The position numbers were made by a program, and so were the translations under genes. A DNA stretch of 64,000 nucleotides from assembly GCA_017454905.1 (NCBI GenBank), contig JAFTCB010000038.1, positions 18,163 to 82,162 on the forward strand, given 5' to 3'. Under the pieces are notes generated by a model. That model did not search any database and was not told the DNA's origin. It saw only the letters and a list, made by a program, of their open reading frames with translations. This stretch comes from Bacteroidales bacterium. GTDB taxonomy: Bacteria; Bacteroidota; Bacteroidia; Bacteroidales; UBA932. Shown one piece after another: positions 1-64,000 of the stretch (the first letter of the stretch is position 1; every line of letters begins with the position of its first letter).

Positions 1-2023
1 GTTTCCCCTGGCAACTGATCGCCGGACGCATGAAGTTGTTCCAGCAGTCTCCGTCAAACCAGTCCGGAGGCATCAGCGTCGCTCCGTCCGCCGTATAATA
101 CCCGACCCCGACATCCTGCTCATCACCGTCGAACGGAAGCCAGACAGAGGAGCGCGTGGCCTTCAGAACCGGCTTATAGACAGCAAACTGCAACGTGACA
201 GGATCATTATTGAAAGCATCTGTCGAGGCAAAAGTCACCGCAGCACTGCCCTCCCCGGTACCATACAGATTCACGGTACTGCCGCTGCGCCAGCCGCCAT
301 CCACGGCTCCCAGAGTGGGGGTATTGTTCCAATTCGCCCCGTTTCCGTAATAATAAACATCTCCGGTCATACCCGTCACATTTGCAGACATTTTCTGGCC
401 CAGATACATCGCCCCGCCAGAGATGGAGGCGACAATGTCATCCGCCAGGCGGATGACGAAATAACGCCATTCCCCACCGGGAAGCAGTCGGACGCTGAAC
501 GTCCCCTCTTCTCCGATATGGGCATTGAAACTGGCGGCATCCGTCACGGTGAATGTCAAACGGCCGCTCCGGCTGTCATAGTCCGGGCTGATTCCCCGGG
601 TGGCCAGCCATGCGGATTCATCCGTCCCGGATGCATAGAACGCTCCCGTAAAAGCATATTCCATGATACCGGCCGGAGAGAAAGCATCCTGGGCATCCGG
701 CGAGACAAACGGGCACCCAGCCAAGGCATTATCCGCCCCCATTTCTCCCGAGGGATTGGCATAAAGGTAGAAAGCCCCGGCCCGGTTTTTCCGGACAACA
801 ACCTGCTGATTGTCTGGCAACAGCGTCTGGTAAGCAGCATCCGCTGTCAGACAGAACAGGCGCTGGTCCGTCCAGCCCTCCACCCCGATGCTCCAGTCAG
901 GATGGAAAAGCGAACCGGCCCGGAAGGTCAAGTGGATCTGGTACTCCCGGCCCCGTTCCAGATCGAAATTGGTACAATTGTCCGCCCCCAGGTAGAAGCG
1001 ATAGGTCACATCTCCGCCATAACCGCCCTGCGCCGGATCCAGCCGGCCCGCGAATTCCACATAGGTCAGATATGGAACCGCTGCTGCATGGCCGCTGCCA
1101 ACCAGCATCTCCGGTATCTTTTCCCGGTTGTCCGTATTGGTAGGGAGCAGAGTACCCTGCAGGTTTTCGGGGACATAGAAACTGTACACGGCCACAGAGG
1201 CATTGGATGCCGCCATGTCCGGATCGAAATCGCTTTCCGTCAGGATATCCTGCGCTTCTTGTGCCTTCTGGCCGGCATCGGAGAAGGGCTGGAGCCGCCC
1301 GTTCGCCTGCCGGAGATAGAGCTTCCGGTTAACGAACGCCTGCGGATTCGATCCGCTCCCGTCCAGCCGGGAATGGTCGATCCGGACCGTCACCTTGCTG
1401 AACAGCCTCTTGCAGTTCTCCGCCCCAGGGATACCTTCTCCGGCTTCCGCCTGCCGCACCACATCCACACCCTTGCTGATGTGCGCATAAGGGATGCCGT
1501 AGCGTGCAACTTCCGAGAATGTCTCGCGGCGATAGCCTGCATGCAGGTCTCCCCCGTCCAACCGGTACAGGAAGTCCTCCAATTGCCCTTCATCCGCCGG
1601 GAAAGCATCGCCCAGAGCATCCAGCAGGTGCACGGGATCGCCGCTGCTTTTGCCGATGGCGTTCAAATTGCCCAGGATGTAAAAATCGCACTCCGTCAGC
1701 GGCGCCTGGATCCTGAGCGGAGAGGAATCCTGGGCATCCAGTTCCTCCTGCGTGAAAAAGCGGTACGAATCCAACTGCCCCGAGGCTGTCCGGTACACCA
1801 GCACCAGCGCCCCGGAACCGACCGCCTCCACGCCGTCCAGCACGGACGCCTTCGTTCCTTCCGGCGCAGCACCGATCCTGAGGGGGAGTTCAATCCGACC
1901 TGGCAATGCAGCCCTTTCTTGCAAGTCAATCCGTTCCTCCAGCACATCGGGGTTGCAGGACCAGACCGAGACAGAAAGCAGCAGCGCGAAACAGGCTTTC
2001 CACAAATCATTTCTTGCCTTCAT
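1..2023 (-). CDS. DUF4906-type fimbria-associated lipoprotein, 3' end outside window
   Basis: The frame is open from an ATG at 2023 down to base 1, giving 674 codons without a stop, so the C terminus lies outside the window. The N terminus is a lipoprotein signal peptide (positive residues, hydrophobic stretch, Cys at about residue 23), which suggests export to the outer membrane. The body is the beta-rich, glycine and aromatic-rich type seen in the large DUF4906 proteins that close Bacteroidales fimbrial operons, where they are thought to be accessory or tip subunits. It starts 11 bp after the Mfa2-like gene, so it is probably the last gene of that operon. The family assignment rests on context and overall character, not on an alignment. 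Confidence 0.65.
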   Translation of the reverse strand, partial: MKARNDLWKACFALLLSVSVWSCNPDVLEERIDLQERAALPGRIELPLRIGAAPEGTKASVLDGVEAVGSGALVLVYRTASGQLDSYRFFTQEELDAQDSSPLRIQAPLTECDFYILGNLNAIGKSSGDPVHLLDALGDAFPADEGQLEDFLYRLDGGDLHAGYRRETFSEVARYGIPYAHISKGVDVVRQAEAGEGIPGAENCKRLFSKVTVRIDHSRLDGSGSNPQAFVNRKLYLRQANGRLQPFSDAGQKAQEAQDILTESDFDPDMAASNASVAVYSFYVPENLQGTLLPTNTDNREKIPEMLVGSGHAAAVPYLTYVEFAGRLDPAQGGYGGDVTYRFYLGADNCTNFDLERGREYQIHLTFRAGSLFHPDWSIGVEGWTDQRLFCLTADAAYQTLLPDNQQVVVRKNRAGAFYLYANPSGEMGADNALAGCPFVSPDAQDAFSPAGIMEYAFTGAFYASGTDESAWLATRGISPDYDSRSGRLTFTVTDAASFNAHIGEEGTFSVRLLPGGEWRYFVIRLADDIVASISGGAMYLGQKMSANVTGMTGDVYYYGNGANWNNTPTLGAVDGGWRSGSTVNLYGTGEGSAAVTFASTDAFNNDPVTLQFAVYKPVLKATRSSVWLPFDGDEQDVGVGYYTADGATLMPPDWFDGDCWNNFMRPAISCQGK

Positions 2024-2033
2024 ATACTTCTGA

Positions 2034-2873
2034 TTAAATATCAATATGGTTATAATCATCTTCCCGCTCCCATTCCTCCACGGTTACGGTCAGTTTAGCA
2101 TTGACGAATCCGACCTTGACCTCAATGTCCTTCAGGTCCTCCGCCGTCCAGTCGTAGCCTTGCTGTTCAAAGGCTTTACCCAGGTCGATCACGTATTCCG
2201 CCGGCACGTCAGCGCCTCCGTCGCCGTCCGGGCGGAAGACCTCCAGCTGCATGTTGTTGCTGCGCTGACGGGGCAAAATGCATTTCCATTCCCCTACCGC
2301 ATCCGGTCCAACGACCGGACAGTAAGGCCCGGGAACAGGCTCCAGCGTATAGATGTTCATGCCCGCGCACTCCGCCAGCAGGCGGAAACGCCAGGGGTAT
2401 CCATCCGGTGCTGTCGGGCTGCCGTCAAAAAGGAATTTCACCAGACAATACTGCTTGTGCGGGACAGCATCCACGACATACTCGTCCTGTTCTGCAGAGA
2501 AACTGGTACCGAATGCCCAGACGGGACCGGCCTGGCAGCCCTTCCGTACGGACAGGATCTCATCCTCAACCTGGCTGTTCTCTACACCGGCCAAGACGGC
2601 CGCCCGGGCATACTTCCGGGGACACGCCTGTTCGTATCCGCCCCGGACATAGGAGAGGAAACTGATGGTCTCCCGGCGGATCAGGGCGTCTGCCGCAAAG
2701 GAAACCATCCCTTCGGTCATGCCCTGCTGCATGAAACGGTCCGTCAAGACGGTGACATAGACCGGGCATTCCGCCCGGTCTTCCTTGATAGTACACGACC
2801 ACGGACCGGAGAGGAGGATGAGCGGCAGGACAGCCTTCGCAAATCCGATTCTCCTGTTATCCATAGGCCGCAT
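2034..2873 (-). CDS. FimB/Mfa2-family fimbrial anchor lipoprotein
   Basis: 279 residues. A signal peptide ends in a lipobox Cys at about residue 27, followed at once by a Glu-Asp-Arg-x-x-Cys-Pro segment, the layout typical of FimB/Mfa2 proteins. Members of that family anchor and terminate the major fimbria at the outer membrane. The first ATG overlaps the fimbrillin stop codon by one base (TGATG), which implies translational coupling; an ATG three codons in (2864) gives an equally good signal peptide. Position between the fimbrillin and the DUF4906 gene supports the call. Sequence similarity beyond the N-terminal motif is modest by eye. Confidence 0.7.
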   Translation of the reverse strand: MRPMDNRRIGFAKAVLPLILLSGPWSCTIKEDRAECPVYVTVLTDRFMQQGMTEGMVSFAADALIRRETISFLSYVRGGYEQACPRKYARAAVLAGVENSQVEDEILSVRKGCQAGPVWAFGTSFSAEQDEYVVDAVPHKQYCLVKFLFDGSPTAPDGYPWRFRLLAECAGMNIYTLEPVPGPYCPVVGPDAVGEWKCILPRQRSNNMQLEVFRPDGDGGADVPAEYVIDLGKAFEQQGYDWTAEDLKDIEVKVGFVNAKLTVTVEEWEREDDYNHIDI

Positions 2874-3967
2874 CAGATATCTTGATCATAACTGCCCCCG
2901 TCCTCCCAGGAATGTACGGTGATGACCGGCGTCACGTCGCTGAACTTCACCGGCTTATTCGGGTCGAGGGAGCCCGGGCGGCGGATCGTCAGGTTCACCT
3001 TGTACTGCTTGTTGGATTCCAGTCCGCCTTCGATGGGCACGGGATAATAGTACTTGACCCATTCGTGTCCGTTGTTCAGCGAGGCTTCCAGCACCAGCAG
3101 GGTCGCACGCGGGCACCAGGTGGCGTCTTCATTGACGGCACAGTCGTTCGGATAGGCATAGAAAGTGTGCGCCGTGCGGTCTGCCTCATCATAGAGGACG
3201 ACCTTGGGCGTCACCTTGTCATAGATCAGGTCTCCCTTCGGGGAAGCGGTCTCCTCCCCCATCCGGGCATACCAGAGTTCCTGGGGCAGGTCGGCAGGAA
3301 CCGGCGTCTCGCCGAAATTGATCTGCGCCGGGACATTGATCAGATAGCAGTCTTCAACCCGGAATGCTCCGCTCTTGCGATATGCCGGCGCATAGAAACC
3401 GTTGGTCACGGATTCCAAGACGACGGATGCAGCCAGCCTGTGGACATCAATCTGGATATCCGTTTCTCCCTCGCGCAAGGTCTGGGCACCGGTCGTTCCG
3501 ATCATCAGCAGTTTGTCCTTGCGGGCATCTTTCAGCTCGTGCTTCAACGCAAGGAATTCAGCCTTTGTCGCCACGGCATCCGCACCGGACGTCCGGTCGG
3601 CAGCGTCATTGACGACGGCCCAGATTTCCCGTTCTCCCGTGGAGCACTTGACCTGAAGCCCATCAAAAGTGCCATCCGTCTCATTCAACTCCGTCGGAAA
3701 TCCTGCTGAAACGGCCACCTCCAGGTTGCCGGCATCCGCACCGCTTCCCGCCCGGAACACAAAGATCTGCACATTACGGATCGTCTGTTCACTGGTCGCA
3801 CTTTGGGCCGCTACCTTCGTACCGGGACGACCGAGGTGCACATTGAGCAAGACCTCCCCCTCGCCGGGTCGGGCTTGGTCATCAGAACGGCCGATTTTGT
3901 TGCAGGAGCCGGCCAGAAGCACTCCGCCTGCAGCGCAGAGCGCTGCAATAATCATTTTTGTTTTCAT
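2873..3967 (-). CDS. Fimbrillin (FimA/Mfa1-like major fimbrial subunit)
   Basis: 364 residues from the ATG at 3967. This start gives a clean lipoprotein signal (LAGSC, Cys22). An upstream ATG at 4006 would run into the end of the preceding gene and spoil the signal, so it was not chosen. After the lipobox comes a beta-rich domain with the opening pattern of fimbrillins (GEVLLNVHLG, then a Thr/Lys-rich stretch), and the C terminus ends in a short beta-strand region. Fimbrillins are exported as lipoproteins, cut by a trypsin-like protease and polymerised by donor-strand exchange; that is family knowledge and is not shown here. Neighbours are the Mfa2-like anchor downstream and an OmpA/TPR protein upstream. 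Confidence 0.75.
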   Translation of the reverse strand: MKTKMIIAALCAAGGVLLAGSCNKIGRSDDQARPGEGEVLLNVHLGRPGTKVAAQSATSEQTIRNVQIFVFRAGSGADAGNLEVAVSAGFPTELNETDGTFDGLQVKCSTGEREIWAVVNDAADRTSGADAVATKAEFLALKHELKDARKDKLLMIGTTGAQTLREGETDIQIDVHRLAASVVLESVTNGFYAPAYRKSGAFRVEDCYLINVPAQINFGETPVPADLPQELWYARMGEETASPKGDLIYDKVTPKVVLYDEADRTAHTFYAYPNDCAVNEDATWCPRATLLVLEASLNNGHEWVKYYYPVPIEGGLESNKQYKVNLTIRRPGSLDPNKPVKFSDVTPVITVHSWEDGGSYDQDI

Positions 3968-3992
3968 TGTAAAGTAAAGATTGAGTTTGTTT

Positions 3993-5987
3993 TCAGTACA
4001 CCTCATCCGGCTCTTTATGAAGATCGTATTTCCGGATCAAGGCGGAGATTTCCGGATCCAGGTTGCCCCGGCTCACGTAGGATCTATCCTGCCCGCATGC
4101 GTCCAGATAGTGCTGGACGGCATTCTGTTCATCCCCTGCCCGGGCATGGAGCAGGGCCAGCATATAGTTGACCGGGGCCGTCCGGGGCTGGCTGTCCAGG
4201 ATGGCCATCGCGGAGGCATTCCGGTCCAGGGCCACATACGCGACGGCGGTATTGTAATCCTGATACGGCGCCAGCCAGGTCAGGGCCTGCTCGTAATCAT
4301 GGTCCCGGATGGCCTCGACGCCACGCATATAGGCGCTGTCCAGTTCCGTCGTATGCACCGTATCCTTGATCATCCCGCGCCGGCTCAGGGCGAAATTGAA
4401 GCGAACGGTCCGCAAGCGGGGATAATAGCGTTCCGTGAGGTACTTGTACCAGGACTCGCTCCGCATCCGCTTTTCCCGCTCGTCGGCATCCGGCAGCTGC
4501 GCCATCCGGAAATAGTCCGCTTTCTGCGATTCGGTCAGCAGGCTGTCCGTCCGGACGAAATCGTCCAGGGCCAGCCAGTTTTCCCCGCCGCTGCGGGACA
4601 GGAAGCGGATGTCCGCCGAAGCCCTCCCGGAACCGTGGATACTCTCCCGGCCGTCCACACCGACGGAGATGAAGGCACCGTCTTCCCGCCGCACGGAATC
4701 CCGGACATACTGGATGTACCGGTTGAAATAGTCCGCAGCCGCGCGGGAACGCTTGAAAGTCAAAGCATTGTTGGAAGAGACCGTCCCTTCGGGAGAAGCG
4801 AAGGCTGCGATGGTAATGCTATCCAGTTCGTAGGTCTCGTTGAGCAGCAGGTTGCGCAGATTCTCCTTGATGAAACGGATCTCGCGGGCATTCGAGCCCA
4901 GGCGTTCCTCGATGTCGGCGCGCCCGGTGCGGAAGTCGATGTTGCCGGTGGCGGTCGTCTCCAGGTTGCGCGAGAGGATGACCGTCCTGTAGCGGGGCGT
5001 CCCGTCCACGAAGGCGGCAACGGAAGAGATATAGAAGGTCAGGGCGTCCGATTGCGGGATCGTGTAGAGGCGGCGGTCCTGCTCGTAGATTTCCCCGCAG
5101 AGCTTGATATCCGCCCGGCGGAGCCTGGGGCGGGTGGTGATCGTCTGCACATAGTTGTAGATCAGTTCTCCCCCCTGCCCGACGATCACGGTATCCAGGC
5201 GGATGCCGTCCGTCAGGAGCGGCGCCTTGATGTATTTGCGGAACATCCGCTCACGGTTTGCCTTCCGCCACTCGTTCCTGTGGCGCAGGAATTTGTTGGT
5301 ATAGTGCTCGACCGCTTCCTGCTCCGAAACCCCGAAATAACTGGCGAAAACCTCGTCGGAGACAAAGGTCGTATCCGTTTTGAGGGCATAGACCTGCGGA
5401 ATGTTCCGCTCCAGGAAGATCTCCAGGTTACGCAGGTCCACGAATGCCAGCGTATCCGTGACGATCTTGCCCAGGAACTTGGCATACTGCTCATAGCCGC
5501 GCAACTGCGCCTTCCGGTATTCCGCTCCCGTAATGACCACATCCTCCAGGCGGAGGCTGTCCTCCAGCACGAACAGGTCCGGGTGCAGGCGGAGCTGCCA
5601 GCGGGAATCCTGCATCTGGCCGGGCACGACGACCTGGAACTCCAGGTCGATCCGGCCGTGGCGTTCCGCGACGTTGCGGAAGCGCGCCGTGACCATGGCT
5701 GCATCGAGCAGTTCGGTCGCCACCATCTCCCCCGTCTGCTCGTCCCGGACCGCCTGCATGATGATCATTTCCCGGCCGTCGAGGTCGGTCACCCGCAGCG
5801 TGTCCCGCCGGGGCGCCGTGCCGACCCGGACGGCGGGAGGAGCCTCCATCCGGGCAGGAAGGCGCAAGGCTGCGGCCGTATGCTCGCGCTGCACGGTCTG
5901 GAGTTTCCGCCGGCTCGCGCAGGAGCCGGAAAGGACCAGGATGCCCAGCAGCAGGAGCACCGCCAATCTGTTCAACGTTCTTCCCAT
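3993..5987 (-). CDS. OmpA-like lipoprotein with C-terminal TPR-like region, fimbrial operon
   Basis: 664 residues. It has a lipoprotein signal peptide (SGSC, Cys23), a long central beta-rich region, and an OmpA-like stretch around residues 345-440. In that stretch an Ala-Ser-Pro-Glu-Gly turn is followed by Asn-x-x-Leu and a Lys-x-Ser-Arg-Ala helix, the pattern by which OmpA-like domains hold peptidoglycan. Helical TPR-like repeats follow at about 560-640. It probably tethers the fimbrial assembly site to the cell wall. The gene begins 3 bp after the DUF3575 gene and ends 26 bp before the fimbrillin start, so it is in the same operon. Related loci often have a DUF3868 protein in this place; I do not see a clear DUF3868 domain. 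Confidence 0.65.
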   Translation of the reverse strand: MGRTLNRLAVLLLLGILVLSGSCASRRKLQTVQREHTAAALRLPARMEAPPAVRVGTAPRRDTLRVTDLDGREMIIMQAVRDEQTGEMVATELLDAAMVTARFRNVAERHGRIDLEFQVVVPGQMQDSRWQLRLHPDLFVLEDSLRLEDVVITGAEYRKAQLRGYEQYAKFLGKIVTDTLAFVDLRNLEIFLERNIPQVYALKTDTTFVSDEVFASYFGVSEQEAVEHYTNKFLRHRNEWRKANRERMFRKYIKAPLLTDGIRLDTVIVGQGGELIYNYVQTITTRPRLRRADIKLCGEIYEQDRRLYTIPQSDALTFYISSVAAFVDGTPRYRTVILSRNLETTATGNIDFRTGRADIEERLGSNAREIRFIKENLRNLLLNETYELDSITIAAFASPEGTVSSNNALTFKRSRAAADYFNRYIQYVRDSVRREDGAFISVGVDGRESIHGSGRASADIRFLSRSGGENWLALDDFVRTDSLLTESQKADYFRMAQLPDADEREKRMRSESWYKYLTERYYPRLRTVRFNFALSRRGMIKDTVHTTELDSAYMRGVEAIRDHDYEQALTWLAPYQDYNTAVAYVALDRNASAMAILDSQPRTAPVNYMLALLHARAGDEQNAVQHYLDACGQDRSYVSRGNLDPEISALIRKYDLHKEPDEVY

Positions 5988-5990
5988 GAT

Positions 5991-6665
5991 TCAGAATACC
6001 AGTTCCAAGGCCACCCGGAGTTCGTCCGGCAGGAAAAAAGCTTTGGTGCCTTCGCCGGTCCGCTTGCCGCAATACGGGCAGGCGTAGGTGACATAGCGGG
6101 TCATGCCGCCCCAGAATCCGAGCCCGAAATCCACATTGAGCCAACGGTTTACATGTACGCTGTAGCCGCCGGATGCACCGATGCCATACGCATTCCCCTC
6201 CTCCGTCTCCGGCGAGAAGATCCCGCCCCGGTTGTACTCCTGGAATTGCATCCGCGAGCCCAGCCACCAGCCGGAATAAGTATACCAGGGCCACCAGCGC
6301 ACGCCCAGATAATAGGTTTGCTGGCGCGCCTCGAACTGCGATTCCTGCCGGTGCAGCCAGGTCCAGTTGTTATACCGGGCCCCGCCCAGCAGGGTCCAGG
6401 ACCGGTGGATGGAATACTGCAGCTCGGCATTGAGGGTGCCAAGGAAAAGATAATCCGCCAGATTCTGCGAGAAAGCGAAACGCGCCTGCCGCTCCAGGGA
6501 CTCCGGGTCGAAACGGGCATCCGGGCGTTCCTGCGCCAGGCCGGACAGCGATGCCAGGCAAAGCAAGGCGCAAAGCAGGAATAAAAGAGGCTCGGGCGAA
6601 GCCGCAGGAGTGAGGCCGTGGCCGGCTCCGCCCGTTCCTCTCCCGAAGCAGGATCTACATCTCAT
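5991..6665 (-). CDS. DUF3575-type outer-membrane protein of fimbrial operon
   Basis: 224 residues from the ATG at 6665, which overlaps the end of the SSB gene by 11 bp. The hydrophobic signal segment lies unusually far in (about residues 24-42, ending near Leu-Ala-Gln), so a non-ATG start nearer the signal is possible. The mature part alternates aromatic and polar residues as in a small beta-barrel and ends in a hydrophobic residue followed by Phe, as many outer-membrane proteins do. A CxxC pair (CPYC) sits in a late loop. DUF3575 proteins regularly open fimbrial operons in this order. Function in assembly is inferred from context. Confidence 0.65.
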   Translation of the reverse strand: MRCRSCFGRGTGGAGHGLTPAASPEPLLFLLCALLCLASLSGLAQERPDARFDPESLERQARFAFSQNLADYLFLGTLNAELQYSIHRSWTLLGGARYNNWTWLHRQESQFEARQQTYYLGVRWWPWYTYSGWWLGSRMQFQEYNRGGIFSPETEEGNAYGIGASGGYSVHVNRWLNVDFGLGFWGGMTRYVTYACPYCGKRTGEGTKAFFLPDELRVALELVF

Positions 6666-7002
6666 ACTGCATCGGATCAGGGTCATCGATAATCTGGATA
6701 CGGGAGGCCAGGATGTCCGTTCCGACTCTGTCCACACCGTCGGTGCCGGTATATTTCTGGTAACGGATCCGGCCCGTCACATAGAGTTTGGTGCCCTTGG
6801 TGATCTGCTGGAGTCCCTGGATGTGCCTGCCTTCCCAAGCTACGACATTGTGCCAGCTTGTGTCGATCACGGCCGTCCCGTCCCGGTCTTTGTATGCGTA
6901 ATTGGTCGCCAGGCCGATCCTGGCCATCCGGCTGTCGTCAAAAGTCTGCATCCTGATGCTTCCGACAACGCCGCGAAGTTCGATTCTGTTGAGTTGTTCC
7001 AT
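6655..7002 (-). CDS. ssb: Short single-stranded DNA-binding protein paralogue
   Basis: 115 residues from the ATG at 7002; the longer upstream frame lacks any SSB-like sequence. The whole protein is one OB-fold with the SSB landmarks (Leu-Arg-Gly-x-Val-Gly near the start, Trp-His-Asn-Val-Val-Ala-Trp in the middle, then a Gly-Arg-Ile-Arg-Tyr strand). The C-terminal acidic tail ending in Phe that recruits repair proteins in housekeeping SSBs is missing; it ends instead in Gln-Tyr-Glu-Met. This fits the second, short SSB of Bacteroidales. It overlaps the DUF3575 gene and so seems to be the first gene of the fimbrial transcript. Why an SSB leads this operon is unknown. Confidence 0.85.
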   Translation of the reverse strand: MEQLNRIELRGVVGSIRMQTFDDSRMARIGLATNYAYKDRDGTAVIDTSWHNVVAWEGRHIQGLQQITKGTKLYVTGRIRYQKYTGTDGVDRVGTDILASRIQIIDDPDPMQYEM

Positions 7003-7159
7003 GATTAAGTTATCTGTTAATATGTTCCGGGCCTCCGGCCGCGGCCCGGATCCCGATGCAAAGGAACGGGGTTTTGCGGACTCCGCGAGGGCCGGACGGC
7101 CGGCAGCGCGCAGAAAGATATGTTTTTTATCCTCCTGAGATCTTTCTTTGTGCGGACAC

Positions 7160-7187
7160 AAAAAAAACGTCGCCGGATTGCGACGGT
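7160..7187 (-). terminator. Rho-independent terminator, minus strand
   Basis: Perfect 6-bp stem CGTCGC/GCGACG (7168-7173 with 7180-7185) with a 6-base loop, followed in the minus direction by eight T residues. It would end leftward transcription from the ABC/5'-nucleotidase operon, whose last stop is at 7672, before it reaches ssb. That would mean antisense reading through the zinc-ribbon gene. Confidence 0.6.
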
Positions 7188-7205
7188 TTCTGATCCCTTC
7201 ATTTT

Positions 7206-7213
7206 TATTTTTG
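7206..7213 (+). promoter_or_regulatory. Candidate Bacteroidota -7 element for zinc-ribbon gene
   Basis: TATTTTTG matches TAnnTTTG, the -7 element of Bacteroides-type primary sigma promoters. It lies about 110 bases upstream of the ATG at 7323. No clear -33 TTTG is seen at the usual distance, so this is tentative. Confidence 0.35.
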
Positions 7214-7322
7214 TGCAGAAATTTTTAATTGAAGGAATAAGGATCTTGAAAAGTTGCAGATGTTTTTTTGCATTCCTTGGCGGAACGGGAGCGAATGCCC
7301 ATCTTGCAAGAAAAAAACGATT

Positions 7323-7700
7323 ATGTCCTACAAGATCGCTCCCGAAGGGGGAAATGAGTGCCTGGAATGCGGGAAAGAATTCTATGGCAGGAAAGACAAG
7401 CAGTTCTGCAGTCTCGGCTGTAAAAACAAATGGCACAACCGGGTGATCCAGGAGCGCCGGCACATGCGGATGGAGATCGTCGCGGTCCTTACCAAGAACT
7501 ACGAGGTCCTCGACGCGCTCCTGAAAGACCAGCGGATGTCGGCGGAACTCCCGGAATTGGAAAAAGCCGGATTCAATCCGGCTTTTGTCACAGGTCATCG
7601 CAAGGGGTGGTACCGGCACGACGAATATGCGTGCTTCGATATCTGGTACTACCGCTCGGCTACGAGGATTTTCAACGTGCGGAGGAAGGTTTCCGATTGA
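7323..7700 (+). CDS. Small zinc-ribbon protein of unknown function
   Basis: 125 residues from the ATG at 7323; the frame extends upstream to 7254 but that part looks non-coding. The N-terminal half has Cys-x-x-Cys (ECLECG) followed by Cys-x-x-x-Cys (FCSLGC), four ligands for one zinc ribbon, then a basic helix rich in Arg and His. The C-terminal half has a conserved-looking Gly-His-Arg-Lys-Gly and Cys-Phe-Asp-Ile-x-Tyr-Tyr segment. Similar short proteins occur across Bacteroidales without an assigned function. Nucleic-acid binding is plausible from the ribbon and basic helix but is not shown. The 3' end overlaps the opposite-strand metallophosphatase gene by 29 bp. Confidence 0.7.
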   Translation: MSYKIAPEGGNECLECGKEFYGRKDKQFCSLGCKNKWHNRVIQERRHMRMEIVAVLTKNYEVLDALLKDQRMSAELPELEKAGFNPAFVTGHRKGWYRHDEYACFDIWYYRSATRIFNVRRKVSD

Positions 7701-8505
7701 CGAGGATCTCGCCCATCTCCACACCCCAGCATCCGTCCGTGATGATGGGGACCTTCTTGCCGCGGGCATTGTCCACGTAAAGGAGGTCTTCCACGAAGGT
7801 GTGCGTATGGCCGCCGACCACCAGGTCCACCCAGCGGGTCGCCGGGACGATGATCTGGTCCTGGTCGTAGCCGGCGTGGGACAGGAGGATGATCATGTCG
7901 CACTTCTCCTGTTCGTGGAGATAATCCGCCCACTTGTTGGTCACCTCGATATTGTCCAGCTGCTGGAGCCGGGAAGCGATGGTCTTGGTCACGCTGGTGG
8001 AGATGTCAGATTCCAGGCCGATGATGCCGATCTTCATGCCGCCCCGCTCGAGGATGGCGTAAGGCTTCACAACATCGCCGAGCTCATAGGGAGAGAGGTC
8101 GAGGTTGGCGCAGACGAAGAGCGTCCCCGATTTGACAGACTTGATCCGGGCCGTGAGGGCCTCGATGCCGTTGTCGAATTCGTGGTTGCCCAGCGTCACG
8201 CAGTCATAACCCAGGTCATCGATGATCATGGGCTCCATGCGGCCTTCCAGCTCGGAGAAGTAGGAAGTTCCCTGGCTGAAATCGCCGGCATGCAGGAGCA
8301 GGACGCGGTCCTTGCCGTAGACGGCGCGGACAGAATCCACGAAAGCCGCACGCTCGGTCACGCCGCCCAGTCCGTCATACTGGCCGCCGCGGACAGGTTC
8401 GAAGTGGCTGTGGGTATCGTTGGTATGCAGGATCACCAGCTTGGGCTGCTGGCAGGCGCAGACGGCCAGTGCGGCCGCCGCGAGAATGATCAGGACTCTT
8501 CTCAT
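7672..8505 (-). CDS. 5'-nucleotidase, N-terminal metallophosphatase half (separate polypeptide)
   Basis: 277 residues from the ATG at 8505, giving a lipoprotein signal (VCAC). The frame stays open further upstream but that part lacks homology and overlaps the preceding gene. All metallophosphatase motifs are present: Asn-Asp-Thr-His-Ser-His near the start, Gly-Asn-His-Glu-Phe-Asp, a His-Ala-Gly-Tyr-Asp loop, and Gly-Gly-His-Thr-His-Thr. The C-terminal domain of normal periplasmic 5'-nucleotidases is absent and is encoded by the gene just upstream, with a 4-base ATGA overlap. Together they should make a two-chain nucleotide phosphohydrolase in the periplasm or on the outer membrane. Confidence 0.85.
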   Translation of the reverse strand: MRRVLIILAAAALAVCACQQPKLVILHTNDTHSHFEPVRGGQYDGLGGVTERAAFVDSVRAVYGKDRVLLLHAGDFSQGTSYFSELEGRMEPMIIDDLGYDCVTLGNHEFDNGIEALTARIKSVKSGTLFVCANLDLSPYELGDVVKPYAILERGGMKIGIIGLESDISTSVTKTIASRLQQLDNIEVTNKWADYLHEQEKCDMIILLSHAGYDQDQIIVPATRWVDLVVGGHTHTFVEDLLYVDNARGKKVPIITDGCWGVEMGEILVNRKPSSAR

Positions 8506-9353
8506 TGCTGTTCCTCCCGGTTTTTGATAACTACGCGCCCGTCGGTCTGATAGGCGATGGGCTTGCCGGACGCCGTCAGGCTGCGGACATAAGGCAGCAT
8601 CGCGTCGATGATGGTCTGGTCCGTGACAATCAGTTCCTTGGCATTCTTGCCGATGGTCAGGCCGTCGCCGCCGTCCAGCAGGAAGTCGTTGGTGGCCACG
8701 CCGTAGGTCTTCTTCGGATCGAGCCGCTTGCCGCCGATCAGCACGGATTCGACCTTGTCGCCGTCCACGACGAGCTTCACCCCGCCCAGGACCTGGACGC
8801 GGGTCTTGGCCATGTAGTCGAAGATCGCCTGCAGGTCGCTGCCCTTCAGGGCCACATAGCACAGATAGTTCTTGAACGGGAACATGGACAGCAGGTCGTC
8901 CAGGATCACGTCGCCCTCGGGCATGTCGATGCGGATGCCGCCGAAGTTGGTGATGCCCACGTCCACTTTGCGCTTGGTGAGCCGCGCCACGTCGACCATC
9001 ATCTCATCCACGAGCCAGTTGGAGATTTCGCTTTCCGGATCGTGCCGGACCATGGCGACGGGTGCATGGCCGATGACCTCCTTGACGCGGGCCATCTCTC
9101 CCTGCACCCCGATCATGTCGGCCGCAGCAGCGTAGGTCGCACTTCCCTTCGGGAACGCTTTCCCGTTGGGAGCGGTATAGGTATCGCCCTCCACCGTGCC
9201 CAGGGCCTGGGCAACGTTGGTGGCATTGGGGACGGTTACACCGGTCCGGCGCCCGTCCATGCGGTGTCTCTCCCACGAATACTCATATTCGTATTGGCAG
9301 GAGCAGGCCAGCAGCGCCGTCGCCGCCAGCAGGATCAGCTTTGTCTGAACCAT
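8502..9353 (-). CDS. 5'-nucleotidase, C-terminal domain lipoprotein (separate polypeptide)
   Basis: 283 residues from the ATG at 9353; an ATG two codons earlier (9359) is possible. A lipoprotein signal (ACSC) is followed by the substrate-binding domain of 5'-nucleotidases: the nucleotide-binding loop Asn-Phe-Gly-Gly-Ile-Arg, a Pro-Phe-x-Asn strand and a late Gly-Gly-Asp-Gly-Leu segment. No metal-binding motifs are present, so it needs the metallophosphatase encoded next. The gene overlaps the ABC permease gene upstream by 19 bp and the phosphatase gene downstream by 4 bp, so the pair is translationally linked. Confidence 0.85.
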   Translation of the reverse strand: MVQTKLILLAATALLACSCQYEYEYSWERHRMDGRRTGVTVPNATNVAQALGTVEGDTYTAPNGKAFPKGSATYAAAADMIGVQGEMARVKEVIGHAPVAMVRHDPESEISNWLVDEMMVDVARLTKRKVDVGITNFGGIRIDMPEGDVILDDLLSMFPFKNYLCYVALKGSDLQAIFDYMAKTRVQVLGGVKLVVDGDKVESVLIGGKRLDPKKTYGVATNDFLLDGGDGLTIGKNAKELIVTDQTIIDAMLPYVRSLTASGKPIAYQTDGRVVIKNREEQQ

Positions 9354-10690
9354 TTCCACAGATCTTTCCAGGTTGATTTCTTGCCGAACATCAGGATGCC
9401 GACCTTGTAGATCTTGGCCGATGCCCAGGCGAATATGACAAATGTAATGATCAGCAGCACGACGGAGAGGATGATCTCCCAGGCCGGCACGCCGAAAGGC
9501 AGGCGCGAGATCATCACGATCGGCGAGGTGAAGGGGATGATGGATCCCCAGAATGCGATCGAACTGTCCGGCGCGCGGAAGGCATACAGGGCGATGATGT
9601 AAGCCAGCATCAGCGGGATGGTCAGCGGCAGCTGCAGCTGCTGCGTATCGCCCTCATTCTCCACGGCGGAGCCGATGGCGGCGAACATCGATGCGTACAG
9701 CAGGTAGCCGAAGATGAAGTAGATCAGGAACAGGCCGATCAACTGGCCGTAAGGCAGGTTGCGCAGGGTGCTGAGCACGACGGAGAGTTCGCTTTCGTCG
9801 CTCAGCTGGGCCGTCATGGCATCCAGCTGCTCCGCATCCACGCCGCTCATCGAAGTGACCATCTCCGAGGGGTTCTGGCCGCCAAGCTTGTCGAAACCGA
9901 TGGCTGCGCCGCCGATGCCGATGATGGCGGCAGAGAGCACCAGCCACAGCAGGAACTGCGTCAGAGCCACCAGGGCGATGCCGATGATCTTGCCGAACAT
10001 CAGCTCGGTCGCCTTGACGGAACTGACCAGCACCTCGACCACGCGGCTGGCCTTCTCCTCGATCACCGCGCTCATGACCATGCCGCCGAAGAGGGTGATG
10101 AACAGGAAAAGGAAGATGCCGAGGATCATCGACAGGATCGAATAGACCCCGGCCTCGGAAATCTTCTCCTCACCGTCCTCGCCCAGCGTGTAGGAACGCA
10201 TGTGGACATTGGCCTTGACATCCTTGAGGATCTGGTCCAGGCCCTCGATATGATAGGAAGCGATGCGGTAATCCTCCACGGCCCGGTTGATGCGGCTGTT
10301 GACGTTGTCGGTCAGCTCCATCCCGAAAGGTTTCGGGGAATAGAGGTCGGCCGATACGGTCTTCTCCAGCGAATCCAGCGGACCGATGGAGAGTACGCCG
10401 TCGAGACTCATTACCGATAGGTTGTTCTTGACGCTGTCCAGCGGCATGGCGCTGAAATCCTGGAAGGAAATCGTCTCGGAATCCGTCAGATACGGGAGGA
10501 CGATGCCGGAGCGGTCCACCACGGCGATGGCCTTGGTCTTCTCCTTGGTGTTCATCACGGCGACCATGATGCCGATGGTCAGGCCGGCCACCAGGATGGG
10601 GACGAGAAGCGTCGTCCAGATAAAACTCTTTTTCTTGACCTTGTTGAGGTACTCGCGGCTGATGATGATGCCGATTGTTTTCCAATTCAT
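9335..10690 (-). CDS. ABC-2 type transporter permease (NatB/YhaP-like)
   Basis: 451 residues. There is one membrane span near residues 20-45, a large outside domain of roughly 130 residues, then a cluster of five or six spans from about 185 to 430, the classic layout of the NatB-type ABC-2 permease. A Glu-Glu-Lys-Ala-Ser-Arg-Val-x-Glu-Val segment after the second span is the conserved coupling region that meets the ATPase. The ATPase gene lies 3 bp upstream. These exporters have been linked to sodium or small-molecule export; the substrate here is unknown. The co-encoded 5'-nucleotidase does not explain it. Confidence 0.85.
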   Translation of the reverse strand: MNWKTIGIIISREYLNKVKKKSFIWTTLLVPILVAGLTIGIMVAVMNTKEKTKAIAVVDRSGIVLPYLTDSETISFQDFSAMPLDSVKNNLSVMSLDGVLSIGPLDSLEKTVSADLYSPKPFGMELTDNVNSRINRAVEDYRIASYHIEGLDQILKDVKANVHMRSYTLGEDGEEKISEAGVYSILSMILGIFLFLFITLFGGMVMSAVIEEKASRVVEVLVSSVKATELMFGKIIGIALVALTQFLLWLVLSAAIIGIGGAAIGFDKLGGQNPSEMVTSMSGVDAEQLDAMTAQLSDESELSVVLSTLRNLPYGQLIGLFLIYFIFGYLLYASMFAAIGSAVENEGDTQQLQLPLTIPLMLAYIIALYAFRAPDSSIAFWGSIIPFTSPIVMISRLPFGVPAWEIILSVVLLIITFVIFAWASAKIYKVGILMFGKKSTWKDLWKWFRQS

Positions 10691-10693
10691 AGC

Positions 10694-11554
10694 CTATTCC
10701 TCCCCTTCCGTTACAAGTTTGATGAAAATGTCGTTCATGCGCGGCATCAGCTCCTTGTAGGAGTTGATCTGCACGCCCTCCTTCTCCAGGAAGGTGCGCA
10801 AGGTCGAGGTGCCGTCGGTCTCGCGCGGGAGCACCTCCGTATGGCGCCCTTCCGCATCGGTCCAGACCAGTTCGACATTATTGTTGCCATAGTCGCGGCG
10901 GATCTGCTCCACGCCGCCGGTGATGACCAGCCGGGACTTGTTGATCAGGGCGATGTCGTCACACAGTTCCTCCACGGATTCCATGTTGTGGGTGGAGAGG
11001 ATGATGGTGGCGCCTTCTTCCTTGAGCCGCAGGATCTCCTGGCGGATCAGTTCGGCGTTGACCGGGTCGAAGCCGGAGAAAGGCTCGTCGAGGATCATCA
11101 GCGAGGGCTTGTGGACCACCGTAGTGATGAACTGGAGCTTCTGGGCCATGCCCTTGGAGAGCTCCTCCACCTTCTTGTCCCACCAGGACTGGATGCCGAA
11201 ACGGACAAACCACTCTTTGAGGGCCTGCTGGGCGTCGCGGGTGGACATGCCCTTGAGGCGGGCGAGGTACATCGCCTGCTCGCCGACCTTCATCTTGCGG
11301 TACAGGCCGCGCTCCTCGGGCATGTATCCGATCTTCTCGACATCCGCCTGCGTGATCGGGCGGCCGTTGAACCACACCTCGCCGTCCGTGGGGATGGTGA
11401 TGCGGTTGATGATGCGGATCAGGGTCGTCTTGCCGGCGCCGTTCGGACCGAGCAGACCGAAGATCCGTCCCTCCGGAATCTCGAGGCTGACGTGGTCGAG
11501 AGCCACTTTCTCCCCGAAATTCTTGCAAACGTTCTTACATTCTATGATTGCCAT
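10694..11554 (-). CDS. ABC transporter ATP-binding protein (NatA-like)
   Basis: 286 residues with a full ABC ATPase set: Walker A GPNGAGKTT near residue 37, Q-loop, signature Leu-Ser-Lys-Gly-Met, Walker B Leu-Met-Ile-Leu-Asp-Glu-Pro-Phe and the switch His in STHNMES. A C-terminal extension of about 70 residues is typical of the NatA/YhaQ exporter group. It should power the permease encoded 3 bp downstream. It is the first gene of a tight leftward operon ending with the split 5'-nucleotidase. The leader holds a weak TACCTTTA element near 11591 but no strong promoter match. Confidence 0.88.
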   Translation of the reverse strand: MAIIECKNVCKNFGEKVALDHVSLEIPEGRIFGLLGPNGAGKTTLIRIINRITIPTDGEVWFNGRPITQADVEKIGYMPEERGLYRKMKVGEQAMYLARLKGMSTRDAQQALKEWFVRFGIQSWWDKKVEELSKGMAQKLQFITTVVHKPSLMILDEPFSGFDPVNAELIRQEILRLKEEGATIILSTHNMESVEELCDDIALINKSRLVITGGVEQIRRDYGNNNVELVWTDAEGRHTEVLPRETDGTSTLRTFLEKEGVQINSYKELMPRMNDIFIKLVTEGEE

Positions 11555-11601
11555 AATTAAAGCGTTAGGCGTAATACACTAAAATCGCGTAAAGGTACAA
11601 A

Positions 11602-11627
11602 AAAATCGCCTCATGCGAGGCGATTTT
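11602..11627 (-). terminator. Terminator after GH51 gene
   Basis: An 11-bp perfect stem (AAAATCGCCTC with its complement) and a 4-base loop, followed by T residues on the minus strand. It lies 25 bp past the GH51 stop and before the ABC operon, so the GH51 gene looks monocistronic. The stem is A/T-ended on both sides, so it may also act in the other direction. Confidence 0.85.
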
Positions 11628-11651
11628 ATATCAGAAAATGTCAATTCCGTA

Positions 11652-13199
11652 TCATTTGGCGGCGATGGCCACGACGCAGCACGGAGGCAGGGTCACTTCC
11701 AGGCCCGCCTTGGTAATCTTGTAGTCCTTGAAGGCGACCGGCTTCACAAGGTCGGCCTTGCCGAAATCGTTGTAGTCATGGACGTCCCCGGAGGTCAACA
11801 CGCGGGCGGAGAGGATGTTCTTCACGCCGGCCTCGTCGAAGGTCACAAGGACCTTCTTGGCCTTCTTGAGGTCCGTGTTGACCAGCGAGATATGCATCTG
11901 CCCGTCCTTGCGGGAGACGGTCGCATCCACTTCGGGCACCGCGCACTTGCGTTCGGTCTTGACATGGGCGGTCATCACCTCGGAGTCGAGGAATTCGGCG
12001 TTCTGGTGGACATTGTACATCTCGAAGACGTGGTAGGTCGGCGTGAGGACCATCTGGGTCTCGTTGGTCAGGATCATGGACTGCAGGACGTTGACCACCT
12101 GGGCGATGTTCGCCATCTTGAGCCGGCGGGTGTACTTGTGGAAGATATCGAAGTTGAGCGCGGCGATGATGGCGTCACGCATGGTATTCTGCTGATAGAG
12201 GTGGCCCGGATTGGTGCCCGGCTCCACGTCGAACCAGGTGCCCCACTCGTCGAGCAGGAGCGCCACGCGGCCGGACGGATCCAGTTCGTCCATGATCTCG
12301 ATGTGCTTCTGGAGCACGTCCTCGATCTCGATGGTCTTGGAGAGGAGCCACCAGTAGTCCTTGTCCGTGAACTTGGTGGCGGAGCCCTTGCTGCCCTGCC
12401 ATCCGGTGACGGTATAGTAATGCAGCGAAATGCCGTTCATCCCCTTGCCGACCAGGTTCTTCATCAGCACGCGGGTCCAGTTGTAGTCGTAATCGGATGC
12501 GCCGCTGGCGATCTTGTAGAGGCGGTTGCCCGGCTGGTTGCGCAGGTAGGTGCCGTAACGGCGGAACAGGTCGCTGTAGTACTCCGGCGTCATGTTGCCG
12601 CCGCAGCCCCAGGCCTCGTTGCCGATGCCGAAATATGTGACCTTCCAGGGTTTCTCGCGCCCGTTTGCGCGGCGCAGGTCGGCCATCGGGGTCTTGGCGT
12701 CGGAGGTCATGTACTCGACCCACTTGGCCATCTCCTCGACGCTGCCGCTGCCCACGTTGCCGCTGATATAAGGCTCGATGCCCAGCATTTCGCAGAGGTT
12801 GAGGAATTCGTGGGTGCCGAAGCTGTTGTCCTCGAGGGTGCCGCCCCAGTTGTTGTTGGTCAGGTAGCCGCGCTTCTCCTGCGGGCCGATGCCGTCCATC
12901 CAGTGGTAGTCGTCGGCGAAGCAGCCGCCCGGCCAGCGCATCACGGGCACCTTGAGCGCCTTGAGCGCATCGAAGACGTCCTTGCGGTAGCCCTCCACGT
13001 TGGGCACGGAGGAGTCCTTGCCCACCCAGAGGCCGCCGTAGATGCAGCGTCCGAGGTGTTCGGAGAACTGGCCGTAGATCTCGGCCGGAATGGTAACACC
13101 GGTGCCGGCGTCGTGGACGCGGACCGTAGCATCCTGGGCAAACGCGGATGCCGTGGCGAGCAGGCAGCAGCCTGCCAGCAGGGAAAGGAATTTCTTCAT
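11652..13199 (-). CDS. GH51 alpha-L-arabinofuranosidase, secreted
   Basis: 515 residues from the ATG at 13199, which begins a clear signal peptide cut near Ala-Phe-Ala-Gln; the frame opens 11 codons earlier without adding a better start. The GH51 acid/base Glu is at about residue 195 in [11 protein letters not shown] and the nucleophile Glu at about 318 in [11 protein letters not shown] Trp-Pro-Gly-Gly-x-Phe-Ala-Asp segment near 90 is the family substrate loop. The C-terminal beta-domain is complete. It should cleave terminal arabinofuranose from arabinoxylan or arabinan oligomers in the periplasm, feeding the arabinose operon 17 kb away. It is flanked by its own promoter and terminator. Confidence 0.92.
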
Positions 13200-13229
13200 T
13201 CTATGCTTGGATTTGTGGTTGCATTTGTA

Positions 13230-13237
13230 CAAATGTA
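13230..13237 (-). promoter_or_regulatory. Candidate -7 promoter element for GH51
   Basis: CAAATGTA on the plus strand reads TACATTTG on the minus strand, an exact TAnnTTTG match. It lies 31 bases before the GH51 ATG. No good -33 TTTG is visible. The region is only 67 bp and is shared with the divergent holA promoter. Confidence 0.5.
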
Positions 13238-13251
13238 AGAATTATTTTGCG

Positions 13252-13259
13252 TAATTTTG
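13252..13259 (+). promoter_or_regulatory. Candidate -7 promoter element for holA
   Basis: TAATTTTG matches TAnnTTTG. The holA ATG is only seven bases further on, where the first base of the transcript would be expected, so the message may be leaderless or nearly so. A TTTG at 13224-13227 could be the -33 box with a slightly long spacer. Confidence 0.45.
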
Positions 13260-13266
13260 TGGAGAT

Positions 13267-14310
13267 ATGGCCAAGAGTTCTGTCAATATCGACGCACAAT
13301 GTGCGAAAATCCTTTCAGACGTGCAGGCGGGGCGTTTCAGTCCCGTGTACCTGCTGATGGGCGATGAGCCGTATTACCCCGAGAAAGTATGCGACGCCAT
13401 CCTGGAGCACTGCATCCCCGAGGAGGAGAAGGACTTCAACGAGACCGTCTGCTACGGGTCCGAGGTCACGGCTGCGCAGGTGGTCACGGCCGCCCGCCGC
13501 TTCCCGATGATGGCGGAGCGCCAGCTGGTCGTGGTCAAGGAGGCCCAGCAGATGAAGGGCATCGAGGAACTCGCCTTCTATTGCAACGAACCCCTGGACA
13601 GCACGGTGCTCGTGATCCTGATGCACAAGGCCTCCGCCGACAAGCGCAAGGCCTTCTACAAGGCGGCCCAGAAGGTCGGCACGGTCGTCGATTCCCCCGC
13701 CCTGCGGGACTACCAGATTCCCGACTGGATCCACGCCTACTACGCCTCCCGCGGCCTGCAGATCGATCCGCAGGCGGCCGTGCTGCTGGGCGAATCGGCG
13801 GGCACGGACCTCTCCACCCTGGTCGTCGAGACGGACAAGCTGACCAAGAACCTCCCGGAAGGGACCACCCGCGTCAGCGTGGCGGACATCGAGCGCAACG
13901 TGGGTATCTCGCGGCAGTTCAGCATCTTCGAGCTCACCAAGGAGCTCTCCTACAAGCATGGCGCGCAAGCGCTGAAAATCGCGGCGCACCTGGGCAACGG
14001 GGCCAAGTTCGCAATGCCGATGGCCGTCAGCGCCCTCTTCACGCATTTCAGCCGCATCCTCAAGTACGGTGCCCTGCTCGCGCGCGGCGGCTACCCTTCG
14101 CCGGAGGACAAGGCGCGCGCCCTCGCCGGGGTCAATCCCTACTTCTACAAGGAATACGATGCGGCCGTCCGCAACTACCCGGTGCGCAAGGCGATGGCGG
14201 CCGTCTCCCTGCTCTGCGAATATGACTATCTGGGCAAAGGCGGCGACGGGGCCCTGGTCACCGACGGCGAACTCCTGGTCGAACTGACAGCAAAAATCCT
14301 GAATCTCTGA
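13267..14310 (+). CDS. holA: DNA polymerase III, delta subunit
   Basis: 347 residues, the usual length for HolA. The N terminus has the family pattern (Val-Tyr-Leu-Leu-x-Gly-Asp-Glu-Pro-Tyr, replacing a functional P-loop), then Phe-Pro-Met-Met-Ala-Glu-Arg-Gln-Leu-Val-Val-Val-Lys-Glu-Ala, and the C-terminal helical domain with Ser-Arg-Gln-Phe-Ser-Ile-Phe-Glu-Leu. Delta opens the beta sliding clamp as part of the clamp loader. The gene stands alone on the plus strand between a GH51 gene and a lipoprotein gene and ends inside its own terminator hairpin. ATG at 13267 is the only good start. Confidence 0.9.
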   Translation: MAKSSVNIDAQCAKILSDVQAGRFSPVYLLMGDEPYYPEKVCDAILEHCIPEEEKDFNETVCYGSEVTAAQVVTAARRFPMMAERQLVVVKEAQQMKGIEELAFYCNEPLDSTVLVILMHKASADKRKAFYKAAQKVGTVVDSPALRDYQIPDWIHAYYASRGLQIDPQAAVLLGESAGTDLSTLVVETDKLTKNLPEGTTRVSVADIERNVGISRQFSIFELTKELSYKHGAQALKIAAHLGNGAKFAMPMAVSALFTHFSRILKYGALLARGGYPSPEDKARALAGVNPYFYKEYDAAVRNYPVRKAMAAVSLLCEYDYLGKGGDGALVTDGELLVELTAKILNL

Positions 14311-14328
14311 TGAGATTCAGGATTTTTT
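14294..14328 (+). terminator. holA terminator, overlapping its stop codon
   Basis: A 14-bp perfect inverted repeat (14294-14307 with 14312-14325, 4-base loop) followed by T residues. The last codons and the TGA stop of holA lie inside the hairpin. It may also stop leftward transcription from the lipoprotein gene, since the stem is flanked by A residues upstream. Confidence 0.85.
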
Positions 14329-14330
14329 AA

Positions 14331-14353
14331 GATTCCCGGTCAAACCGGGAATG
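14331..14353. repeat. Short palindrome (ATTCCCGGT/ACCGGGAAT), REP-like
   Basis: A 9-bp perfect stem with a three-base loop directly after the holA terminator, followed by GACACG. This resembles the short 'GTCATTCCCGGnnTGACCGGGAATC' palindromes found dispersed in many bacterial genomes. Only one copy is present in this window, so its repeat status is inferred. It sits between the convergent genes and may help bidirectional termination. Confidence 0.5.
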
Positions 14354-14374
14354 ACACGGAACTGGCCGGAAAGC

Positions 14375-15181
14375 CTATTCCAATCCGGGCCAGGTGCCGC
14401 GGATATTCTTGCACTGGGTGTAGCAGGAGGGGCAGTTTGACACTTTATAATACTCTGTATCAAAAGGCTGGAACACCTCGACGCCACGCTGGAAAGAATC
14501 CCATCCATGGGCCAGGATATACATATAGGTCACTTCCCCGCCCATCAGTTCAGCCTCTTTCACGCCGTTCGGGGACATCGTCATCTCCACGGTGTAAGGC
14601 TTGTCCGGGGTGTAGGCATTGGTGTTGACGGCGCCCTTGAGCAGGGCGGCGGCCATGTAGCGCTGGATGTAGGAGTCATTCTCGGGGGCGAACTCCGAAG
14701 AGACCAGCTTGGTCTTCAGGATGCGGGTGATGCCGTCGACCGTCGCAGAGCCGTTGCACAGCAGTTGCAGGCAGCGGGTACCCATGTCCGCATTGCGGGC
14801 ATACATCTCGATGGCCATCGGGATCATCGCCGCCGTGCCGGCGCGGCTCTTGCCCAGCAGGGCATTGTAAACCGCCTCGAATTCCGCATAGTTGGACGGG
14901 ACATTGGTGAAGGTGACGCTGGCCGTGGGCTGCTTGAATTCCCGCGTGGCAGGGTCAATCTCGGAAACGACCGTATAGACATGGGAGCCATAGGTCACGG
15001 AGTTGCCATTGACCACGGCGTCCTGCCGGTCCACTGCATCCGTGATATCGTTGACCAAACCGTTGATAATCTCCTCTCCGTCTTCACCGGACAGGATATC
15101 GCTGATGAATTTGCATCCGGACAGGCTGAATGCCATGCAGGCAGCCGTCGCGGCAAGGGCCAGGGTCTTGAATCCTTTCAT
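14375..15181 (-). CDS. Conserved Bacteroidales lipoprotein, DUF6935-like
   Basis: 268 residues. A lipoprotein signal peptide (LSGC, Cys23) is followed by a short acidic stretch and a globular domain containing Tyr-Ala-Glu-Phe-Glu-Ala-Val-Tyr, Pro-Met-Ala-x-Glu-Met-Tyr-Ala-Arg, and a C-terminal Cys-Pro-Ser-Cys-Tyr-Thr-Gln-Cys-Lys-Asn segment. I recall similar proteins in Bacteroides annotated as DUF6935, but the number is from memory. No enzymatic motif is visible. It is convergent with holA and has a TATATTTA promoter-like box about 30 bp upstream. The C-terminal Cys residues may form disulfides in the periplasm. Confidence 0.65.
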   Translation of the reverse strand: MKGFKTLALAATAACMAFSLSGCKFISDILSGEDGEEIINGLVNDITDAVDRQDAVVNGNSVTYGSHVYTVVSEIDPATREFKQPTASVTFTNVPSNYAEFEAVYNALLGKSRAGTAAMIPMAIEMYARNADMGTRCLQLLCNGSATVDGITRILKTKLVSSEFAPENDSYIQRYMAAALLKGAVNTNAYTPDKPYTVEMTMSPNGVKEAELMGGEVTYMYILAHGWDSFQRGVEVFQPFDTEYYKVSNCPSCYTQCKNIRGTWPGLE

Positions 15182-15259
15182 AGGTGGCTGAAATTAATTA
15201 ACATCTGTAAATATACAACAGAATTCCCTAAAAGCAAAACCTTGGGTCCGGCAAACCGC

Positions 15260-15288
15260 AAAAGAGGCCGTCCCGGAGGACGGCCTGG
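15260..15288 (-). terminator. Strong hairpin terminator (copy 1 of 2)
   Basis: On the minus strand, stem AGGCCGTCC with loop TCCG and stem GGACGGCCT, then CTTTTG. The same sequence, with flanking bases, recurs at 25571-25600. It follows the TonB-receptor remnant directly, so it is probably the original end of the ancestral protease/receptor operon. Confidence 0.8.
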
Positions 15289-15372
15289 CTAAAATGCTAC
15301 CCGATAGCTGAAGTTCGGCAGGATGGGCAGCAGGGCAAGTTCTTGCCGGAACTCTGCACGGAGAATCTCAGA
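15288..15372 (-). pseudogene. 3' remnant of a TonB-dependent receptor gene
   Basis: Bases 15288-15342 are identical over 55 bp to 17864-17918, the last 17 codons and stop of the intact receptor gene. Further upstream, to about 15372, the same frame continues with recognisable but diverged receptor-like codons and then meets the stop of the lipoprotein gene. The rest of the receptor is gone. This is what is left of a duplicated receptor gene after deletion, or the target of a recent gene conversion. Confidence 0.75.
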
Positions 15373-15800
15373 CTAAATATAATAGTCGTAAAGTTTAGAA
15401 TACTTTCCATCATAATAAATGGTGAAGTTTTGCTGGTTGACAACACCTTCCACCCATATCCTTATACGGGAGGCATCTTGTCGAAAGGTCTTTACCTTGA
15501 AAGAGTGAATAAACAACGATTCTGCCACCCACTCACACATCAACGCCCAGTCTTCCTTCTGTCCGGCATTCTCCTTAAATTGGAACTCCGCATCCTTTGG
15601 AAGAGGGATATCGTTCATGTATTCAGGGAGTTCCTCATCATAAAGTGTGATGAAAACCTTTTCAGAACTGCGGTAAACGAATCCGCCCCGCAACGGACAT
15701 ACCAGAGTAGCATCCTTATATATCCCATTCTCCAAAGATGCCATTTTCCCACACGAAACAAGGGAAGACAAGGCAAACAACAGTAAAAAAAACGTTTCAT
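15373..15800 (-). pseudogene. Small lipoprotein gene, frameshifted at a T8 tract
   Basis: From the ATG at 15800 the first codons read Met-Lys-Arg-Phe-Phe and then lose frame. Adding one T to the T8 run (15785-15792, A8 on the plus strand) would give a textbook lipoprotein signal, MKRFFLLLFALSSLVSC, that continues in frame to the stop at 15373 for about 142 residues. As it stands the long frame can only start at a TTG (15810), giving a signal without positive residues. The mature part (charged, aromatic, no known motif) is not recognised. Either a phase-variable gene in the off state, a decaying gene, or a sequencing indel. Confidence 0.55.
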
Positions 15801-16012
15801 TAAGAAGCAAGATTTTTTCTCCAAAATAATAATCAAATATGTCCGATTCACTCAATCCTTTCGTCGCTATTGCTAATTCCCCCGAAGGACAGTCCGGCGT
15901 CTCATTAACGAAATCTTTCAAAAAAACTGCCTCTCTTTTCTGCTGAATCCAGTCGCTCCAGGAGTTGCCGGGGTCCTTTCGGAGTCCTTGGACGCCGTCA
16001 GCTGCAGGGGCT
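15801..16012 (-). pseudogene. Remnant of S8 protease 5' end plus its upstream region
   Basis: Read leftward, 15912-15808 encodes DFVNETPDCPSGELA... to Tyr-Phe-Gly-Glu-Lys-Ile, closely matching the N terminus of the propeptide-only S8 gene at 17578-17470. Bases 15903-16012 match 17666-17800, the stretch upstream of that gene. The signal peptide that should lie between the two is missing. The piece then runs straight into the lipoprotein gene. It is not a gene now; the open frame through it is accidental. Confidence 0.7.
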
Positions 16013-16117
16013 TGAAACTGAAGATCGACATAAGGAAACCGCTGACCCCTGAACACAAATCCGCCCCCAGTCTCCGCCAGACAAGACATGGAGATTGTGC
16101 TTGGTGAGAATCTATCT
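16013..16117. other. Spacer between remnant and barrel-protein gene
   Basis: About 100 bases with no recognised feature. The minus-strand frame is open but has no similarity to the homologous region upstream of the second S8 gene, so it is probably unrelated sequence brought in by the rearrangements. Confidence 0.4.
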
Positions 16118-16678
16118 TTATAGTCTTACACCGAAGCGCAAGGACAGGGACAGTGGGATTTCTTGGCCGTAACCTGTCTTTTCACGTACATTTTTAAACG
16201 GAATCCAGAGACCTGTGGCCAGATACGTACGTTTTCCCAAATTCAGTCCGACTTGGGGAGAAGCAAACCACGCCCGGAAAGCGAGTATTTCCGCATTCAT
16301 CAACCTACTCCCATTGTAAGCCCATCCAAAAACGCCGAATTGATACCCTAAATCCAGCAGGGCAAATCCGTATATGTTCCCCAAAGGGAAGTCGTATTCC
16401 CCGCGAAGAAATACCGGAATATAGCATCCTTTGCGCAAATTGGCTTGGTGCAGGAATTCGTATCGTTCTCCCGAAAACGTGAAACCGATTCCCGGCCCCA
16501 ATTTAAAATGGGGCCTGTCCAGCAAATAAAAGGATGCTTCCACTCCTACCGAAAAGCGAGGCGCATAGGCTGACAGCCCGACAGCGCCATCGGCCCCTAC
16601 CATCCACGGCCCCTGCGCTCTGGCGGTATGCGTTATGCAAAAAACAAGTAACAAAACAAAAAATAAAGATCTTCTCAT
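16118..16678 (-). CDS. Small outer-membrane beta-barrel protein
   Basis: 186 residues. A signal peptide cut after Ala-Arg-Ala-Gln leads into alternating hydrophobic/polar strands of about ten residues each, rich in Gly and aromatics, consistent with an 8-strand barrel. It ends Arg-Phe-Gly-Val-Arg-Leu, a plausible barrel C terminus. No family more specific than a porin-like/OmpW-like fold can be named. The gene begins 8 bp after the end of the broken S8 frame, suggesting the same transcript. AT-rich like its neighbours. Confidence 0.65.
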   Translation of the reverse strand: MRRSLFFVLLLVFCITHTARAQGPWMVGADGAVGLSAYAPRFSVGVEASFYLLDRPHFKLGPGIGFTFSGERYEFLHQANLRKGCYIPVFLRGEYDFPLGNIYGFALLDLGYQFGVFGWAYNGSRLMNAEILAFRAWFASPQVGLNLGKRTYLATGLWIPFKNVREKTGYGQEIPLSLSLRFGVRL

Positions 16679-16686
16679 AGTAACGA

Positions 16687-17633
16687 TTATGAATTCATAA
16701 TATAAATATACAGCCGACGTCTAGATGCGTTTGGAACGGTTGAATTGGGTAAACTCCGAACATAAAAATCACCATATCCAAAATAAAACGACTCAAAATT
16801 TGTTGGCGTGGAATTGTCAATCTCAACAGCTATTCTCAAATTGTCAGGACAAGCGCTGCAACTAGCATAAAACTCTAAAGAGATATTGGAGATGGTAGCC
16901 CCAGGTGTAGCGTAGAGTTCAGCCCCCACTGATCTGCGTAATAAGCATCTGTGGAGCATAGTTCCGCCTGCACAAAGAAATCCGGTGAGGAAAACTCAAA
17001 CATCCCCGTCTCAAAGAACAGATTCGACAAGGTAATCGCGTCCCATTCAGAACCCTTGGAGAGGCTGAGATAATATACATTCTCCCCGGTCCATTCGTAC
17101 CGCCAGACCTCACAGCCGTACTGAGCAGCCAAATCTTCCAAAACCCTAAGGTCCGACGTGCTCTTGAGTTTGGCAGCAAACACATTGTTCCTTGCCATGA
17201 ACCGCCCCTGATATTCCAGAATACGAGAAGCCAGAACAACATCCTCCCGATTACTTAATTCAGCGAGGTAATCGTCCGTAATAGCTCCGGCACCCGACTC
17301 CAAAATGAGTATGTCTGATGAATCTGGTGATTCAAATTGCAATTCTCCGCTTGGATTATAAACTTTTAATAAAGAGATGCCGTTCAAGATTTCCTTCAGA
17401 AAAAGTTCACGGGATTCATTATCCACGAATTTGAGAAAAAGCATGTCTTCCCGCTCCTGCAAGATTATTTTTTCTCCAAAATAATAATAAAATATGTCCG
17501 ATGCATTCGATCCTTTCGTCGCCGTCGCTAATTCCTCCGAATAACAGTCCGGTGTCTCATTAACGAAATCAAGTGGAGAACATGCTTCTATACAAAGAAG
17601 CACAAACATGATACTTGAAAACCCAAAAAACAT
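16687..17633 (-). pseudogene. S8 subtilisin-like protease reduced to propeptide; catalytic domain deleted
   Basis: From the ATG at 17633 a 252-residue frame (stop at 16875) has a lipoprotein signal (Cys at about 18) and then aligns with the propeptide of the intact S8 protease at 21138-23108: the Tyr-Tyr-Phe-Gly-Glu-Lys motif, a Phe-Phe-Glu-Thr-Gly segment and the landmark Gln-Trp-Gly-Leu that marks the start of the mature enzyme. It stops 13 residues later, before any catalytic residue. In the next frame a beta-rich tail of about 77 codons runs to 16687, resembling the C-terminal domain of such enzymes. So the protease domain seems to have been lost with a frameshift at the joint. Alternatively the short product works alone as a propeptide-type inhibitor. 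Confidence 0.6.
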
Positions 17634-17864
17634 GTGACTTTATAATCGTGTTAAATCGCTATTTACATTAACGAAAACTTTCAAAAAAACTGCCTCTCTT
17701 TTCTGTCGCATCCAGCCGCTCCAGGAGTTGCTCCTTAACCTGCAGCGGGGTCTCCTCGGAGTCCTTGGACACCGTCAGCTGCAGGGTGCTCTGCGGCATG
17801 AAGGTGGCCGCCAGCAAAACTCCCGTAATCTGATTACGAGACAGTTATATTACCTTGTATTAAG
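17634..17864. other. Region between TonB receptor and truncated S8 gene, with coding remnant
   Basis: 230 bases. The GC-richer part (about 17674-17800) has a minus-strand open stretch of 43 codons beginning Met-Pro-Gln-Ser-Thr-Leu-Gln-Leu and ending at a TAA, partly repeated at 15903-16012. I do not recognise the product; it looks like a gene fragment. Bases 17666-17676 repeat 17558-17568 (CATTAACGAAA). Confidence 0.5.
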
Positions 17865-19931
17865 CTAAAATGCTACCCGATAGCTGAAGTTCGGCAGGAT
17901 GGGCAGCAGGGCAAGTTCCCTCCAGGACTCCGACCGGGTGTCGAAATAGAGCAGGAAAGGGTTGAAATGGTTCGTCACGTTGCATACCCCAAGGTTGACC
18001 GTGTGCTCCACCCGACCGGTACGGAAACTCTTCTGCCAGCCCAGGTCGAGCCGGAAGATAGTGGGCATCTGGAAATTATTCAACCCGAAATAATACTCCG
18101 CCTGCCAGGAATCAGCCAAAAACGGCAATTCATACATCTCCGCAGCACCGTTCTCCCAATGGCCGCTCTGCAGGATCACCGTAGCGGTGAAACCCCGCCA
18201 TTGCGCCGTAGCATTCAGGACATGGCGCCGGTCGAAGCGTGCATGGAAGGGCTGCCCGTCTGCCAGCGTCGGGAAATCCTCCCGCGTCGTCTTCGAGAGC
18301 GTATAAGAAAGGCGCGCGTACCACTCCCCCTTTTGCAGTTCGGAGAGGACTTCCAGGCCGTAGGAACGTCCGTTGCCGAGTTCGACATACCGTTCCCAGG
18401 CTCCCAAAGCGCCGCTGAACAGCGCCTGCGAATACTTGTAATAGACCAGATTCTCCATCTGCTTGTAGAAGCCGCCCAGCGAGAAACTGAGCGCTCCGAA
18501 ACGGCCGGACAGACCGGCGCCGGCCTGACGGGACCGTTCCGGCCGTACACGCTCTCCGGTCGGGACCAACATATCCAGCGACCAGCCTACCGGCAGGCCC
18601 TCCAGCGCGTGATAATACTGCACCAGACGGTCGTAAGTGGCCTCCAGGGCCAAATGGCGGGTGAAGTTCCACTTTCCGGAGAAGCTCAGCTCTGGATCTG
18701 CGTGCGAACCGACGGCACCTCCATACAACCGGGCATTATCGTCCCCTGGCAGGAGATCGAACATCTGATAGTAGTTGGCCCGCACAGCCACTTTCAGCAT
18801 CAGATGGTCCGGGATCCGGTAATCCGCCTGCACCCAGCCTGTCATAAAAAGCGACCGCTCCACGCGGGACGTTTCACCGACCTGGTCGGGTGTGAACCAG
18901 GCGCTGCGGAGGTGAATCCCCTCCGCCAGCCGGAAGTGCTCCCCGAGCAGGTGATGCATTCCGGCATCCAGCGTAGCTTCCGTCAGATTGGACCGCAAGG
19001 ACAGGGTGTTCGGGGCCCCACGGTATATCTTTTCCTGCTTCTGGAAGTTTCCGTAACCATTTAACGACACAGTCGCGTCCATGCCTGTCCGCTCCCCTTC
19101 CCTGTGCCACTTGACCATCCCCACAAGGTTATGCCATCCCATCTGCTCGTGCGAGGCATCCGGCATGTTGAAGCCGTACAGGTCCTGACTGCCAAGAAAA
19201 GAAGCCGTCAGCGTGCTCTGTCCATCCATACGGAAAAGCAGCTTCGCATAGAGATCACCCACGGTAGCCTTGAACCGGTCAAGTCCGCCGAGCAGATCCG
19301 GAAGCATCCCTTTCACGGCACTGTACTCCCATGTCAGCGGAGAGATCCGAGCAGAGACGATGTATGACAGATTCCGGCCGAGAGGCCCCTCCGCTCCGGC
19401 ACTCAGCAGAAAGTTGTTCAAGGAGATACTGGTTTTCTGCTTCCCGGCAGGATCTTTCGTGACGATCCGGAGGTGGGCGGCAGTGAAATTGGATTCCGCC
19501 CCGTCAAATCCGCCCTTGCCCAGTTCCGCACTTTCAATCACGCCGGTCGGGACAACGGTTGTCAGACCCAGGATATGGGAATACCCATAGACCGGCACGC
19601 CGTCAAGGGAAAAGAGGTTGTTGCCCGTTCCGCCGCCGCGTATGTACATCGAGGTCGTACCATCCGCGCCTGTCGTCACGCCCGGCAGTCCCTGCACCCA
19701 GCGGATCGGATCACCCTCGCCCAAGGGCGAGACCACGTTCCGAATCCCCTCAAGCCCCGTCTTCAGACGGCCCAGACTCATTTCCACGCGGCGCACATCC
19801 GTCTTCACCGCCGCCTGCAGCGTATCACTCCAGGCCGTATCCTGGGCAAAGGACATGAAAGGCAGAAGGACTCCCAGACATCCGAGAAGCACCCGAATGC
19901 CACTACCACATTGCCCACCACCACCACTCAT
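17865..19931 (-). CDS. TonB-dependent receptor (DUF4249-associated type)
   Basis: 688 residues from the ATG at 19931; the frame is open further upstream but that part overlaps the DUF4249 gene and is not receptor-like. The signal peptide ends near Ser-Phe-Ala-Gln. The plug domain follows, with Val-Gln-Gly-Leu-Pro-Gly-Val, Tyr-Ile-Arg-Gly-Gly-Gly and Asn-Leu-Phe-Ser-Leu-Asp-Gly-Val-Pro-Val-Tyr, then a 22-strand-type barrel. The N-terminal carboxypeptidase-like domain of SusC proteins is lacking and the length is short for SusC. It overlaps the DUF4249 gene by 29 bp. Likely imports a ligand bound by that lipoprotein, perhaps peptides made by the adjacent protease. The last 55 bp are duplicated at 15288. 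Confidence 0.85.
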   Translation of the reverse strand: MSGGGGQCGSGIRVLLGCLGVLLPFMSFAQDTAWSDTLQAAVKTDVRRVEMSLGRLKTGLEGIRNVVSPLGEGDPIRWVQGLPGVTTGADGTTSMYIRGGGTGNNLFSLDGVPVYGYSHILGLTTVVPTGVIESAELGKGGFDGAESNFTAAHLRIVTKDPAGKQKTSISLNNFLLSAGAEGPLGRNLSYIVSARISPLTWEYSAVKGMLPDLLGGLDRFKATVGDLYAKLLFRMDGQSTLTASFLGSQDLYGFNMPDASHEQMGWHNLVGMVKWHREGERTGMDATVSLNGYGNFQKQEKIYRGAPNTLSLRSNLTEATLDAGMHHLLGEHFRLAEGIHLRSAWFTPDQVGETSRVERSLFMTGWVQADYRIPDHLMLKVAVRANYYQMFDLLPGDDNARLYGGAVGSHADPELSFSGKWNFTRHLALEATYDRLVQYYHALEGLPVGWSLDMLVPTGERVRPERSRQAGAGLSGRFGALSFSLGGFYKQMENLVYYKYSQALFSGALGAWERYVELGNGRSYGLEVLSELQKGEWYARLSYTLSKTTREDFPTLADGQPFHARFDRRHVLNATAQWRGFTATVILQSGHWENGAAEMYELPFLADSWQAEYYFGLNNFQMPTIFRLDLGWQKSFRTGRVEHTVNLGVCNVTNHFNPFLLYFDTRSESWRELALLPILPNFSYRVAF

Positions 19932-21078
19932 CTTCTTTAAAAATCTTATAAGGCAAACCATCATCGATATAATCATATTCCCCGGACCATTGCAACTTCC
20001 GGATGATCGCAGCGCCGAAGAGGCCCAGCGCGCCAGACAGATTAGTAAACACGTTGTCCCGCAGATAGATCGTTGAGAGGTCAGTGGATTCCTGGATCTC
20101 CTGTTTTGCATAGGCGTCCAGCAGATATTTATCATAATCTTCTGACACGGATGTGAATAGCAAGTAACCCTCATCCGGCTGCAAACCGGTGACCAGACCC
20201 CTGTCCCCGTAATACCATCGATAGAAGTCCGTACAGTTGTATTTGCCCTGCATGCTGCCCGAGATCACGAAAGTGTAAGACCGATTTTCTTCGTACGGTA
20301 TCTCAGGGAACCGGAGATACTTCCTGTGGAGTTCCGCACCTTCAAGCTGGGGATACAACTTGGCGATATGGGACCCTTCCACATACTCGTTGGGAATGTC
20401 GTCGCGCATCGGAGGGTCATATCCTCGGCCCAGCAGGTTAAAATCACTCGTCTGTGAGAAGGTAGTACAAATCTCATCGGCGACACGATGCCGATTCGCA
20501 TGCGGGTCATAATCCACGGCACAAATCCATAGCGGATCCTTTAATTCACGAAAGCCGTAACAACGCTGTCCGAGCGGGAGTTGCCCGAACTCTTCCGCAT
20601 TCGGGACAAAGACGTCTTCAGAAAAAAGAGAAGGATAATTCAAACCCGGAATACGCATTTTGAAAACAGCACTGGAGACCACTCCGGGATCGACGGGCAT
20701 CGTCTGCTCCGCAGAGATCGGCGCGTATCCCGGGACCCGGACGTCCAGGCGATATCGATGACCCGGAATTGCCGCATTGGCCAGGATCCAGTCGTCATCT
20801 TCCTTCCTCCGGAAAGAACCGGCATCCGTCCCGGCAGTCAAGTCCGTCAGAGTCACTTCCGCATCCGTCACGGGTGCGGATTGTTTCGAGTCCGGGCCTA
20901 TCGTAAAGAACAACTTCAGTTCCTGCACCGGATCATCCGTCAGGATACACCATACAACCACCATTCGAGGTTTATCCTCTGCATCCAAGGTGATATCCTT
21001 CACGCATGACATCAGACCGAGAAGGGCCGCCAGCCCGATTGCAGTCCGTCCTGATAATCTCAGAGGCATCTTCTTCAT
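19903..21078 (-). CDS. DUF4249 lipoprotein, partner of TonB receptor
   Basis: 391 residues from the ATG at 21078, giving a lipoprotein signal (LMSC, Cys at about 22) followed by Val-Lys-Asp-Ile-Thr-Leu-Asp. The first half is an Ig-like region with the DUF4249 pattern (Val-Val-x-x-x-Ile-Leu-Thr-Asp-Asp-Pro, then a Val-Thr-Asp-Ala-Glu-Val-Thr-Leu strand). The C terminus ends in several Trp residues. DUF4249 proteins are surface lipoproteins encoded next to short TonB-dependent receptors in Bacteroidota, where they probably cap the barrel as SusD does for SusC. It lies 60 bp downstream of the S8 protease gene. Confidence 0.8.
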   Translation of the reverse strand: MKKMPLRLSGRTAIGLAALLGLMSCVKDITLDAEDKPRMVVVWCILTDDPVQELKLFFTIGPDSKQSAPVTDAEVTLTDLTAGTDAGSFRRKEDDDWILANAAIPGHRYRLDVRVPGYAPISAEQTMPVDPGVVSSAVFKMRIPGLNYPSLFSEDVFVPNAEEFGQLPLGQRCYGFRELKDPLWICAVDYDPHANRHRVADEICTTFSQTSDFNLLGRGYDPPMRDDIPNEYVEGSHIAKLYPQLEGAELHRKYLRFPEIPYEENRSYTFVISGSMQGKYNCTDFYRWYYGDRGLVTGLQPDEGYLLFTSVSEDYDKYLLDAYAKQEIQESTDLSTIYLRDNVFTNLSGALGLFGAAIIRKLQWSGEYDYIDDGLPYKIFKEDEWWWWAMW

Positions 21079-21137
21079 GTTGACAAAGTTAGGAAAAAAC
21101 CTGATCCTCAACAACCATTGATACTTTTCTGCGAGAG

Positions 21138-23108
21138 TCAAAAATCCGGGAGGACATACAACGAATATTTAGCAGTATTAATATATGTTGACCCGTTGTA
21201 TATTTTGCAATACACGCTTAACGTAGAATTACTAGCCGGCCGCGGGAGAGTCATCTCCACTCCTGAATCATTTCCAACATAACTGAATAATGGCTTCCAA
21301 TAAGGGTCCCCCGATGTTCTAAAAGACCAATAATAGGTATATGACGAACTACACCACGAAGGGTCAAGCGAAAAATAGCCCGTAGTATTCTGGAAATCAC
21401 CCATGATAAGAGTATCTCCGGACAACGCAGCATAACCCATTGGGAGGTATGCGCTCATTCCTTGATTTCCAGAAGGAAGAGCAAGGTTTAAATCCCTAGC
21501 GACAGACACAGCAGCTGCTGCATCAACAAGACCATAACCTACCTCCGCATTCCTAGTCCCGTTGAACCGATTTGGGTAAGTGTAATATGAATATAGCCCG
21601 CCAGGGCTTATCTTCTTTGTTGTCATTTCAATGATTCGTACGACTTCCTCTCTTGTAATATTTGGGTTGGCAGCAATCATCAGGGCAGCGATGCCAGATA
21701 CATGAGGTGCCGCTGCAGAAGTCCCACTGAAATTTGTTTTTATGCCATTGTCGGGTTCTGTGGTTATATTGTTCTCTCCAGGAGCAACTACATCAAGAGC
21801 GTTACCATAATTTGAAGTGAACAATCGCGTTCCAGTAGATGTCATAGCACCAACGACCAAAATCCTATCATCAGCATTAGCCGGATAGGCAACACCGCTT
21901 GCTTCTTTTCCCGAAGAATAAACAACGACACAGCCCTTTCCAGATCGGCCTTGAACTAAAGCATCAGAAATCGCGTTTTCCAGAATAGTAGAATTAAAAG
22001 TCTCTCCCACCTCCGGGGCGCCCCAGCAACAGTTAATCACATCCGCCCCGTTTGCCGTGGCCCAAGCGAAACCACTTGCCAAGTCTGCACCAAGATCGTT
22101 AAAGGAATCGAAACTAGTACTGATTCGCAATATTTTAGCGTCATATGCCACACCGGCCATTTTATTATTGTTATTTCCGACAGCGGCCGCGATTCCAGCA
22201 ACATATGTTCCATGAGGATTTCCTGACATAACACAATAGCCTACATGATATTGAGTATCATAACACTCTATTGCAAGATTAGGGAACAAATCATCATTAT
22301 TCGGGTATATTGCAGAATCAATGATGGCAATCTTAGTTCCAGAACCCGTTGATATTTCCCATGCTCCTTCAACATTAATATCATATCCCGTGGATGTATT
22401 CTTTAATCCCCATTGTTGACTAAACAACGGATCATTAACAGAATGCTGTTGAACTGGAAGAAGAAATGCTGGGTCAATTCCTTGAAATAAACCGGTTTCA
22501 AAGAAAGCATTCGACGCTTCGATAGATGTCGAAAAACGGGAGCCTACAATTGACATCTTGTACCAACCGGGCATATATGGCACTTCTTGTACGATCTCCA
22601 CACCATTTTCTTCTGCCATTTGTTGTAGAGCATCCAGGTCTCCATCGTTTCTAAGTTGGACAAAAAAGAATTGAGTAGTCCCTATTGGTTGTCCATTATC
22701 ACAATCGAAATAAGGCAGTATTTTTTCTATTCTCCAATCTGCGCGCATTGCAGACAGTAGTTTTTCATACAAATCCGATGACTGCATCACTACCGGAATA
22801 CGAACTTTGATCAATCCCTTATCCGACGATTGATCTACGAATACAAGATTGTATTCCTGGCAAAGCGCTTTTATTTCTTCCGTATTCTCGAAAACAGACT
22901 CGATAAGCAAAAGATTAACAACCTTAAAACTGAGTATTATCTCCTTCTTCTCTCCACGATACCAATAATATTGGGCTGTATCGTGACTTTTTGTTTCACT
23001 TACAAGGTCCTCTTCCGCCCTGATTCCCAAGTCCATGATTCCGGTACATGCTGCTTGCAAGATAATAGAAAAACCCGCAAGCATCACCATTATTATTTGT
23101 TTGCACAT
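21138..23108 (-). CDS. S8 (subtilisin-like) protease, lipoprotein, with propeptide
   Basis: 656 residues. Lipoprotein signal (Cys21), propeptide to about 230, Gln-Trp-Gly-Leu at the mature start, then the S8 domain with Asp264 (AIIDSAI), His299 (NPHGTYVAG) and Ser464 (FSGTSAAAPHVSG), so the triad is intact. The oxyanion-hole Asn normally found in Ala-Ala-Gly-Asn is replaced: the segment here is Ser-Ser-Gly-Lys-Glu, putting Lys401 there. A beta-rich C-terminal domain of about 110 residues follows; it is not a typical type IX secretion tail. Preceded by the DUF3244 gene (72 bp) and followed by DUF4249 and the receptor. Visibly AT-richer than the flanking core genes. Confidence 0.85.
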   Translation of the reverse strand: MCKQIIMVMLAGFSIILQAACTGIMDLGIRAEEDLVSETKSHDTAQYYWYRGEKKEIILSFKVVNLLLIESVFENTEEIKALCQEYNLVFVDQSSDKGLIKVRIPVVMQSSDLYEKLLSAMRADWRIEKILPYFDCDNGQPIGTTQFFFVQLRNDGDLDALQQMAEENGVEIVQEVPYMPGWYKMSIVGSRFSTSIEASNAFFETGLFQGIDPAFLLPVQQHSVNDPLFSQQWGLKNTSTGYDINVEGAWEISTGSGTKIAIIDSAIYPNNDDLFPNLAIECYDTQYHVGYCVMSGNPHGTYVAGIAAAVGNNNNKMAGVAYDAKILRISTSFDSFNDLGADLASGFAWATANGADVINCCWGAPEVGETFNSTILENAISDALVQGRSGKGCVVVYSSGKEASGVAYPANADDRILVVGAMTSTGTRLFTSNYGNALDVVAPGENNITTEPDNGIKTNFSGTSAAAPHVSGIAALMIAANPNITREEVVRIIEMTTKKISPGGLYSYYTYPNRFNGTRNAEVGYGLVDAAAAVSVARDLNLALPSGNQGMSAYLPMGYAALSGDTLIMGDFQNTTGYFSLDPSWCSSSYTYYWSFRTSGDPYWKPLFSYVGNDSGVEMTLPRPASNSTLSVYCKIYNGSTYINTAKYSLYVLPDF

Positions 23109-23179
23109 AAATAGTCTATTTTTGAATAGATAATGCTCTCCGTTATTTTTCGATAAAGCAGATCCTGAATAAGGAACAT

Positions 23180-23563
23180 CTAAATAATAAATTCACCATA
23201 GTAAACCACCCCAGAGGGAAGAGTAAAAGTGATGGTCCATTGACCGGCCGTCCCTGAAATGGGCAGAAGCATCGGACCGGCAAGAGCGTTTACCAAAGAT
23301 TGACTATACTCTCCGGTTGTCTGGTTTTCAATTTCAATGACAATCGTGCCAAGATCATACAGGTAGTTTATCAGAACTGAAGATTTTACCGCGGAATAAA
23401 TGCCCAATATTGGTACAAACGCGGGAGCATGATAAGTAGGACCTCCTTCCATAGATCCCCCATCTCCTATGATGATCTCGATAGGATCATCACCATCAGC
23501 GTAAATGACATTAAAAGGAATTGTCAGCAATAATGCCGTCGCGAATAGTAAGATTTTTTTCAT
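23180..23563 (-). CDS. DUF3244 small secreted beta-sandwich protein
   Basis: 127 residues. A signal peptide (about 22 residues) is followed by the DUF3244 pattern: a Pro-Ile-x-Gly-Ile-Tyr strand, Leu-Gly-x-Ile-Val-Ile-Glu-Ile-Glu-Asn-x-x-Thr-Gly-Glu, then a Pro-Ile-Ser-Gly turn and a C-terminal Tyr-x-Gly-Glu-Phe-Ile-Ile strand. Proteins of this family are small Ig-like domains of unknown role. It is the first gene after a good promoter and sits before the S8 protease, so an inhibitor, chaperone or signal role for that protease is conceivable but unproven. Confidence 0.8.
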   Translation of the reverse strand: MKKILLFATALLLTIPFNVIYADGDDPIEIIIGDGGSMEGGPTYHAPAFVPILGIYSAVKSSVLINYLYDLGTIVIEIENQTTGEYSQSLVNALAGPMLLPISGTAGQWTITFTLPSGVVYYGEFII

Positions 23564-23787
23564 GATATGAGCTTCTAAACAATCGCAAAGTTAATAACAA
23601 CCATCCTCATCGTCACAAATAACGTCCCATAAAAATCTTACAATTCGTTTTTTAATAGCTTAAAAATCAAGTATTTATATAAAATAAGGAGAATAGAATC
23701 TTACATATTAATAACGGCGCAGAATCAAGCGCCATTAATTCGCTGCAATTCAACATATTGCGCCTGCACAACCTCCGAAAGGGGGAA
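23564..23787. other. AT-rich intergenic region before DUF3244 operon
   Basis: 224 bases, no gene seen. It holds the promoter at 23586-23619 and, near 23716-23733, a GGCGC/GCGCC hairpin that may end the TPR-regulator transcript, though without a long T tract. Confidence 0.5.
23586..23619 (-). promoter_or_regulatory. Promoter of DUF3244-S8-DUF4249-TonB operon
   Basis: On the minus strand TAACTTTG (23593-23586) matches the -7 element TAnnTTTG, and TTTG (23619-23616) stands 22 bases upstream as the -33 box. It lies 23 bases before the DUF3244 ATG. This is the best-formed promoter of the accessory island. Confidence 0.6.
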
Positions 23788-25485
23788 TCAGTTTTCAGGA
23801 GTTTTGACAGTTTTTCCCTTTACCAGGGGCAGGTAATCCGGATCATCAAGTTGCCGAATCCGTTCCTCCAGGCGATGCGTCTTGACATAAACATTGTTCG
23901 TGGTGATGCCCATCAATTCGGCTATCATATCTGCCCGTAACCCAGTTAGCCAGAAGCATAGAAAGCGTTCTTCCTGAGTCTTGCCATTTAACCCGAGATC
24001 TTCCTTTAAACGTGAAAACAATCCGTCCAGTTCTCGATCCAGACGACGTTCCAAGGCCCGATAATCTTGTTCTATTGCACAGATCTCCTGCAGGTCTTTC
24101 CGAAGCGCCCTCACAACTTCTTTGTCGGAAAAACGGCTGTTCTGCTCCATCCAAAGCCAATAACCATAACGGCCGCTATTGCGCAGTCTATCCAGCCGCT
24201 CCTGCTGCATTTGTTTCCGCAAGAGTTCAATTCGTGAAGACAGTTCTGACGAATAAATTTCCGTTCGATTCTCCTGTTCGCGCAGATCCTGCTCCAAAGC
24301 AGCGCGAATAGAGATGAGCCTGTCCCGCTCAAGACGCAGGCGCCGCTCCCGAAGAAGGAGAGCTATTGCCAAAAGAAGCAATAAAACAATGGTACTCAAG
24401 CCCAGAACACCCTGCTGAAGTTTTCTCTCTCGCTCCTGCTGGGCTTTTTGAAAATAATAATCCTGTAAGGCTTGTGAAACAGAGTCGCTCAGCGTCTCTA
24501 CTACTTCTTCATATTCAACATCCAGCATTGCCCGAAGATAGGTAAGGGCCCGCGTCTGGTCACCTCGGGACAAAGAGATACGATAAAGCCACGAAACGAC
24601 CTCGCTTCGGGAGGCATCCGGGAGAGCCTGCAATCTATCTATCAGAGCATCAGCTGTCTTCCTGTTACCCAATAAATCCAAAGCATAGGCATATGCGCCG
24701 ACTTCTTTGGGGGATAGAACCCCACTCGAGATTTCTCGTTTCCGATTCAGCAGATCAATAGCCCCTTGTGGATCTTTCTCGGAATGAAGCAACTTCATTC
24801 GAGCATAATTTGAGAGATAAATGGCTAACGCATGAGGATATGCATCTGAATGAGAAATGGCTTCTTGATACAGAGAATCCGCCAACGCCCAGTCTTTTCT
24901 TGTGTGGTATACCATTGCAAGATTTCCGAGAGCGGAATAATACATCGGGTCGCCGGATTCTTTCATGACAGACAGTTCCTTCTCAACATATTCCAACTCT
25001 TTTTGTGTATTGTGTACTGCATCATAGATGCTGGCGAACGCATTGTACAATAACGCTACGGCATGGGTATCTGTTGCCTCTTCGGCATAGTACTCTGCTT
25101 GAGAGAAAGCAATTGCCGCGGCACTCAGATTTCCATTGTCCTGCTGAATTCGACCTTGATAATAACAGGTTTTCATCCTGTCATCCGGACTGCCGTGGCG
25201 AGAGAACCAGGCGGTGGCGTCTTCCAGCAGGCCCGGGACGGTAATGTCCTCATAGCACTTATCCAGCGCCATCGTGTGCAGGAGGGAATACCGTGCCCGG
25301 AGGCCGCGGCCGCGGACGGCCGTGCTGTCCAGAGCCCGGAGTACCGCCAGCGCGCTGTCGGGGCGGTCGTTGATGTAGGTCTCCACGTCATCCATCACCC
25401 TGGTTATACGGTATCCGGGCAGGGATTTGCAGCCGGGGAACAGTACAAGTGCAACAGCGATCAGAACGACAGAAACAGTTTTCAT
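23788..25485 (-). CDS. TPR lipoprotein/membrane regulator with C-terminal HTH
   Basis: 565 residues. The N terminus has a lipoprotein-like signal (FPGC), then TPR-type helical repeats to about residue 340, one membrane span (about 360-382), a long coiled coil (about 385-460) and a C-terminal LuxR/sigma-region-4-like helix-turn-helix (Gln-Glu-Glu-Arg-Phe-Leu, then Met-Ile-Ala-Glu-Leu-Met-Gly-Ile-Thr-Thr-Asn-Asn-Val). This is the Bacteroidota design of a periplasmic TPR sensor linked through the membrane to a DNA-binding domain. Placed divergently in function though not in strand, just upstream of the protease/receptor operon, it probably controls it. The signal sensed is unknown. Confidence 0.75.
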   Translation of the reverse strand: MKTVSVVLIAVALVLFPGCKSLPGYRITRVMDDVETYINDRPDSALAVLRALDSTAVRGRGLRARYSLLHTMALDKCYEDITVPGLLEDATAWFSRHGSPDDRMKTCYYQGRIQQDNGNLSAAAIAFSQAEYYAEEATDTHAVALLYNAFASIYDAVHNTQKELEYVEKELSVMKESGDPMYYSALGNLAMVYHTRKDWALADSLYQEAISHSDAYPHALAIYLSNYARMKLLHSEKDPQGAIDLLNRKREISSGVLSPKEVGAYAYALDLLGNRKTADALIDRLQALPDASRSEVVSWLYRISLSRGDQTRALTYLRAMLDVEYEEVVETLSDSVSQALQDYYFQKAQQERERKLQQGVLGLSTIVLLLLLAIALLLRERRLRLERDRLISIRAALEQDLREQENRTEIYSSELSSRIELLRKQMQQERLDRLRNSGRYGYWLWMEQNSRFSDKEVVRALRKDLQEICAIEQDYRALERRLDRELDGLFSRLKEDLGLNGKTQEERFLCFWLTGLRADMIAELMGITTNNVYVKTHRLEERIRQLDDPDYLPLVKGKTVKTPEN

Positions 25486-25570
25486 TGCAGCCTTTTCTTA
25501 ATTGTATAAATATACACGAAAATTCATTGATTTGCAACACTTTTCCCCAAGAACAGCCGCCAGGAAAAAC

Positions 25571-25600
25571 AAAAGAGGCCGTCCCGGAGGACGGCCTGGC
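25571..25600 (-). terminator. Strong hairpin terminator (copy 2 of 2), after hpf
   Basis: Identical in stem, loop and flanks to 15260-15288: AGGCCGTCC, loop TCCG, GGACGGCCT, then CTTTTGTTTTT on the minus strand. It is 11 bp past the hpf stop and would end the long leftward transcript from the arabinose operon. Confidence 0.85.
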
Positions 25601-25610
25601 AAAGGAGAGA

Positions 25611-25904
25611 TTAGTTCTCGAATTTCTTTTCTTTGACGCGGGTGAGCTTCTCCTTCATGGCGTCCACCGCTTCGGTGATTGCGTTCTCGAAGGTGTCGGC
25701 TTCGCGCTCGATGATGAGCTCCTCGCCCGGGATGTGGATCTGGATCTTGGCCAGCTTTCCTTGTTTGAGATGGTCTTCGAGCGCCACCTCAACCTCCTCG
25801 GTCAGGCCTTCGCAGAAGCGGGCCAGACGGGAGACTTTCTTCTCGACGAAGGCGGCGAGCTGCTCGCCGGCTTCGAACTTCAGGGCCTTGAGTTTAATCT
25901 CCAT
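25611..25904 (-). CDS. hpf: Ribosome hibernation promoting factor (short HPF/YfiA family)
   Basis: 97 residues from the ATG at 25904; an ATG three codons earlier (25913) is also possible. The protein has the short HPF fold: two helices and four strands with the basic patch Lys-x-x-Arg-Leu-Ala-Arg-Phe and an acidic second strand (Glu-Val-Ala-Leu-Glu), then a Thr-x-Glu-Asn-Ala-Ile helix and a basic tail. Such factors bind the decoding centre of idle ribosomes. The long C-terminal dimerisation domain of the long HPF type is absent. It overlaps the xerC 3' end by 11 bp, so it is translationally linked to it. Confidence 0.88.
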   Translation of the reverse strand: MEIKLKALKFEAGEQLAAFVEKKVSRLARFCEGLTEEVEVALEDHLKQGKLAKIQIHIPGEELIIEREADTFENAITEAVDAMKEKLTRVKEKKFEN

Positions 25905-26997
25905 GGTTACCATCGTTTTTTGCCCGTGGATGGGCGGATTTATACACATTTTGCAGCCGCTCGATGGAATTGTGCGTGTAGACCTGGGTCGCCGCCAGGG
26001 AGCTGTGGCCGAGCAATTCCTTGATGGAATTGAGGTCTGTGCCCCCGTCCAGCAGTTCTGTCGCCAGGGTGTGGCGCAGGACGTGCGGTGACTTCCTGCC
26101 GCTGATCCCGCCGACGTGTCCGAGTGCCGCCTTGACGGCACGGTCTACGTAGACCGGATAGAGGCGCGCCCCTCGCGGGGTCTGCAGGAGCGGGGCTTCC
26201 GGGGCCTTGTCCGCGCATTTCAAAGAGTCAACCGATTGTAAATATAACAAAATTTCGTCACAAAGTGATGCCGTCAGCGGAATTTCGCGAATTTTGTCTC
26301 CTTTTCCGCGGACGCGCAGTACGCGGCGCGAGAGGTCCACGGAGTTCCGGTTCAGGGAAATCAGCTCCGCGCGGCGCAGGCCGGTGCCGTAGAGCATGCC
26401 GAGGATCATCCGCTGGAGCTGGTCTTCGTATTTGCCGTATTCGAGTACGCCTTTGGTCTGCTCGAAGTAGCTTTGCATGGCGTCTTCGCGGTAGAAGACG
26501 GGCAGGCGCTTCTCTTGTTTGGGGCGCGGGACCAGCCGGACGGGGTTGCTCTCCAGCAGGCCTTCTTTCATCAGGTATTTGCAGAAGCCGCTCAGCACGC
26601 TCAGATGCAGCCCGACCGTCTTCGCACTCTCCCCTTTCTCATCCAGGAGATGGACTTCGTACGACCGGACCATCTGAATGGACATCATTTCTGAAACGGC
26701 CGCTCCGTCCAGCGACCAACTGCCCCTGGAAACGTCTCGCTGCGCTCGACCCCACCGCTGCGCTTCGCTTGCGGTCCCCCCTCTTACGGTGCCGAGGGTG
26801 GCACGGTTTCCCGGGGCAGTTGTCGCCTTCCCTACACTGGCCGTTTCAGTCTCTTTCGCTACCATGGATTCCTTATTAGCCGCATTCTCGGGCGAGGCAA
26901 AGGCCAGGTATTCTTCCAGCACCCCGCGATAGATCTCGCAGGTCCGGGGAGAATAGCGCCGGATGGCGGAAAGATAGTTCAGGTAACGCTCGATCAT
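25894..26997 (-). CDS. xerC: Tyrosine recombinase XerC-like, with in-frame palindromic insert
   Basis: 367 residues, about 65 longer than usual. The catalytic set is complete: Arg in GTGLRRAEL, Lys in RGKGDK, His-x-x-Arg in PHVLRHT, His in LLGHSSLAATQ and the Tyr in VYTHNS. The excess lies in the N-terminal core-binding domain, residues about 50-103, where the DNA is a 159-bp palindromic element (26691-26849) read in frame as low-complexity Gly/Ala/Arg/Thr-rich sequence. The insert falls in a loop between the first and later helices, so the enzyme may still resolve chromosome dimers. XerC rather than XerD is judged by the C-terminal motif and the solitary position. It overlaps cca by 4 bp (ATGA). 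Confidence 0.85.
   Translation of the reverse strand: MIERYLNYLSAIRRYSPRTCEIYRGVLEEYLAFASPENAANKESMVAKETETASVGKATTAPGNRATLGTVRGGTASEAQRWGRAQRDVSRGSWSLDGAAVSEMMSIQMVRSYEVHLLDEKGESAKTVGLHLSVLSGFCKYLMKEGLLESNPVRLVPRPKQEKRLPVFYREDAMQSYFEQTKGVLEYGKYEDQLQRMILGMLYGTGLRRAELISLNRNSVDLSRRVLRVRGKGDKIREIPLTASLCDEILLYLQSVDSLKCADKAPEAPLLQTPRGARLYPVYVDRAVKAALGHVGGISGRKSPHVLRHTLATELLDGGTDLNSIKELLGHSSLAATQVYTHNSIERLQNVYKSAHPRAKNDGNHGD
26691..26849. repeat. 159-bp palindromic element inside xerC
   Basis: Two nested inverted-repeat arms: CTGAAACGGCC at 26691-26701 with GGCCGTTTCAG at 26839-26849, and CAACTGCCCC at 26717-26726 with GGGGCAGTTG at 26813-26822, the latter continuing into GGAAAC/GTTTCC. The centre holds two smaller hairpins (GC-rich, 26753-26774 and near 26789-26804). 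The length is 53 codons exactly and the xerC frame crosses it without a stop. No second copy is in this window, so calling it a dispersed element is inference. Confidence 0.65.
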
Positions 26998-28418
26998 ACC
27001 TCATGCAGGCCGAGCTCCGGGGCCCGCTGCCGCATATAGGCATCCGCCTCTTCGAAATTATTGCCGATCACCCCGTCCAGGATGGCCTCCTTGACCATCT
27101 CCTTGAGCTGCCCGATCTCCGAGCAGGGCGGAATGCCATAGACCTGCATCACATACTCCCCGTTGATGGGGTTCTTGAAATTGCGGATCGCATCCTTCTC
27201 CTCCACCTCCACCAGCTTGCGCTTCACCAGCTCGAAATTGGCGCGGATCCGCGCCACCTTCGCCTCATTCTTGGACGTGATGTCCGCATTGCAGAGCAGC
27301 ATCAGGTCGTCGATGTCGTCGCCGGCATCGAACAGCAGCCGCCGCACGGCGGAATCGGTCACCTCCTCGTCCACCAGCGCGATGGGCCGCAGATGCAGCC
27401 GGACGAGCTTCTGGACGTATTTCATCTCATCCAGCGGCAGGCGCAGACGATTGAAAATCTTCGGGACCATCCGGGCGCCGATCACCTCGTGGCCGTGGAA
27501 GGTCCAGCCCTGCGCGGGGTCGTAGCGTTTGCTGGCCGGCTTGCCGATGTCATGCAGGAGCGCGGCCCAGCGAAGCCAAAGATTATCAGACACCTCCGCC
27601 ACATTGGTCAGCACCGCCAAGGAATGGGCGAAATTGTCCTTGTGGCCGCGGCCGTCCACCGTCTCCACGCCCTTGAGGGCCAGCAGTTCCGGCAGGACGT
27701 ATTTCAGCAGGCCCGCCTCGTCCATCAGGGAGAAGGCCATCGCGGGCTGCGCGGTCGCGAGCATCTTGTTAAGCTCCTCCGCAATCCGCTCGCAGGAGAG
27801 GATCCTGAGCCGCTCGGCCATCCGGCGCATCGAGTCCATGGACTCGGGAACGATCGTGAAAGGATGCTCCGGCGTGGAAAGCCGGGTCGCGAAGCGCACG
27901 GCGCGCAGCATCCGGAGCGGGTCGTCGGAATAGGTCGTATCGGGATCCAGGGGCGTGCGGATGATGCCGGCATCCAGGTCGCGGATGCCGCCGAACGGGT
28001 CCACCAGGGCGCCGAAATCCTCCTTCTGCAGGGAGAAAGCCATCGCATTGATGGTGAAGTCGCGCCGCTGCTGGTCGTCCTCGAGGGTGCCGTTCTCCAC
28101 GATGGGGTTGCGGGACTCGCGGCGGTAGGACTCCTTGCGCGCCCCGACAAACTCGACCTCATCGCCCCGGTAGTGGAGCATCGCCGTCCCGAAATTCTTG
28201 AAATAGGACACGTGCTGCTTCGTCCGCTCCCCGACCGCCAGCGCGAAGTCGATCCCGCTGCCCTCCACGACGATGTCGATGTCGTTGCCGGCGCGGCCGA
28301 GGAAGCAGTCGCGCACATAGCCGCCGATCACGAAGGCGCGTACGCCCCGCGCGGCAGCGATTTCACTGACGATACGGAAGATAGGACGGTCGAGAAACTG
28401 GTCGGTTATAGTGGGCAT
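26994..28418 (-). CDS. cca: CCA tRNA nucleotidyltransferase (HD-domain type)
   Basis: 474 residues. Nucleotidyltransferase motif Gly-Gly-Tyr-Val-Arg-Asp followed by the metal-binding Asn-Asp-Ile-Asp-Ile-Val, then the Arg-Arg-Asp-Phe-Thr-Ile-Asn-Ala-Met-Ala motif and the Asp-Pro-Leu-Arg-Met-Leu-Arg-Ala-Val-Arg-Phe base-selection helix; together these separate CCA enzymes and poly(A) polymerases from other nucleotidyltransferases. A C-terminal HD domain (Leu-Leu-His-Asp-Ile-Gly-Lys) and RNA-binding tail follow. It adds or repairs the tRNA 3' CCA end. The start overlaps the HsdR_N-like gene by 13 bp and the end overlaps xerC by 4 bp, so it is in one run of coupled genes. Confidence 0.92.
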   Translation of the reverse strand: MPTITDQFLDRPIFRIVSEIAAARGVRAFVIGGYVRDCFLGRAGNDIDIVVEGSGIDFALAVGERTKQHVSYFKNFGTAMLHYRGDEVEFVGARKESYRRESRNPIVENGTLEDDQQRRDFTINAMAFSLQKEDFGALVDPFGGIRDLDAGIIRTPLDPDTTYSDDPLRMLRAVRFATRLSTPEHPFTIVPESMDSMRRMAERLRILSCERIAEELNKMLATAQPAMAFSLMDEAGLLKYVLPELLALKGVETVDGRGHKDNFAHSLAVLTNVAEVSDNLWLRWAALLHDIGKPASKRYDPAQGWTFHGHEVIGARMVPKIFNRLRLPLDEMKYVQKLVRLHLRPIALVDEEVTDSAVRRLLFDAGDDIDDLMLLCNADITSKNEAKVARIRANFELVKRKLVEVEEKDAIRNFKNPINGEYVMQVYGIPPCSEIGQLKEMVKEAILDGVIGNNFEEADAYMRQRAPELGLHEV

Positions 28419-28807
28419 AGCATTTCTTCATAGCTGGGGATGTGATCGCACGGGACGAACGTCTCCCCTTCCAGCCTGTAAAGATACGTCTTTTTTCCGT
28501 TTGTCACGACCAGAAAGCGCACGCCCAGCACGGAATTGTAGCGCATCGCCTGCTCCAGGACGGCCGGAGTCAGTGCCACTTCCGGGCGCTTGCACTCCAC
28601 CACGGCGAGCGGCGCGGCGTCGCGCCCGTACACCACGATGTCGGCCCTGTAGGGCTTGCGGCCGAACTTGAACCCCACCTCGCTCATCATCATGTGCTCC
28701 GGGACGCCGAACGTGTCCCGGAGCTGCATGATAAACCACTGCCGCACCTGTTCCTCAGGTGTGGCAGTGACTTCTTTCTTGCGGAGAGGGTCCCAGATCA
28801 GCGCCAT
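28406..28807 (-). CDS. Stand-alone HsdR N-terminal-like nuclease-fold protein
   Basis: 133 residues. It matches the type I restriction HsdR_N_2 family: an N-terminal helical stretch, then Arg-Ala-Asp-Ile-Val-Val and, about 20 residues later, Val-Glu-Cys-Lys-Arg, the Asp...Glu-x-Lys core of the PD-(D/E)xK nuclease fold. No helicase or methylase partner is nearby, so it is not part of a restriction system. Such orphans are common in Bacteroidales next to housekeeping genes; their job is unknown. It begins 3 bp after the kinase gene and overlaps cca by 13 bp. Confidence 0.75.
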   Translation of the reverse strand: MALIWDPLRKKEVTATPEEQVRQWFIMQLRDTFGVPEHMMMSEVGFKFGRKPYRADIVVYGRDAAPLAVVECKRPEVALTPAVLEQAMRYNSVLGVRFLVVTNGKKTYLYRLEGETFVPCDHIPSYEEMLCPL

Positions 28808-28810
28808 CCC

Positions 28811-30403
28811 CTATCTTTTGCAGTGTACGGCCGCTTCTTCGACAGGGAGCGTCTCCCGGTAGCGGGCGATCCAGTCGTTGAAACCGGCCACGTCCTCGGG
28901 ATCCGGCTGCACCTCCGTGCCGGCGTTGCCGACGAAGACGCAGCGCTCCAGCCAGTCCGCGAGCGGCAGGGCATCCGGATTGGCGACGCAGTATTCCGCC
29001 AGCAGGGCGATACCCCAGGCACCGCCTTCCCCGGCCGTCTCCATCACGGAGATCGGGGAATTCAGCGCAGCCGCAAGGAAACGCTGGCCCACACCCTTCG
29101 TCTTGAAGAGTCCACCGTGGCCCGTGATGCGGTCCACGCCCACGTGCTCCTCGCCGAAGAGGATGTCATTGCCGACCTTGAGCACGCCGATAGAAGCATA
29201 CAGATGCGCACGCATCAGGTTCGCCAGGTTGAAGCGGTCTTCCGCCTTGCGGACGAGGAGCGGACGGCCTTCGGCCAGGCCCATCACCGGCTCGCCGGAG
29301 ATGTAGTTGTAGGAGATCAGCCCGCCGCAGTCCCGGTCTCCCCGGAGAGCGACCGTGAACAGGCGGTCGTAGATCGCTCCCATATCCACAGGAACGCCGA
29401 GCAGTTCCTGGTATTCCTTGAAGAGGTTGACCCAGGCGTTGATGTCGGAAGTGCAGTTGTTGCAGTGCACCATCGCCACCGGACTGCCGTCCGGGGTCGT
29501 GACGATGTCGATCACCTCGTACGGGCGCGACAGGTCCTTCTCCAGGACGATCATCGAGAAGGAGGAGGTCCCGGCAGACACGTTGCCGGTGCGCGGCTTG
29601 ACCGCGTTGGTCGCCACCATGCCGGTCCCGGCATCACCTTCCGGCGGACAGAGCGGGATACCGGCCTGCAGGCGGCCGGAGGGATCCAGCAAGCGGGCGC
29701 CTTCCCCGGTCAGCAGGCCGGCGGGAGCGCCGGCAGGCAGGACCTCAGGCAGGATGTCCGCCAGCTTCCAGGGATAGCCTGCAGGAGCCACCAGGGCGTC
29801 GAAAGCAGCGATGCGCTGCGTATCGAAGTCTTTGGTCGCAGCATCCACCGGCATCATGCCGGAAGCGTCCCCCACGCCGAGCACCTTGCGGCCCGTGAGC
29901 TGCCAATGCACGTATCCGGCCAGGGTCGTCAGGAAACGGACATCTTTCACATGCGGTTCGCCGTCCAGGATGCACTGGTACAGATGGGAAAGGCTCCAGC
30001 GGAGCGGCATGTTGAAGTTGAACAGTTCGGAGAGCTTCGCGGCGGCGGGGCCGGTGTTGGTATTGCGCCAGGTACGGAACGGGACCAGGAGGCGGTCGGA
30101 GGCATCGAAGGCCATGTAGCCGTGCATCATGGCGCTGACACCGATGGCGGCCAGCCGCTCGATCTCTACGCCGTACTGCCCGCGCACATCCTGGCAGAGG
30201 TCGGCATAGCAGTCCTGCAAGCCGTTCCAGATGGCATCCAGGCTGTAAGTCCACAATCCAGCCTCCAGCTGGTTCTCCCAGGAATGGCTGCCCTGGGCGA
30301 TGGGCCGGTGCTCCGGATCGATGAGCACCGCCTTGATGCGGGTGGAGCCGAACTCGATGCCGAGAACGGCTTTCCCCGCGACGATGACTTGTTTTGCGTC
30401 CAT
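28811..30403 (-). CDS. araB: FGGY-family kinase, probable L-ribulokinase
   Basis: 530 residues. FGGY kinase signs include the N-terminal ATPase loop Gly-Ile-Glu-Phe-Gly-Ser-Thr-Arg, a Met-Met-His-Gly segment near 110, and the C-terminal Gly-His-Gly-Gly-Leu-Phe-Lys with Ala-Gly-Glu-Gly-Gly-Ala-Trp-Gly. In Bacteroidota this branch phosphorylates L-ribulose and stands in for classical AraB. Being 4 bp after araA and in one run with araD and a symporter makes ribulokinase much more likely than xylulokinase. Acts in the cytoplasm. The sugar specificity rests on context. Confidence 0.82.
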
Positions 30404-30407
30404 ATTC

Positions 30408-31943
30408 CTACTTGAGCGCCTTGTTCAGCAGATAGTAGACCTCGTTCATCCGCAGTTCGCGCTTGAACTGGTGGATGGTGGTATCCTTGCCGATGTGCAG
30501 GAACTCGATGCCGGTGATCTCGGCGAAGTCGCCCCAGTACTCGGCCGTGATGTCATAGCTGAAGGCAGAATGGTGCGTGCCTCCGGCGAGGATCCAGGCG
30601 CAGGCGCCGATCTCGAAGCTGGGGCGCGGGACCCAGAGGGCCGAGGCCACGGGGAGCTTGGGCATGGGCTTGGGCTCGATGCAGTCCACATCCTGCACGA
30701 TGACGCGGAAGCGGTTGCCGAGGTCCACGACAGTAGCCTTGGAGCCGGGGCCGGTCTTGGAAGTGAACACCAGGCGGGCGGTCGGCTGTTTGCGGATGCC
30801 GATGCCGAGGAAGTGCACTTCCAGTTTCGGGCGGTCGCTGGCAATCATCGGGCATACCTCCAGCATGTGGCTCTGCAGGCAGGAAGACTGCTCTCCGGCG
30901 AAATTGAGCGTGTAGTCCTCCAGGAAGGAGCAGCCGCCGGGAAGGCCCTGGGACATGACCCAGAGCGTACGCTGCAGGCAGGCGGTCTTCCAGTCGCCCT
31001 CGGCGCCGAAGCCATAGCCTTCGGCCATGAGCCGCTGGGTGGCCAGACCGGGGATCTGGTCGAAGCCGCAGAAATCCGGTGCATCGACGTCCGCGTCGCC
31101 GAGGTCGTCGAAATTCGTGGTGAAGGCCGTAGCGCCCTCGTCCTTGAGGACGCGGCGGATGGCAATCTCAGCCCGGGCAGCGTTGCGCACCTTCTCCCAA
31201 TAAACTTCGGGGCCGGTCTCGTCGATCTTGATGGTATAGAGTTTCTTATACTCCTCCACCAGGGCGTCGGTCTCTTCCGGCGTGACCTTCTTCCAATAGT
31301 CCATCAGGTTGGACACCGGATAGTAATCGACATGGTAGCCGAGTCGCTGCTCGAACTCCACGCGGTCGCCGTCCGTGACAGCCACGTTGTTCATGTTCAT
31401 GCCGAACATGAGGCAGCGTACCTTGCGGGCGTCGGCCAGGGCGGCACTCACGCGCGCCCAGATGGCGATGCGGCGCTGGGCTTCGGGGCTCTTCCAGTAG
31501 CCGACCACGACTTTGCGCGGGACGCGCATGCGGGCGCAGATGTGCCCGAACTCGATGTCGCCGTGGGCGCTCTGGTTGAGGTTCATGAAGTCCATGTCGA
31601 TATCATTCCAGGGGATCTCGGCGTTGTACTGGGTGTGGAAGTGGAGAAGCGGCTTCTTCAGGTCCTGCAGGCCCTTGATCCACATCTTGGCCGGAGAGAA
31701 GGTATGCATCCAGGTGATGACGCCGACGCACTCGGGGGCGTTGTTGGCGGCATTCATCACGTCCTCGACCTCACGGCTGCTGTTGGCCGTCCCTTTGTAA
31801 ACGATTTTGACGGGGATGTTGCCGGAGGCGTTGAGGCCCTCCACCATCTCCTTGGAATGTCCGTCCACGGCGACCACCGCATCCCCTCCGTAGAGGAGCT
31901 GCGCACCGGTCACCCACCATAATTCACAATTTTCAAATGCCAT
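30408..31943 (-). CDS. araA: L-arabinose isomerase
   Basis: 511 residues, the normal length. Recognisable AraA segments: Trp-x-Val-Thr-Gly-Ala-Gln near the start, [12 protein letters not shown], His-Thr-Gln-Tyr-Asn-x-Glu-Ile-Pro-Trp, Phe-x-Met-Asn-Met-Asn-Asn-Val-Ala-Val-Thr-Asp-Gly-Asp and Gly-Gly-x-Ser-Phe-x-Glu-Asp-Tyr-Thr. It turns L-arabinose into L-ribulose in the cytoplasm with Mn as cofactor. It lies between araD (19 bp upstream) and the kinase (4 bp downstream). Confidence 0.95.
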
Positions 31944-31962
31944 ATCGGTATGCGTTTTAATG

Positions 31963-32700
31963 TTATTGTTTTTTCTTTTTCTGTCCGTAGTAGGCGTCCG
32001 GGCCGTGCTTGCGGCTGTAGTGCTTCTCGATCAGGAGCTTGTTCATCTTCGGACCGCGGCCGAAGGATCCCCAGTAGAGATCCAGCTGGTGCGCCGAGAC
32101 GACGGAGCAGGAGATGAAGGCCATCCGGGCCACTTCCTCGAGCACCACGGCGTTGTGGACGGCATTGTCCGCGTCCATGCCCCAGGTGAAGGGGCCGTGG
32201 TTGCGCACGAGGACGCCGGGCGTGTCGTCGGGGTTCATCCCGCGGAAGCGCTCCACGATGACGTTGCCGGTCTCCTTCTCATATTCGCCGAAGACCTCGG
32301 CGCGGCTCATGTTGCGCGTGCAGGGGATGTCATCGTGGAAATAGTCGGCATGGGTGGTGCCGATGTTGGGGATGTCCCGGCCAGCCTGGGCCCAGGCCGT
32401 GGCATGGGTGGAGTGGGTGTGCACCACGCCGCCGATGTTCGGGAAAGCCTTGTAGAGCACGATGTGGGTCGGGGTGTCGGAAGAAGGGTTCAGGTCCCCC
32501 TCCACCACCTTGCCGTCCAGGTCGACGACGACCATGTCCTCCGGCTTCATGTTGTCATAGCTCACGCCCGAGGGCTTGATGACCACCAGCCCGCTCGCGC
32601 GGTCGATGGCGGAGACATTGCCCCAGGTGAAGAGAACCAGCCCGTGCTTGACGAGGTCCAGGTTGGCCTTGCAGACTTTTTCTTTGAGTTCTTCTAACAT
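31963..32700 (-). CDS. araD: L-ribulose-5-phosphate 4-epimerase
   Basis: 245 residues. The class II aldolase/epimerase fold is evident: Thr-Trp-Gly-Asn-Val-Ser near 26, Lys-Pro-Ser-Gly-Val-Ser near 43, the zinc pair His-Thr-His-Ser-Thr-His around 94, and Asn-His-Gly-Pro-Phe-Thr-Trp-Gly with the third His. A basic Lys-rich tail ends the protein. It makes D-xylulose 5-phosphate, the entry to the pentose phosphate pathway. The gene starts 3 bp after the symporter stop and is followed by araA. Confidence 0.93.
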
Positions 32701-32703
32701 AGA

Positions 32704-34425
32704 CTACCAGAAATAGACATAGAACGCGACCGTGAAGGCCAGGATGATACAGGTGTGGATGATATCCCAGGTGCCCCAGGAGGCGCGGGTCACTGCCTTC
32801 TGCTCAGGCGTAGCCGTGCCGAAGCACAGGCCCTGCACCTGCTCCTCGGCAGGCTTCGGGGTCAGCAGGGTGACCACGATGGCCAGCACGATGCAGAAGA
32901 GGAACATCCAGACGCAGAATGCGTAGACGTTCAGGTCGTTGAAGATGAAGGTGAACACATTGTGGGACTCCGGGTTGATGATCATCGTGATCAGGCGGGT
33001 AAAGCCCAGGACCAGGCCCACGATGAGGGTCCACATACCGGCTTTCGGCGAGGTCTTCTTCCAGCAGATACCCAGCAGGAACACCGCGGCGATGGCCGGG
33101 GCGAGCAGGCTCTGGACGCTCTGGATATAGTTGTACAGGCTCTTGCCCATGCGCTGGATGACGAAGATCCACAGCACGCCGAGCACGACCACCACCACGG
33201 TGGCGATACGGCCGATGCGCACGAGCTTCTTCTCATCGGTATCCGGGTGCTTGCGCTTGTAGATATCGATGGTGTAGAGCATGGCGGAGGAGTTGTAAAG
33301 GGAGGCCAGGGAGCTCATCAGGGCGGCGAGGATACCGCAGATCACGACACCCTTCAGGCCCACCGGCAGGAGGGTGTTGACCAGCATCGGGAAAGCGATG
33401 TCCGGGTTGGCGACGGTCCCGTCGGCATTCGTGCCGAGGGCGGCGGCAAGCGTCCGGCCGATCTCGGAATCCGGGGTCTTGGTGAGGGCAAAGGCAATCA
33501 TGCCCGGGATGAGGAACAGGAACACCGGGAGGAGCTTGAGGTAAGCGCCGAAGATCGTACCGCGGCGGGCTTCCTTCTGGTCCTTGCCGGAGAGCACGCG
33601 CTGGACGATGAACTGGTCGGTACACCAATACCAGAAGCCGATGATGGCGGAACCGAAGAGGGCGCCGTACCAGGGGAATTCAGGATCCTTTCCGCTGCGC
33701 ATCAGCGAGGTCATCGAATCGCCGTAGTCGTTGACGGGCTGGGCGGCGCAGATGTCCATCATGGTATTCCAGCCGCCGAGTTCGCGGAGGCCGAGCCAGA
33801 GAATGACCAGGGAACCGACCAGCAGGATCGGGGTCTGCAGGACCGAGGTCTTGAGCACGGACTCCATGCCGCCGATGACGGTATAGATGGCGGTGATAAT
33901 CACGAGGGCCAGGGCGGCTACCCAGAAGTTGATGCCCAGCAGGGTGTTCAGCGCGAGGCCGCCGGCGAGGACGGTCACGGACACCTTGGTGAGGACGTAG
34001 CTGGCCAGGGACAGCCAGGTCAGGATGCCGCGGCTTTCCTTGTTGTAGCGTTTCTCGAGGAATTCCGGCATCGTGTAAACCATGCTGCGCTCATAGAACG
34101 GGACGAAGACCCAGCCCAGGATGAGGATCATCCAGCCCTGGATCTCCCAGTGGGCCTGGGCCATGCCGGCGGAGGCGCCGGTGCCGGCCAGGCCGATGAG
34201 GTGCTCGGAACCGATGTTGGAAGCGAAGATGGATGCGCCGATGGCGATCCACGTGGCACTGCGGCCGCTCAGGAAATAATCACCGGATGTCTCTTTCTTT
34301 TTGCGGGCGACATCCCAGCAGATCCACACCATCGCCAGGAAGAACAGGGCGATGACGATCCAGTCCCACGATGCGAGGGAGATGCGGTTCAGGTCAGCAG
34401 CCTGAAGAGGCAGGAAAGTATGCAT
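32704..34425 (-). CDS. Sodium:solute symporter (SSS family), probable arabinose transporter
   Basis: 573 residues from the ATG at 34425; a GTG two codons upstream is possible. About 14 membrane helices are visible. Family landmarks include Phe-Leu-Ser-Gly-Arg near residue 50, Ala-Ser-Asn-Ile-Gly-Ser-Glu-His-Leu-Ile-Gly-Leu (sodium site region), and Trp-Tyr-Trp-Cys-Thr-Asp-Gln-Phe-Ile-Val-Gln-Arg. The SGLT-like pattern points to a sugar substrate; the operon points to arabinose or a short arabinoside. Probably the inner-membrane uptake step of this pathway. The gene lies 3 bp before araD. Confidence 0.88.
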   Translation of the reverse strand: MHTFLPLQAADLNRISLASWDWIVIALFFLAMVWICWDVARKKKETSGDYFLSGRSATWIAIGASIFASNIGSEHLIGLAGTGASAGMAQAHWEIQGWMILILGWVFVPFYERSMVYTMPEFLEKRYNKESRGILTWLSLASYVLTKVSVTVLAGGLALNTLLGINFWVAALALVIITAIYTVIGGMESVLKTSVLQTPILLVGSLVILWLGLRELGGWNTMMDICAAQPVNDYGDSMTSLMRSGKDPEFPWYGALFGSAIIGFWYWCTDQFIVQRVLSGKDQKEARRGTIFGAYLKLLPVFLFLIPGMIAFALTKTPDSEIGRTLAAALGTNADGTVANPDIAFPMLVNTLLPVGLKGVVICGILAALMSSLASLYNSSAMLYTIDIYKRKHPDTDEKKLVRIGRIATVVVVVLGVLWIFVIQRMGKSLYNYIQSVQSLLAPAIAAVFLLGICWKKTSPKAGMWTLIVGLVLGFTRLITMIINPESHNVFTFIFNDLNVYAFCVWMFLFCIVLAIVVTLLTPKPAEEQVQGLCFGTATPEQKAVTRASWGTWDIIHTCIILAFTVAFYVYFW

Positions 34426-34443
34426 ATACACGTATGTTTTGGT

Positions 34444-35532
34444 TTATTTCACGCTGAAGGCAAAGATGCAGTGGCTGTGGTAGGTCTCGCCGGGACGCAG
34501 CACGACGGAGGGCCACTGGGGCTTGTTGGGGCTGTCCGGATAGTGCTGGGTCTCCAGGCAGATGCCGGTGCGCTGCTTGTAGACCACCCCGCCCTTGCCG
34601 GTCACGGTGCCGTCCAGGAAGTTGCCGGAATATACCTGGATACCGGGTTCGTCGGTATAGACCCGCAGGTTGATGCCCGTCTGCTCGCAATAGAGCTCGG
34701 CGGCCACCTCGTCAATGCTTCCGTTGGTGTCCAGGACCCAGTTGTGGTCGTATCCGTTACCGTTCTTGAGCTGCTCGAAATCGAACTCCGCGATGTGGTC
34801 CCCGACCTTGTGGGCCACGGTGAAGTCCATCGGAGTCCCTTCCACCGGCAGGATCTCGCCCGTGGTCATGTAGGTGTCGTCCACCGGGGTGTAGCCCGAG
34901 GCGTTGACGTACAGGATGTCGTCGCAGATGCTGTGGTTCGCCGGGTCACCGGAGAGGTTGAAGTAGGAGTGGTTGGTCATGTTGATAATCGTCGGGGCCG
35001 TGGTAACGGCCTCGTAGGCGATATCGATTGCATTGTCATCCGTCAGGGTGTAGGTCACGCAGGCCGTAACGGCGCCCGGGAAGTTGTTGTCTCCGTCCGG
35101 GGAGTCGATGCGGAGCTTGATGTGGCGGGCATCCGCCTCCACGACCGTGTAAGGCTGGTACTGCCAGCCGGTTGGGCCGCCGTGCAGGCAATGGCCGAAA
35201 TTGTTCTTCGGCAAGTCATACTCCACGCCGTCCAGGGTGAAGCGGCCCTGCGCGATCCGGTTGGCGTAGCGGCCGATGGAGGCGCCGAAGTCGGTCTGGT
35301 TGTTCTCGGGATAATAGTCCTCCACCTTGTCGAAACCGAGGACCACGTCACGCTTGACGCCGTCCCTGTCCGGCAGGACGATGGAGGTAATGCGGCCGCC
35401 GAAGTTCGTGACGGTCACTTCCATCCCCGCATTATTGGTCAATTTGTAGAAACGGTTGCCCTGTTCCTTCGCGCAGGAGCAGGCAGCAACGGCGCAGAGC
35501 GCCAGGAATAAGATTTTGACAGGTTTGTTCAT
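34444..35532 (-). CDS. galM: Aldose 1-epimerase (mutarotase), lipoprotein
   Basis: 362 residues. A lipoprotein signal (ACSC) puts it outside the cytoplasm. GalM landmarks: Asn-Arg-Ile near residue 92 after Gly-Arg-Tyr-Ala, His-Gly-Gly (LHGGPTGWQ) with the catalytic His, Asn-His-Ser-Tyr-Phe-Asn-Leu with the second His, Asp-Asp-x-Tyr-Met, and the late Glu-Thr-Gln-His-Tyr-Pro-Asp-Ser-Pro containing the base Glu. It interconverts sugar anomers, here most likely speeding arabinose or xylose mutarotation before transport. It is followed 18 bp later by the symporter gene. Confidence 0.9.
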   Translation of the reverse strand: MNKPVKILFLALCAVAACSCAKEQGNRFYKLTNNAGMEVTVTNFGGRITSIVLPDRDGVKRDVVLGFDKVEDYYPENNQTDFGASIGRYANRIAQGRFTLDGVEYDLPKNNFGHCLHGGPTGWQYQPYTVVEADARHIKLRIDSPDGDNNFPGAVTACVTYTLTDDNAIDIAYEAVTTAPTIINMTNHSYFNLSGDPANHSICDDILYVNASGYTPVDDTYMTTGEILPVEGTPMDFTVAHKVGDHIAEFDFEQLKNGNGYDHNWVLDTNGSIDEVAAELYCEQTGINLRVYTDEPGIQVYSGNFLDGTVTGKGGVVYKQRTGICLETQHYPDSPNKPQWPSVVLRPGETYHSHCIFAFSVK

Positions 35533-35576
35533 ATCTTGTAAAAATAATCATTTCTTCCGAAAACGCCAATTTTCCG

Positions 35577-37955
35577 TCACGGGCGCTTCAGCAGCCGGAC
35601 GCCGTAGATGCCGCCGGTCTGCTTGTCCGGATGGGCCTGGAAACGGATGCGCACCTGGTCCTTGCCGCGCAGCAGGTCCGCGGGAAGCGGGTATTCCTCG
35701 GTGATGAAGCTGGAGCTGTTCCACTTGCCGGTATTGTTGACCTGCCGGAGCAGTACGTCGTCCACGAAGATATCGAATTCCCGGGTCTTCCACTCCCCGA
35801 CGCCCCAATAGGTCAGGGCCAGGTTCAGGTCCTCCCGGCCGCCGGTCTGCATCAGGTAGCTGAAAGAGCGGCCGTTGCGGCAGTCACGGTAGAAGACGTC
35901 ATTGTCGTTGCCGGTCACGGAGCCGTCCGTTTCCATCCGGTGGTCGGTCTCGGGCTGCTGTTCGCCGGGCTGCACGCTGTCCACCGTGCGGGCGTCCAGC
36001 GCAGCGCGTTCCCGCTCGGCAGCGGCCATCTCGTCCACATAGCGGCGGTAGCCGTCCGGCGTCAGGGCCAGCCAGTACATCATATAGCGGGCATCGTGGA
36101 TCTCGAAGAAAGGCTGGAGTTCCCCTTCGATGCGGTTCTCCATCCGGGCGATGATCCGGAAATGCAGCGGCTTCCCTTCGACCGGAACGAGCGCGTCCGC
36201 CAGGGCGTCGATGTCGTCCGCGACGAAATACGGGGCTGCGTCGATCGGGAGTTTCCGGCCGCTGGCGTACTGGCCGAAGCGGCTGTCATCCGCGATCAGG
36301 TGCGCCAGATCCTCCGTACCCGTCTTCATGCCGAGCAGGATGGGACCGTGCATCAGGGCGATGTACTGCGGCACATTGGGCAGGTGCTCGACGCGGTTCA
36401 CCATCGGGAAAACCACTTCCACCACATCCCCCTTGCGCCAGCGGCGCTCCAGGCAGACATAGGAAGAAGGCGCGGCGGAGAACCGGGCGGGACGTCCGTT
36501 GACGCGGACCTGGAAAGCCCCCTCCCGTACCCACGCCGGGCAGCGGAGCATCAGGGCGAAGCGGCCCTTGCCGGCGGTCACCGTAAAGCGGGCCGTCTCC
36601 CCGTAAGGGAAGGCCGTCTCCTGGCGGAGCGTGATCCCCCTGGCACGCCAGTTGAGTTCGGAAGCGGCATAGAGGTTGACGAACAGCGCATCCTGCCGGT
36701 GGGTATAGATGAACTGGCCGTATTTGCCGTGATTCTCCATACCCGTGCCCACGCAGCACCACATCGCTTCGCCGGGGGCGGAATAGTTGCGGTAGTGGCG
36801 CGGACGGGCGGAGGTGAAGTACACGTAGCCGCCGTGCTCCGGATGCTGGGTGGAGAGGATATGGTTGAAGAGCGCCCGCTCGTAGAAGTCCGCATAGCGC
36901 GCCTCAGGCGAGAGCCGGTGCAGGTCCTCCGTGAGCTTGAGCATGTTGTAGGTGTTGCAGCTCTCGGGGCCGTCGATGTCCCGGATGAAGTCCATGTAGG
37001 CATCCCGGCTGGGGAAATGCTCCCGGCGGCTGTTGCCGCCGAAAGCCAGGCTGCGGCTGCCGGTCACGTTTTCCCAGAACCAGCGGCCCGCCTCCAGGTA
37101 GCCGGCGTCGCCGTCCAGCTCCGCGATGCGCGTGAAGCCGACGGCCTTGGGGACCTGCGTGTTGGCGTGCATGTTGTCGAGGATGTCCCGGTGTTCGCGC
37201 ATCGCGTCCAGCAGGAGCTTGTGCGAAAAGCGGCGGGCGCAATCGAGGTATTTCCGCTCACCGGTGAGGGCATAGGCGTCCGCGAGGACCTCGTTCATGC
37301 CGCCGTGCTCGTTGCGCAGCATTTCCTCCATCTGCGCATCCGTGAGCCCGGAAGTGATGGCGACGGCCCAGTCGCAGAAGCGCAGGAACAGGGTCCGCGC
37401 TTCTTCGCTGCCGCAATAGACCCAGGCATCCCGCAGGCCGGCGAACATCTTGTGGAGGTTGTAGAACGGCGCCCAGGCGCCGAAATAAATCTTGAAGTCC
37501 CCTTGCTTGAAGGTACTCCAGAGCCGGTCGCTCCCGGGGAAGCCGCCGACGTAGTCCTTTCCCCAATCCGGGTGGTTGCGGCCGCAGGCGTCCGCGCATT
37601 CCTTCAGCTCAGAGAGCATGTATTCCATCCGGGCACGGCAGGCGGCATCGCCCGTCGCGGCATTGATGGCCATCGCCGTCAGGTAATGGCCGGCGATGTG
37701 CCCGTCCAGGCCGTCCCAGTTGGGATAGGCCGGCGCCTTCGGCGTGAGGCCGGACTCCTTGCGGTACGGAGCCAGCAGCCGGTCGCAGTCATACTGCATG
37801 AGCGTGGCGATGTTGAGATCGCGGGCGTGCTTCAGCGGGCCGTCCAGCAGGGTGACGTCCCCGAGGGGGAATTCGTCCGCATAGAGCCGGTCCTGGGCGC
37901 TTGCACCCAGACTGCCCGCCAGGGTCAGCAGGCAGAGAAAGAGGAACTTTTTCAT
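35577..37955 (-). CDS. GH127 beta-L-arabinofuranosidase-like enzyme
   Basis: 792 residues with a signal peptide (cut near Ala-Ser-Ala-Gln). The (alpha/alpha)6 barrel carries the GH127 zinc/cysteine centre: Glu331-Ser-Cys333 in GPESCNTYNMLKL and Cys400-Cys401 in MWCCVGTG; one of the latter is the nucleophile in characterised members. A probable acid/base Glu is near 312. A beta domain follows, and the last 130 residues form an extra beta-sandwich of the type appended to DUF1680 proteins in Bacteroidales. Some relatives act on rhamnogalacturonan parts, so exact linkage is open. It overlaps GH31 upstream by 4 bp. Confidence 0.88.
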   Translation of the reverse strand: MKKFLFLCLLTLAGSLGASAQDRLYADEFPLGDVTLLDGPLKHARDLNIATLMQYDCDRLLAPYRKESGLTPKAPAYPNWDGLDGHIAGHYLTAMAINAATGDAACRARMEYMLSELKECADACGRNHPDWGKDYVGGFPGSDRLWSTFKQGDFKIYFGAWAPFYNLHKMFAGLRDAWVYCGSEEARTLFLRFCDWAVAITSGLTDAQMEEMLRNEHGGMNEVLADAYALTGERKYLDCARRFSHKLLLDAMREHRDILDNMHANTQVPKAVGFTRIAELDGDAGYLEAGRWFWENVTGSRSLAFGGNSRREHFPSRDAYMDFIRDIDGPESCNTYNMLKLTEDLHRLSPEARYADFYERALFNHILSTQHPEHGGYVYFTSARPRHYRNYSAPGEAMWCCVGTGMENHGKYGQFIYTHRQDALFVNLYAASELNWRARGITLRQETAFPYGETARFTVTAGKGRFALMLRCPAWVREGAFQVRVNGRPARFSAAPSSYVCLERRWRKGDVVEVVFPMVNRVEHLPNVPQYIALMHGPILLGMKTGTEDLAHLIADDSRFGQYASGRKLPIDAAPYFVADDIDALADALVPVEGKPLHFRIIARMENRIEGELQPFFEIHDARYMMYWLALTPDGYRRYVDEMAAAERERAALDARTVDSVQPGEQQPETDHRMETDGSVTGNDNDVFYRDCRNGRSFSYLMQTGGREDLNLALTYWGVGEWKTREFDIFVDDVLLRQVNNTGKWNSSSFITEEYPLPADLLRGKDQVRIRFQAHPDKQTGGIYGVRLLKRP

Positions 37956-40288
37956 AACTTGATGGTACGAGCTGAGCCATCATAGGTGATTTCCGTCTGT
38001 TTGCCGTCCGGGGTCACGATGCGGAAGCGGCGCTGCCCCGGCATGCCCGGGAAGCTCCCCTTGCGCGCACCGACCGTCAGGCTGCCGCCCCGGAGGGTGA
38101 ATTCGATCTCGCTGCGGGCACCCAGCTCATAGGCATAACCGTCGCCTTCGTCCTCATACAGGACGAAACGGCCGTCCGCACCCGGGAACACCCGGATTTC
38201 GAGCTCGTCCCAGGGCTTTTCGCCGTCATACTGCACGTCCGGGCCCAGCGGCACGATGCCGCCTGCACGCACATACACCGGCACCAGGTCCAGCTGCGTG
38301 GCGCGCCGGACGGTCTGTCCGCCTTTCAGGCGCTCGCCCGTCCAGAAGTCATACCAGTCCGTCCCGGCCGGCAGGTAGAGGCTGCGCATCCCGGCAGCGG
38401 AGAAATCGGCTTTCTCCTCCGTGAATCCAATCTGTTCGGAGGTGTACTGCGCCTGCAGCACCGGCGCCACCAGGATCGAACGGCCGAAGAGGAATTCGTC
38501 GCCCAGTTCCCAGGTCTTGCGGTCCTGCGGGAAGTCCATCACCAGCGCCCGCTGGAAGGTCCCGTCCGCAGACGACACTTCCCACTCCGTGGAATAGATA
38601 TACGGCAGCAGCCGGTAGCGCAGCTTCACCGCGCCGACCAGCGCATCGTAGACCGGGTCGCCGGGCAGGCCGTAGAGATAGATCTCGCGCGGCACTTCCG
38701 TGCCGTGGGAACGCATCATCGGCATGAAGACGCCGTACTGCACCCAGCGGACATAGAGTTCGCGGAAGCGGTCGTTGTGGACCGCGCTGCCGTCCGCGTT
38801 CCGGCGGTTGTAGGAATTGGCGAAGAAGCCGCCCAGGTCCGTGTTGAAATGCGGATTGCCCGTCAGGGCGAATCCCAGTCCGGCAGGCACCTGATGGCGC
38901 AGGGACTCCCAGTTGGAAGGCACGTCGCCGCTCCAGACCTGGGCGCCCGTGCGCTGCTGGCCGGCATAGGCGGACCGGGTCAGGATGGTGACACGGCGGT
39001 CCGGGGCGGCAGCCCGCTGGTGGTCATACACACCCTCGACCGCTGCAATCGGATAGGCGTTGCGGACGCGGCGCAGGGAGCCCTTCGCGGTCATCAGTTC
39101 GAAGTCCTCGTCGCGGTTCTTCTTCAGCGTATGGTGGTCGGGCTCGGTGGAATCCATCCACCAGGCATCGATGCCCATGTCCCACATCTTGGTCAGGTAG
39201 CGCCAGTAGAGGTCGCGCGCCTCGGCGCTGAACGGGTCGTAGGGACGCACGCCGGAGGGGTACTCCATCCGCGGCGGCCAGTCCCCCAGCCCGCTGCGGG
39301 GCCAGGTACCCATGTCCAGGAGGTGCCCCTGCGCTTCCAGTTCGCGGTACTGGAGCGTCATCGGCCCGAAGGAGGACCAGATGGAGATCATCAGATGCGC
39401 CTGCTGCGCGTGCACCTCGTCGATCATCTTCTGCGCATCGCGGAAATCCTCGTTGAGGAAATCCATCGCATTCCAGAGGTAGTTGTTGCCCCAGTACTGC
39501 CAGTCCTGGACCATGCCGTCGAGGGGAATCCCCCGCCGGCGGTACTCGCCCAGCACCTCCAGCAGTTCGCGGGAACTCTTGTAGCGTTCGCGGCTCTGGT
39601 GGAAGCCGAAGGTCCAGCGCGGCAGCATCGGCACCCGCCCGGTCAGGGCGCGGATCCCGGCGATCACGCCGTCGGCATTGCCGCCCCAGATAAACCAATA
39701 ATCCACGACCTCCCCCACTTCGGACTCGAAGAGCATGCCGGAGGCGTCATCGCGGAAGGTGGTCGGGGACGGGTTGTCCCAGAAGATACCGTATCCCTTG
39801 ACGGACTGCACGATGGGGACGAAGTCCTCGGTGTTGTCCTGGACCATGTAGCGGGTCTTGCCCCGCAGCGACAGGGCTCCGTCCTGCAGGATTCCCAGCC
39901 CGTAGAAGGGTTCGTCCGGCTCGGGCAGGAAGGTCTGGCGGACGATCCTGGCCCCCTTGTCCACACCGGCCAGGCGCTCTTCAAAACCCCAGGCGCCCTC
40001 TTTAAGCAGGAGCTTGCCTTTTTTGGAGAAGAAACGGACGGTGCCGTCGTTCGCTACGGCCACCTTCAGGGAGGAACTCTCGTACATCGTGCCGCCCCGG
40101 GTGACGGAGGTGCTGACCTCCACCGCCTGGGGGACGGCGGTCACGGCGAAACTCTCCGCCGGAGCCGGACCGCCCTTGGTGATCCGGACGGTCGAAGGAG
40201 TGTAGAACTGGACGGTGATGGCTTCCCGGGCGGCCGCGGAAAGACTCACGGCGGCCAGGAGCAGCAGGGACAGGATGGATTTGTGCAT
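37952..40288 (-). CDS. GH31 family glycosidase (alpha-xylosidase/alpha-glucosidase type)
   Basis: 778 residues with a signal peptide. The nucleophile Asp379 is in WWMDSTEPD and the acid/base Asp455 in WSGDVPSNW. A N-terminal galactose-mutarotase-like domain, the TIM barrel (about 220-580) and a C-terminal beta domain with DUF5110-like end are all present. The Ser-Thr-Glu-Pro after the nucleophile is common among xylosidase-like GH31 enzymes of Bacteroides. In an arabinoxylan setting the alpha-linked sugar removed is uncertain: alpha-xylose or alpha-glucose are the usual choices. It is the first gene after the 40.3-kb promoter and overlaps the GH127 gene. Confidence 0.88.
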   Translation of the reverse strand: MHKSILSLLLLAAVSLSAAAREAITVQFYTPSTVRITKGGPAPAESFAVTAVPQAVEVSTSVTRGGTMYESSSLKVAVANDGTVRFFSKKGKLLLKEGAWGFEERLAGVDKGARIVRQTFLPEPDEPFYGLGILQDGALSLRGKTRYMVQDNTEDFVPIVQSVKGYGIFWDNPSPTTFRDDASGMLFESEVGEVVDYWFIWGGNADGVIAGIRALTGRVPMLPRWTFGFHQSRERYKSSRELLEVLGEYRRRGIPLDGMVQDWQYWGNNYLWNAMDFLNEDFRDAQKMIDEVHAQQAHLMISIWSSFGPMTLQYRELEAQGHLLDMGTWPRSGLGDWPPRMEYPSGVRPYDPFSAEARDLYWRYLTKMWDMGIDAWWMDSTEPDHHTLKKNRDEDFELMTAKGSLRRVRNAYPIAAVEGVYDHQRAAAPDRRVTILTRSAYAGQQRTGAQVWSGDVPSNWESLRHQVPAGLGFALTGNPHFNTDLGGFFANSYNRRNADGSAVHNDRFRELYVRWVQYGVFMPMMRSHGTEVPREIYLYGLPGDPVYDALVGAVKLRYRLLPYIYSTEWEVSSADGTFQRALVMDFPQDRKTWELGDEFLFGRSILVAPVLQAQYTSEQIGFTEEKADFSAAGMRSLYLPAGTDWYDFWTGERLKGGQTVRRATQLDLVPVYVRAGGIVPLGPDVQYDGEKPWDELEIRVFPGADGRFVLYEDEGDGYAYELGARSEIEFTLRGGSLTVGARKGSFPGMPGQRRFRIVTPDGKQTEITYDGSARTIKL

Positions 40289-40317
40289 ACAGGATGGTTA
40301 TATTTTTTCTAAATATA

Positions 40318-40325
40318 CAAATATA
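40318..40325 (-). promoter_or_regulatory. Candidate promoter of GH31-GH127-galM-SSS-araDAB operon
   Basis: CAAATATA on the plus strand reads TATATTTG, an exact -7 match, 29 bases before the GH31 ATG. No obvious -33 TTTG is present; instead a CCTGCATGCGCAGG near-palindrome (40336-40349) covers that area and could bind a regulator. Confidence 0.5.
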
Positions 40326-40431
40326 ACGTTAATTTCCTGCATGCGCAGGACAGAATCGTACCTTTTCCTTGCAATAATCCGCCAAAAAAGTACGAATCCG
40401 CCCCGGATCCTGCTGCCGGACGGGAAAAGCG

Positions 40432-41985
40432 TTACTCCTGCCGGAACCAGTCGAAGTCAGCGTGGCCGCCGAGTTCGCGGGTGGCGTAGCAGTACAGGGC
40501 CGAGCGGTAGCCGGTGAAATAGTCCAGCGTATAGCGCATCTGGAGGGCGTCCTCGAGCTCCGTCCAGGCGCTGCCATCCCAGCTGTAGGCAAACCAGGCA
40601 CGGTCCTCGTCGAAGTCATAACGGATGCGCAGATATACCTTTGCCGCCTCGGCGGGCAGGCAGAGCAGTTCGCGCGTCCGGCGTACCATGCGGCGGTCTT
40701 CGCCGCGCTGCGGCGTCTCGTGGATGGCGTACAGTTCGAGACCGGTGTCGGTACGGCGCAGGCCGATGTCGCCCCGGCAGCTCTGGAAGGCGCTCAGCCC
40801 GGCGAAATCGCCCGGTTTGAGGCCCGAGCCGTCCAGCAGCACCTCGCTGGTGCACTTCGGTCCGAAGGTGCGCTGCGTCAGGGTATTGCGTGCATCCGGC
40901 AGGCCGGTGGCAAGCTGTCCCGTCGTCAGGCGCAGCCAGCCCGGCCGCTCGGTGAGCGACCAGCAGCCGTCCAGGGGCTTGTGGTTCCACTGCCAGACCA
41001 GCGCCAGCTTGTCGGAGCTGAATTCGTCGCTGGCCCAGACATAGTCTTTCCCGTCCGGCGGGAGGTTGACCAGGAACTCCTTGACCGGCACGCCTTCCGC
41101 ACCGAGCACGGGCCAGCCGTCCGTCCAGGTGACCGGCTGCAGGGTCGGGATGCGTCCCACGGCCCCGTGGTCCTGGAACATCACGGCATACCAGTCTCCG
41201 TGCTGCGTCTGGACGATGGCTCCCTGGGCCACGCCGTCCCGGCGGCCGTCGAATTCGCCCTGCAGGACGGTACGGGGCTCGTAGGTACCGAGGAGTTCGC
41301 GACTGCGCCAGCAGGTCTCCGTGCGCGGACCGCCCGACGGCCAGTCGATCACCAGGACATAGTACCAGTCACCGATATGGTAGACATGGGCGCCTTCCGC
41401 CCGCAGGCCGTAGCCCTCGCGCGGACAGGTAAACAGGACCTGGTCCACACCGCCCTCCCTGACCCCGGTCAGGTCCGGCTCCAGTTCGGTGATGCGGATC
41501 TCCCCGTTGCCCCAGACCACGTAGACACGGCCGTCCTCAAAGAGCAGCGAGGCGTCGTGGAAAGGTCGGTCGATGACCGTCCGCGTCCATTTCTCCCCGA
41601 TCCGGGGCGTGGAATAGACATAGGTCTTGCGCTGGTCGTTGGCGATGAACAGGGCCCAGAAACGCCCGTTCTCGTAGCGCAGCGTCGTGGCCCACTGTCC
41701 CTTGCCGTAGGCGTTTGCGCCGTCCCGGAGGTTATAGATGTCGTCATCCTCCAGATAATCATAGATATAGTCCACGATACGCCAGTGGACCAGGTCGCGG
41801 GACTGCATGACCGGCGCGCCGGGACAGAAGTACATCGTCGTGCTGACCATGTAGTAGTCCTCCCCGACCCGGATCACGTCATTGTCCGGAATATCGGTGT
41901 AAGTCAGCGGGTTGACACATTGTGTCTGCGGACGGACACAGCCCGCCAGCAGGACCGCGAGAAGCGGCAAAAACCATTTACGCAT
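40432..41985 (-). CDS. GH43 glycosidase with C-terminal beta-sandwich (xylosidase/arabinofuranosidase)
   Basis: 517 residues, lipoprotein signal (LLAGC). The five-blade propeller carries the three acids in the usual places: Asp in Tyr-Thr-Asp-Ile-Pro-Asp-Asn-Asp near 35, Asp in His-Asp-Ala-Ser-Leu-Leu near 145, and Glu in Ala-Glu-Gly-Ala-His-Val near 198. The C-terminal 200 residues form the beta-xylosidase-type concanavalin-like domain that closes the active site in the GH43 subfamily often called 12. Likely an exo-acting arabinofuranosidase or xylosidase on the cell surface or periplasm. It follows the double-GH43 gene by 22 bp. Confidence 0.88.
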   Translation of the reverse strand: MRKWFLPLLAVLLAGCVRPQTQCVNPLTYTDIPDNDVIRVGEDYYMVSTTMYFCPGAPVMQSRDLVHWRIVDYIYDYLEDDDIYNLRDGANAYGKGQWATTLRYENGRFWALFIANDQRKTYVYSTPRIGEKWTRTVIDRPFHDASLLFEDGRVYVVWGNGEIRITELEPDLTGVREGGVDQVLFTCPREGYGLRAEGAHVYHIGDWYYVLVIDWPSGGPRTETCWRSRELLGTYEPRTVLQGEFDGRRDGVAQGAIVQTQHGDWYAVMFQDHGAVGRIPTLQPVTWTDGWPVLGAEGVPVKEFLVNLPPDGKDYVWASDEFSSDKLALVWQWNHKPLDGCWSLTERPGWLRLTTGQLATGLPDARNTLTQRTFGPKCTSEVLLDGSGLKPGDFAGLSAFQSCRGDIGLRRTDTGLELYAIHETPQRGEDRRMVRRTRELLCLPAEAAKVYLRIRYDFDEDRAWFAYSWDGSAWTELEDALQMRYTLDYFTGYRSALYCYATRELGGHADFDWFRQE

Positions 41986-42007
41986 ATCCGTTGCTTTTTC
42001 GGCAAAT

Positions 42008-44617
42008 TTACTGCATTTTCCACCAATCCCATTCGAACCCGCCGCCGGTGAAGACGAAATACAGGTCGTGCACCCCCTTGGGGGCGTTCAGTTTGCAGCC
42101 CTGGCTGGTCCAGTCCTTGCCGGGCCGGATGTCCAGGGTCCCGCAGAGCGGTCCGTCCGGGGCGTCGAGATGCACCTCGATCCCGGCCGCGGCCGGCGCG
42201 TTCACGCAGGCAGTGAACTGCCGGGCGCCCCGGGCGCCGAAATCCACCCCTTTCACGAGCAGGTGTTCCCCCTTGTCGATGTTCGTCACCACGATGCCGC
42301 GTCCCGGCTCCGTGCGGGTCTTGAGCCCGTATCCCCAGGCCATCGTCTCCGCCTCGACACGGCGGAAGGGCCGGAAGGGCTCGATCTGTTCGAGTACGTT
42401 GTCCAGCCAGTACGGGACCTTGCGGATGGAGCCGTCGGGCTCATAGTACATCGGCGCGGCGGATACGCTCCGCTGCTCGGCATGCCGGAAGGTCTCCAGA
42501 TGCATCAGGTCGTAGTTGAGGCCGAAAACGTAAGACTGCCCCTTGTACTCGATGATACCCGGATGGTTGCCCCGGGTGCGCCAGGTGCGGTCCATGATGT
42601 GTCCCATCGACTTCCACGGCCCAGTGGGGCTGTCGGACATCGCATAGCCGATGCCTTCCGGGCAACAGGTGGATGCGAAAGCGAGATAGTAGTGCCCGTC
42701 ATGCTTGTAGAACCAGGGGCCCTCCTGGTAGTGCTCGATCTTGTAGTCCAGTTTGTGGATGGGGCCGCTGGTGGAGATCATGTCCTCGTTCAGCTTGACC
42801 CAATAGACATTCGGGTTGCCCCAGTACATGTAGGCCTGGCCGTCGTCATCGATGAACACCGAAGGATCGATGTCCTCCCAGTGCTCTTTCTGCCAGACCA
42901 GCGGCTCGCCCAGCGGGTCCCGGAAGGGGCCGTAGGGCGTATCCGCCACCAGCACGCCGATGCCGTGGCCGTGGATCGGGCAGTACATGTAGAACTTGCC
43001 GCCGCGCTCGACCACGCACTCCGCCCAGGCGCCGTTCTTGCCGTCATACCAGGCGAAGTCATCCAGCGAGGCCACGGCGCCGTGGTCCGTCCAGTTCACC
43101 ATGTCGGTACTGGTATACAGGAGCCAGTCGAACATCTCGAAGCCTTTTGCGCCGTCCTCGTCGTGGGTCGTATACAGGTAGATGGTGCCGTTCCAGACCA
43201 TCGGCGCCGGATCAGCGGTGTACTTGGTCTGGATCAGGGGCATGTTCAAGTGGTTGTTGAACACCCACCAGTCCAGGTCGAAGAGTTCCCCGTCACCGCC
43301 GCGGAAGAGCAGATACAGATCGTGCACACCATGCGCGCGGTCGGAGACAGGAGCCTTTACCAGCATGTTCTCCCCGTTCACCGGCACGGATGCAATGGCA
43401 CGTCCGCCCATGTCATCCAAGAAGAAGTCGACGGTCCCGGGGTTCTGGAAATTCAGCATCTCCAGCGAGACGAGCACGGCTGGCGTTTCGCCGAAATCGA
43501 CGTTGCGCACGCAGATCCAGTCGCCGTTGTGGACCGAGGTGACCCAGTGGCGCTTGCCCGCTTCGCGGTCCGTCTTGACACCCCAGCTCGAAGCCATCGT
43601 CTCCGCCTGCGTCATCTGGTAGGGATCGAGGGTCCTGAGCGGCTGTACGCCCTCTTTCGTGAACGGGATGAAGGGGATGGAGCCATCGGGGCCGAAGGAG
43701 AATTCCTCCACGCAGGTGGAACGGTGGAAGCCGCCTCCGTTGGGCAGGGCGCCGTTGTGGTAGAACATGTAATGGTGCCCCAGAAAGTCGATATTGCCCC
43801 CGTGGATGGTGAAACTGTTCTCCGCTTCGTCCATGATGCGGCCCCGGTAGGTCCAGGGACCATGGATCGACGGTGCGGTCGAATACGCCATGTGTTCGGG
43901 CACGCCGCCGGCCGGGTAGGACAGGTAGTAGAGGTTGTCGCGCTTGTAGAGCCAGGGGCCCTCTTCATAGCCGACCATCATTTTCTCCTTGCCGCCGTCG
44001 GACCAGTCGGGTTTGAGCGACTCCGGTCCGAAGCAGGCCGGATCACCCCAGCCGGGGACCTCTTTCCAACCCTCCGGGAAGGAGATCATGTCCTCGCCCA
44101 GGCGGCCGTACCAGCAGCCTTTATTGCCCCAGAAGAGCCAGGGTGTCCCGTCGTCATCGATGAAAACCGTGGGATCGATGAAAGCGAAGCCGGTGGCCAG
44201 CGGGCCTCCGATCGCATCCGTGTAGGGTCCCTGCGGGTCATCCGCCACGGCGACGGCCAGCGCATCCGCGCGCGTGGCCGCTTCGGTCAGGCAGACATAC
44301 CAGTACCATTTCCCGTTCCGTTCGACGGCCTGGGAAGCCCAGGCGCGGTCACCCTGGAACGCCCAGGAGAACGTGGCCGTGGACACGGGCGTCCCCAGAT
44401 AGGTCCAGTTGACCATGTCCGCGGTCTCGTAGAGCTGCCAGTCTTTCATCTTGAAGTAGGTGGCGTCGTCCTCGTCGTGGTCCACGAAGAGGTAGACCTT
44501 GTCCCCGTGGACATACGGAGCGGGATCCGGGGTGTAGGAAGTCCGGATGACCGGATTCTGCGCCTGGAGCGCTGCGCAGCAGAGCAGTGCCAGGCAAGGG
44601 AGAAACTGTCTTTTCAT
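42008..44617 (-). CDS. Two-domain GH43 enzyme: GH43-CBM6-GH43-CBM6
   Basis: 869 residues with a signal peptide ending Leu-Gln-Ala-Gln. Two complete GH43 propellers are in tandem. The first (about 20-330) has Tyr-Thr-Pro-Asp-Pro-Ala-Pro, Ile-Asp-Pro-Thr-Val-Phe and Glu-Glu-Gly-Pro-Trp; the second (about 475-750) has Tyr-Thr-Ala-Asp-Pro-Ala-Pro, Ile-Asp-Pro-Ser-Val-Phe and Gln-Glu-Gly-Pro-Trp. Each is followed by a CBM6-like domain (Glu-Ala-Glu-Thr-Met-Ala near its start, and Gly-Val-His-Asp-Leu-Tyr near its end). Both catalytic centres look intact, so one secreted protein could cut two linkages. Whether they share substrate cannot be told. Confidence 0.88.
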   Translation of the reverse strand: MKRQFLPCLALLCCAALQAQNPVIRTSYTPDPAPYVHGDKVYLFVDHDEDDATYFKMKDWQLYETADMVNWTYLGTPVSTATFSWAFQGDRAWASQAVERNGKWYWYVCLTEAATRADALAVAVADDPQGPYTDAIGGPLATGFAFIDPTVFIDDDGTPWLFWGNKGCWYGRLGEDMISFPEGWKEVPGWGDPACFGPESLKPDWSDGGKEKMMVGYEEGPWLYKRDNLYYLSYPAGGVPEHMAYSTAPSIHGPWTYRGRIMDEAENSFTIHGGNIDFLGHHYMFYHNGALPNGGGFHRSTCVEEFSFGPDGSIPFIPFTKEGVQPLRTLDPYQMTQAETMASSWGVKTDREAGKRHWVTSVHNGDWICVRNVDFGETPAVLVSLEMLNFQNPGTVDFFLDDMGGRAIASVPVNGENMLVKAPVSDRAHGVHDLYLLFRGGDGELFDLDWWVFNNHLNMPLIQTKYTADPAPMVWNGTIYLYTTHDEDGAKGFEMFDWLLYTSTDMVNWTDHGAVASLDDFAWYDGKNGAWAECVVERGGKFYMYCPIHGHGIGVLVADTPYGPFRDPLGEPLVWQKEHWEDIDPSVFIDDDGQAYMYWGNPNVYWVKLNEDMISTSGPIHKLDYKIEHYQEGPWFYKHDGHYYLAFASTCCPEGIGYAMSDSPTGPWKSMGHIMDRTWRTRGNHPGIIEYKGQSYVFGLNYDLMHLETFRHAEQRSVSAAPMYYEPDGSIRKVPYWLDNVLEQIEPFRPFRRVEAETMAWGYGLKTRTEPGRGIVVTNIDKGEHLLVKGVDFGARGARQFTACVNAPAAAGIEVHLDAPDGPLCGTLDIRPGKDWTSQGCKLNAPKGVHDLYFVFTGGGFEWDWWKMQ

Positions 44618-44639
44618 AAGATCCAGGCGGGAAATGCGG

Positions 44640-46172
44640 CTATTCCTGGCTGCGGCGCCAGGCGAAATACTCGTCCAGAACCTTCATCGCAGCCTCCGAG
44701 GGCACGGGAGCGGCATGGCAGCCGTCGCCGGTAAGCACCATCGTCTGCGGGTCGTCCCCCCGGAAACGCGGCCAGGCGGGCAGGCCTTCGCCGTTGGGAT
44801 CGCCGGTCTTGGCGAAATTCGTCCAATAGGACATCATCCAGCCGGAGAGCGCCTTGTCCGTGGACTGCACCTCCTCCGGATTGCCGAACACGTAGGCCAC
44901 GTCCTGTCCGTGCGGGGAACCCTGGCCGAAGCGCTCGGAATCTGCCGGATACTCCGGATGCTGGTCGAAATAGTACAGCCACACGCGGCCCTTGCCGGTC
45001 TGCTCCTGCAGGCGCGCCCAGGTCCAGGTCTGCCAGCCGAAGGCGGCATCCCGCGTGAGGTCGCGGGCGGTCTTGCCCACCTTACCGCCGGCCTCGACCG
45101 GATAGGCTTTCAGCAGCGCGTCGGCATATTTCTCGTAACGGGCGCGGACCTGGTCCTGATGGCTCCCTCCGCCGAAAGCGAAGCCGAAGCTGAGGCCTTC
45201 GTCGGAATTGTATCCGACCAGGATGTCCACATCGTTGTACTTCCCTGCCTCATAGAGTTTGTACTGGTCGTCCGGGATCACGTAGCCGTCCGTCACCGGC
45301 CAGCCGCCGGAGCCGCCGAAACCGCCCATGACGGCTTTGGCGTCCGCCGCACGGAGTTGCTCCAGCGTATAACCTTCGCCGAAAACGCCCTTCGCCCAAT
45401 CTGCATTGGCTTTCTGGGCGACCGCGAGGGTCTGCATGTTCTCTCCCGGATAGGACTGGGGGTTGGTCGGGCCGAAGGAGCCGCCGCTCTGGGAAATGGC
45501 CCGGCGGAAAAGCCCCTTGGCGAGGGGCGAGGCGCACAGCATGCTCACGGAGATGCCGCCGGCGGACTCGCCGAAGATGGTCACGTTGTCCGGGTCGCCG
45601 CCGAAGCGCGCGATGTTCTCCTGCACCCATTTCAGGCCGGCGATCTGGTCCAGCAGGCCATAGTTGCCGCTGACCCCGTGCGGATCCTCCGCGGAGAGTT
45701 CCGGCAGGGACAGGAAGCCGAGTTTGCCCACGCGGTAGGCGACGCTCACCAGGATCACGCCCTTGCGGGCCAGATCGGAACCGTCATAGTAGGACGTGGC
45801 TCCGCCGGCGAAACCGCCGCCGTAGATCCACACCATTACCGGGAGTTTCTCCTTCGGGCTCCGGGCAGGCGTCCAGACATTCAGGTACAGGCAGTCCTCG
45901 CTGCATCCCTGTCCGTCACCCTGCATCGGGTTGGGCGCGAAGTCCTTGCATTCCCGGACCCCCTCCCACGCAACCACGGGCTGCGGCGCCTTCCAGCGAA
46001 ATCCGTCCACGGGCGGAGCCGCGAAAGGGATTCCCTTGTATACCGTCATGTCCTCCAGGACCGTGCCCTGGACCGTGCCTCCGGTCACCTTGACCTGGCC
46101 GGGTACCACGCTGGCGCAGGCGCACAGGCAGAGCGCGCCGGCCGCAAACAACAACAATCTCTTCATCATCAA
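44640..46172 (-). CDS. Type B carboxylesterase (alpha/beta hydrolase)
   Basis: 510 residues, lipoprotein-like signal with Cys-Ala-Cys near residue 19. The carboxylesterase B signature Phe-Gly-Glu-Ser-Ala-Gly-Gly contains the nucleophile Ser. Other marks are Glu-Asp-Cys-Leu-Tyr-Leu-Asn-Val-Trp, Trp-Ile-Tyr-Gly-Gly-Gly-Phe (oxyanion) and a late Pro-His-Gly-Gln-Asp-Val region with the catalytic His. Two cysteines near residue 90 match the family disulfide. In this locus it could remove acetyl or other ester groups from xylan side chains, but the family is broad. Just 1 bp separates it from the CE1 gene. Confidence 0.82.
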   Translation of the reverse strand: MMMKRLLLFAAGALCLCACASVVPGQVKVTGGTVQGTVLEDMTVYKGIPFAAPPVDGFRWKAPQPVVAWEGVRECKDFAPNPMQGDGQGCSEDCLYLNVWTPARSPKEKLPVMVWIYGGGFAGGATSYYDGSDLARKGVILVSVAYRVGKLGFLSLPELSAEDPHGVSGNYGLLDQIAGLKWVQENIARFGGDPDNVTIFGESAGGISVSMLCASPLAKGLFRRAISQSGGSFGPTNPQSYPGENMQTLAVAQKANADWAKGVFGEGYTLEQLRAADAKAVMGGFGGSGGWPVTDGYVIPDDQYKLYEAGKYNDVDILVGYNSDEGLSFGFAFGGGSHQDQVRARYEKYADALLKAYPVEAGGKVGKTARDLTRDAAFGWQTWTWARLQEQTGKGRVWLYYFDQHPEYPADSERFGQGSPHGQDVAYVFGNPEEVQSTDKALSGWMMSYWTNFAKTGDPNGEGLPAWPRFRGDDPQTMVLTGDGCHAAPVPSEAAMKVLDEYFAWRRSQE

Positions 46173-46173
46173 G

Positions 46174-49035
<2,862 letters not shown>

Positions 49036-49036
<1 letters not shown>

Positions 49037-52000
49037 TACTTCTGTCCGCGATTGACAATTCCGAAGTTCTCGAAGGCAACCTTGAGCGGAGCAGCCTGCG
49101 GCAACTGCATGCCGCCGCGCCCGCCGAATCCGCGCATCATCGCAGGCATCGCGCCTTCGCACGCCAGCACGCCGACCCGGATATCCTTCAGGACCGCGGC
49201 AGCGCTGCCGGCCTTCTCATATTTCTTCCCGTCCAGGGAATACCAGGCCGTGTAATTATCTCCCTGCTTGACCAGGCGGAGCCAGAGATCGCCCGTCTCC
49301 GGGGTGATGATCCCGTCGAGGCTCAGGCTGACCTGGCTCTTCTGCTGGCCGTTCTCTTCCACCAGCAACTGCAGCTGTCCCGCAGCGGGGCCGGCATCCG
49401 GCTGGCGGCGGAAATTGAAGGTCGCGGCGTAGACGAATTTCACGAAATTGTCGTCGGATTCGTAAGCCACCAGGCCCGCGTTCTGTGCCGGGGCGGCCGG
49501 TGCGGAGAAGCAATGCATCCGGGTATCCACCGTCCAGTCGGTATTGGCCTCCTGAAGCAGGATGTTGGGCACGTCATTGCCCGCCTGGGCGATGTCGCCC
49601 TTGCCGGCGGTCAGCACCAGCGCGCCGCCGTCGAGCGACCACAGCGCCGGATCCTCACGCACCCACTGCCAGCGGCCGCCGGGAGCGGGTTTCTGGAATT
49701 TGCCGGAGAGGCCCTTCGTGCCGAAATTGACGGTCACGGTGCGGCTGTCGCCCGTGGCATCGTCGAACAGCGTTACCACGGCGGTGCCCGGCACGGCGGC
49801 GGCCTGCTTCACTTCCACCCGGATGGCCGGGTCGGCAGCGGCGGCTTCCACCTGCGGGGCCTTGCCCGCCTTCATCACATAGCTGATCTGCGAGGCATTT
49901 CCCAGCTTGACGGCCTTGCCGCCGACCTTCAGGGAAGCGATCCCCAGTTCGGGCATCACCTTCACGGCGAAGGAATCCTCCTTGGTCACGCCGCCGGCAG
50001 TCACCCGACAGATGATCGTGGCGACACCCATCGACACGGCAGTCACCGTGCCGTCCGCGGCGACCGTCGCCACGGCGGGATTGTTGCTCCGCCATTCGCC
50101 CTTGGCACCGGACTCGAAGCTGTCATCGTTCATGCAGGCGGAGAAAGCGGCCTTCGCCGTCTGGCCGATACGCAGCACGGATGCGTCGCACTCGGCCCAG
50201 ACCGTCTTGAGCTTGCGGTCCAGCCGCCCGGACATCGTCGCGCTCACGCGGCCGCGGATGTCCTGCGAAGAGGAGCCGATCTCGAAGACATAGCGGCCCG
50301 GGTCATAGGTCATCCGGTCTGCCTCCATATCCCAGAACCAGAGGTCGGAGCACGGGATGTCGATGTCCACCGTGCGGGTCTGCCCGCGCGGAATCGTCAC
50401 GCGGCGGAATCCCTTGAGCCGCTTGGCAGGACGCTCCAGGGCGGCCGGGCTGTCCGGGGTGGCCACATAGACCTGCACCACCTCGTCGCCGGCGCAGTCG
50501 CCGGTATTGGTCACGTCCACGCTCACGCGCACCACGTCATTCGGCGTGATCGCGCTCTTGCTGATACGGAAGTTGCTGTATTGGAAAGTCGTATAGCTCA
50601 GGCCGTAGCCGAACGGATAGGAGACTTCCCTGTTGAAGTACCACAGGGTGCGGCCGACGGAGCCGGAACTGCGGCGGAGGTTGTAGTCCGTGATGGCGGG
50701 CAGGTCTTTCACGCTCTTGAACCAGGTGGCGTTGAGCTTGCCGCCGGGCGACACCTCGCCGAACAGCAGGCGCGGGATCGCCTCGCCCTGGGCCTGGCCG
50801 TTGTAGCCCGTCCACAGGATGCCGGGGATGCTCGCCAGATGGCGGAATTCTTCCACCTCCACGCAACCGAGGGTCTGCATGACCACGATCGTGAGCGGAT
50901 TCACGGCCGCGACGGCCTTGATCAGGGAAAGCTGGTTGCCCGGCAGGAGCAGGGTCAGGCGGTCGGCCTCTTCTGTCGCGGTGTTCTCGTCGGTGCCGAC
51001 AAACACGACGGCCACGTCGGCATCACGCGCCACCTTGAGGGTCGCCTCATCGATCGGGGCGTCCTGCGGGGCCTTGTAGACCAGGTACACGGTCTGAGGA
51101 CCGTTGAAACCGAGCTTGAGCGCGCTCGTCTTCATGGGCATGCTGGCGCCGTAGACGCCGCCCACGCGGGCGCCGGAAGCCCTCGTGGCTTCGATGCGGC
51201 CGATCAGGTTGCCGTCCGGGCCGCCCACGCGGATCTCCACGATGCCGCCTTCGGTGGGGATGTTCAGGCCGACGGTCAGGTTCTCGATGTTGGTGATGTC
51301 GACATTGTCGTATGCCGTCCAGGTGCCGTCGTCGATGGAGCGCACCTGCTCTTCGTCACCCATGCCGGAGCCGACGGTGATGCCCTCGGCCGCTGCGGTA
51401 TACTTGGTAGCGTCGTAGCGCGTCACGGATCCGTCCGTCTTCTCCACTTCGAAGTAGGCGATATAGAGGAGGTTGCTCTTGCTCTTGATGTTGCCGCCTG
51501 CGGCCAGGCGCACGTCGACATCATAGCCCCGACGGGCAAGCCAGTCCTTGATGCCGGCATACGGGGAAATCATCGCCGACTGCTCCGGGCGTCCGGAATA
51601 CGGGCCCAGCTCCACGTCGTCCGCCTGCGGGCCGATCAGCGCGATGCTGTGCAGCGACTTGGGATCGAGCGGAAGCACGTGTCCCTCGTTCTTGAGCAGG
51701 ACGGCGGTGCGGACCGCCAGTTCGGCGGCCAGGGCGCGGTTCGCGGCGGAAGCCACGCGGGAAGGTTCGTATTTCGTGTACGGGACCATCTGCTCGGGAT
51801 CAAATTCACCCGTGCGCATCCGGATGGTGAACATGTGCACCAGGGCGCGGTCGATGTCCGCCATCGGCAGGATCCCCTGCTCGTAGGCGCTGATCGCGAA
51901 ACGCTGGTAGATGCTGCCGCAGTCGGAGTCGACGCCGGCGCGCAGGCCCTCGGCCGTGGCGATCTCCCGCGTCTCGGCGTAATAGTGCCCGTTCCAGATG

Positions 52001-52824
52001 TCCTCGATGGCGGCGCAGTCACCGGTCACATAGCCCTTCATGCCGTAGGTCCGGCGGGCCAGGGTGTCCAGGTAGAAGGTGCTGGCGGAGGTCGGCACGT
52101 GGTTGACGGCATTGTAGGACGACATGATGGACGGCAGGTGCTCGTCTTCGATCAGGCGCTTGTAGGGATAGAGATAGAATTCGCGCATGTCGCGGCTGTC
52201 CATGTTGGAGCTGCTGACATGCCGGTCGAACTCACTGTTGTTGGCAAAATAATGCTTGGCGGTCGGCACGGCCTTGAGGTACTTGGGATCGGCGCCCATC
52301 AGGCCACGCACGAAGCCGCGCGCCATCTCGGCGGCCAGGAAGGGATCTTCGCCGTAGGACTCGCCCGTGCGTCCCCAGCGGGGATCGCGCACCGGCTCCA
52401 CCACCGGAGACCAGAAAGTCAGGCCCTTCGTGCCGGTCTGGTAGATGGCCCGGGCCTCATCCGCGATCGCGGAAGCCATCCATTCCGTCAGCGCGGGATC
52501 CCAGGACGAACCCGTGGCGACGCTGTTGGGGAACGAAGTCGGGCCGGCGATCCCGGCGGCGGGATTGGCGCCGGAGAGCACGCCATGGAGCGCCTCGCTC
52601 CAGACATTGTAGCCCTTGATGCCGAGCCGGGGCACGGCAGCCATATTGTTGCCCAGCAGGCTCTGTTTCTCTTCGAGGGTCAGCCGGGAGACCAGGTCGG
52701 TCGCACGCTCCTCGAACGAGTATGCCGTATTGAGATAGATGGGCTGCGGATCCTGGGCGGATAGGATGGCGCTGGCGGCCAGGGCCAGGGTTGCAGCGGA
52801 AAGAAGTTTACGGATACAATTCAT
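49036..52824 (-). CDS. Large multidomain GH3 beta-glycosidase (probable beta-xylosidase)
   Basis: 1262 residues with a signal peptide. GH3 N-domain (about 35-340) with the nucleophile Asp269 in Gly-Tyr-Val-Thr-Gly-Asp-Cys-Ala-Ala-Ile and the Lys-His-Tyr substrate site near 190. The GH3 C-domain is interrupted around residues 440-590 by a CBM6/PA14-like beta-sandwich, then resumes with Gly-Thr-Asp-Glu-Asn-Thr-Ala-Thr-Glu-Glu. A Fn3-like domain (about 760-850), a Big2-like domain (about 880-960) and a C-terminal concanavalin-like domain (about 1050-1250) follow. Most GH3 enzymes have 750-900 residues. Surface or periplasmic removal of xylose from xylo-oligomers is the likely role. First gene after the 52.85-kb promoter. 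Confidence 0.88.
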
Positions 52825-52850
52825 AACGGTTTATGCTTTCAGTGTCTTAT

Positions 52851-52858
52851 CAAAGATA
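52851..52858 (-). promoter_or_regulatory. Candidate promoter of GH3-esterase-GH43 operon
   Basis: CAAAGATA on the plus strand reads TATCTTTG, an exact -7 match, 26 bases before the GH3 ATG and immediately after a terminator. A T-rich stretch occupies the -33 area but lacks a clean TTTG. Confidence 0.5.
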
Positions 52859-52869
52859 AAAAAGACATG

Positions 52870-52909
52870 AAAAAAAACCTACACGCGCGCAGGAGCACAC
52901 GTGCAGGTT
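52870..52909 (-). terminator. Terminator after esterase-GH43 gene
   Basis: On the minus strand a 10-bp stem AACCTGCACG/CGTGTAGGTT (one G-T pair) with a GC-rich inner stem-loop, followed by eight T residues. It lies 57 bp past the stop at 52966 and separates the first two transcripts of the carbohydrate locus. Confidence 0.85.
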
Positions 52910-52965
52910 GAACGATTCTTGATGTATTTTGCGACGATTTTGATGATTCGCCGCACACGGGAAGG

Positions 52966-55164
52966 CTAACGGAAGGAGATCCAGTCCACTTCTGCGGCCC
53001 CGGAGACCAGCTCGACGCCGACGTCCTGCATTCCCGTAACCTTCAATTTGGCAGGGACCTCCACCAGCGTCCAGCCGGCCGCCGAAGGGATCTTCACCTG
53101 GGCGGAAACCGTTCCGGCCGTGACGAGCAGGGTCGCGCCCGCTTCGCTGCAGGCCCGGAAGACGATCTTGGAAGGAGCCTTGGCCCCGAAGTCCACCTCA
53201 TTGAAGCGTACACGGTCGTACGGCTGGGTGAAGCGGGTCTTCCATCCGGCGAACAGGTTGTACTCGTCGAGATAGTCGATCTTGGCGCCCACACACTCGC
53301 TGTAACGGTCGATGTGGACCTCGTCGGAGGCCAGGATATGGCCGGTACCGCGCCAGGTCGGCGTCACGGGGATGATGGTGCCGTCCTCACGGAAGGACAC
53401 CTTGTCGATGCGCACGGAGCGGTTCTTGTCGAAGGTCGGCGAGAAGTCGTTGTGGTGGTAGAACAGATACCACTGGCCCTTGAACTCCACGAAAGAGTGG
53501 TGGTTGGTCCAGCAGCCGACCGGGGATTCCTCCATGAACACGCCCTTGAACTCGTACGGGCCGAGCGGATGGTCGGACATCGCATAGGCCAGGGTCTCGG
53601 TGCCGCCTTCCAGACGCACCCAGGGATAGGTCAGATAGTATTTTCCGTTCCGCTTGAACAGGAAGGGGCCTTCGGTCTGTCCTTTCGGGAAGGTCTCGTC
53701 CAGGCGGACGGACGCACCGTCGATCTCCATCATGTTGTCCTTGAGCTTGCCGCCGCGCAGGCCCATGCCGGACCAGATCAGGTAGATCGTGCCGTCGTCA
53801 TCCTTGAACGCGCAAGGGTCGATGCCGCCGGTGCCCTGCACCGTATTCTCCTGGATCGTGAAGGGGCCGTAAGGCATGTCAGAGACCGCCACGCCGATGC
53901 CGAAGCCGAAACCGCGGCCCCGTGCCGGGGCATTCGGGAAATAGAAATAATACTTGCCGCCCTTCTCCACACAATCGGGAGCCCACATGGAATTGGCCGT
54001 CGGATTGCCCCAGGGGACGTCCTTCTGGTCCACAATGTTGCCGTGGTCGGTCCAGTGGGTCATGTCGTCCGTCGAGAAGACATGATAGTCGGACATGCAG
54101 AACCAGGGCTGGTCTCCCTGATACTTGACGGTCGGGATGTCATGCGAAGGATAGAGGTAGAGCCTGTCGCCGAAGACATGGGCGGACGGATCCGCAGAGA
54201 ACTGCCCGGTGATCACCGGATTGGTGCCGGTCACGAAGGTACCGCCCTTCTCGGTGCGGACCTTGTCGAGGAAGTTGGTCATCGAACGGAGGGTGTACTC
54301 CGTGTACATGTTGAAGCCGTGTCCCCCGCCGTCGACCATGTAGAGTTCCGTGCGGATACCGGCCTTGTCCAGCAGTTCATAGAAATGCGGTCCCTGGCAG
54401 GACGGGACGACATTGTCGGCCGTGCCGTGGAAGATCACCACCGGGGGGTCTTCGGGATCGATGTAATTCGTGGCATTCAATGCCTTGAAGCGCTCTTCAT
54501 TCCCCTTGAAAGGGAAGCCCATCACGGCCTCCTCGGGGGCATGGTTCCAGGTATCTTCTCCGCCGCAGCTCATGTAGTTGAGATCCACGGGACCGGACCA
54601 GTCGCAGGCGGCATTCACCCGGCTGCTGTACTGCAGGTTACCGCCGACGGTGCCCTCCAGTTCCTTGATCCCGCCGCTGGTGGCGGCCAGCGATGATAGG
54701 TGTCCGCCGGAAGAGAAGCCCGAGGTGGCGATGAAGGAAGGATCCAGCCGGTATTTCTCCGCATTGGCGCGGACGAAGCGGATCACGCCCTTGATGTCCT
54801 CGATCTGCGCCGGGAACTTGGCGTCCGCCGAGGAGCGGTGGTTGGGCGTCACGACGGCGTAGCCGGCATCCAGCAGGGCGTTGACAATGGTGCCGAGATC
54901 GGCCATGCCCTTGGAACTGTTGGAGTACCAGGCGCTGCCGTAGATATGGACCACGACAGGATAGGAAGCTTTCTGCATCCGCGGCAGATAGATGTCCAGC
55001 TGGTGGTACACCTGGCCGTCGCCGGCATAGTCGATATCCGCGAATTTCTCGGAGCAGTGCACGTCGATTTTCGGCATTTGGAATCCGCCGAATCCTCCGG
55101 CGGGCTGCGCCTGCAGGGAGAATGCACCCAGCAGGACCATCATTACAGACAATACTTTTCTCAT
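52966..55164 (-). CDS. Esterase-GH43-CBM fusion enzyme
   Basis: 732 residues with a signal peptide. Residues about 30-310 are an alpha/beta hydrolase of the BD-FAE/lipase type: oxyanion His-Ile-Tyr-Gly, nucleophile Ser151 in Gly-Phe-Ser-Ser-Gly-Gly, Asp in His-Gly-Thr-Ala-Asp-Asn and His in Gly-Gly-Gly-His-Gly-Phe. From about 315 a GH43 propeller follows with Phe-Ser-Ala-Asp-Pro-Ser, Ile-Asp-Pro-Cys-Ala-Phe and Thr-Glu-Gly-Pro-Phe. The last 120 residues form a CBM6-like sandwich. All catalytic residues of both enzymes seem present, so one chain could remove an ester and the sugar bearing it. Downstream of the CE6-CE1 gene by 36 bp. Confidence 0.88.
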   Translation of the reverse strand: MRKVLSVMMVLLGAFSLQAQPAGGFGGFQMPKIDVHCSEKFADIDYAGDGQVYHQLDIYLPRMQKASYPVVVHIYGSAWYSNSSKGMADLGTIVNALLDAGYAVVTPNHRSSADAKFPAQIEDIKGVIRFVRANAEKYRLDPSFIATSGFSSGGHLSSLAATSGGIKELEGTVGGNLQYSSRVNAACDWSGPVDLNYMSCGGEDTWNHAPEEAVMGFPFKGNEERFKALNATNYIDPEDPPVVIFHGTADNVVPSCQGPHFYELLDKAGIRTELYMVDGGGHGFNMYTEYTLRSMTNFLDKVRTEKGGTFVTGTNPVITGQFSADPSAHVFGDRLYLYPSHDIPTVKYQGDQPWFCMSDYHVFSTDDMTHWTDHGNIVDQKDVPWGNPTANSMWAPDCVEKGGKYYFYFPNAPARGRGFGFGIGVAVSDMPYGPFTIQENTVQGTGGIDPCAFKDDDGTIYLIWSGMGLRGGKLKDNMMEIDGASVRLDETFPKGQTEGPFLFKRNGKYYLTYPWVRLEGGTETLAYAMSDHPLGPYEFKGVFMEESPVGCWTNHHSFVEFKGQWYLFYHHNDFSPTFDKNRSVRIDKVSFREDGTIIPVTPTWRGTGHILASDEVHIDRYSECVGAKIDYLDEYNLFAGWKTRFTQPYDRVRFNEVDFGAKAPSKIVFRACSEAGATLLVTAGTVSAQVKIPSAAGWTLVEVPAKLKVTGMQDVGVELVSGAAEVDWISFR

Positions 55165-55200
55165 ACTTTCCGTCTTTCCGGGCCCGGCCCGGAATTGCTG

Positions 55201-57099
<1,899 letters not shown>

Positions 57100-57100
57100 T

Positions 57101-57108
57101 CAAATTTA
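57101..57108 (-). promoter_or_regulatory. Candidate promoter of CE6-CE1 gene
   Basis: CAAATTTA on the plus strand reads TAAATTTG, an exact -7 match, 19 bases before the ATG at 57081. Direct repeats TTCTTGCA lie upstream at 57149 and 57170. Confidence 0.5.
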
Positions 57109-57148
57109 CGGCTTTTCGGCGGGAACGCCACCATGGCCGGCAGGGCAT

Positions 57149-57177
57149 TTCTTGCAGGAATCATCCAAATTCTTGCA
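57149..57177. promoter_or_regulatory. Direct repeat TTCTTGCA, possible operator
   Basis: TTCTTGCA occurs at 57149-57156 and again at 57170-57177, start to start 21 bp, two turns of the helix, in the divergent region between the CE6-CE1 and DUF308 genes. A related TTCCTTGCA is at 40365-40373 upstream of the GH31 promoter. This spacing suits a dimeric activator, but no regulator gene is nearby. Confidence 0.3.
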
Positions 57178-57230
57178 CATTTGTTTCATGCCGCCGCCCG
57201 TCCTCCGTTTCACCTTTCCGCAGAATTGGT

Positions 57231-57238
57231 TACATTTG
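57231..57238 (+). promoter_or_regulatory. Candidate promoter of DUF308-recQ
   Basis: TACATTTG matches TAnnTTTG and lies 22 bases before the ATG at 57261. No convincing -33 TTTG is seen. Confidence 0.5.
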
Positions 57239-57260
57239 TAGACTTGATAAACTATTTGAC

Positions 57261-57832
57261 ATGAACAACGCTTTATCCCGCAAGATCTGCCTCGCCGTCA
57301 CCGGCGCAGCACTCATCGCTCTTGGTATTTTCTGCATCTGCCGCCCCGGCGCCACCATCGTCTCCATCGCCACGATCATGGGCGTGCTCGTGCTGATCTC
57401 CGGCATCGCCACGCTCTTCTACTGGGCCGGCGTGCGCGCGTTCTTCCCGCAGAGCGGCGCCACCTTCCTGTCCGGCGTGCTGCAGGTCGTGCTCGGCATC
57501 CTCTTCCTGAACAACAAGTTCATCGTGGCGGAGGCCCTGCCCATCATCTTCGCTTTCTGGATGCTGATGGAAGGCATCAACCTGGCGGTCCGCGCCCTGG
57601 ATTACAAGAAAGTCGGATTCGGGCTCTGGTGGCTCCAGCTGGCCTTCGGCATCGCCGCCGCCGTGCTTGGCTTCGCATCCCTGCGCGCTCCCCTCTCCAC
57701 GGGCGGCAGCACGCTCAGCGCCCTGATCGGCATCGGCCTTATCCTGATGGGGATGACATATCTGGTCGGCCTGGCCGGCGTCAGCCGTTTCCAGCGCCGC
57801 CTTTCCAGCAATCCCTGGATTGACGAACAGTA

Positions 57833-57833
<1 letters not shown>
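57261..57833 (+). CDS. DUF308/HdeD-family membrane protein
   Basis: 190 residues. Six hydrophobic helices in three pairs, each pair with a Gly-rich turn (Gly-Ile-Phe-Cys-Ile, Gly-Val-Leu-Val-Leu-Ile-Ser-Gly-Ile), the repeat pattern of DUF308/HdeD proteins. Escherichia coli HdeD is linked to acid resistance; in Bacteroidota the role is unknown. The stop TAG overlaps the GTG start of recQ by one base (TAGTG), so the two are translationally linked, but no functional link is evident. Confidence 0.8.
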
Positions 57834-59791
<1,958 letters not shown>

Positions 59792-59822
59792 CTGAAACGA
59801 ATGCAAAACCAATTATAATCAA

Positions 59823-62800
59823 ATGAAAACCAAGTATTTATTCGAGACATTGGCTGTCCTGGCGGCGATCCTCTCTGCAGGTTCGTGCGGGCAGCAGACC
59901 GATGTCCGCACCATGCACTATTTCCCCGACGGCAGGGACATCGTCTGCCTGAACGGGGACAACCGTTACACCCGCGCTCTGTACGGCACGCACACGCGCT
60001 TCCGCATGGAGACCAGCGACCGTCCGGTATTCGCCTCCTTCGACGGGGACAACAGCTGGAATTTCCGCTTCTATCTCACCGTTGACGGGGTGAAGAAGCA
60101 GCTGGATTCCACCTCCTGGTGCGAAGCCCGCTACCAGGGCGGCAAACGGAGCTACAAGGTCCGCGACAAAGCATGGGGCCGCGGCGAACTGGAGATCACC
60201 CTGCTCGCCTCCCAATTCGAAGAAGGGGCTGTCTGGCAAGTCAAGGCGGAAGGTTTCCGGGGGACGCCCCTGCTGCAGGTCCGGCAATGCCGCATCGCCG
60301 TCACCAAGATGAGCCGCAACGGCGACCTCGGTGTGGATCCGCGGGAGAATTTCGAGGCTTCCCCGGACGAAAAGGACCTGGCCGTCGTGGAATGGGAAGC
60401 CGCCCCGACATCCTACCTGATCTTCAGCGGCGATGCCCTGAGCGTACCCGAAACAGCTGCCGGGGAAGCGTATTATGCCCACGAAGAGGCAGCCTGGCAG
60501 GAGCTGGCGTCGATGGTGGAGATCAACACCCCGGACCCTTTCTTCAATACGCTGGGGGCCAATATGGTCCACGCCGGAGACGGCATCTGGGACGGTGTCA
60601 GCTACCTGCACGGAGCCGTGGGCTGGAGAAACCACTACCTGGGTTGGAGAGGTGCCTACACGGGGGACGTGATGGGCTGGAACGACCGCGCCAGGACCCA
60701 TTTCGCCTCTTATACCACCGCCATGGTGACGGACGTCCCGCCCGTCTATGAGCATCCCCAGCAGGGCCCCGAGAACAATCTCGCCCGCGCCAAGCGCGAA
60801 TGGGGCACGCCCATGTATTCCAACGGCTACATCTGCAACACCCCGGGCCGGACGGACCAGATCAGCCATTACGACATGAACCTCAACTATATCGATGAGA
60901 TGATGCGGCACTTCGGCTATGACGCAGATCCGGAATTCATGCGCCGGATGTGGCCGTACATCGTGCTGCACCACCAGTGGGAAAAGCGCAACTTCGATCC
61001 CGACGGAGACCATCTCTATGATGCCTACTGCTGCATCTGGGCCAGCGATGCCCTGTATTACAACGGCGGCGCCGTCACGCACTCCTCCGCCTACAACTAT
61101 TTCTCGAACCTCAAGACGGCCCGCATCGCCGAGATCATCGGCGAAGATCCCGCGCCGTACCGCGCAGAAGCCGAAGCCATCCTGAAGGCCATGAACGGGA
61201 GACTCTGGCTGGACGACCTGGGACACTGGGCGGAATTCCAGGATCTCATGGGCCTGAAGCGCATACACCCCGATGCCGCCATCTGGTCCATCTATACCCC
61301 GATCGACTGCGAAGCATGCACGCCCGAACAAGCATACCGGGCCACCGTCTACGTGGACAAGGAGATCCCGCACATCCCGGTCAGCTACGATTATGACGCC
61401 CGGGCCCTCAAGGCCCTGGGGCTCAAGCTTCCCAAGCCCGAGAAAGACCTCTTCACCGTCTCCACTTCCGACTGGATGCCTTATGTCTGGAGCACCAACA
61501 ATGTCGCCCACGCCGAAGTGGCCAACATGGCGCTCGCCTATCTGCAGGCCGGCCGCAATGATTCCGGCTTCCGGCTCCTGAAAGCGGACCTGCTGGATGA
61601 GATGTACCTGGGGCTCTGCCCCGGCAATTTCGGCCAGATCAGCTACTACGACAAGGCCAAGAACGAAGCTTACCGTGATTTTGCCGACAACGTCGGCATC
61701 ACTTCCCGGGCGATCATCAACGGCCTGTTCGGCATTCTCCCCGACGCGCTCGAAGGCAGGTGCATCCTCAAGCCGGCCTTCCCCGACGGATGGAAAGAAG
61801 CCTCCATCAAGACTCCCTATCTGAGCTATTCCTTCCGCCGCGAAGGCGGCAAGGACATCTATGAGGTGGAACAGCATTTCCCGCAGGCGCTGCAGATCGT
61901 CGTCCGGGCCAATGCCGGCGGCGGAGCCTATCTGGAGGTGAAAGGCACTTCAGACGCCGTCCAGACCATCGTCGTGGACAGGTCTGCGCTTCCCGAGGCT
62001 CCGGTGTACAAGCCCGTGCCCACCGCCCGGGCCAATGCGGCCGATCCCGCATACATGAGCGCGATGGGGCTGGATGACATCGCGCCCGATGCCATGGAAC
62101 ATGCCTCCATGGTGGACATCAGCGCGGCCTTCAACGCCAATGTAGACGATATCTTCCGCAATGAGTATCTCTCCCCGCGCCCGCCCGTGACCACCCTGCA
62201 GATCCCCATCCAGGGCGTCGGCGACTGGTGCACGCCCTTCGTCAAGCCGGAAATCGAGGACGACGGACTGCGCGCCTGCATCTCCGAAGGGGTATTCGAC
62301 ACCGGACTGGGCGTGCGTTTCCTTTCCCCCGCCCAGGGCTGGAACATCGCCTACACGTCCCTCTGGGACAATTACCCCGACAAACTGGAATTCCCGCTCG
62401 AAGGCCGTGCCCGTTGCGCCTACCTGCTGATGGCCGGCAGCACCAACAACATGCAGAGCCGGATCGACAACGGCGTCGTCACCGTCAGGTATACCGATGG
62501 CAGCACCTCCGAAATGCCGCTGCTCAATCCCATCAACTGGTGCTCCATCGAGCAGGACTATTACCGGGACGCCCTGGCCTTCTGGACCTCGCCCAAGATC
62601 CCTTACCGGGTCCTCCTGAGCGACGGGCAGACCGGCCGGGACCTTAGCGTGAACTATCTCAAGGCAGAAGAAAACGGGCAGCTCTATGACTTCATCAAAG
62701 TCACGGATCGGGGTATCCCGGGCGGTGCCGCACAGATCCTCCGGATGCCGCTCGACAAGGGTAAAGACCTTGCTTCCCTGGAACTGAAAACCCTGTCCAA

Positions 62801-62843
62801 CGATGTCGTCATCGGATTGATGGCCGTCACATTGGAAAAGTAA
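59823..62843 (+). CDS. DUF4450-type putative glycoside hydrolase, lipoprotein
   Basis: 1006 residues. A lipoprotein signal (SAGSC, Cys23) is followed by an N-terminal beta domain (about 30-230), an (alpha/alpha)6-barrel-like region (about 240-700) rich in Trp, Tyr, Asp and Glu (for example Trp-Arg-Gly-Ala-Tyr-Thr-Gly-Asp and Asp-Pro-Asp-Gly-Asp-His-Leu-Tyr-Asp), and a C-terminal beta region. This matches Bacteroidales DUF4450 proteins as I remember them. The barrel and surface location point to a polysaccharide-active enzyme, but I cannot name a substrate. It begins 31 bp after recQ and may be read from the same promoter. Located 3 kb from the arabinoxylan locus. Confidence 0.7.
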   Translation: MKTKYLFETLAVLAAILSAGSCGQQTDVRTMHYFPDGRDIVCLNGDNRYTRALYGTHTRFRMETSDRPVFASFDGDNSWNFRFYLTVDGVKKQLDSTSWCEARYQGGKRSYKVRDKAWGRGELEITLLASQFEEGAVWQVKAEGFRGTPLLQVRQCRIAVTKMSRNGDLGVDPRENFEASPDEKDLAVVEWEAAPTSYLIFSGDALSVPETAAGEAYYAHEEAAWQELASMVEINTPDPFFNTLGANMVHAGDGIWDGVSYLHGAVGWRNHYLGWRGAYTGDVMGWNDRARTHFASYTTAMVTDVPPVYEHPQQGPENNLARAKREWGTPMYSNGYICNTPGRTDQISHYDMNLNYIDEMMRHFGYDADPEFMRRMWPYIVLHHQWEKRNFDPDGDHLYDAYCCIWASDALYYNGGAVTHSSAYNYFSNLKTARIAEIIGEDPAPYRAEAEAILKAMNGRLWLDDLGHWAEFQDLMGLKRIHPDAAIWSIYTPIDCEACTPEQAYRATVYVDKEIPHIPVSYDYDARALKALGLKLPKPEKDLFTVSTSDWMPYVWSTNNVAHAEVANMALAYLQAGRNDSGFRLLKADLLDEMYLGLCPGNFGQISYYDKAKNEAYRDFADNVGITSRAIINGLFGILPDALEGRCILKPAFPDGWKEASIKTPYLSYSFRREGGKDIYEVEQHFPQALQIVVRANAGGGAYLEVKGTSDAVQTIVVDRSALPEAPVYKPVPTARANAADPAYMSAMGLDDIAPDAMEHASMVDISAAFNANVDDIFRNEYLSPRPPVTTLQIPIQGVGDWCTPFVKPEIEDDGLRACISEGVFDTGLGVRFLSPAQGWNIAYTSLWDNYPDKLEFPLEGRARCAYLLMAGSTNNMQSRIDNGVVTVRYTDGSTSEMPLLNPINWCSIEQDYYRDALAFWTSPKIPYRVLLSDGQTGRDLSVNYLKAEENGQLYDFIKVTDRGIPGGAAQILRMPLDKGKDLASLELKTLSNDVVIGLMAVTLEK

Positions 62844-62854
62844 CGGAAAATCAC

Positions 62855-62862
62855 TATATTTG
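62855..62862 (+). promoter_or_regulatory. Promoter of pckA
   Basis: TATATTTG is an exact TAnnTTTG match. ATTGG at 62831-62835 is a fair -33 box with a 19-base spacer. The predicted transcript would have a leader of about 55 bases, including a small GCCC/GGGC hairpin (62862-62880). Confidence 0.6.
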
Positions 62863-62923
62863 CCCGATTTAAAAAGGGCAACCCTCGGTTAATTCGAAAT
62901 AAACTTTTAAAATACAACAAATT

Positions 62924-64000
62924 ATGCCTAAGATTGATTTAAGCAAGTATGGTATCAAGGGTGTCACAGAGATCCTGTACAATCCGACTTACGAAGTCCT
63001 CTACAATGAAGAGACCAAGCCCGGCCTCGAAGGGTATGACAAGGGTCAGGTGACCGAACTCGGCGCCATCAACGTGATGACCGGCGTCTATACCGGACGC
63101 TCCCCCAAGGACAAGTATATCGTGATGGACAAGAACTCCAAGGACACCGTGTGGTGGAACACCCCGGAGTATCCCAACGACAACCACGAGATGTCCGAGA
63201 AGGTCTGGAAAGAGGTCAAGAACCTTGCACTCAAGCAGCTCTCCGGCAAGCGCCTCTTCGTCGTGGACGGCTTCTGCGGTACCCACAAGGACACCCGCAT
63301 GAAGGTCCGCTTCATCATGGAGGTCGCCTGGCAGGCCCATTTCGTGACCAATATGTTCATCCGCCCGCAGAACCAGGCCGAGTTCGACCAAGAGCCGGAC
63401 TTCGTGGTGTACTGCGCCGCCAAGGCCCGCGTCGAGAACTATGAGGAGCTGGGTCTCCGTTCCGATACCTGCGTTGCGTTCAACGTCTCCAGCAAGGAGC
63501 AGGTCATCCTCAACACCTGGTACGGCGGTGAGATGAAGAAGGGTCTCTTCTCCATGATGAACTACTACCTCCCGCTGAAGGGCATCGCCTCGATGCACTG
63601 CTCCGCCAACACCGACATGAACGGCGAGAACACGGCCATCTTCTTCGGCCTGTCCGGCACCGGCAAGACCACCCTCTCCACCGATCCCAAGCGTCTGCTC
63701 ATCGGCGATGACGAGCACGGCTGGGACGACGAGGGCGTCTTCAACTTCGAAGGCGGCTGCTACGCCAAGGTCATCAAGCTGGACAAGGAGTCCGAGCCCG
63801 ATATCTACAACGCCATCCGCCGCGACGCGCTCCTCGAAAACGTCACTGTGGATGCCAACGGCAAGATCGACTTCAACGACAAGAGCGTCACTGAGAACAC
63901 CCGCGTGTCCTACCCGATCTATCACATCAACAAGATCGTCCGCCCGGTGTCCCAGGGTCCTGCCGCCAAGCAGGTCATCTTCCTGTCCGCCGACGCTGTC
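62924..64000 (+). CDS. pckA: ATP-dependent phosphoenolpyruvate carboxykinase, 3' end outside window
   Basis: 359 codons are inside the window, open to the last base. Landmarks of the ATP type: Thr-Gly-Arg-Ser-Pro-Lys-Asp-Lys-Tyr near 57, Phe-Val-Val-Asp-Gly-Phe-Cys-Gly, the kinase loop Gly-Leu-Ser-Gly-Thr-Gly-Lys-Thr-Thr near 245, Ile-Gly-Asp-Asp-Glu-His-Gly-Trp and [10 protein letters not shown]. It interconverts oxaloacetate and PEP; in succinate- and propionate-forming Bacteroidales it usually runs toward oxaloacetate, saving ATP. It has its own promoter. Confidence 0.95.

Follow-up and report, generated by a model that had tools for sequence, protein, structure and literature searches.

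A putative mobile palindrome carried in frame in xerC and dispersed among the genomes of a Bacteroidales genus

The xerC locus

The window, which is the whole stretch of 64,000 nucleotides analysed here, contains a gene for a tyrosine recombinase, xerC, with a palindromic insert in its coding sequence (Table 1). The product matches the NCBIfam family TIGR02224 XerC at 4.1e-71 and 239.8 bits, under the family cut-off of 335. A preliminary description of this DNA, made from the sequence alone, had stated that all catalytic residues remain despite the insert. Consistent with this, the stretches TGLRRAEL, RGKGDK, HVLRH and LGHSSLAATQVYTH are all found in the protein, and we take them to be the holders of the catalytic R-K-H-R-H-Y residues. 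A frame resembling a short ribosome-hibernation (RaiA/HPF-like) protein (25611-26141, minus strand) overlaps the end of xerC. The top PDB match of the XerC protein is a 401-aa chain named RaiA, aligned over the recombinase part.

Table 1. Features of xerC and its insert, in positions of the window
Feature	Position	Strand	Evidence
xerC, 367-aa tyrosine recombinase, carries the insert	25894..26997	-	Pfam Phage_integrase 5.2e-28, Phage_int_SAM_1 5.1e-9
Whole palindromic stretch, 159 nt	26691..26849		Inverted-repeat detection and folding
Outer arm, read as xerC-native (downstream in gene), locus-specific	26691..26701		By-eye comparison with insert-free xerC L048
Multi-copy core	26719..26821	+	BLAST and covariance model R1, 104.9 bits (copy belongs to the model's training set)
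P1 helix, 5' strand, pairs with 26806-26819	26720..26733	+	Both-sided change at 14/14 pairs, alignments A1 and A4
P2 hairpin (GTC...GAC)	26734..26750	+	Paired cells 73.2% in A1, 88.6% in A4
P3 hairpin, very variable loop (ACCGC...GCGGT here)	26754..26775	+	Alignments; pairs unscored, register shifts between copies
Pseudoknot strand CCCTC	26779..26783	+	Pairs with 26794-26798
P4 hairpin; loop GAGGG (26794-26798) closes the pseudoknot	26789..26804	+	84.3% of cells paired, A4
P1 helix, 3' strand	26806..26819	+	Same covariation as 5' strand
Outer arm, read as inverted copy of native flank, locus-specific	26839..26849		By-eye comparison with L048

The insert consists of nested inverted repeats, both pairs of which were recovered where the preliminary description had placed them. 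The outer arms, CTGAAACGGCC and GGCCGTTTCAG (26691-26701 and 26839-26849), match at 11 of 11 nt, and the 17-nt inner arms (26717-26733 and 26806-26822) at 94%. Folding is strong on both strands, with z-scores of -6.5 (plus) and -5.5 (minus) against 200 dinucleotide shuffles, none of which reached as low an energy. The plus strand of the element is antisense to xerC, and the xerC frame, which includes GNRATLGTVRGG, runs through all 159 nt without a stop, as had been described. The accompanying count of 53 codons holds for this stop-free stretch, whereas the segment between conserved anchors is 55 aa longer than in an insert-free orthologue (L048, genome G014), with which the protein shares 88% identity across aa 100-286.

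Between conserved anchors, the XerC protein has 85 residues, compared with 30 in L048 and 70 in genome G081. The N-terminal SAM-like domain is split by the insert, such that Pfam covers aa 2-37 only (profile positions 1-40 of 83). The length of XerC linkers differs within the genus. Among 30 aligned XerC proteins (this one included; by eye), a palindromic insert at the linker was seen only here and in G081, where a related palindrome lies in the opposite orientation. The alignment of close relatives proposed in the preliminary description has yielded an insert-free orthologue, and among the aligned proteins no distant XerC with the same insert but no palindrome turned up. Genome G014 holds two xerC fragments, L048 without the element and L174 with it, the latter sharing 95% identity with the G120 gene across 453 nt; this may reflect strain mixture, contamination or recent transfer.

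Copy number and distribution

The preliminary description treated the 159-nt palindrome as the element. The palindrome is real, but the unit that is repeated is a core of about 103 nt, and the outer 11-nt arms do not occur in the other copies (BLAST). A search of the same genome, which had been suggested as a check, found seven copies of the inner ~100 nt by BLAST, the xerC copy included and the outer arms unmatched, and 14 copies with covariance model R1. This model is based on an alignment of 34 copies that was not fitted to the structure (A1); a further, structure-fitted alignment (A4) holds 117 copies, 116 of them distinct.

Among relatives, the single-sequence search gave matches in 22 of 61 genomes, all within the genus. 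R1 identified at least one copy in 124 of the 151 sampled genomes of the genus, with copy numbers per carrier genome ranging from 1 to at least 26. In scans with stricter filters, in which weak matches are lost, R1 matched four of 247 genomes of the order (this genome, another member of its family and two members of different families, the latter three all belonging to other genera), and this genome only in the phylum, with none in 394 others of the 395 covered. The core motif occurs in at least 120 sequence stretches, and the named carriers among the 80 listed are uncultured Bacteroidales, many of them with titles that mention a ruminant host. Viral contigs contained no exact match to the core motif, and BLAST of the core against 50,697 phage and 72,556 plasmid records found no match. 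Spread by phages or plasmids was rejected on the basis of these searches.

Structure of the core

On the plus strand of the window, the core is arranged as a P1 arm, P2, CCCC, P3, a C-/T-rich stretch to TCTTACG, P4 and the second P1 arm, with the unpaired stretches CCCC and CCTCTTAC conserved among copies. In A4, 91.8% of cells are paired versus 74.5% in shuffles, and in A1 81.9% versus 69.0%, with 0 of 500 shuffles as high in either case. Pairing is not uniform across helices: roughly one copy in three leaves two inner pairs of P2 open, and about half leave two pairs of P4 open (A4). P1 comprises 1637 cells, of which 1513 are Watson-Crick, 18 G-U, 38 A-C and 68 other. P1 arms differ from copy to copy, yet they pair within each, nearly always in Watson-Crick fashion. 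At one orthologous site (L325:624-771 versus L320:2867-2972), the P3 loop differs by a 42-nt insertion, and P3 therefore seems to be a growth point of the element.

The pseudoknot is paired in every cell of the 116 distinct copies, and both sides change at two of its five pairs (UA/GC/AU and CG/UA). By pair type, 583 of 585 cells are Watson-Crick and two G-U. That the pseudoknot is so fixed suggests that the fold has a function which template switching alone leaves unexplained. Over all 3686 scored cells, G-U pairs number 35, fewer than the 79 A-C mismatches, a scarcity more in keeping with copying or pairing as DNA than with selection acting on an RNA. Searches with 4227 Rfam families over 26400-27200 of the window and five further loci gave no match at the element, and a known RNA family was discarded on this ground.

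Host genes and reading frames

Frame analysis started from 54 of 56, 24 of 24 and 85 of 87 matches, giving 158 non-duplicate copies, 141 of them with about 620 nt on either side. Of these, 116 fall in an open frame of 200 aa or more, compared with 616 of 705 positions drawn at random from the same loci. The figure is an estimate, because the second RlmI copy and the TldD copy L180 have their longest frame on the wrong strand. Relative to the longest open frame, 70 copies have the same orientation and 46 the opposite one. The core itself is open in a mean of 3.9 of 6 frames, compared with 3.05 in dinucleotide shuffles. Among the 25 copies outside long frames, where the core is open in 3.5 of 6 frames (2.8 when shuffled), 14 are flanked by long frames that end at or near the element and the rest by one or none; disrupted genes may be among them.

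Besides XerC, the host genes of this genome encode an FAD-dependent dehydrogenase, RsmF, a SpoU-type methyltransferase, RlmI (twice), TrmB (twice), TldD, a YgiQ-type radical SAM protein and DNA polymerase I. Seven of these 11 copies fall between Pfam matches (FAD-dehydrogenase, RsmF, TldD, both TrmB copies, DNA polymerase I and RlmI site 1), while those in XerC, the SpoU enzyme, RlmI site 2 and YgiQ interrupt a Pfam profile. A twelfth copy, L162, is in a frame without a Pfam or NCBIfam match that may be spurious, and L160 and L164 are outside long frames. In-frame copies are probably translated as extra protein loops.

Many hosts are enzymes acting on RNA or DNA, including RsmF, RlmI, TrmB, the SpoU type, TruB, an IPP transferase, an RNB-domain protein, DNA polymerase I and XerC. 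Scans of gene content covered 101 of 105 host ORFs and 98 of 105 control ORFs. Enrichment of RNA-modifying enzymes among hosts is not claimed; several of the eight TldD/PmbA members come from orthologous loci that were fetched on purpose.

Occupied and empty sites

Comparison of orthologous genes revealed sites that are filled in some genomes and empty in others. For example, the FAD-dehydrogenase site is filled in G000, G081, G014 and G131 and empty in G088, G173 and G103, in which protein identity is 90-94%; G120 has a shorter, diverged palindromic insert there. RlmI site 1 carries the element in G000, G088 and G131 and lacks it in genomes including G103, G120 and G173. At RlmI site 2, copies occur in G000, G088 and G081, and the site is empty in G103, G120, G173 and G131. 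Differences between filled and empty versions of these two genes are multiples of 3. At three more sites, the BLAST gaps between filled and empty versions measure 132, 135 and 126 nt, all multiples of 3, although the 135-nt gap (L178) is at a gene border, so just two of the three speak for the frame.

This pattern of presence and absence, seen in the FAD-dehydrogenase gene, in RlmI and elsewhere, is consistent with mobility. At the species scale, gain or loss of copies is real, and we infer that the element is mobile. The idea of a family of coding-tolerant mobile palindromes, raised in the preliminary description, gains support from the many genes that carry copies and from these orthologous sites.

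Sites also differ in the orientation and identity of their occupant. Ninety copy pairs have matching flanks; seven are neighbours in one locus, and 35 of the remaining 83, which are non-independent between-genome pairs with a few cross-matches of dimer partners, show opposite orientation. At two sites common to G120 and G173, flanks are 94-95% identical and cores only 77-78%, with remnants of an older core beside the present one (by eye); at a third site, identity is 94% in the flanks and 97% in the cores. The combination of near-identical flanks, differing cores and old-core remnants indicates that some sites are re-used. Two insertions that occurred independently could likewise leave copies in opposite orientation at one site, and in-place inversion as the sole cause is doubtful given how far the cores differ between such similar flanks at some sites.

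Single copies are usual. All seven pairs of neighbours less than 100 bp apart are convergent, at most six of them independent since L194 and L314 are orthologous, while five neighbours 465-1315 bp apart follow no orientation rule. In six of the seven convergent dimers (L187, L194, L293, L314, L324 and L382), the weaker partner scores 40-58 bits versus 88-99 bits; these low-scoring partners may be a second subtype. An element-containing segment of ~970 bp is inverted between L173:9820-10787 (G014) and L189:9456-10420 (G142), with its surroundings keeping their order.

Copy-specific arms and proposed template switching

Sequence matching extends beyond the core into the flanks. In the first 30 nt outside the core, the inverted match between a copy's own left and right flanks exceeded the 95th percentile in 43 of 51 copies and the 99th in 27, the reference being mismatched flank partners from different copies. 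Since orthologous copies are among these partners, the test is conservative, although the copies are not independent. At distances of 10-70, 20-80 and 30-110 nt, 20, 6 and 2 of the 51 exceeded the 95th percentile, so the excess fades past 20-30 nt. Direct repeats in the flanks were at chance, with 5 of 51 above the 95th and 2 above the 99th percentile. The test used 53 of 56 matches, omitting the three weakest (L164, L174:8526 and L198:9651), and skipped two of the 53 for short flanks.

Individual sites, read by eye, illustrate how these arms may arise. The left flank at the FAD-dehydrogenase site is host sequence with a recognisable counterpart in the empty genomes; it differs among G000, G081 and G131, and in each of these the right flank is its complement. 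A host flank likewise looks to have been copied across the core at the TldD copy, whereas at RlmI site 1 and xerC the copying reads in the other direction. At L178, the outer arms match partially. In G081, the RlmI site that lacks the element already forms a small palindrome, which means either that excision leaves the arms behind or that insertion prefers small palindromes; the outer arms of some copies could thus have been present as small palindromes beforehand.

Template switching at inverted repeats has been described as making arms identical and inverting spacers (PMC8604942) and as creating and maintaining hairpins (PMC8794818). Copying of one flank across the element by this process explains arms that are matched and specific to each copy. 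Rewriting of the arms in place by template switching is an inference with more support than mobilisation by a Y1 enzyme.

Candidate mobilising enzymes

Co-occurrence across the genus points to one enzyme family. Y1_Tnp is present in 55 of 58 genomes with at least 10 copies, 47 of 66 with 1-9 and 8 of 27 with none (presence against presence: Fisher 2e-7, odds ratio 11, unadjusted for kinship and completeness). The corresponding counts are 17 of 58, 14 of 66 and 10 of 27 for RVT_1 (odds ratio 0.57) and 6 of 58, 15 of 66 and 9 of 27 for IS110 (odds ratio 0.41). This genome encodes three Y1 (HUH) transposase-like proteins of 286-309 aa (L008, L009 and L010), longer than the Y1 domain, two of which fall under the Pfam cut-off as whole proteins.

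The core was found beside none of 20 Y1_Tnp loci, hand-picked from copy-rich genomes with at least 14 scored copies and some ending at contig ends, nor beside the three of this genome. A REPtron arrangement was dismissed, with no core near any of these loci. A Y1 enzyme acting in trans is the most likely mover, at about even odds, as suggested by co-occurrence and not by adjacency. Some enzyme family beyond Y1, reverse transcriptases and IS110 is a possible mobiliser.

Alternative explanations

Several other explanations of the insert were weighed. XerC linkers vary in length within the genus, and a palindrome might have arisen by chance in such a fast-evolving, low-complexity region, but the 13 other copies in this genome rule this out, as copies in unrelated genes and the fold z-score of -6.5 also argue; its probability is negligible. 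A miniature element (MITE) of a classical DDE insertion sequence would share the length of ~100-160 nt, the inverted ends, the multiple copies and the lack of a gene of its own. It would also be expected to have fixed terminal inverted repeats, direct target duplications and a transposase that recognises its ends. The end arms of the element instead vary among copies while pairing within each, P1 changing on both sides at 14 of 14 pairs, and direct repeats do not exceed chance (5 and 2 of 51 above the 95th and 99th percentiles). A transposon with terminal repeats and target duplications was rejected for the latter reason, and the MITE explanation is quite improbable. A reverse transcriptase or IS110-type enzyme in place of a Y1 transposase is unlikely as the mobiliser, since the two families, present in 41 and 30 of the 151 genomes of the genus, show no positive association with the element, their odds ratios of 0.57 and 0.41 standing against 11 for Y1_Tnp.

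The remaining alternatives concern RNA. A riboswitch-like structure, ribozyme or processing signal selected on the host-gene transcript would account for the several helices, the fully paired and covarying pseudoknot and the conserved unpaired CCCC and CCTCTTAC. Against it stand the occurrence of copies both along the longest open frame (70) and opposite to it (46), the 35 G-U pairs in 3686 cells next to 79 A-C mismatches and the absence of an Rfam match for the xerC copy or the five sampled loci. Selection as a structured RNA is thus improbable, and the fold may act in the mobile intermediate itself. It is also conceivable that the insert is removed from the RNA or skipped by the ribosome and leaves the protein unchanged, as translation-skipped palindromic elements are known from yeast mitochondrial genes (PMC6649704). 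Removal would relax the constraint on open frames, on lengths in multiples of 3 and on orientation. In contrast, 116 of 141 copies are in long frames open through the element, the length difference between filled and empty sites in the FAD-dehydrogenase and RlmI genes is a multiple of 3, and both orientations occur; all three count against removal or skipping, which is very improbable.

Relation to known palindromic repeats

Rickettsia palindromic elements (RPEs) are palindromes of ~150 bp that sit in frame in many unrelated genes within a single genus (PMC10969869, PMC3733652, PMC6649704). The element resembles them as an in-frame palindrome in many unrelated genes, probably read as extra peptide and present both inside and outside genes. 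It differs in being from another phylum, with all carriers found being Bacteroidales, and in its branched, pseudoknotted core, a comparison made by description, with core searches covering its own phylum. Its arms are also kept matched in each copy, whereas RPEs are said to lose repeat identity with time (PMC6649704).

With REP, BIME and REPIN sequences and their TnpA-REP (RAYT) enzymes, the element shares dispersed palindromes, inverted dimers, in-frame copies and co-occurrence with Y1. In-frame REP copies have been reported in several species (PMC3733652, PMC6006769), and palindromic repeats of Bacteroidetes, namely CGTC repeats and subclasses 2.4 and 2.6, are reported in the same papers. 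In contrast to the single 20-40 bp hairpin of REP, the element is ~103 nt long with several helices; it is mostly intragenic, and no copy flanks the Y1 genes examined. CGTC occurs at the P1/P2 junction in many A1 copies and not at an end, where REP has GTAG/CGTC at the hairpin foot. The CGTC repeats of Bacteroidetes, or the atypical structures beside subclass 2.6 transposases, may or may not be identical with the element.

Nematomorph mitochondrial genes offer a further parallel, with perfect inverted repeats kept in concert in protein-coding sequence and template switching proposed as the cause; no dispersed core is described there in the text available (PMC6649704). Matched arm changes and spacer inversion, known from template switching at inverted repeats, are compatible with the element, although the process is known as a mutation mechanism and is not known to form part of the life cycle of a mobile element (PMC8604942, PMC8794818). 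Overall, the element works like RPE and REP, while membership in either is not claimed, as lineage, fold, length and transposase neighbourhood differ.

The family was not found in open-licence literature surveyed through titles and abstract beginnings, nor was a report of the pseudoknotted fold, the matched copy-specific arms or such prevalence in one genus. The preliminary description had considered an in-frame palindrome in a Bacteroidales recombinase gene to be unusual. In-frame palindromes outside Rickettsia were already known (PMC3733652, PMC6006769). Features that go beyond that first reading are the pseudoknot of the core, arms specific to each copy, dimers that converge, the exchange of occupants at one site and the prevalence in one genus.

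Interpretation and implications

Taken together, the insert in xerC is probably (about 0.75) one copy of a REP/RPE-like mobile palindrome that is non-autonomous and dispersed over the chromosome, with arms rewritten by template switching and a Y1 enzyme presumed to act in trans. The element would spread as folded single-stranded DNA, perhaps at replication forks, and be moved by a Y1 (HUH) transposase encoded elsewhere. Copies that break a frame would be lost, while those in tolerant places would persist and be translated. Template switching between the arms would then carry flanking host-gene sequence across the element in inverted form, so that every copy acquires matched arms of its own, and might invert the core as well. 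A fuller picture, in which this is mobile DNA adapted to genes, with a pseudoknotted single-stranded fold, HUH/Y1 activity in trans, re-occupied hot-spot sites, rewritten arms and a flipped core, is tentative and less likely than not.

In-frame palindromes are best known from Rickettsia, whereas here they occur in a species-rich Bacteroidales genus with more than 100 carrier genomes sampled. The many hosts and natural empty sites make several questions testable, including how the element moves, how often a loop is viable and whether selection or template switching keeps the arms matched. Annotation is also affected, as genes for DNA polymerase I, XerC and RNA methyltransferases contain segments derived from the element. 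If the proposed mechanism is true, one insertion would keep producing new protein loops.
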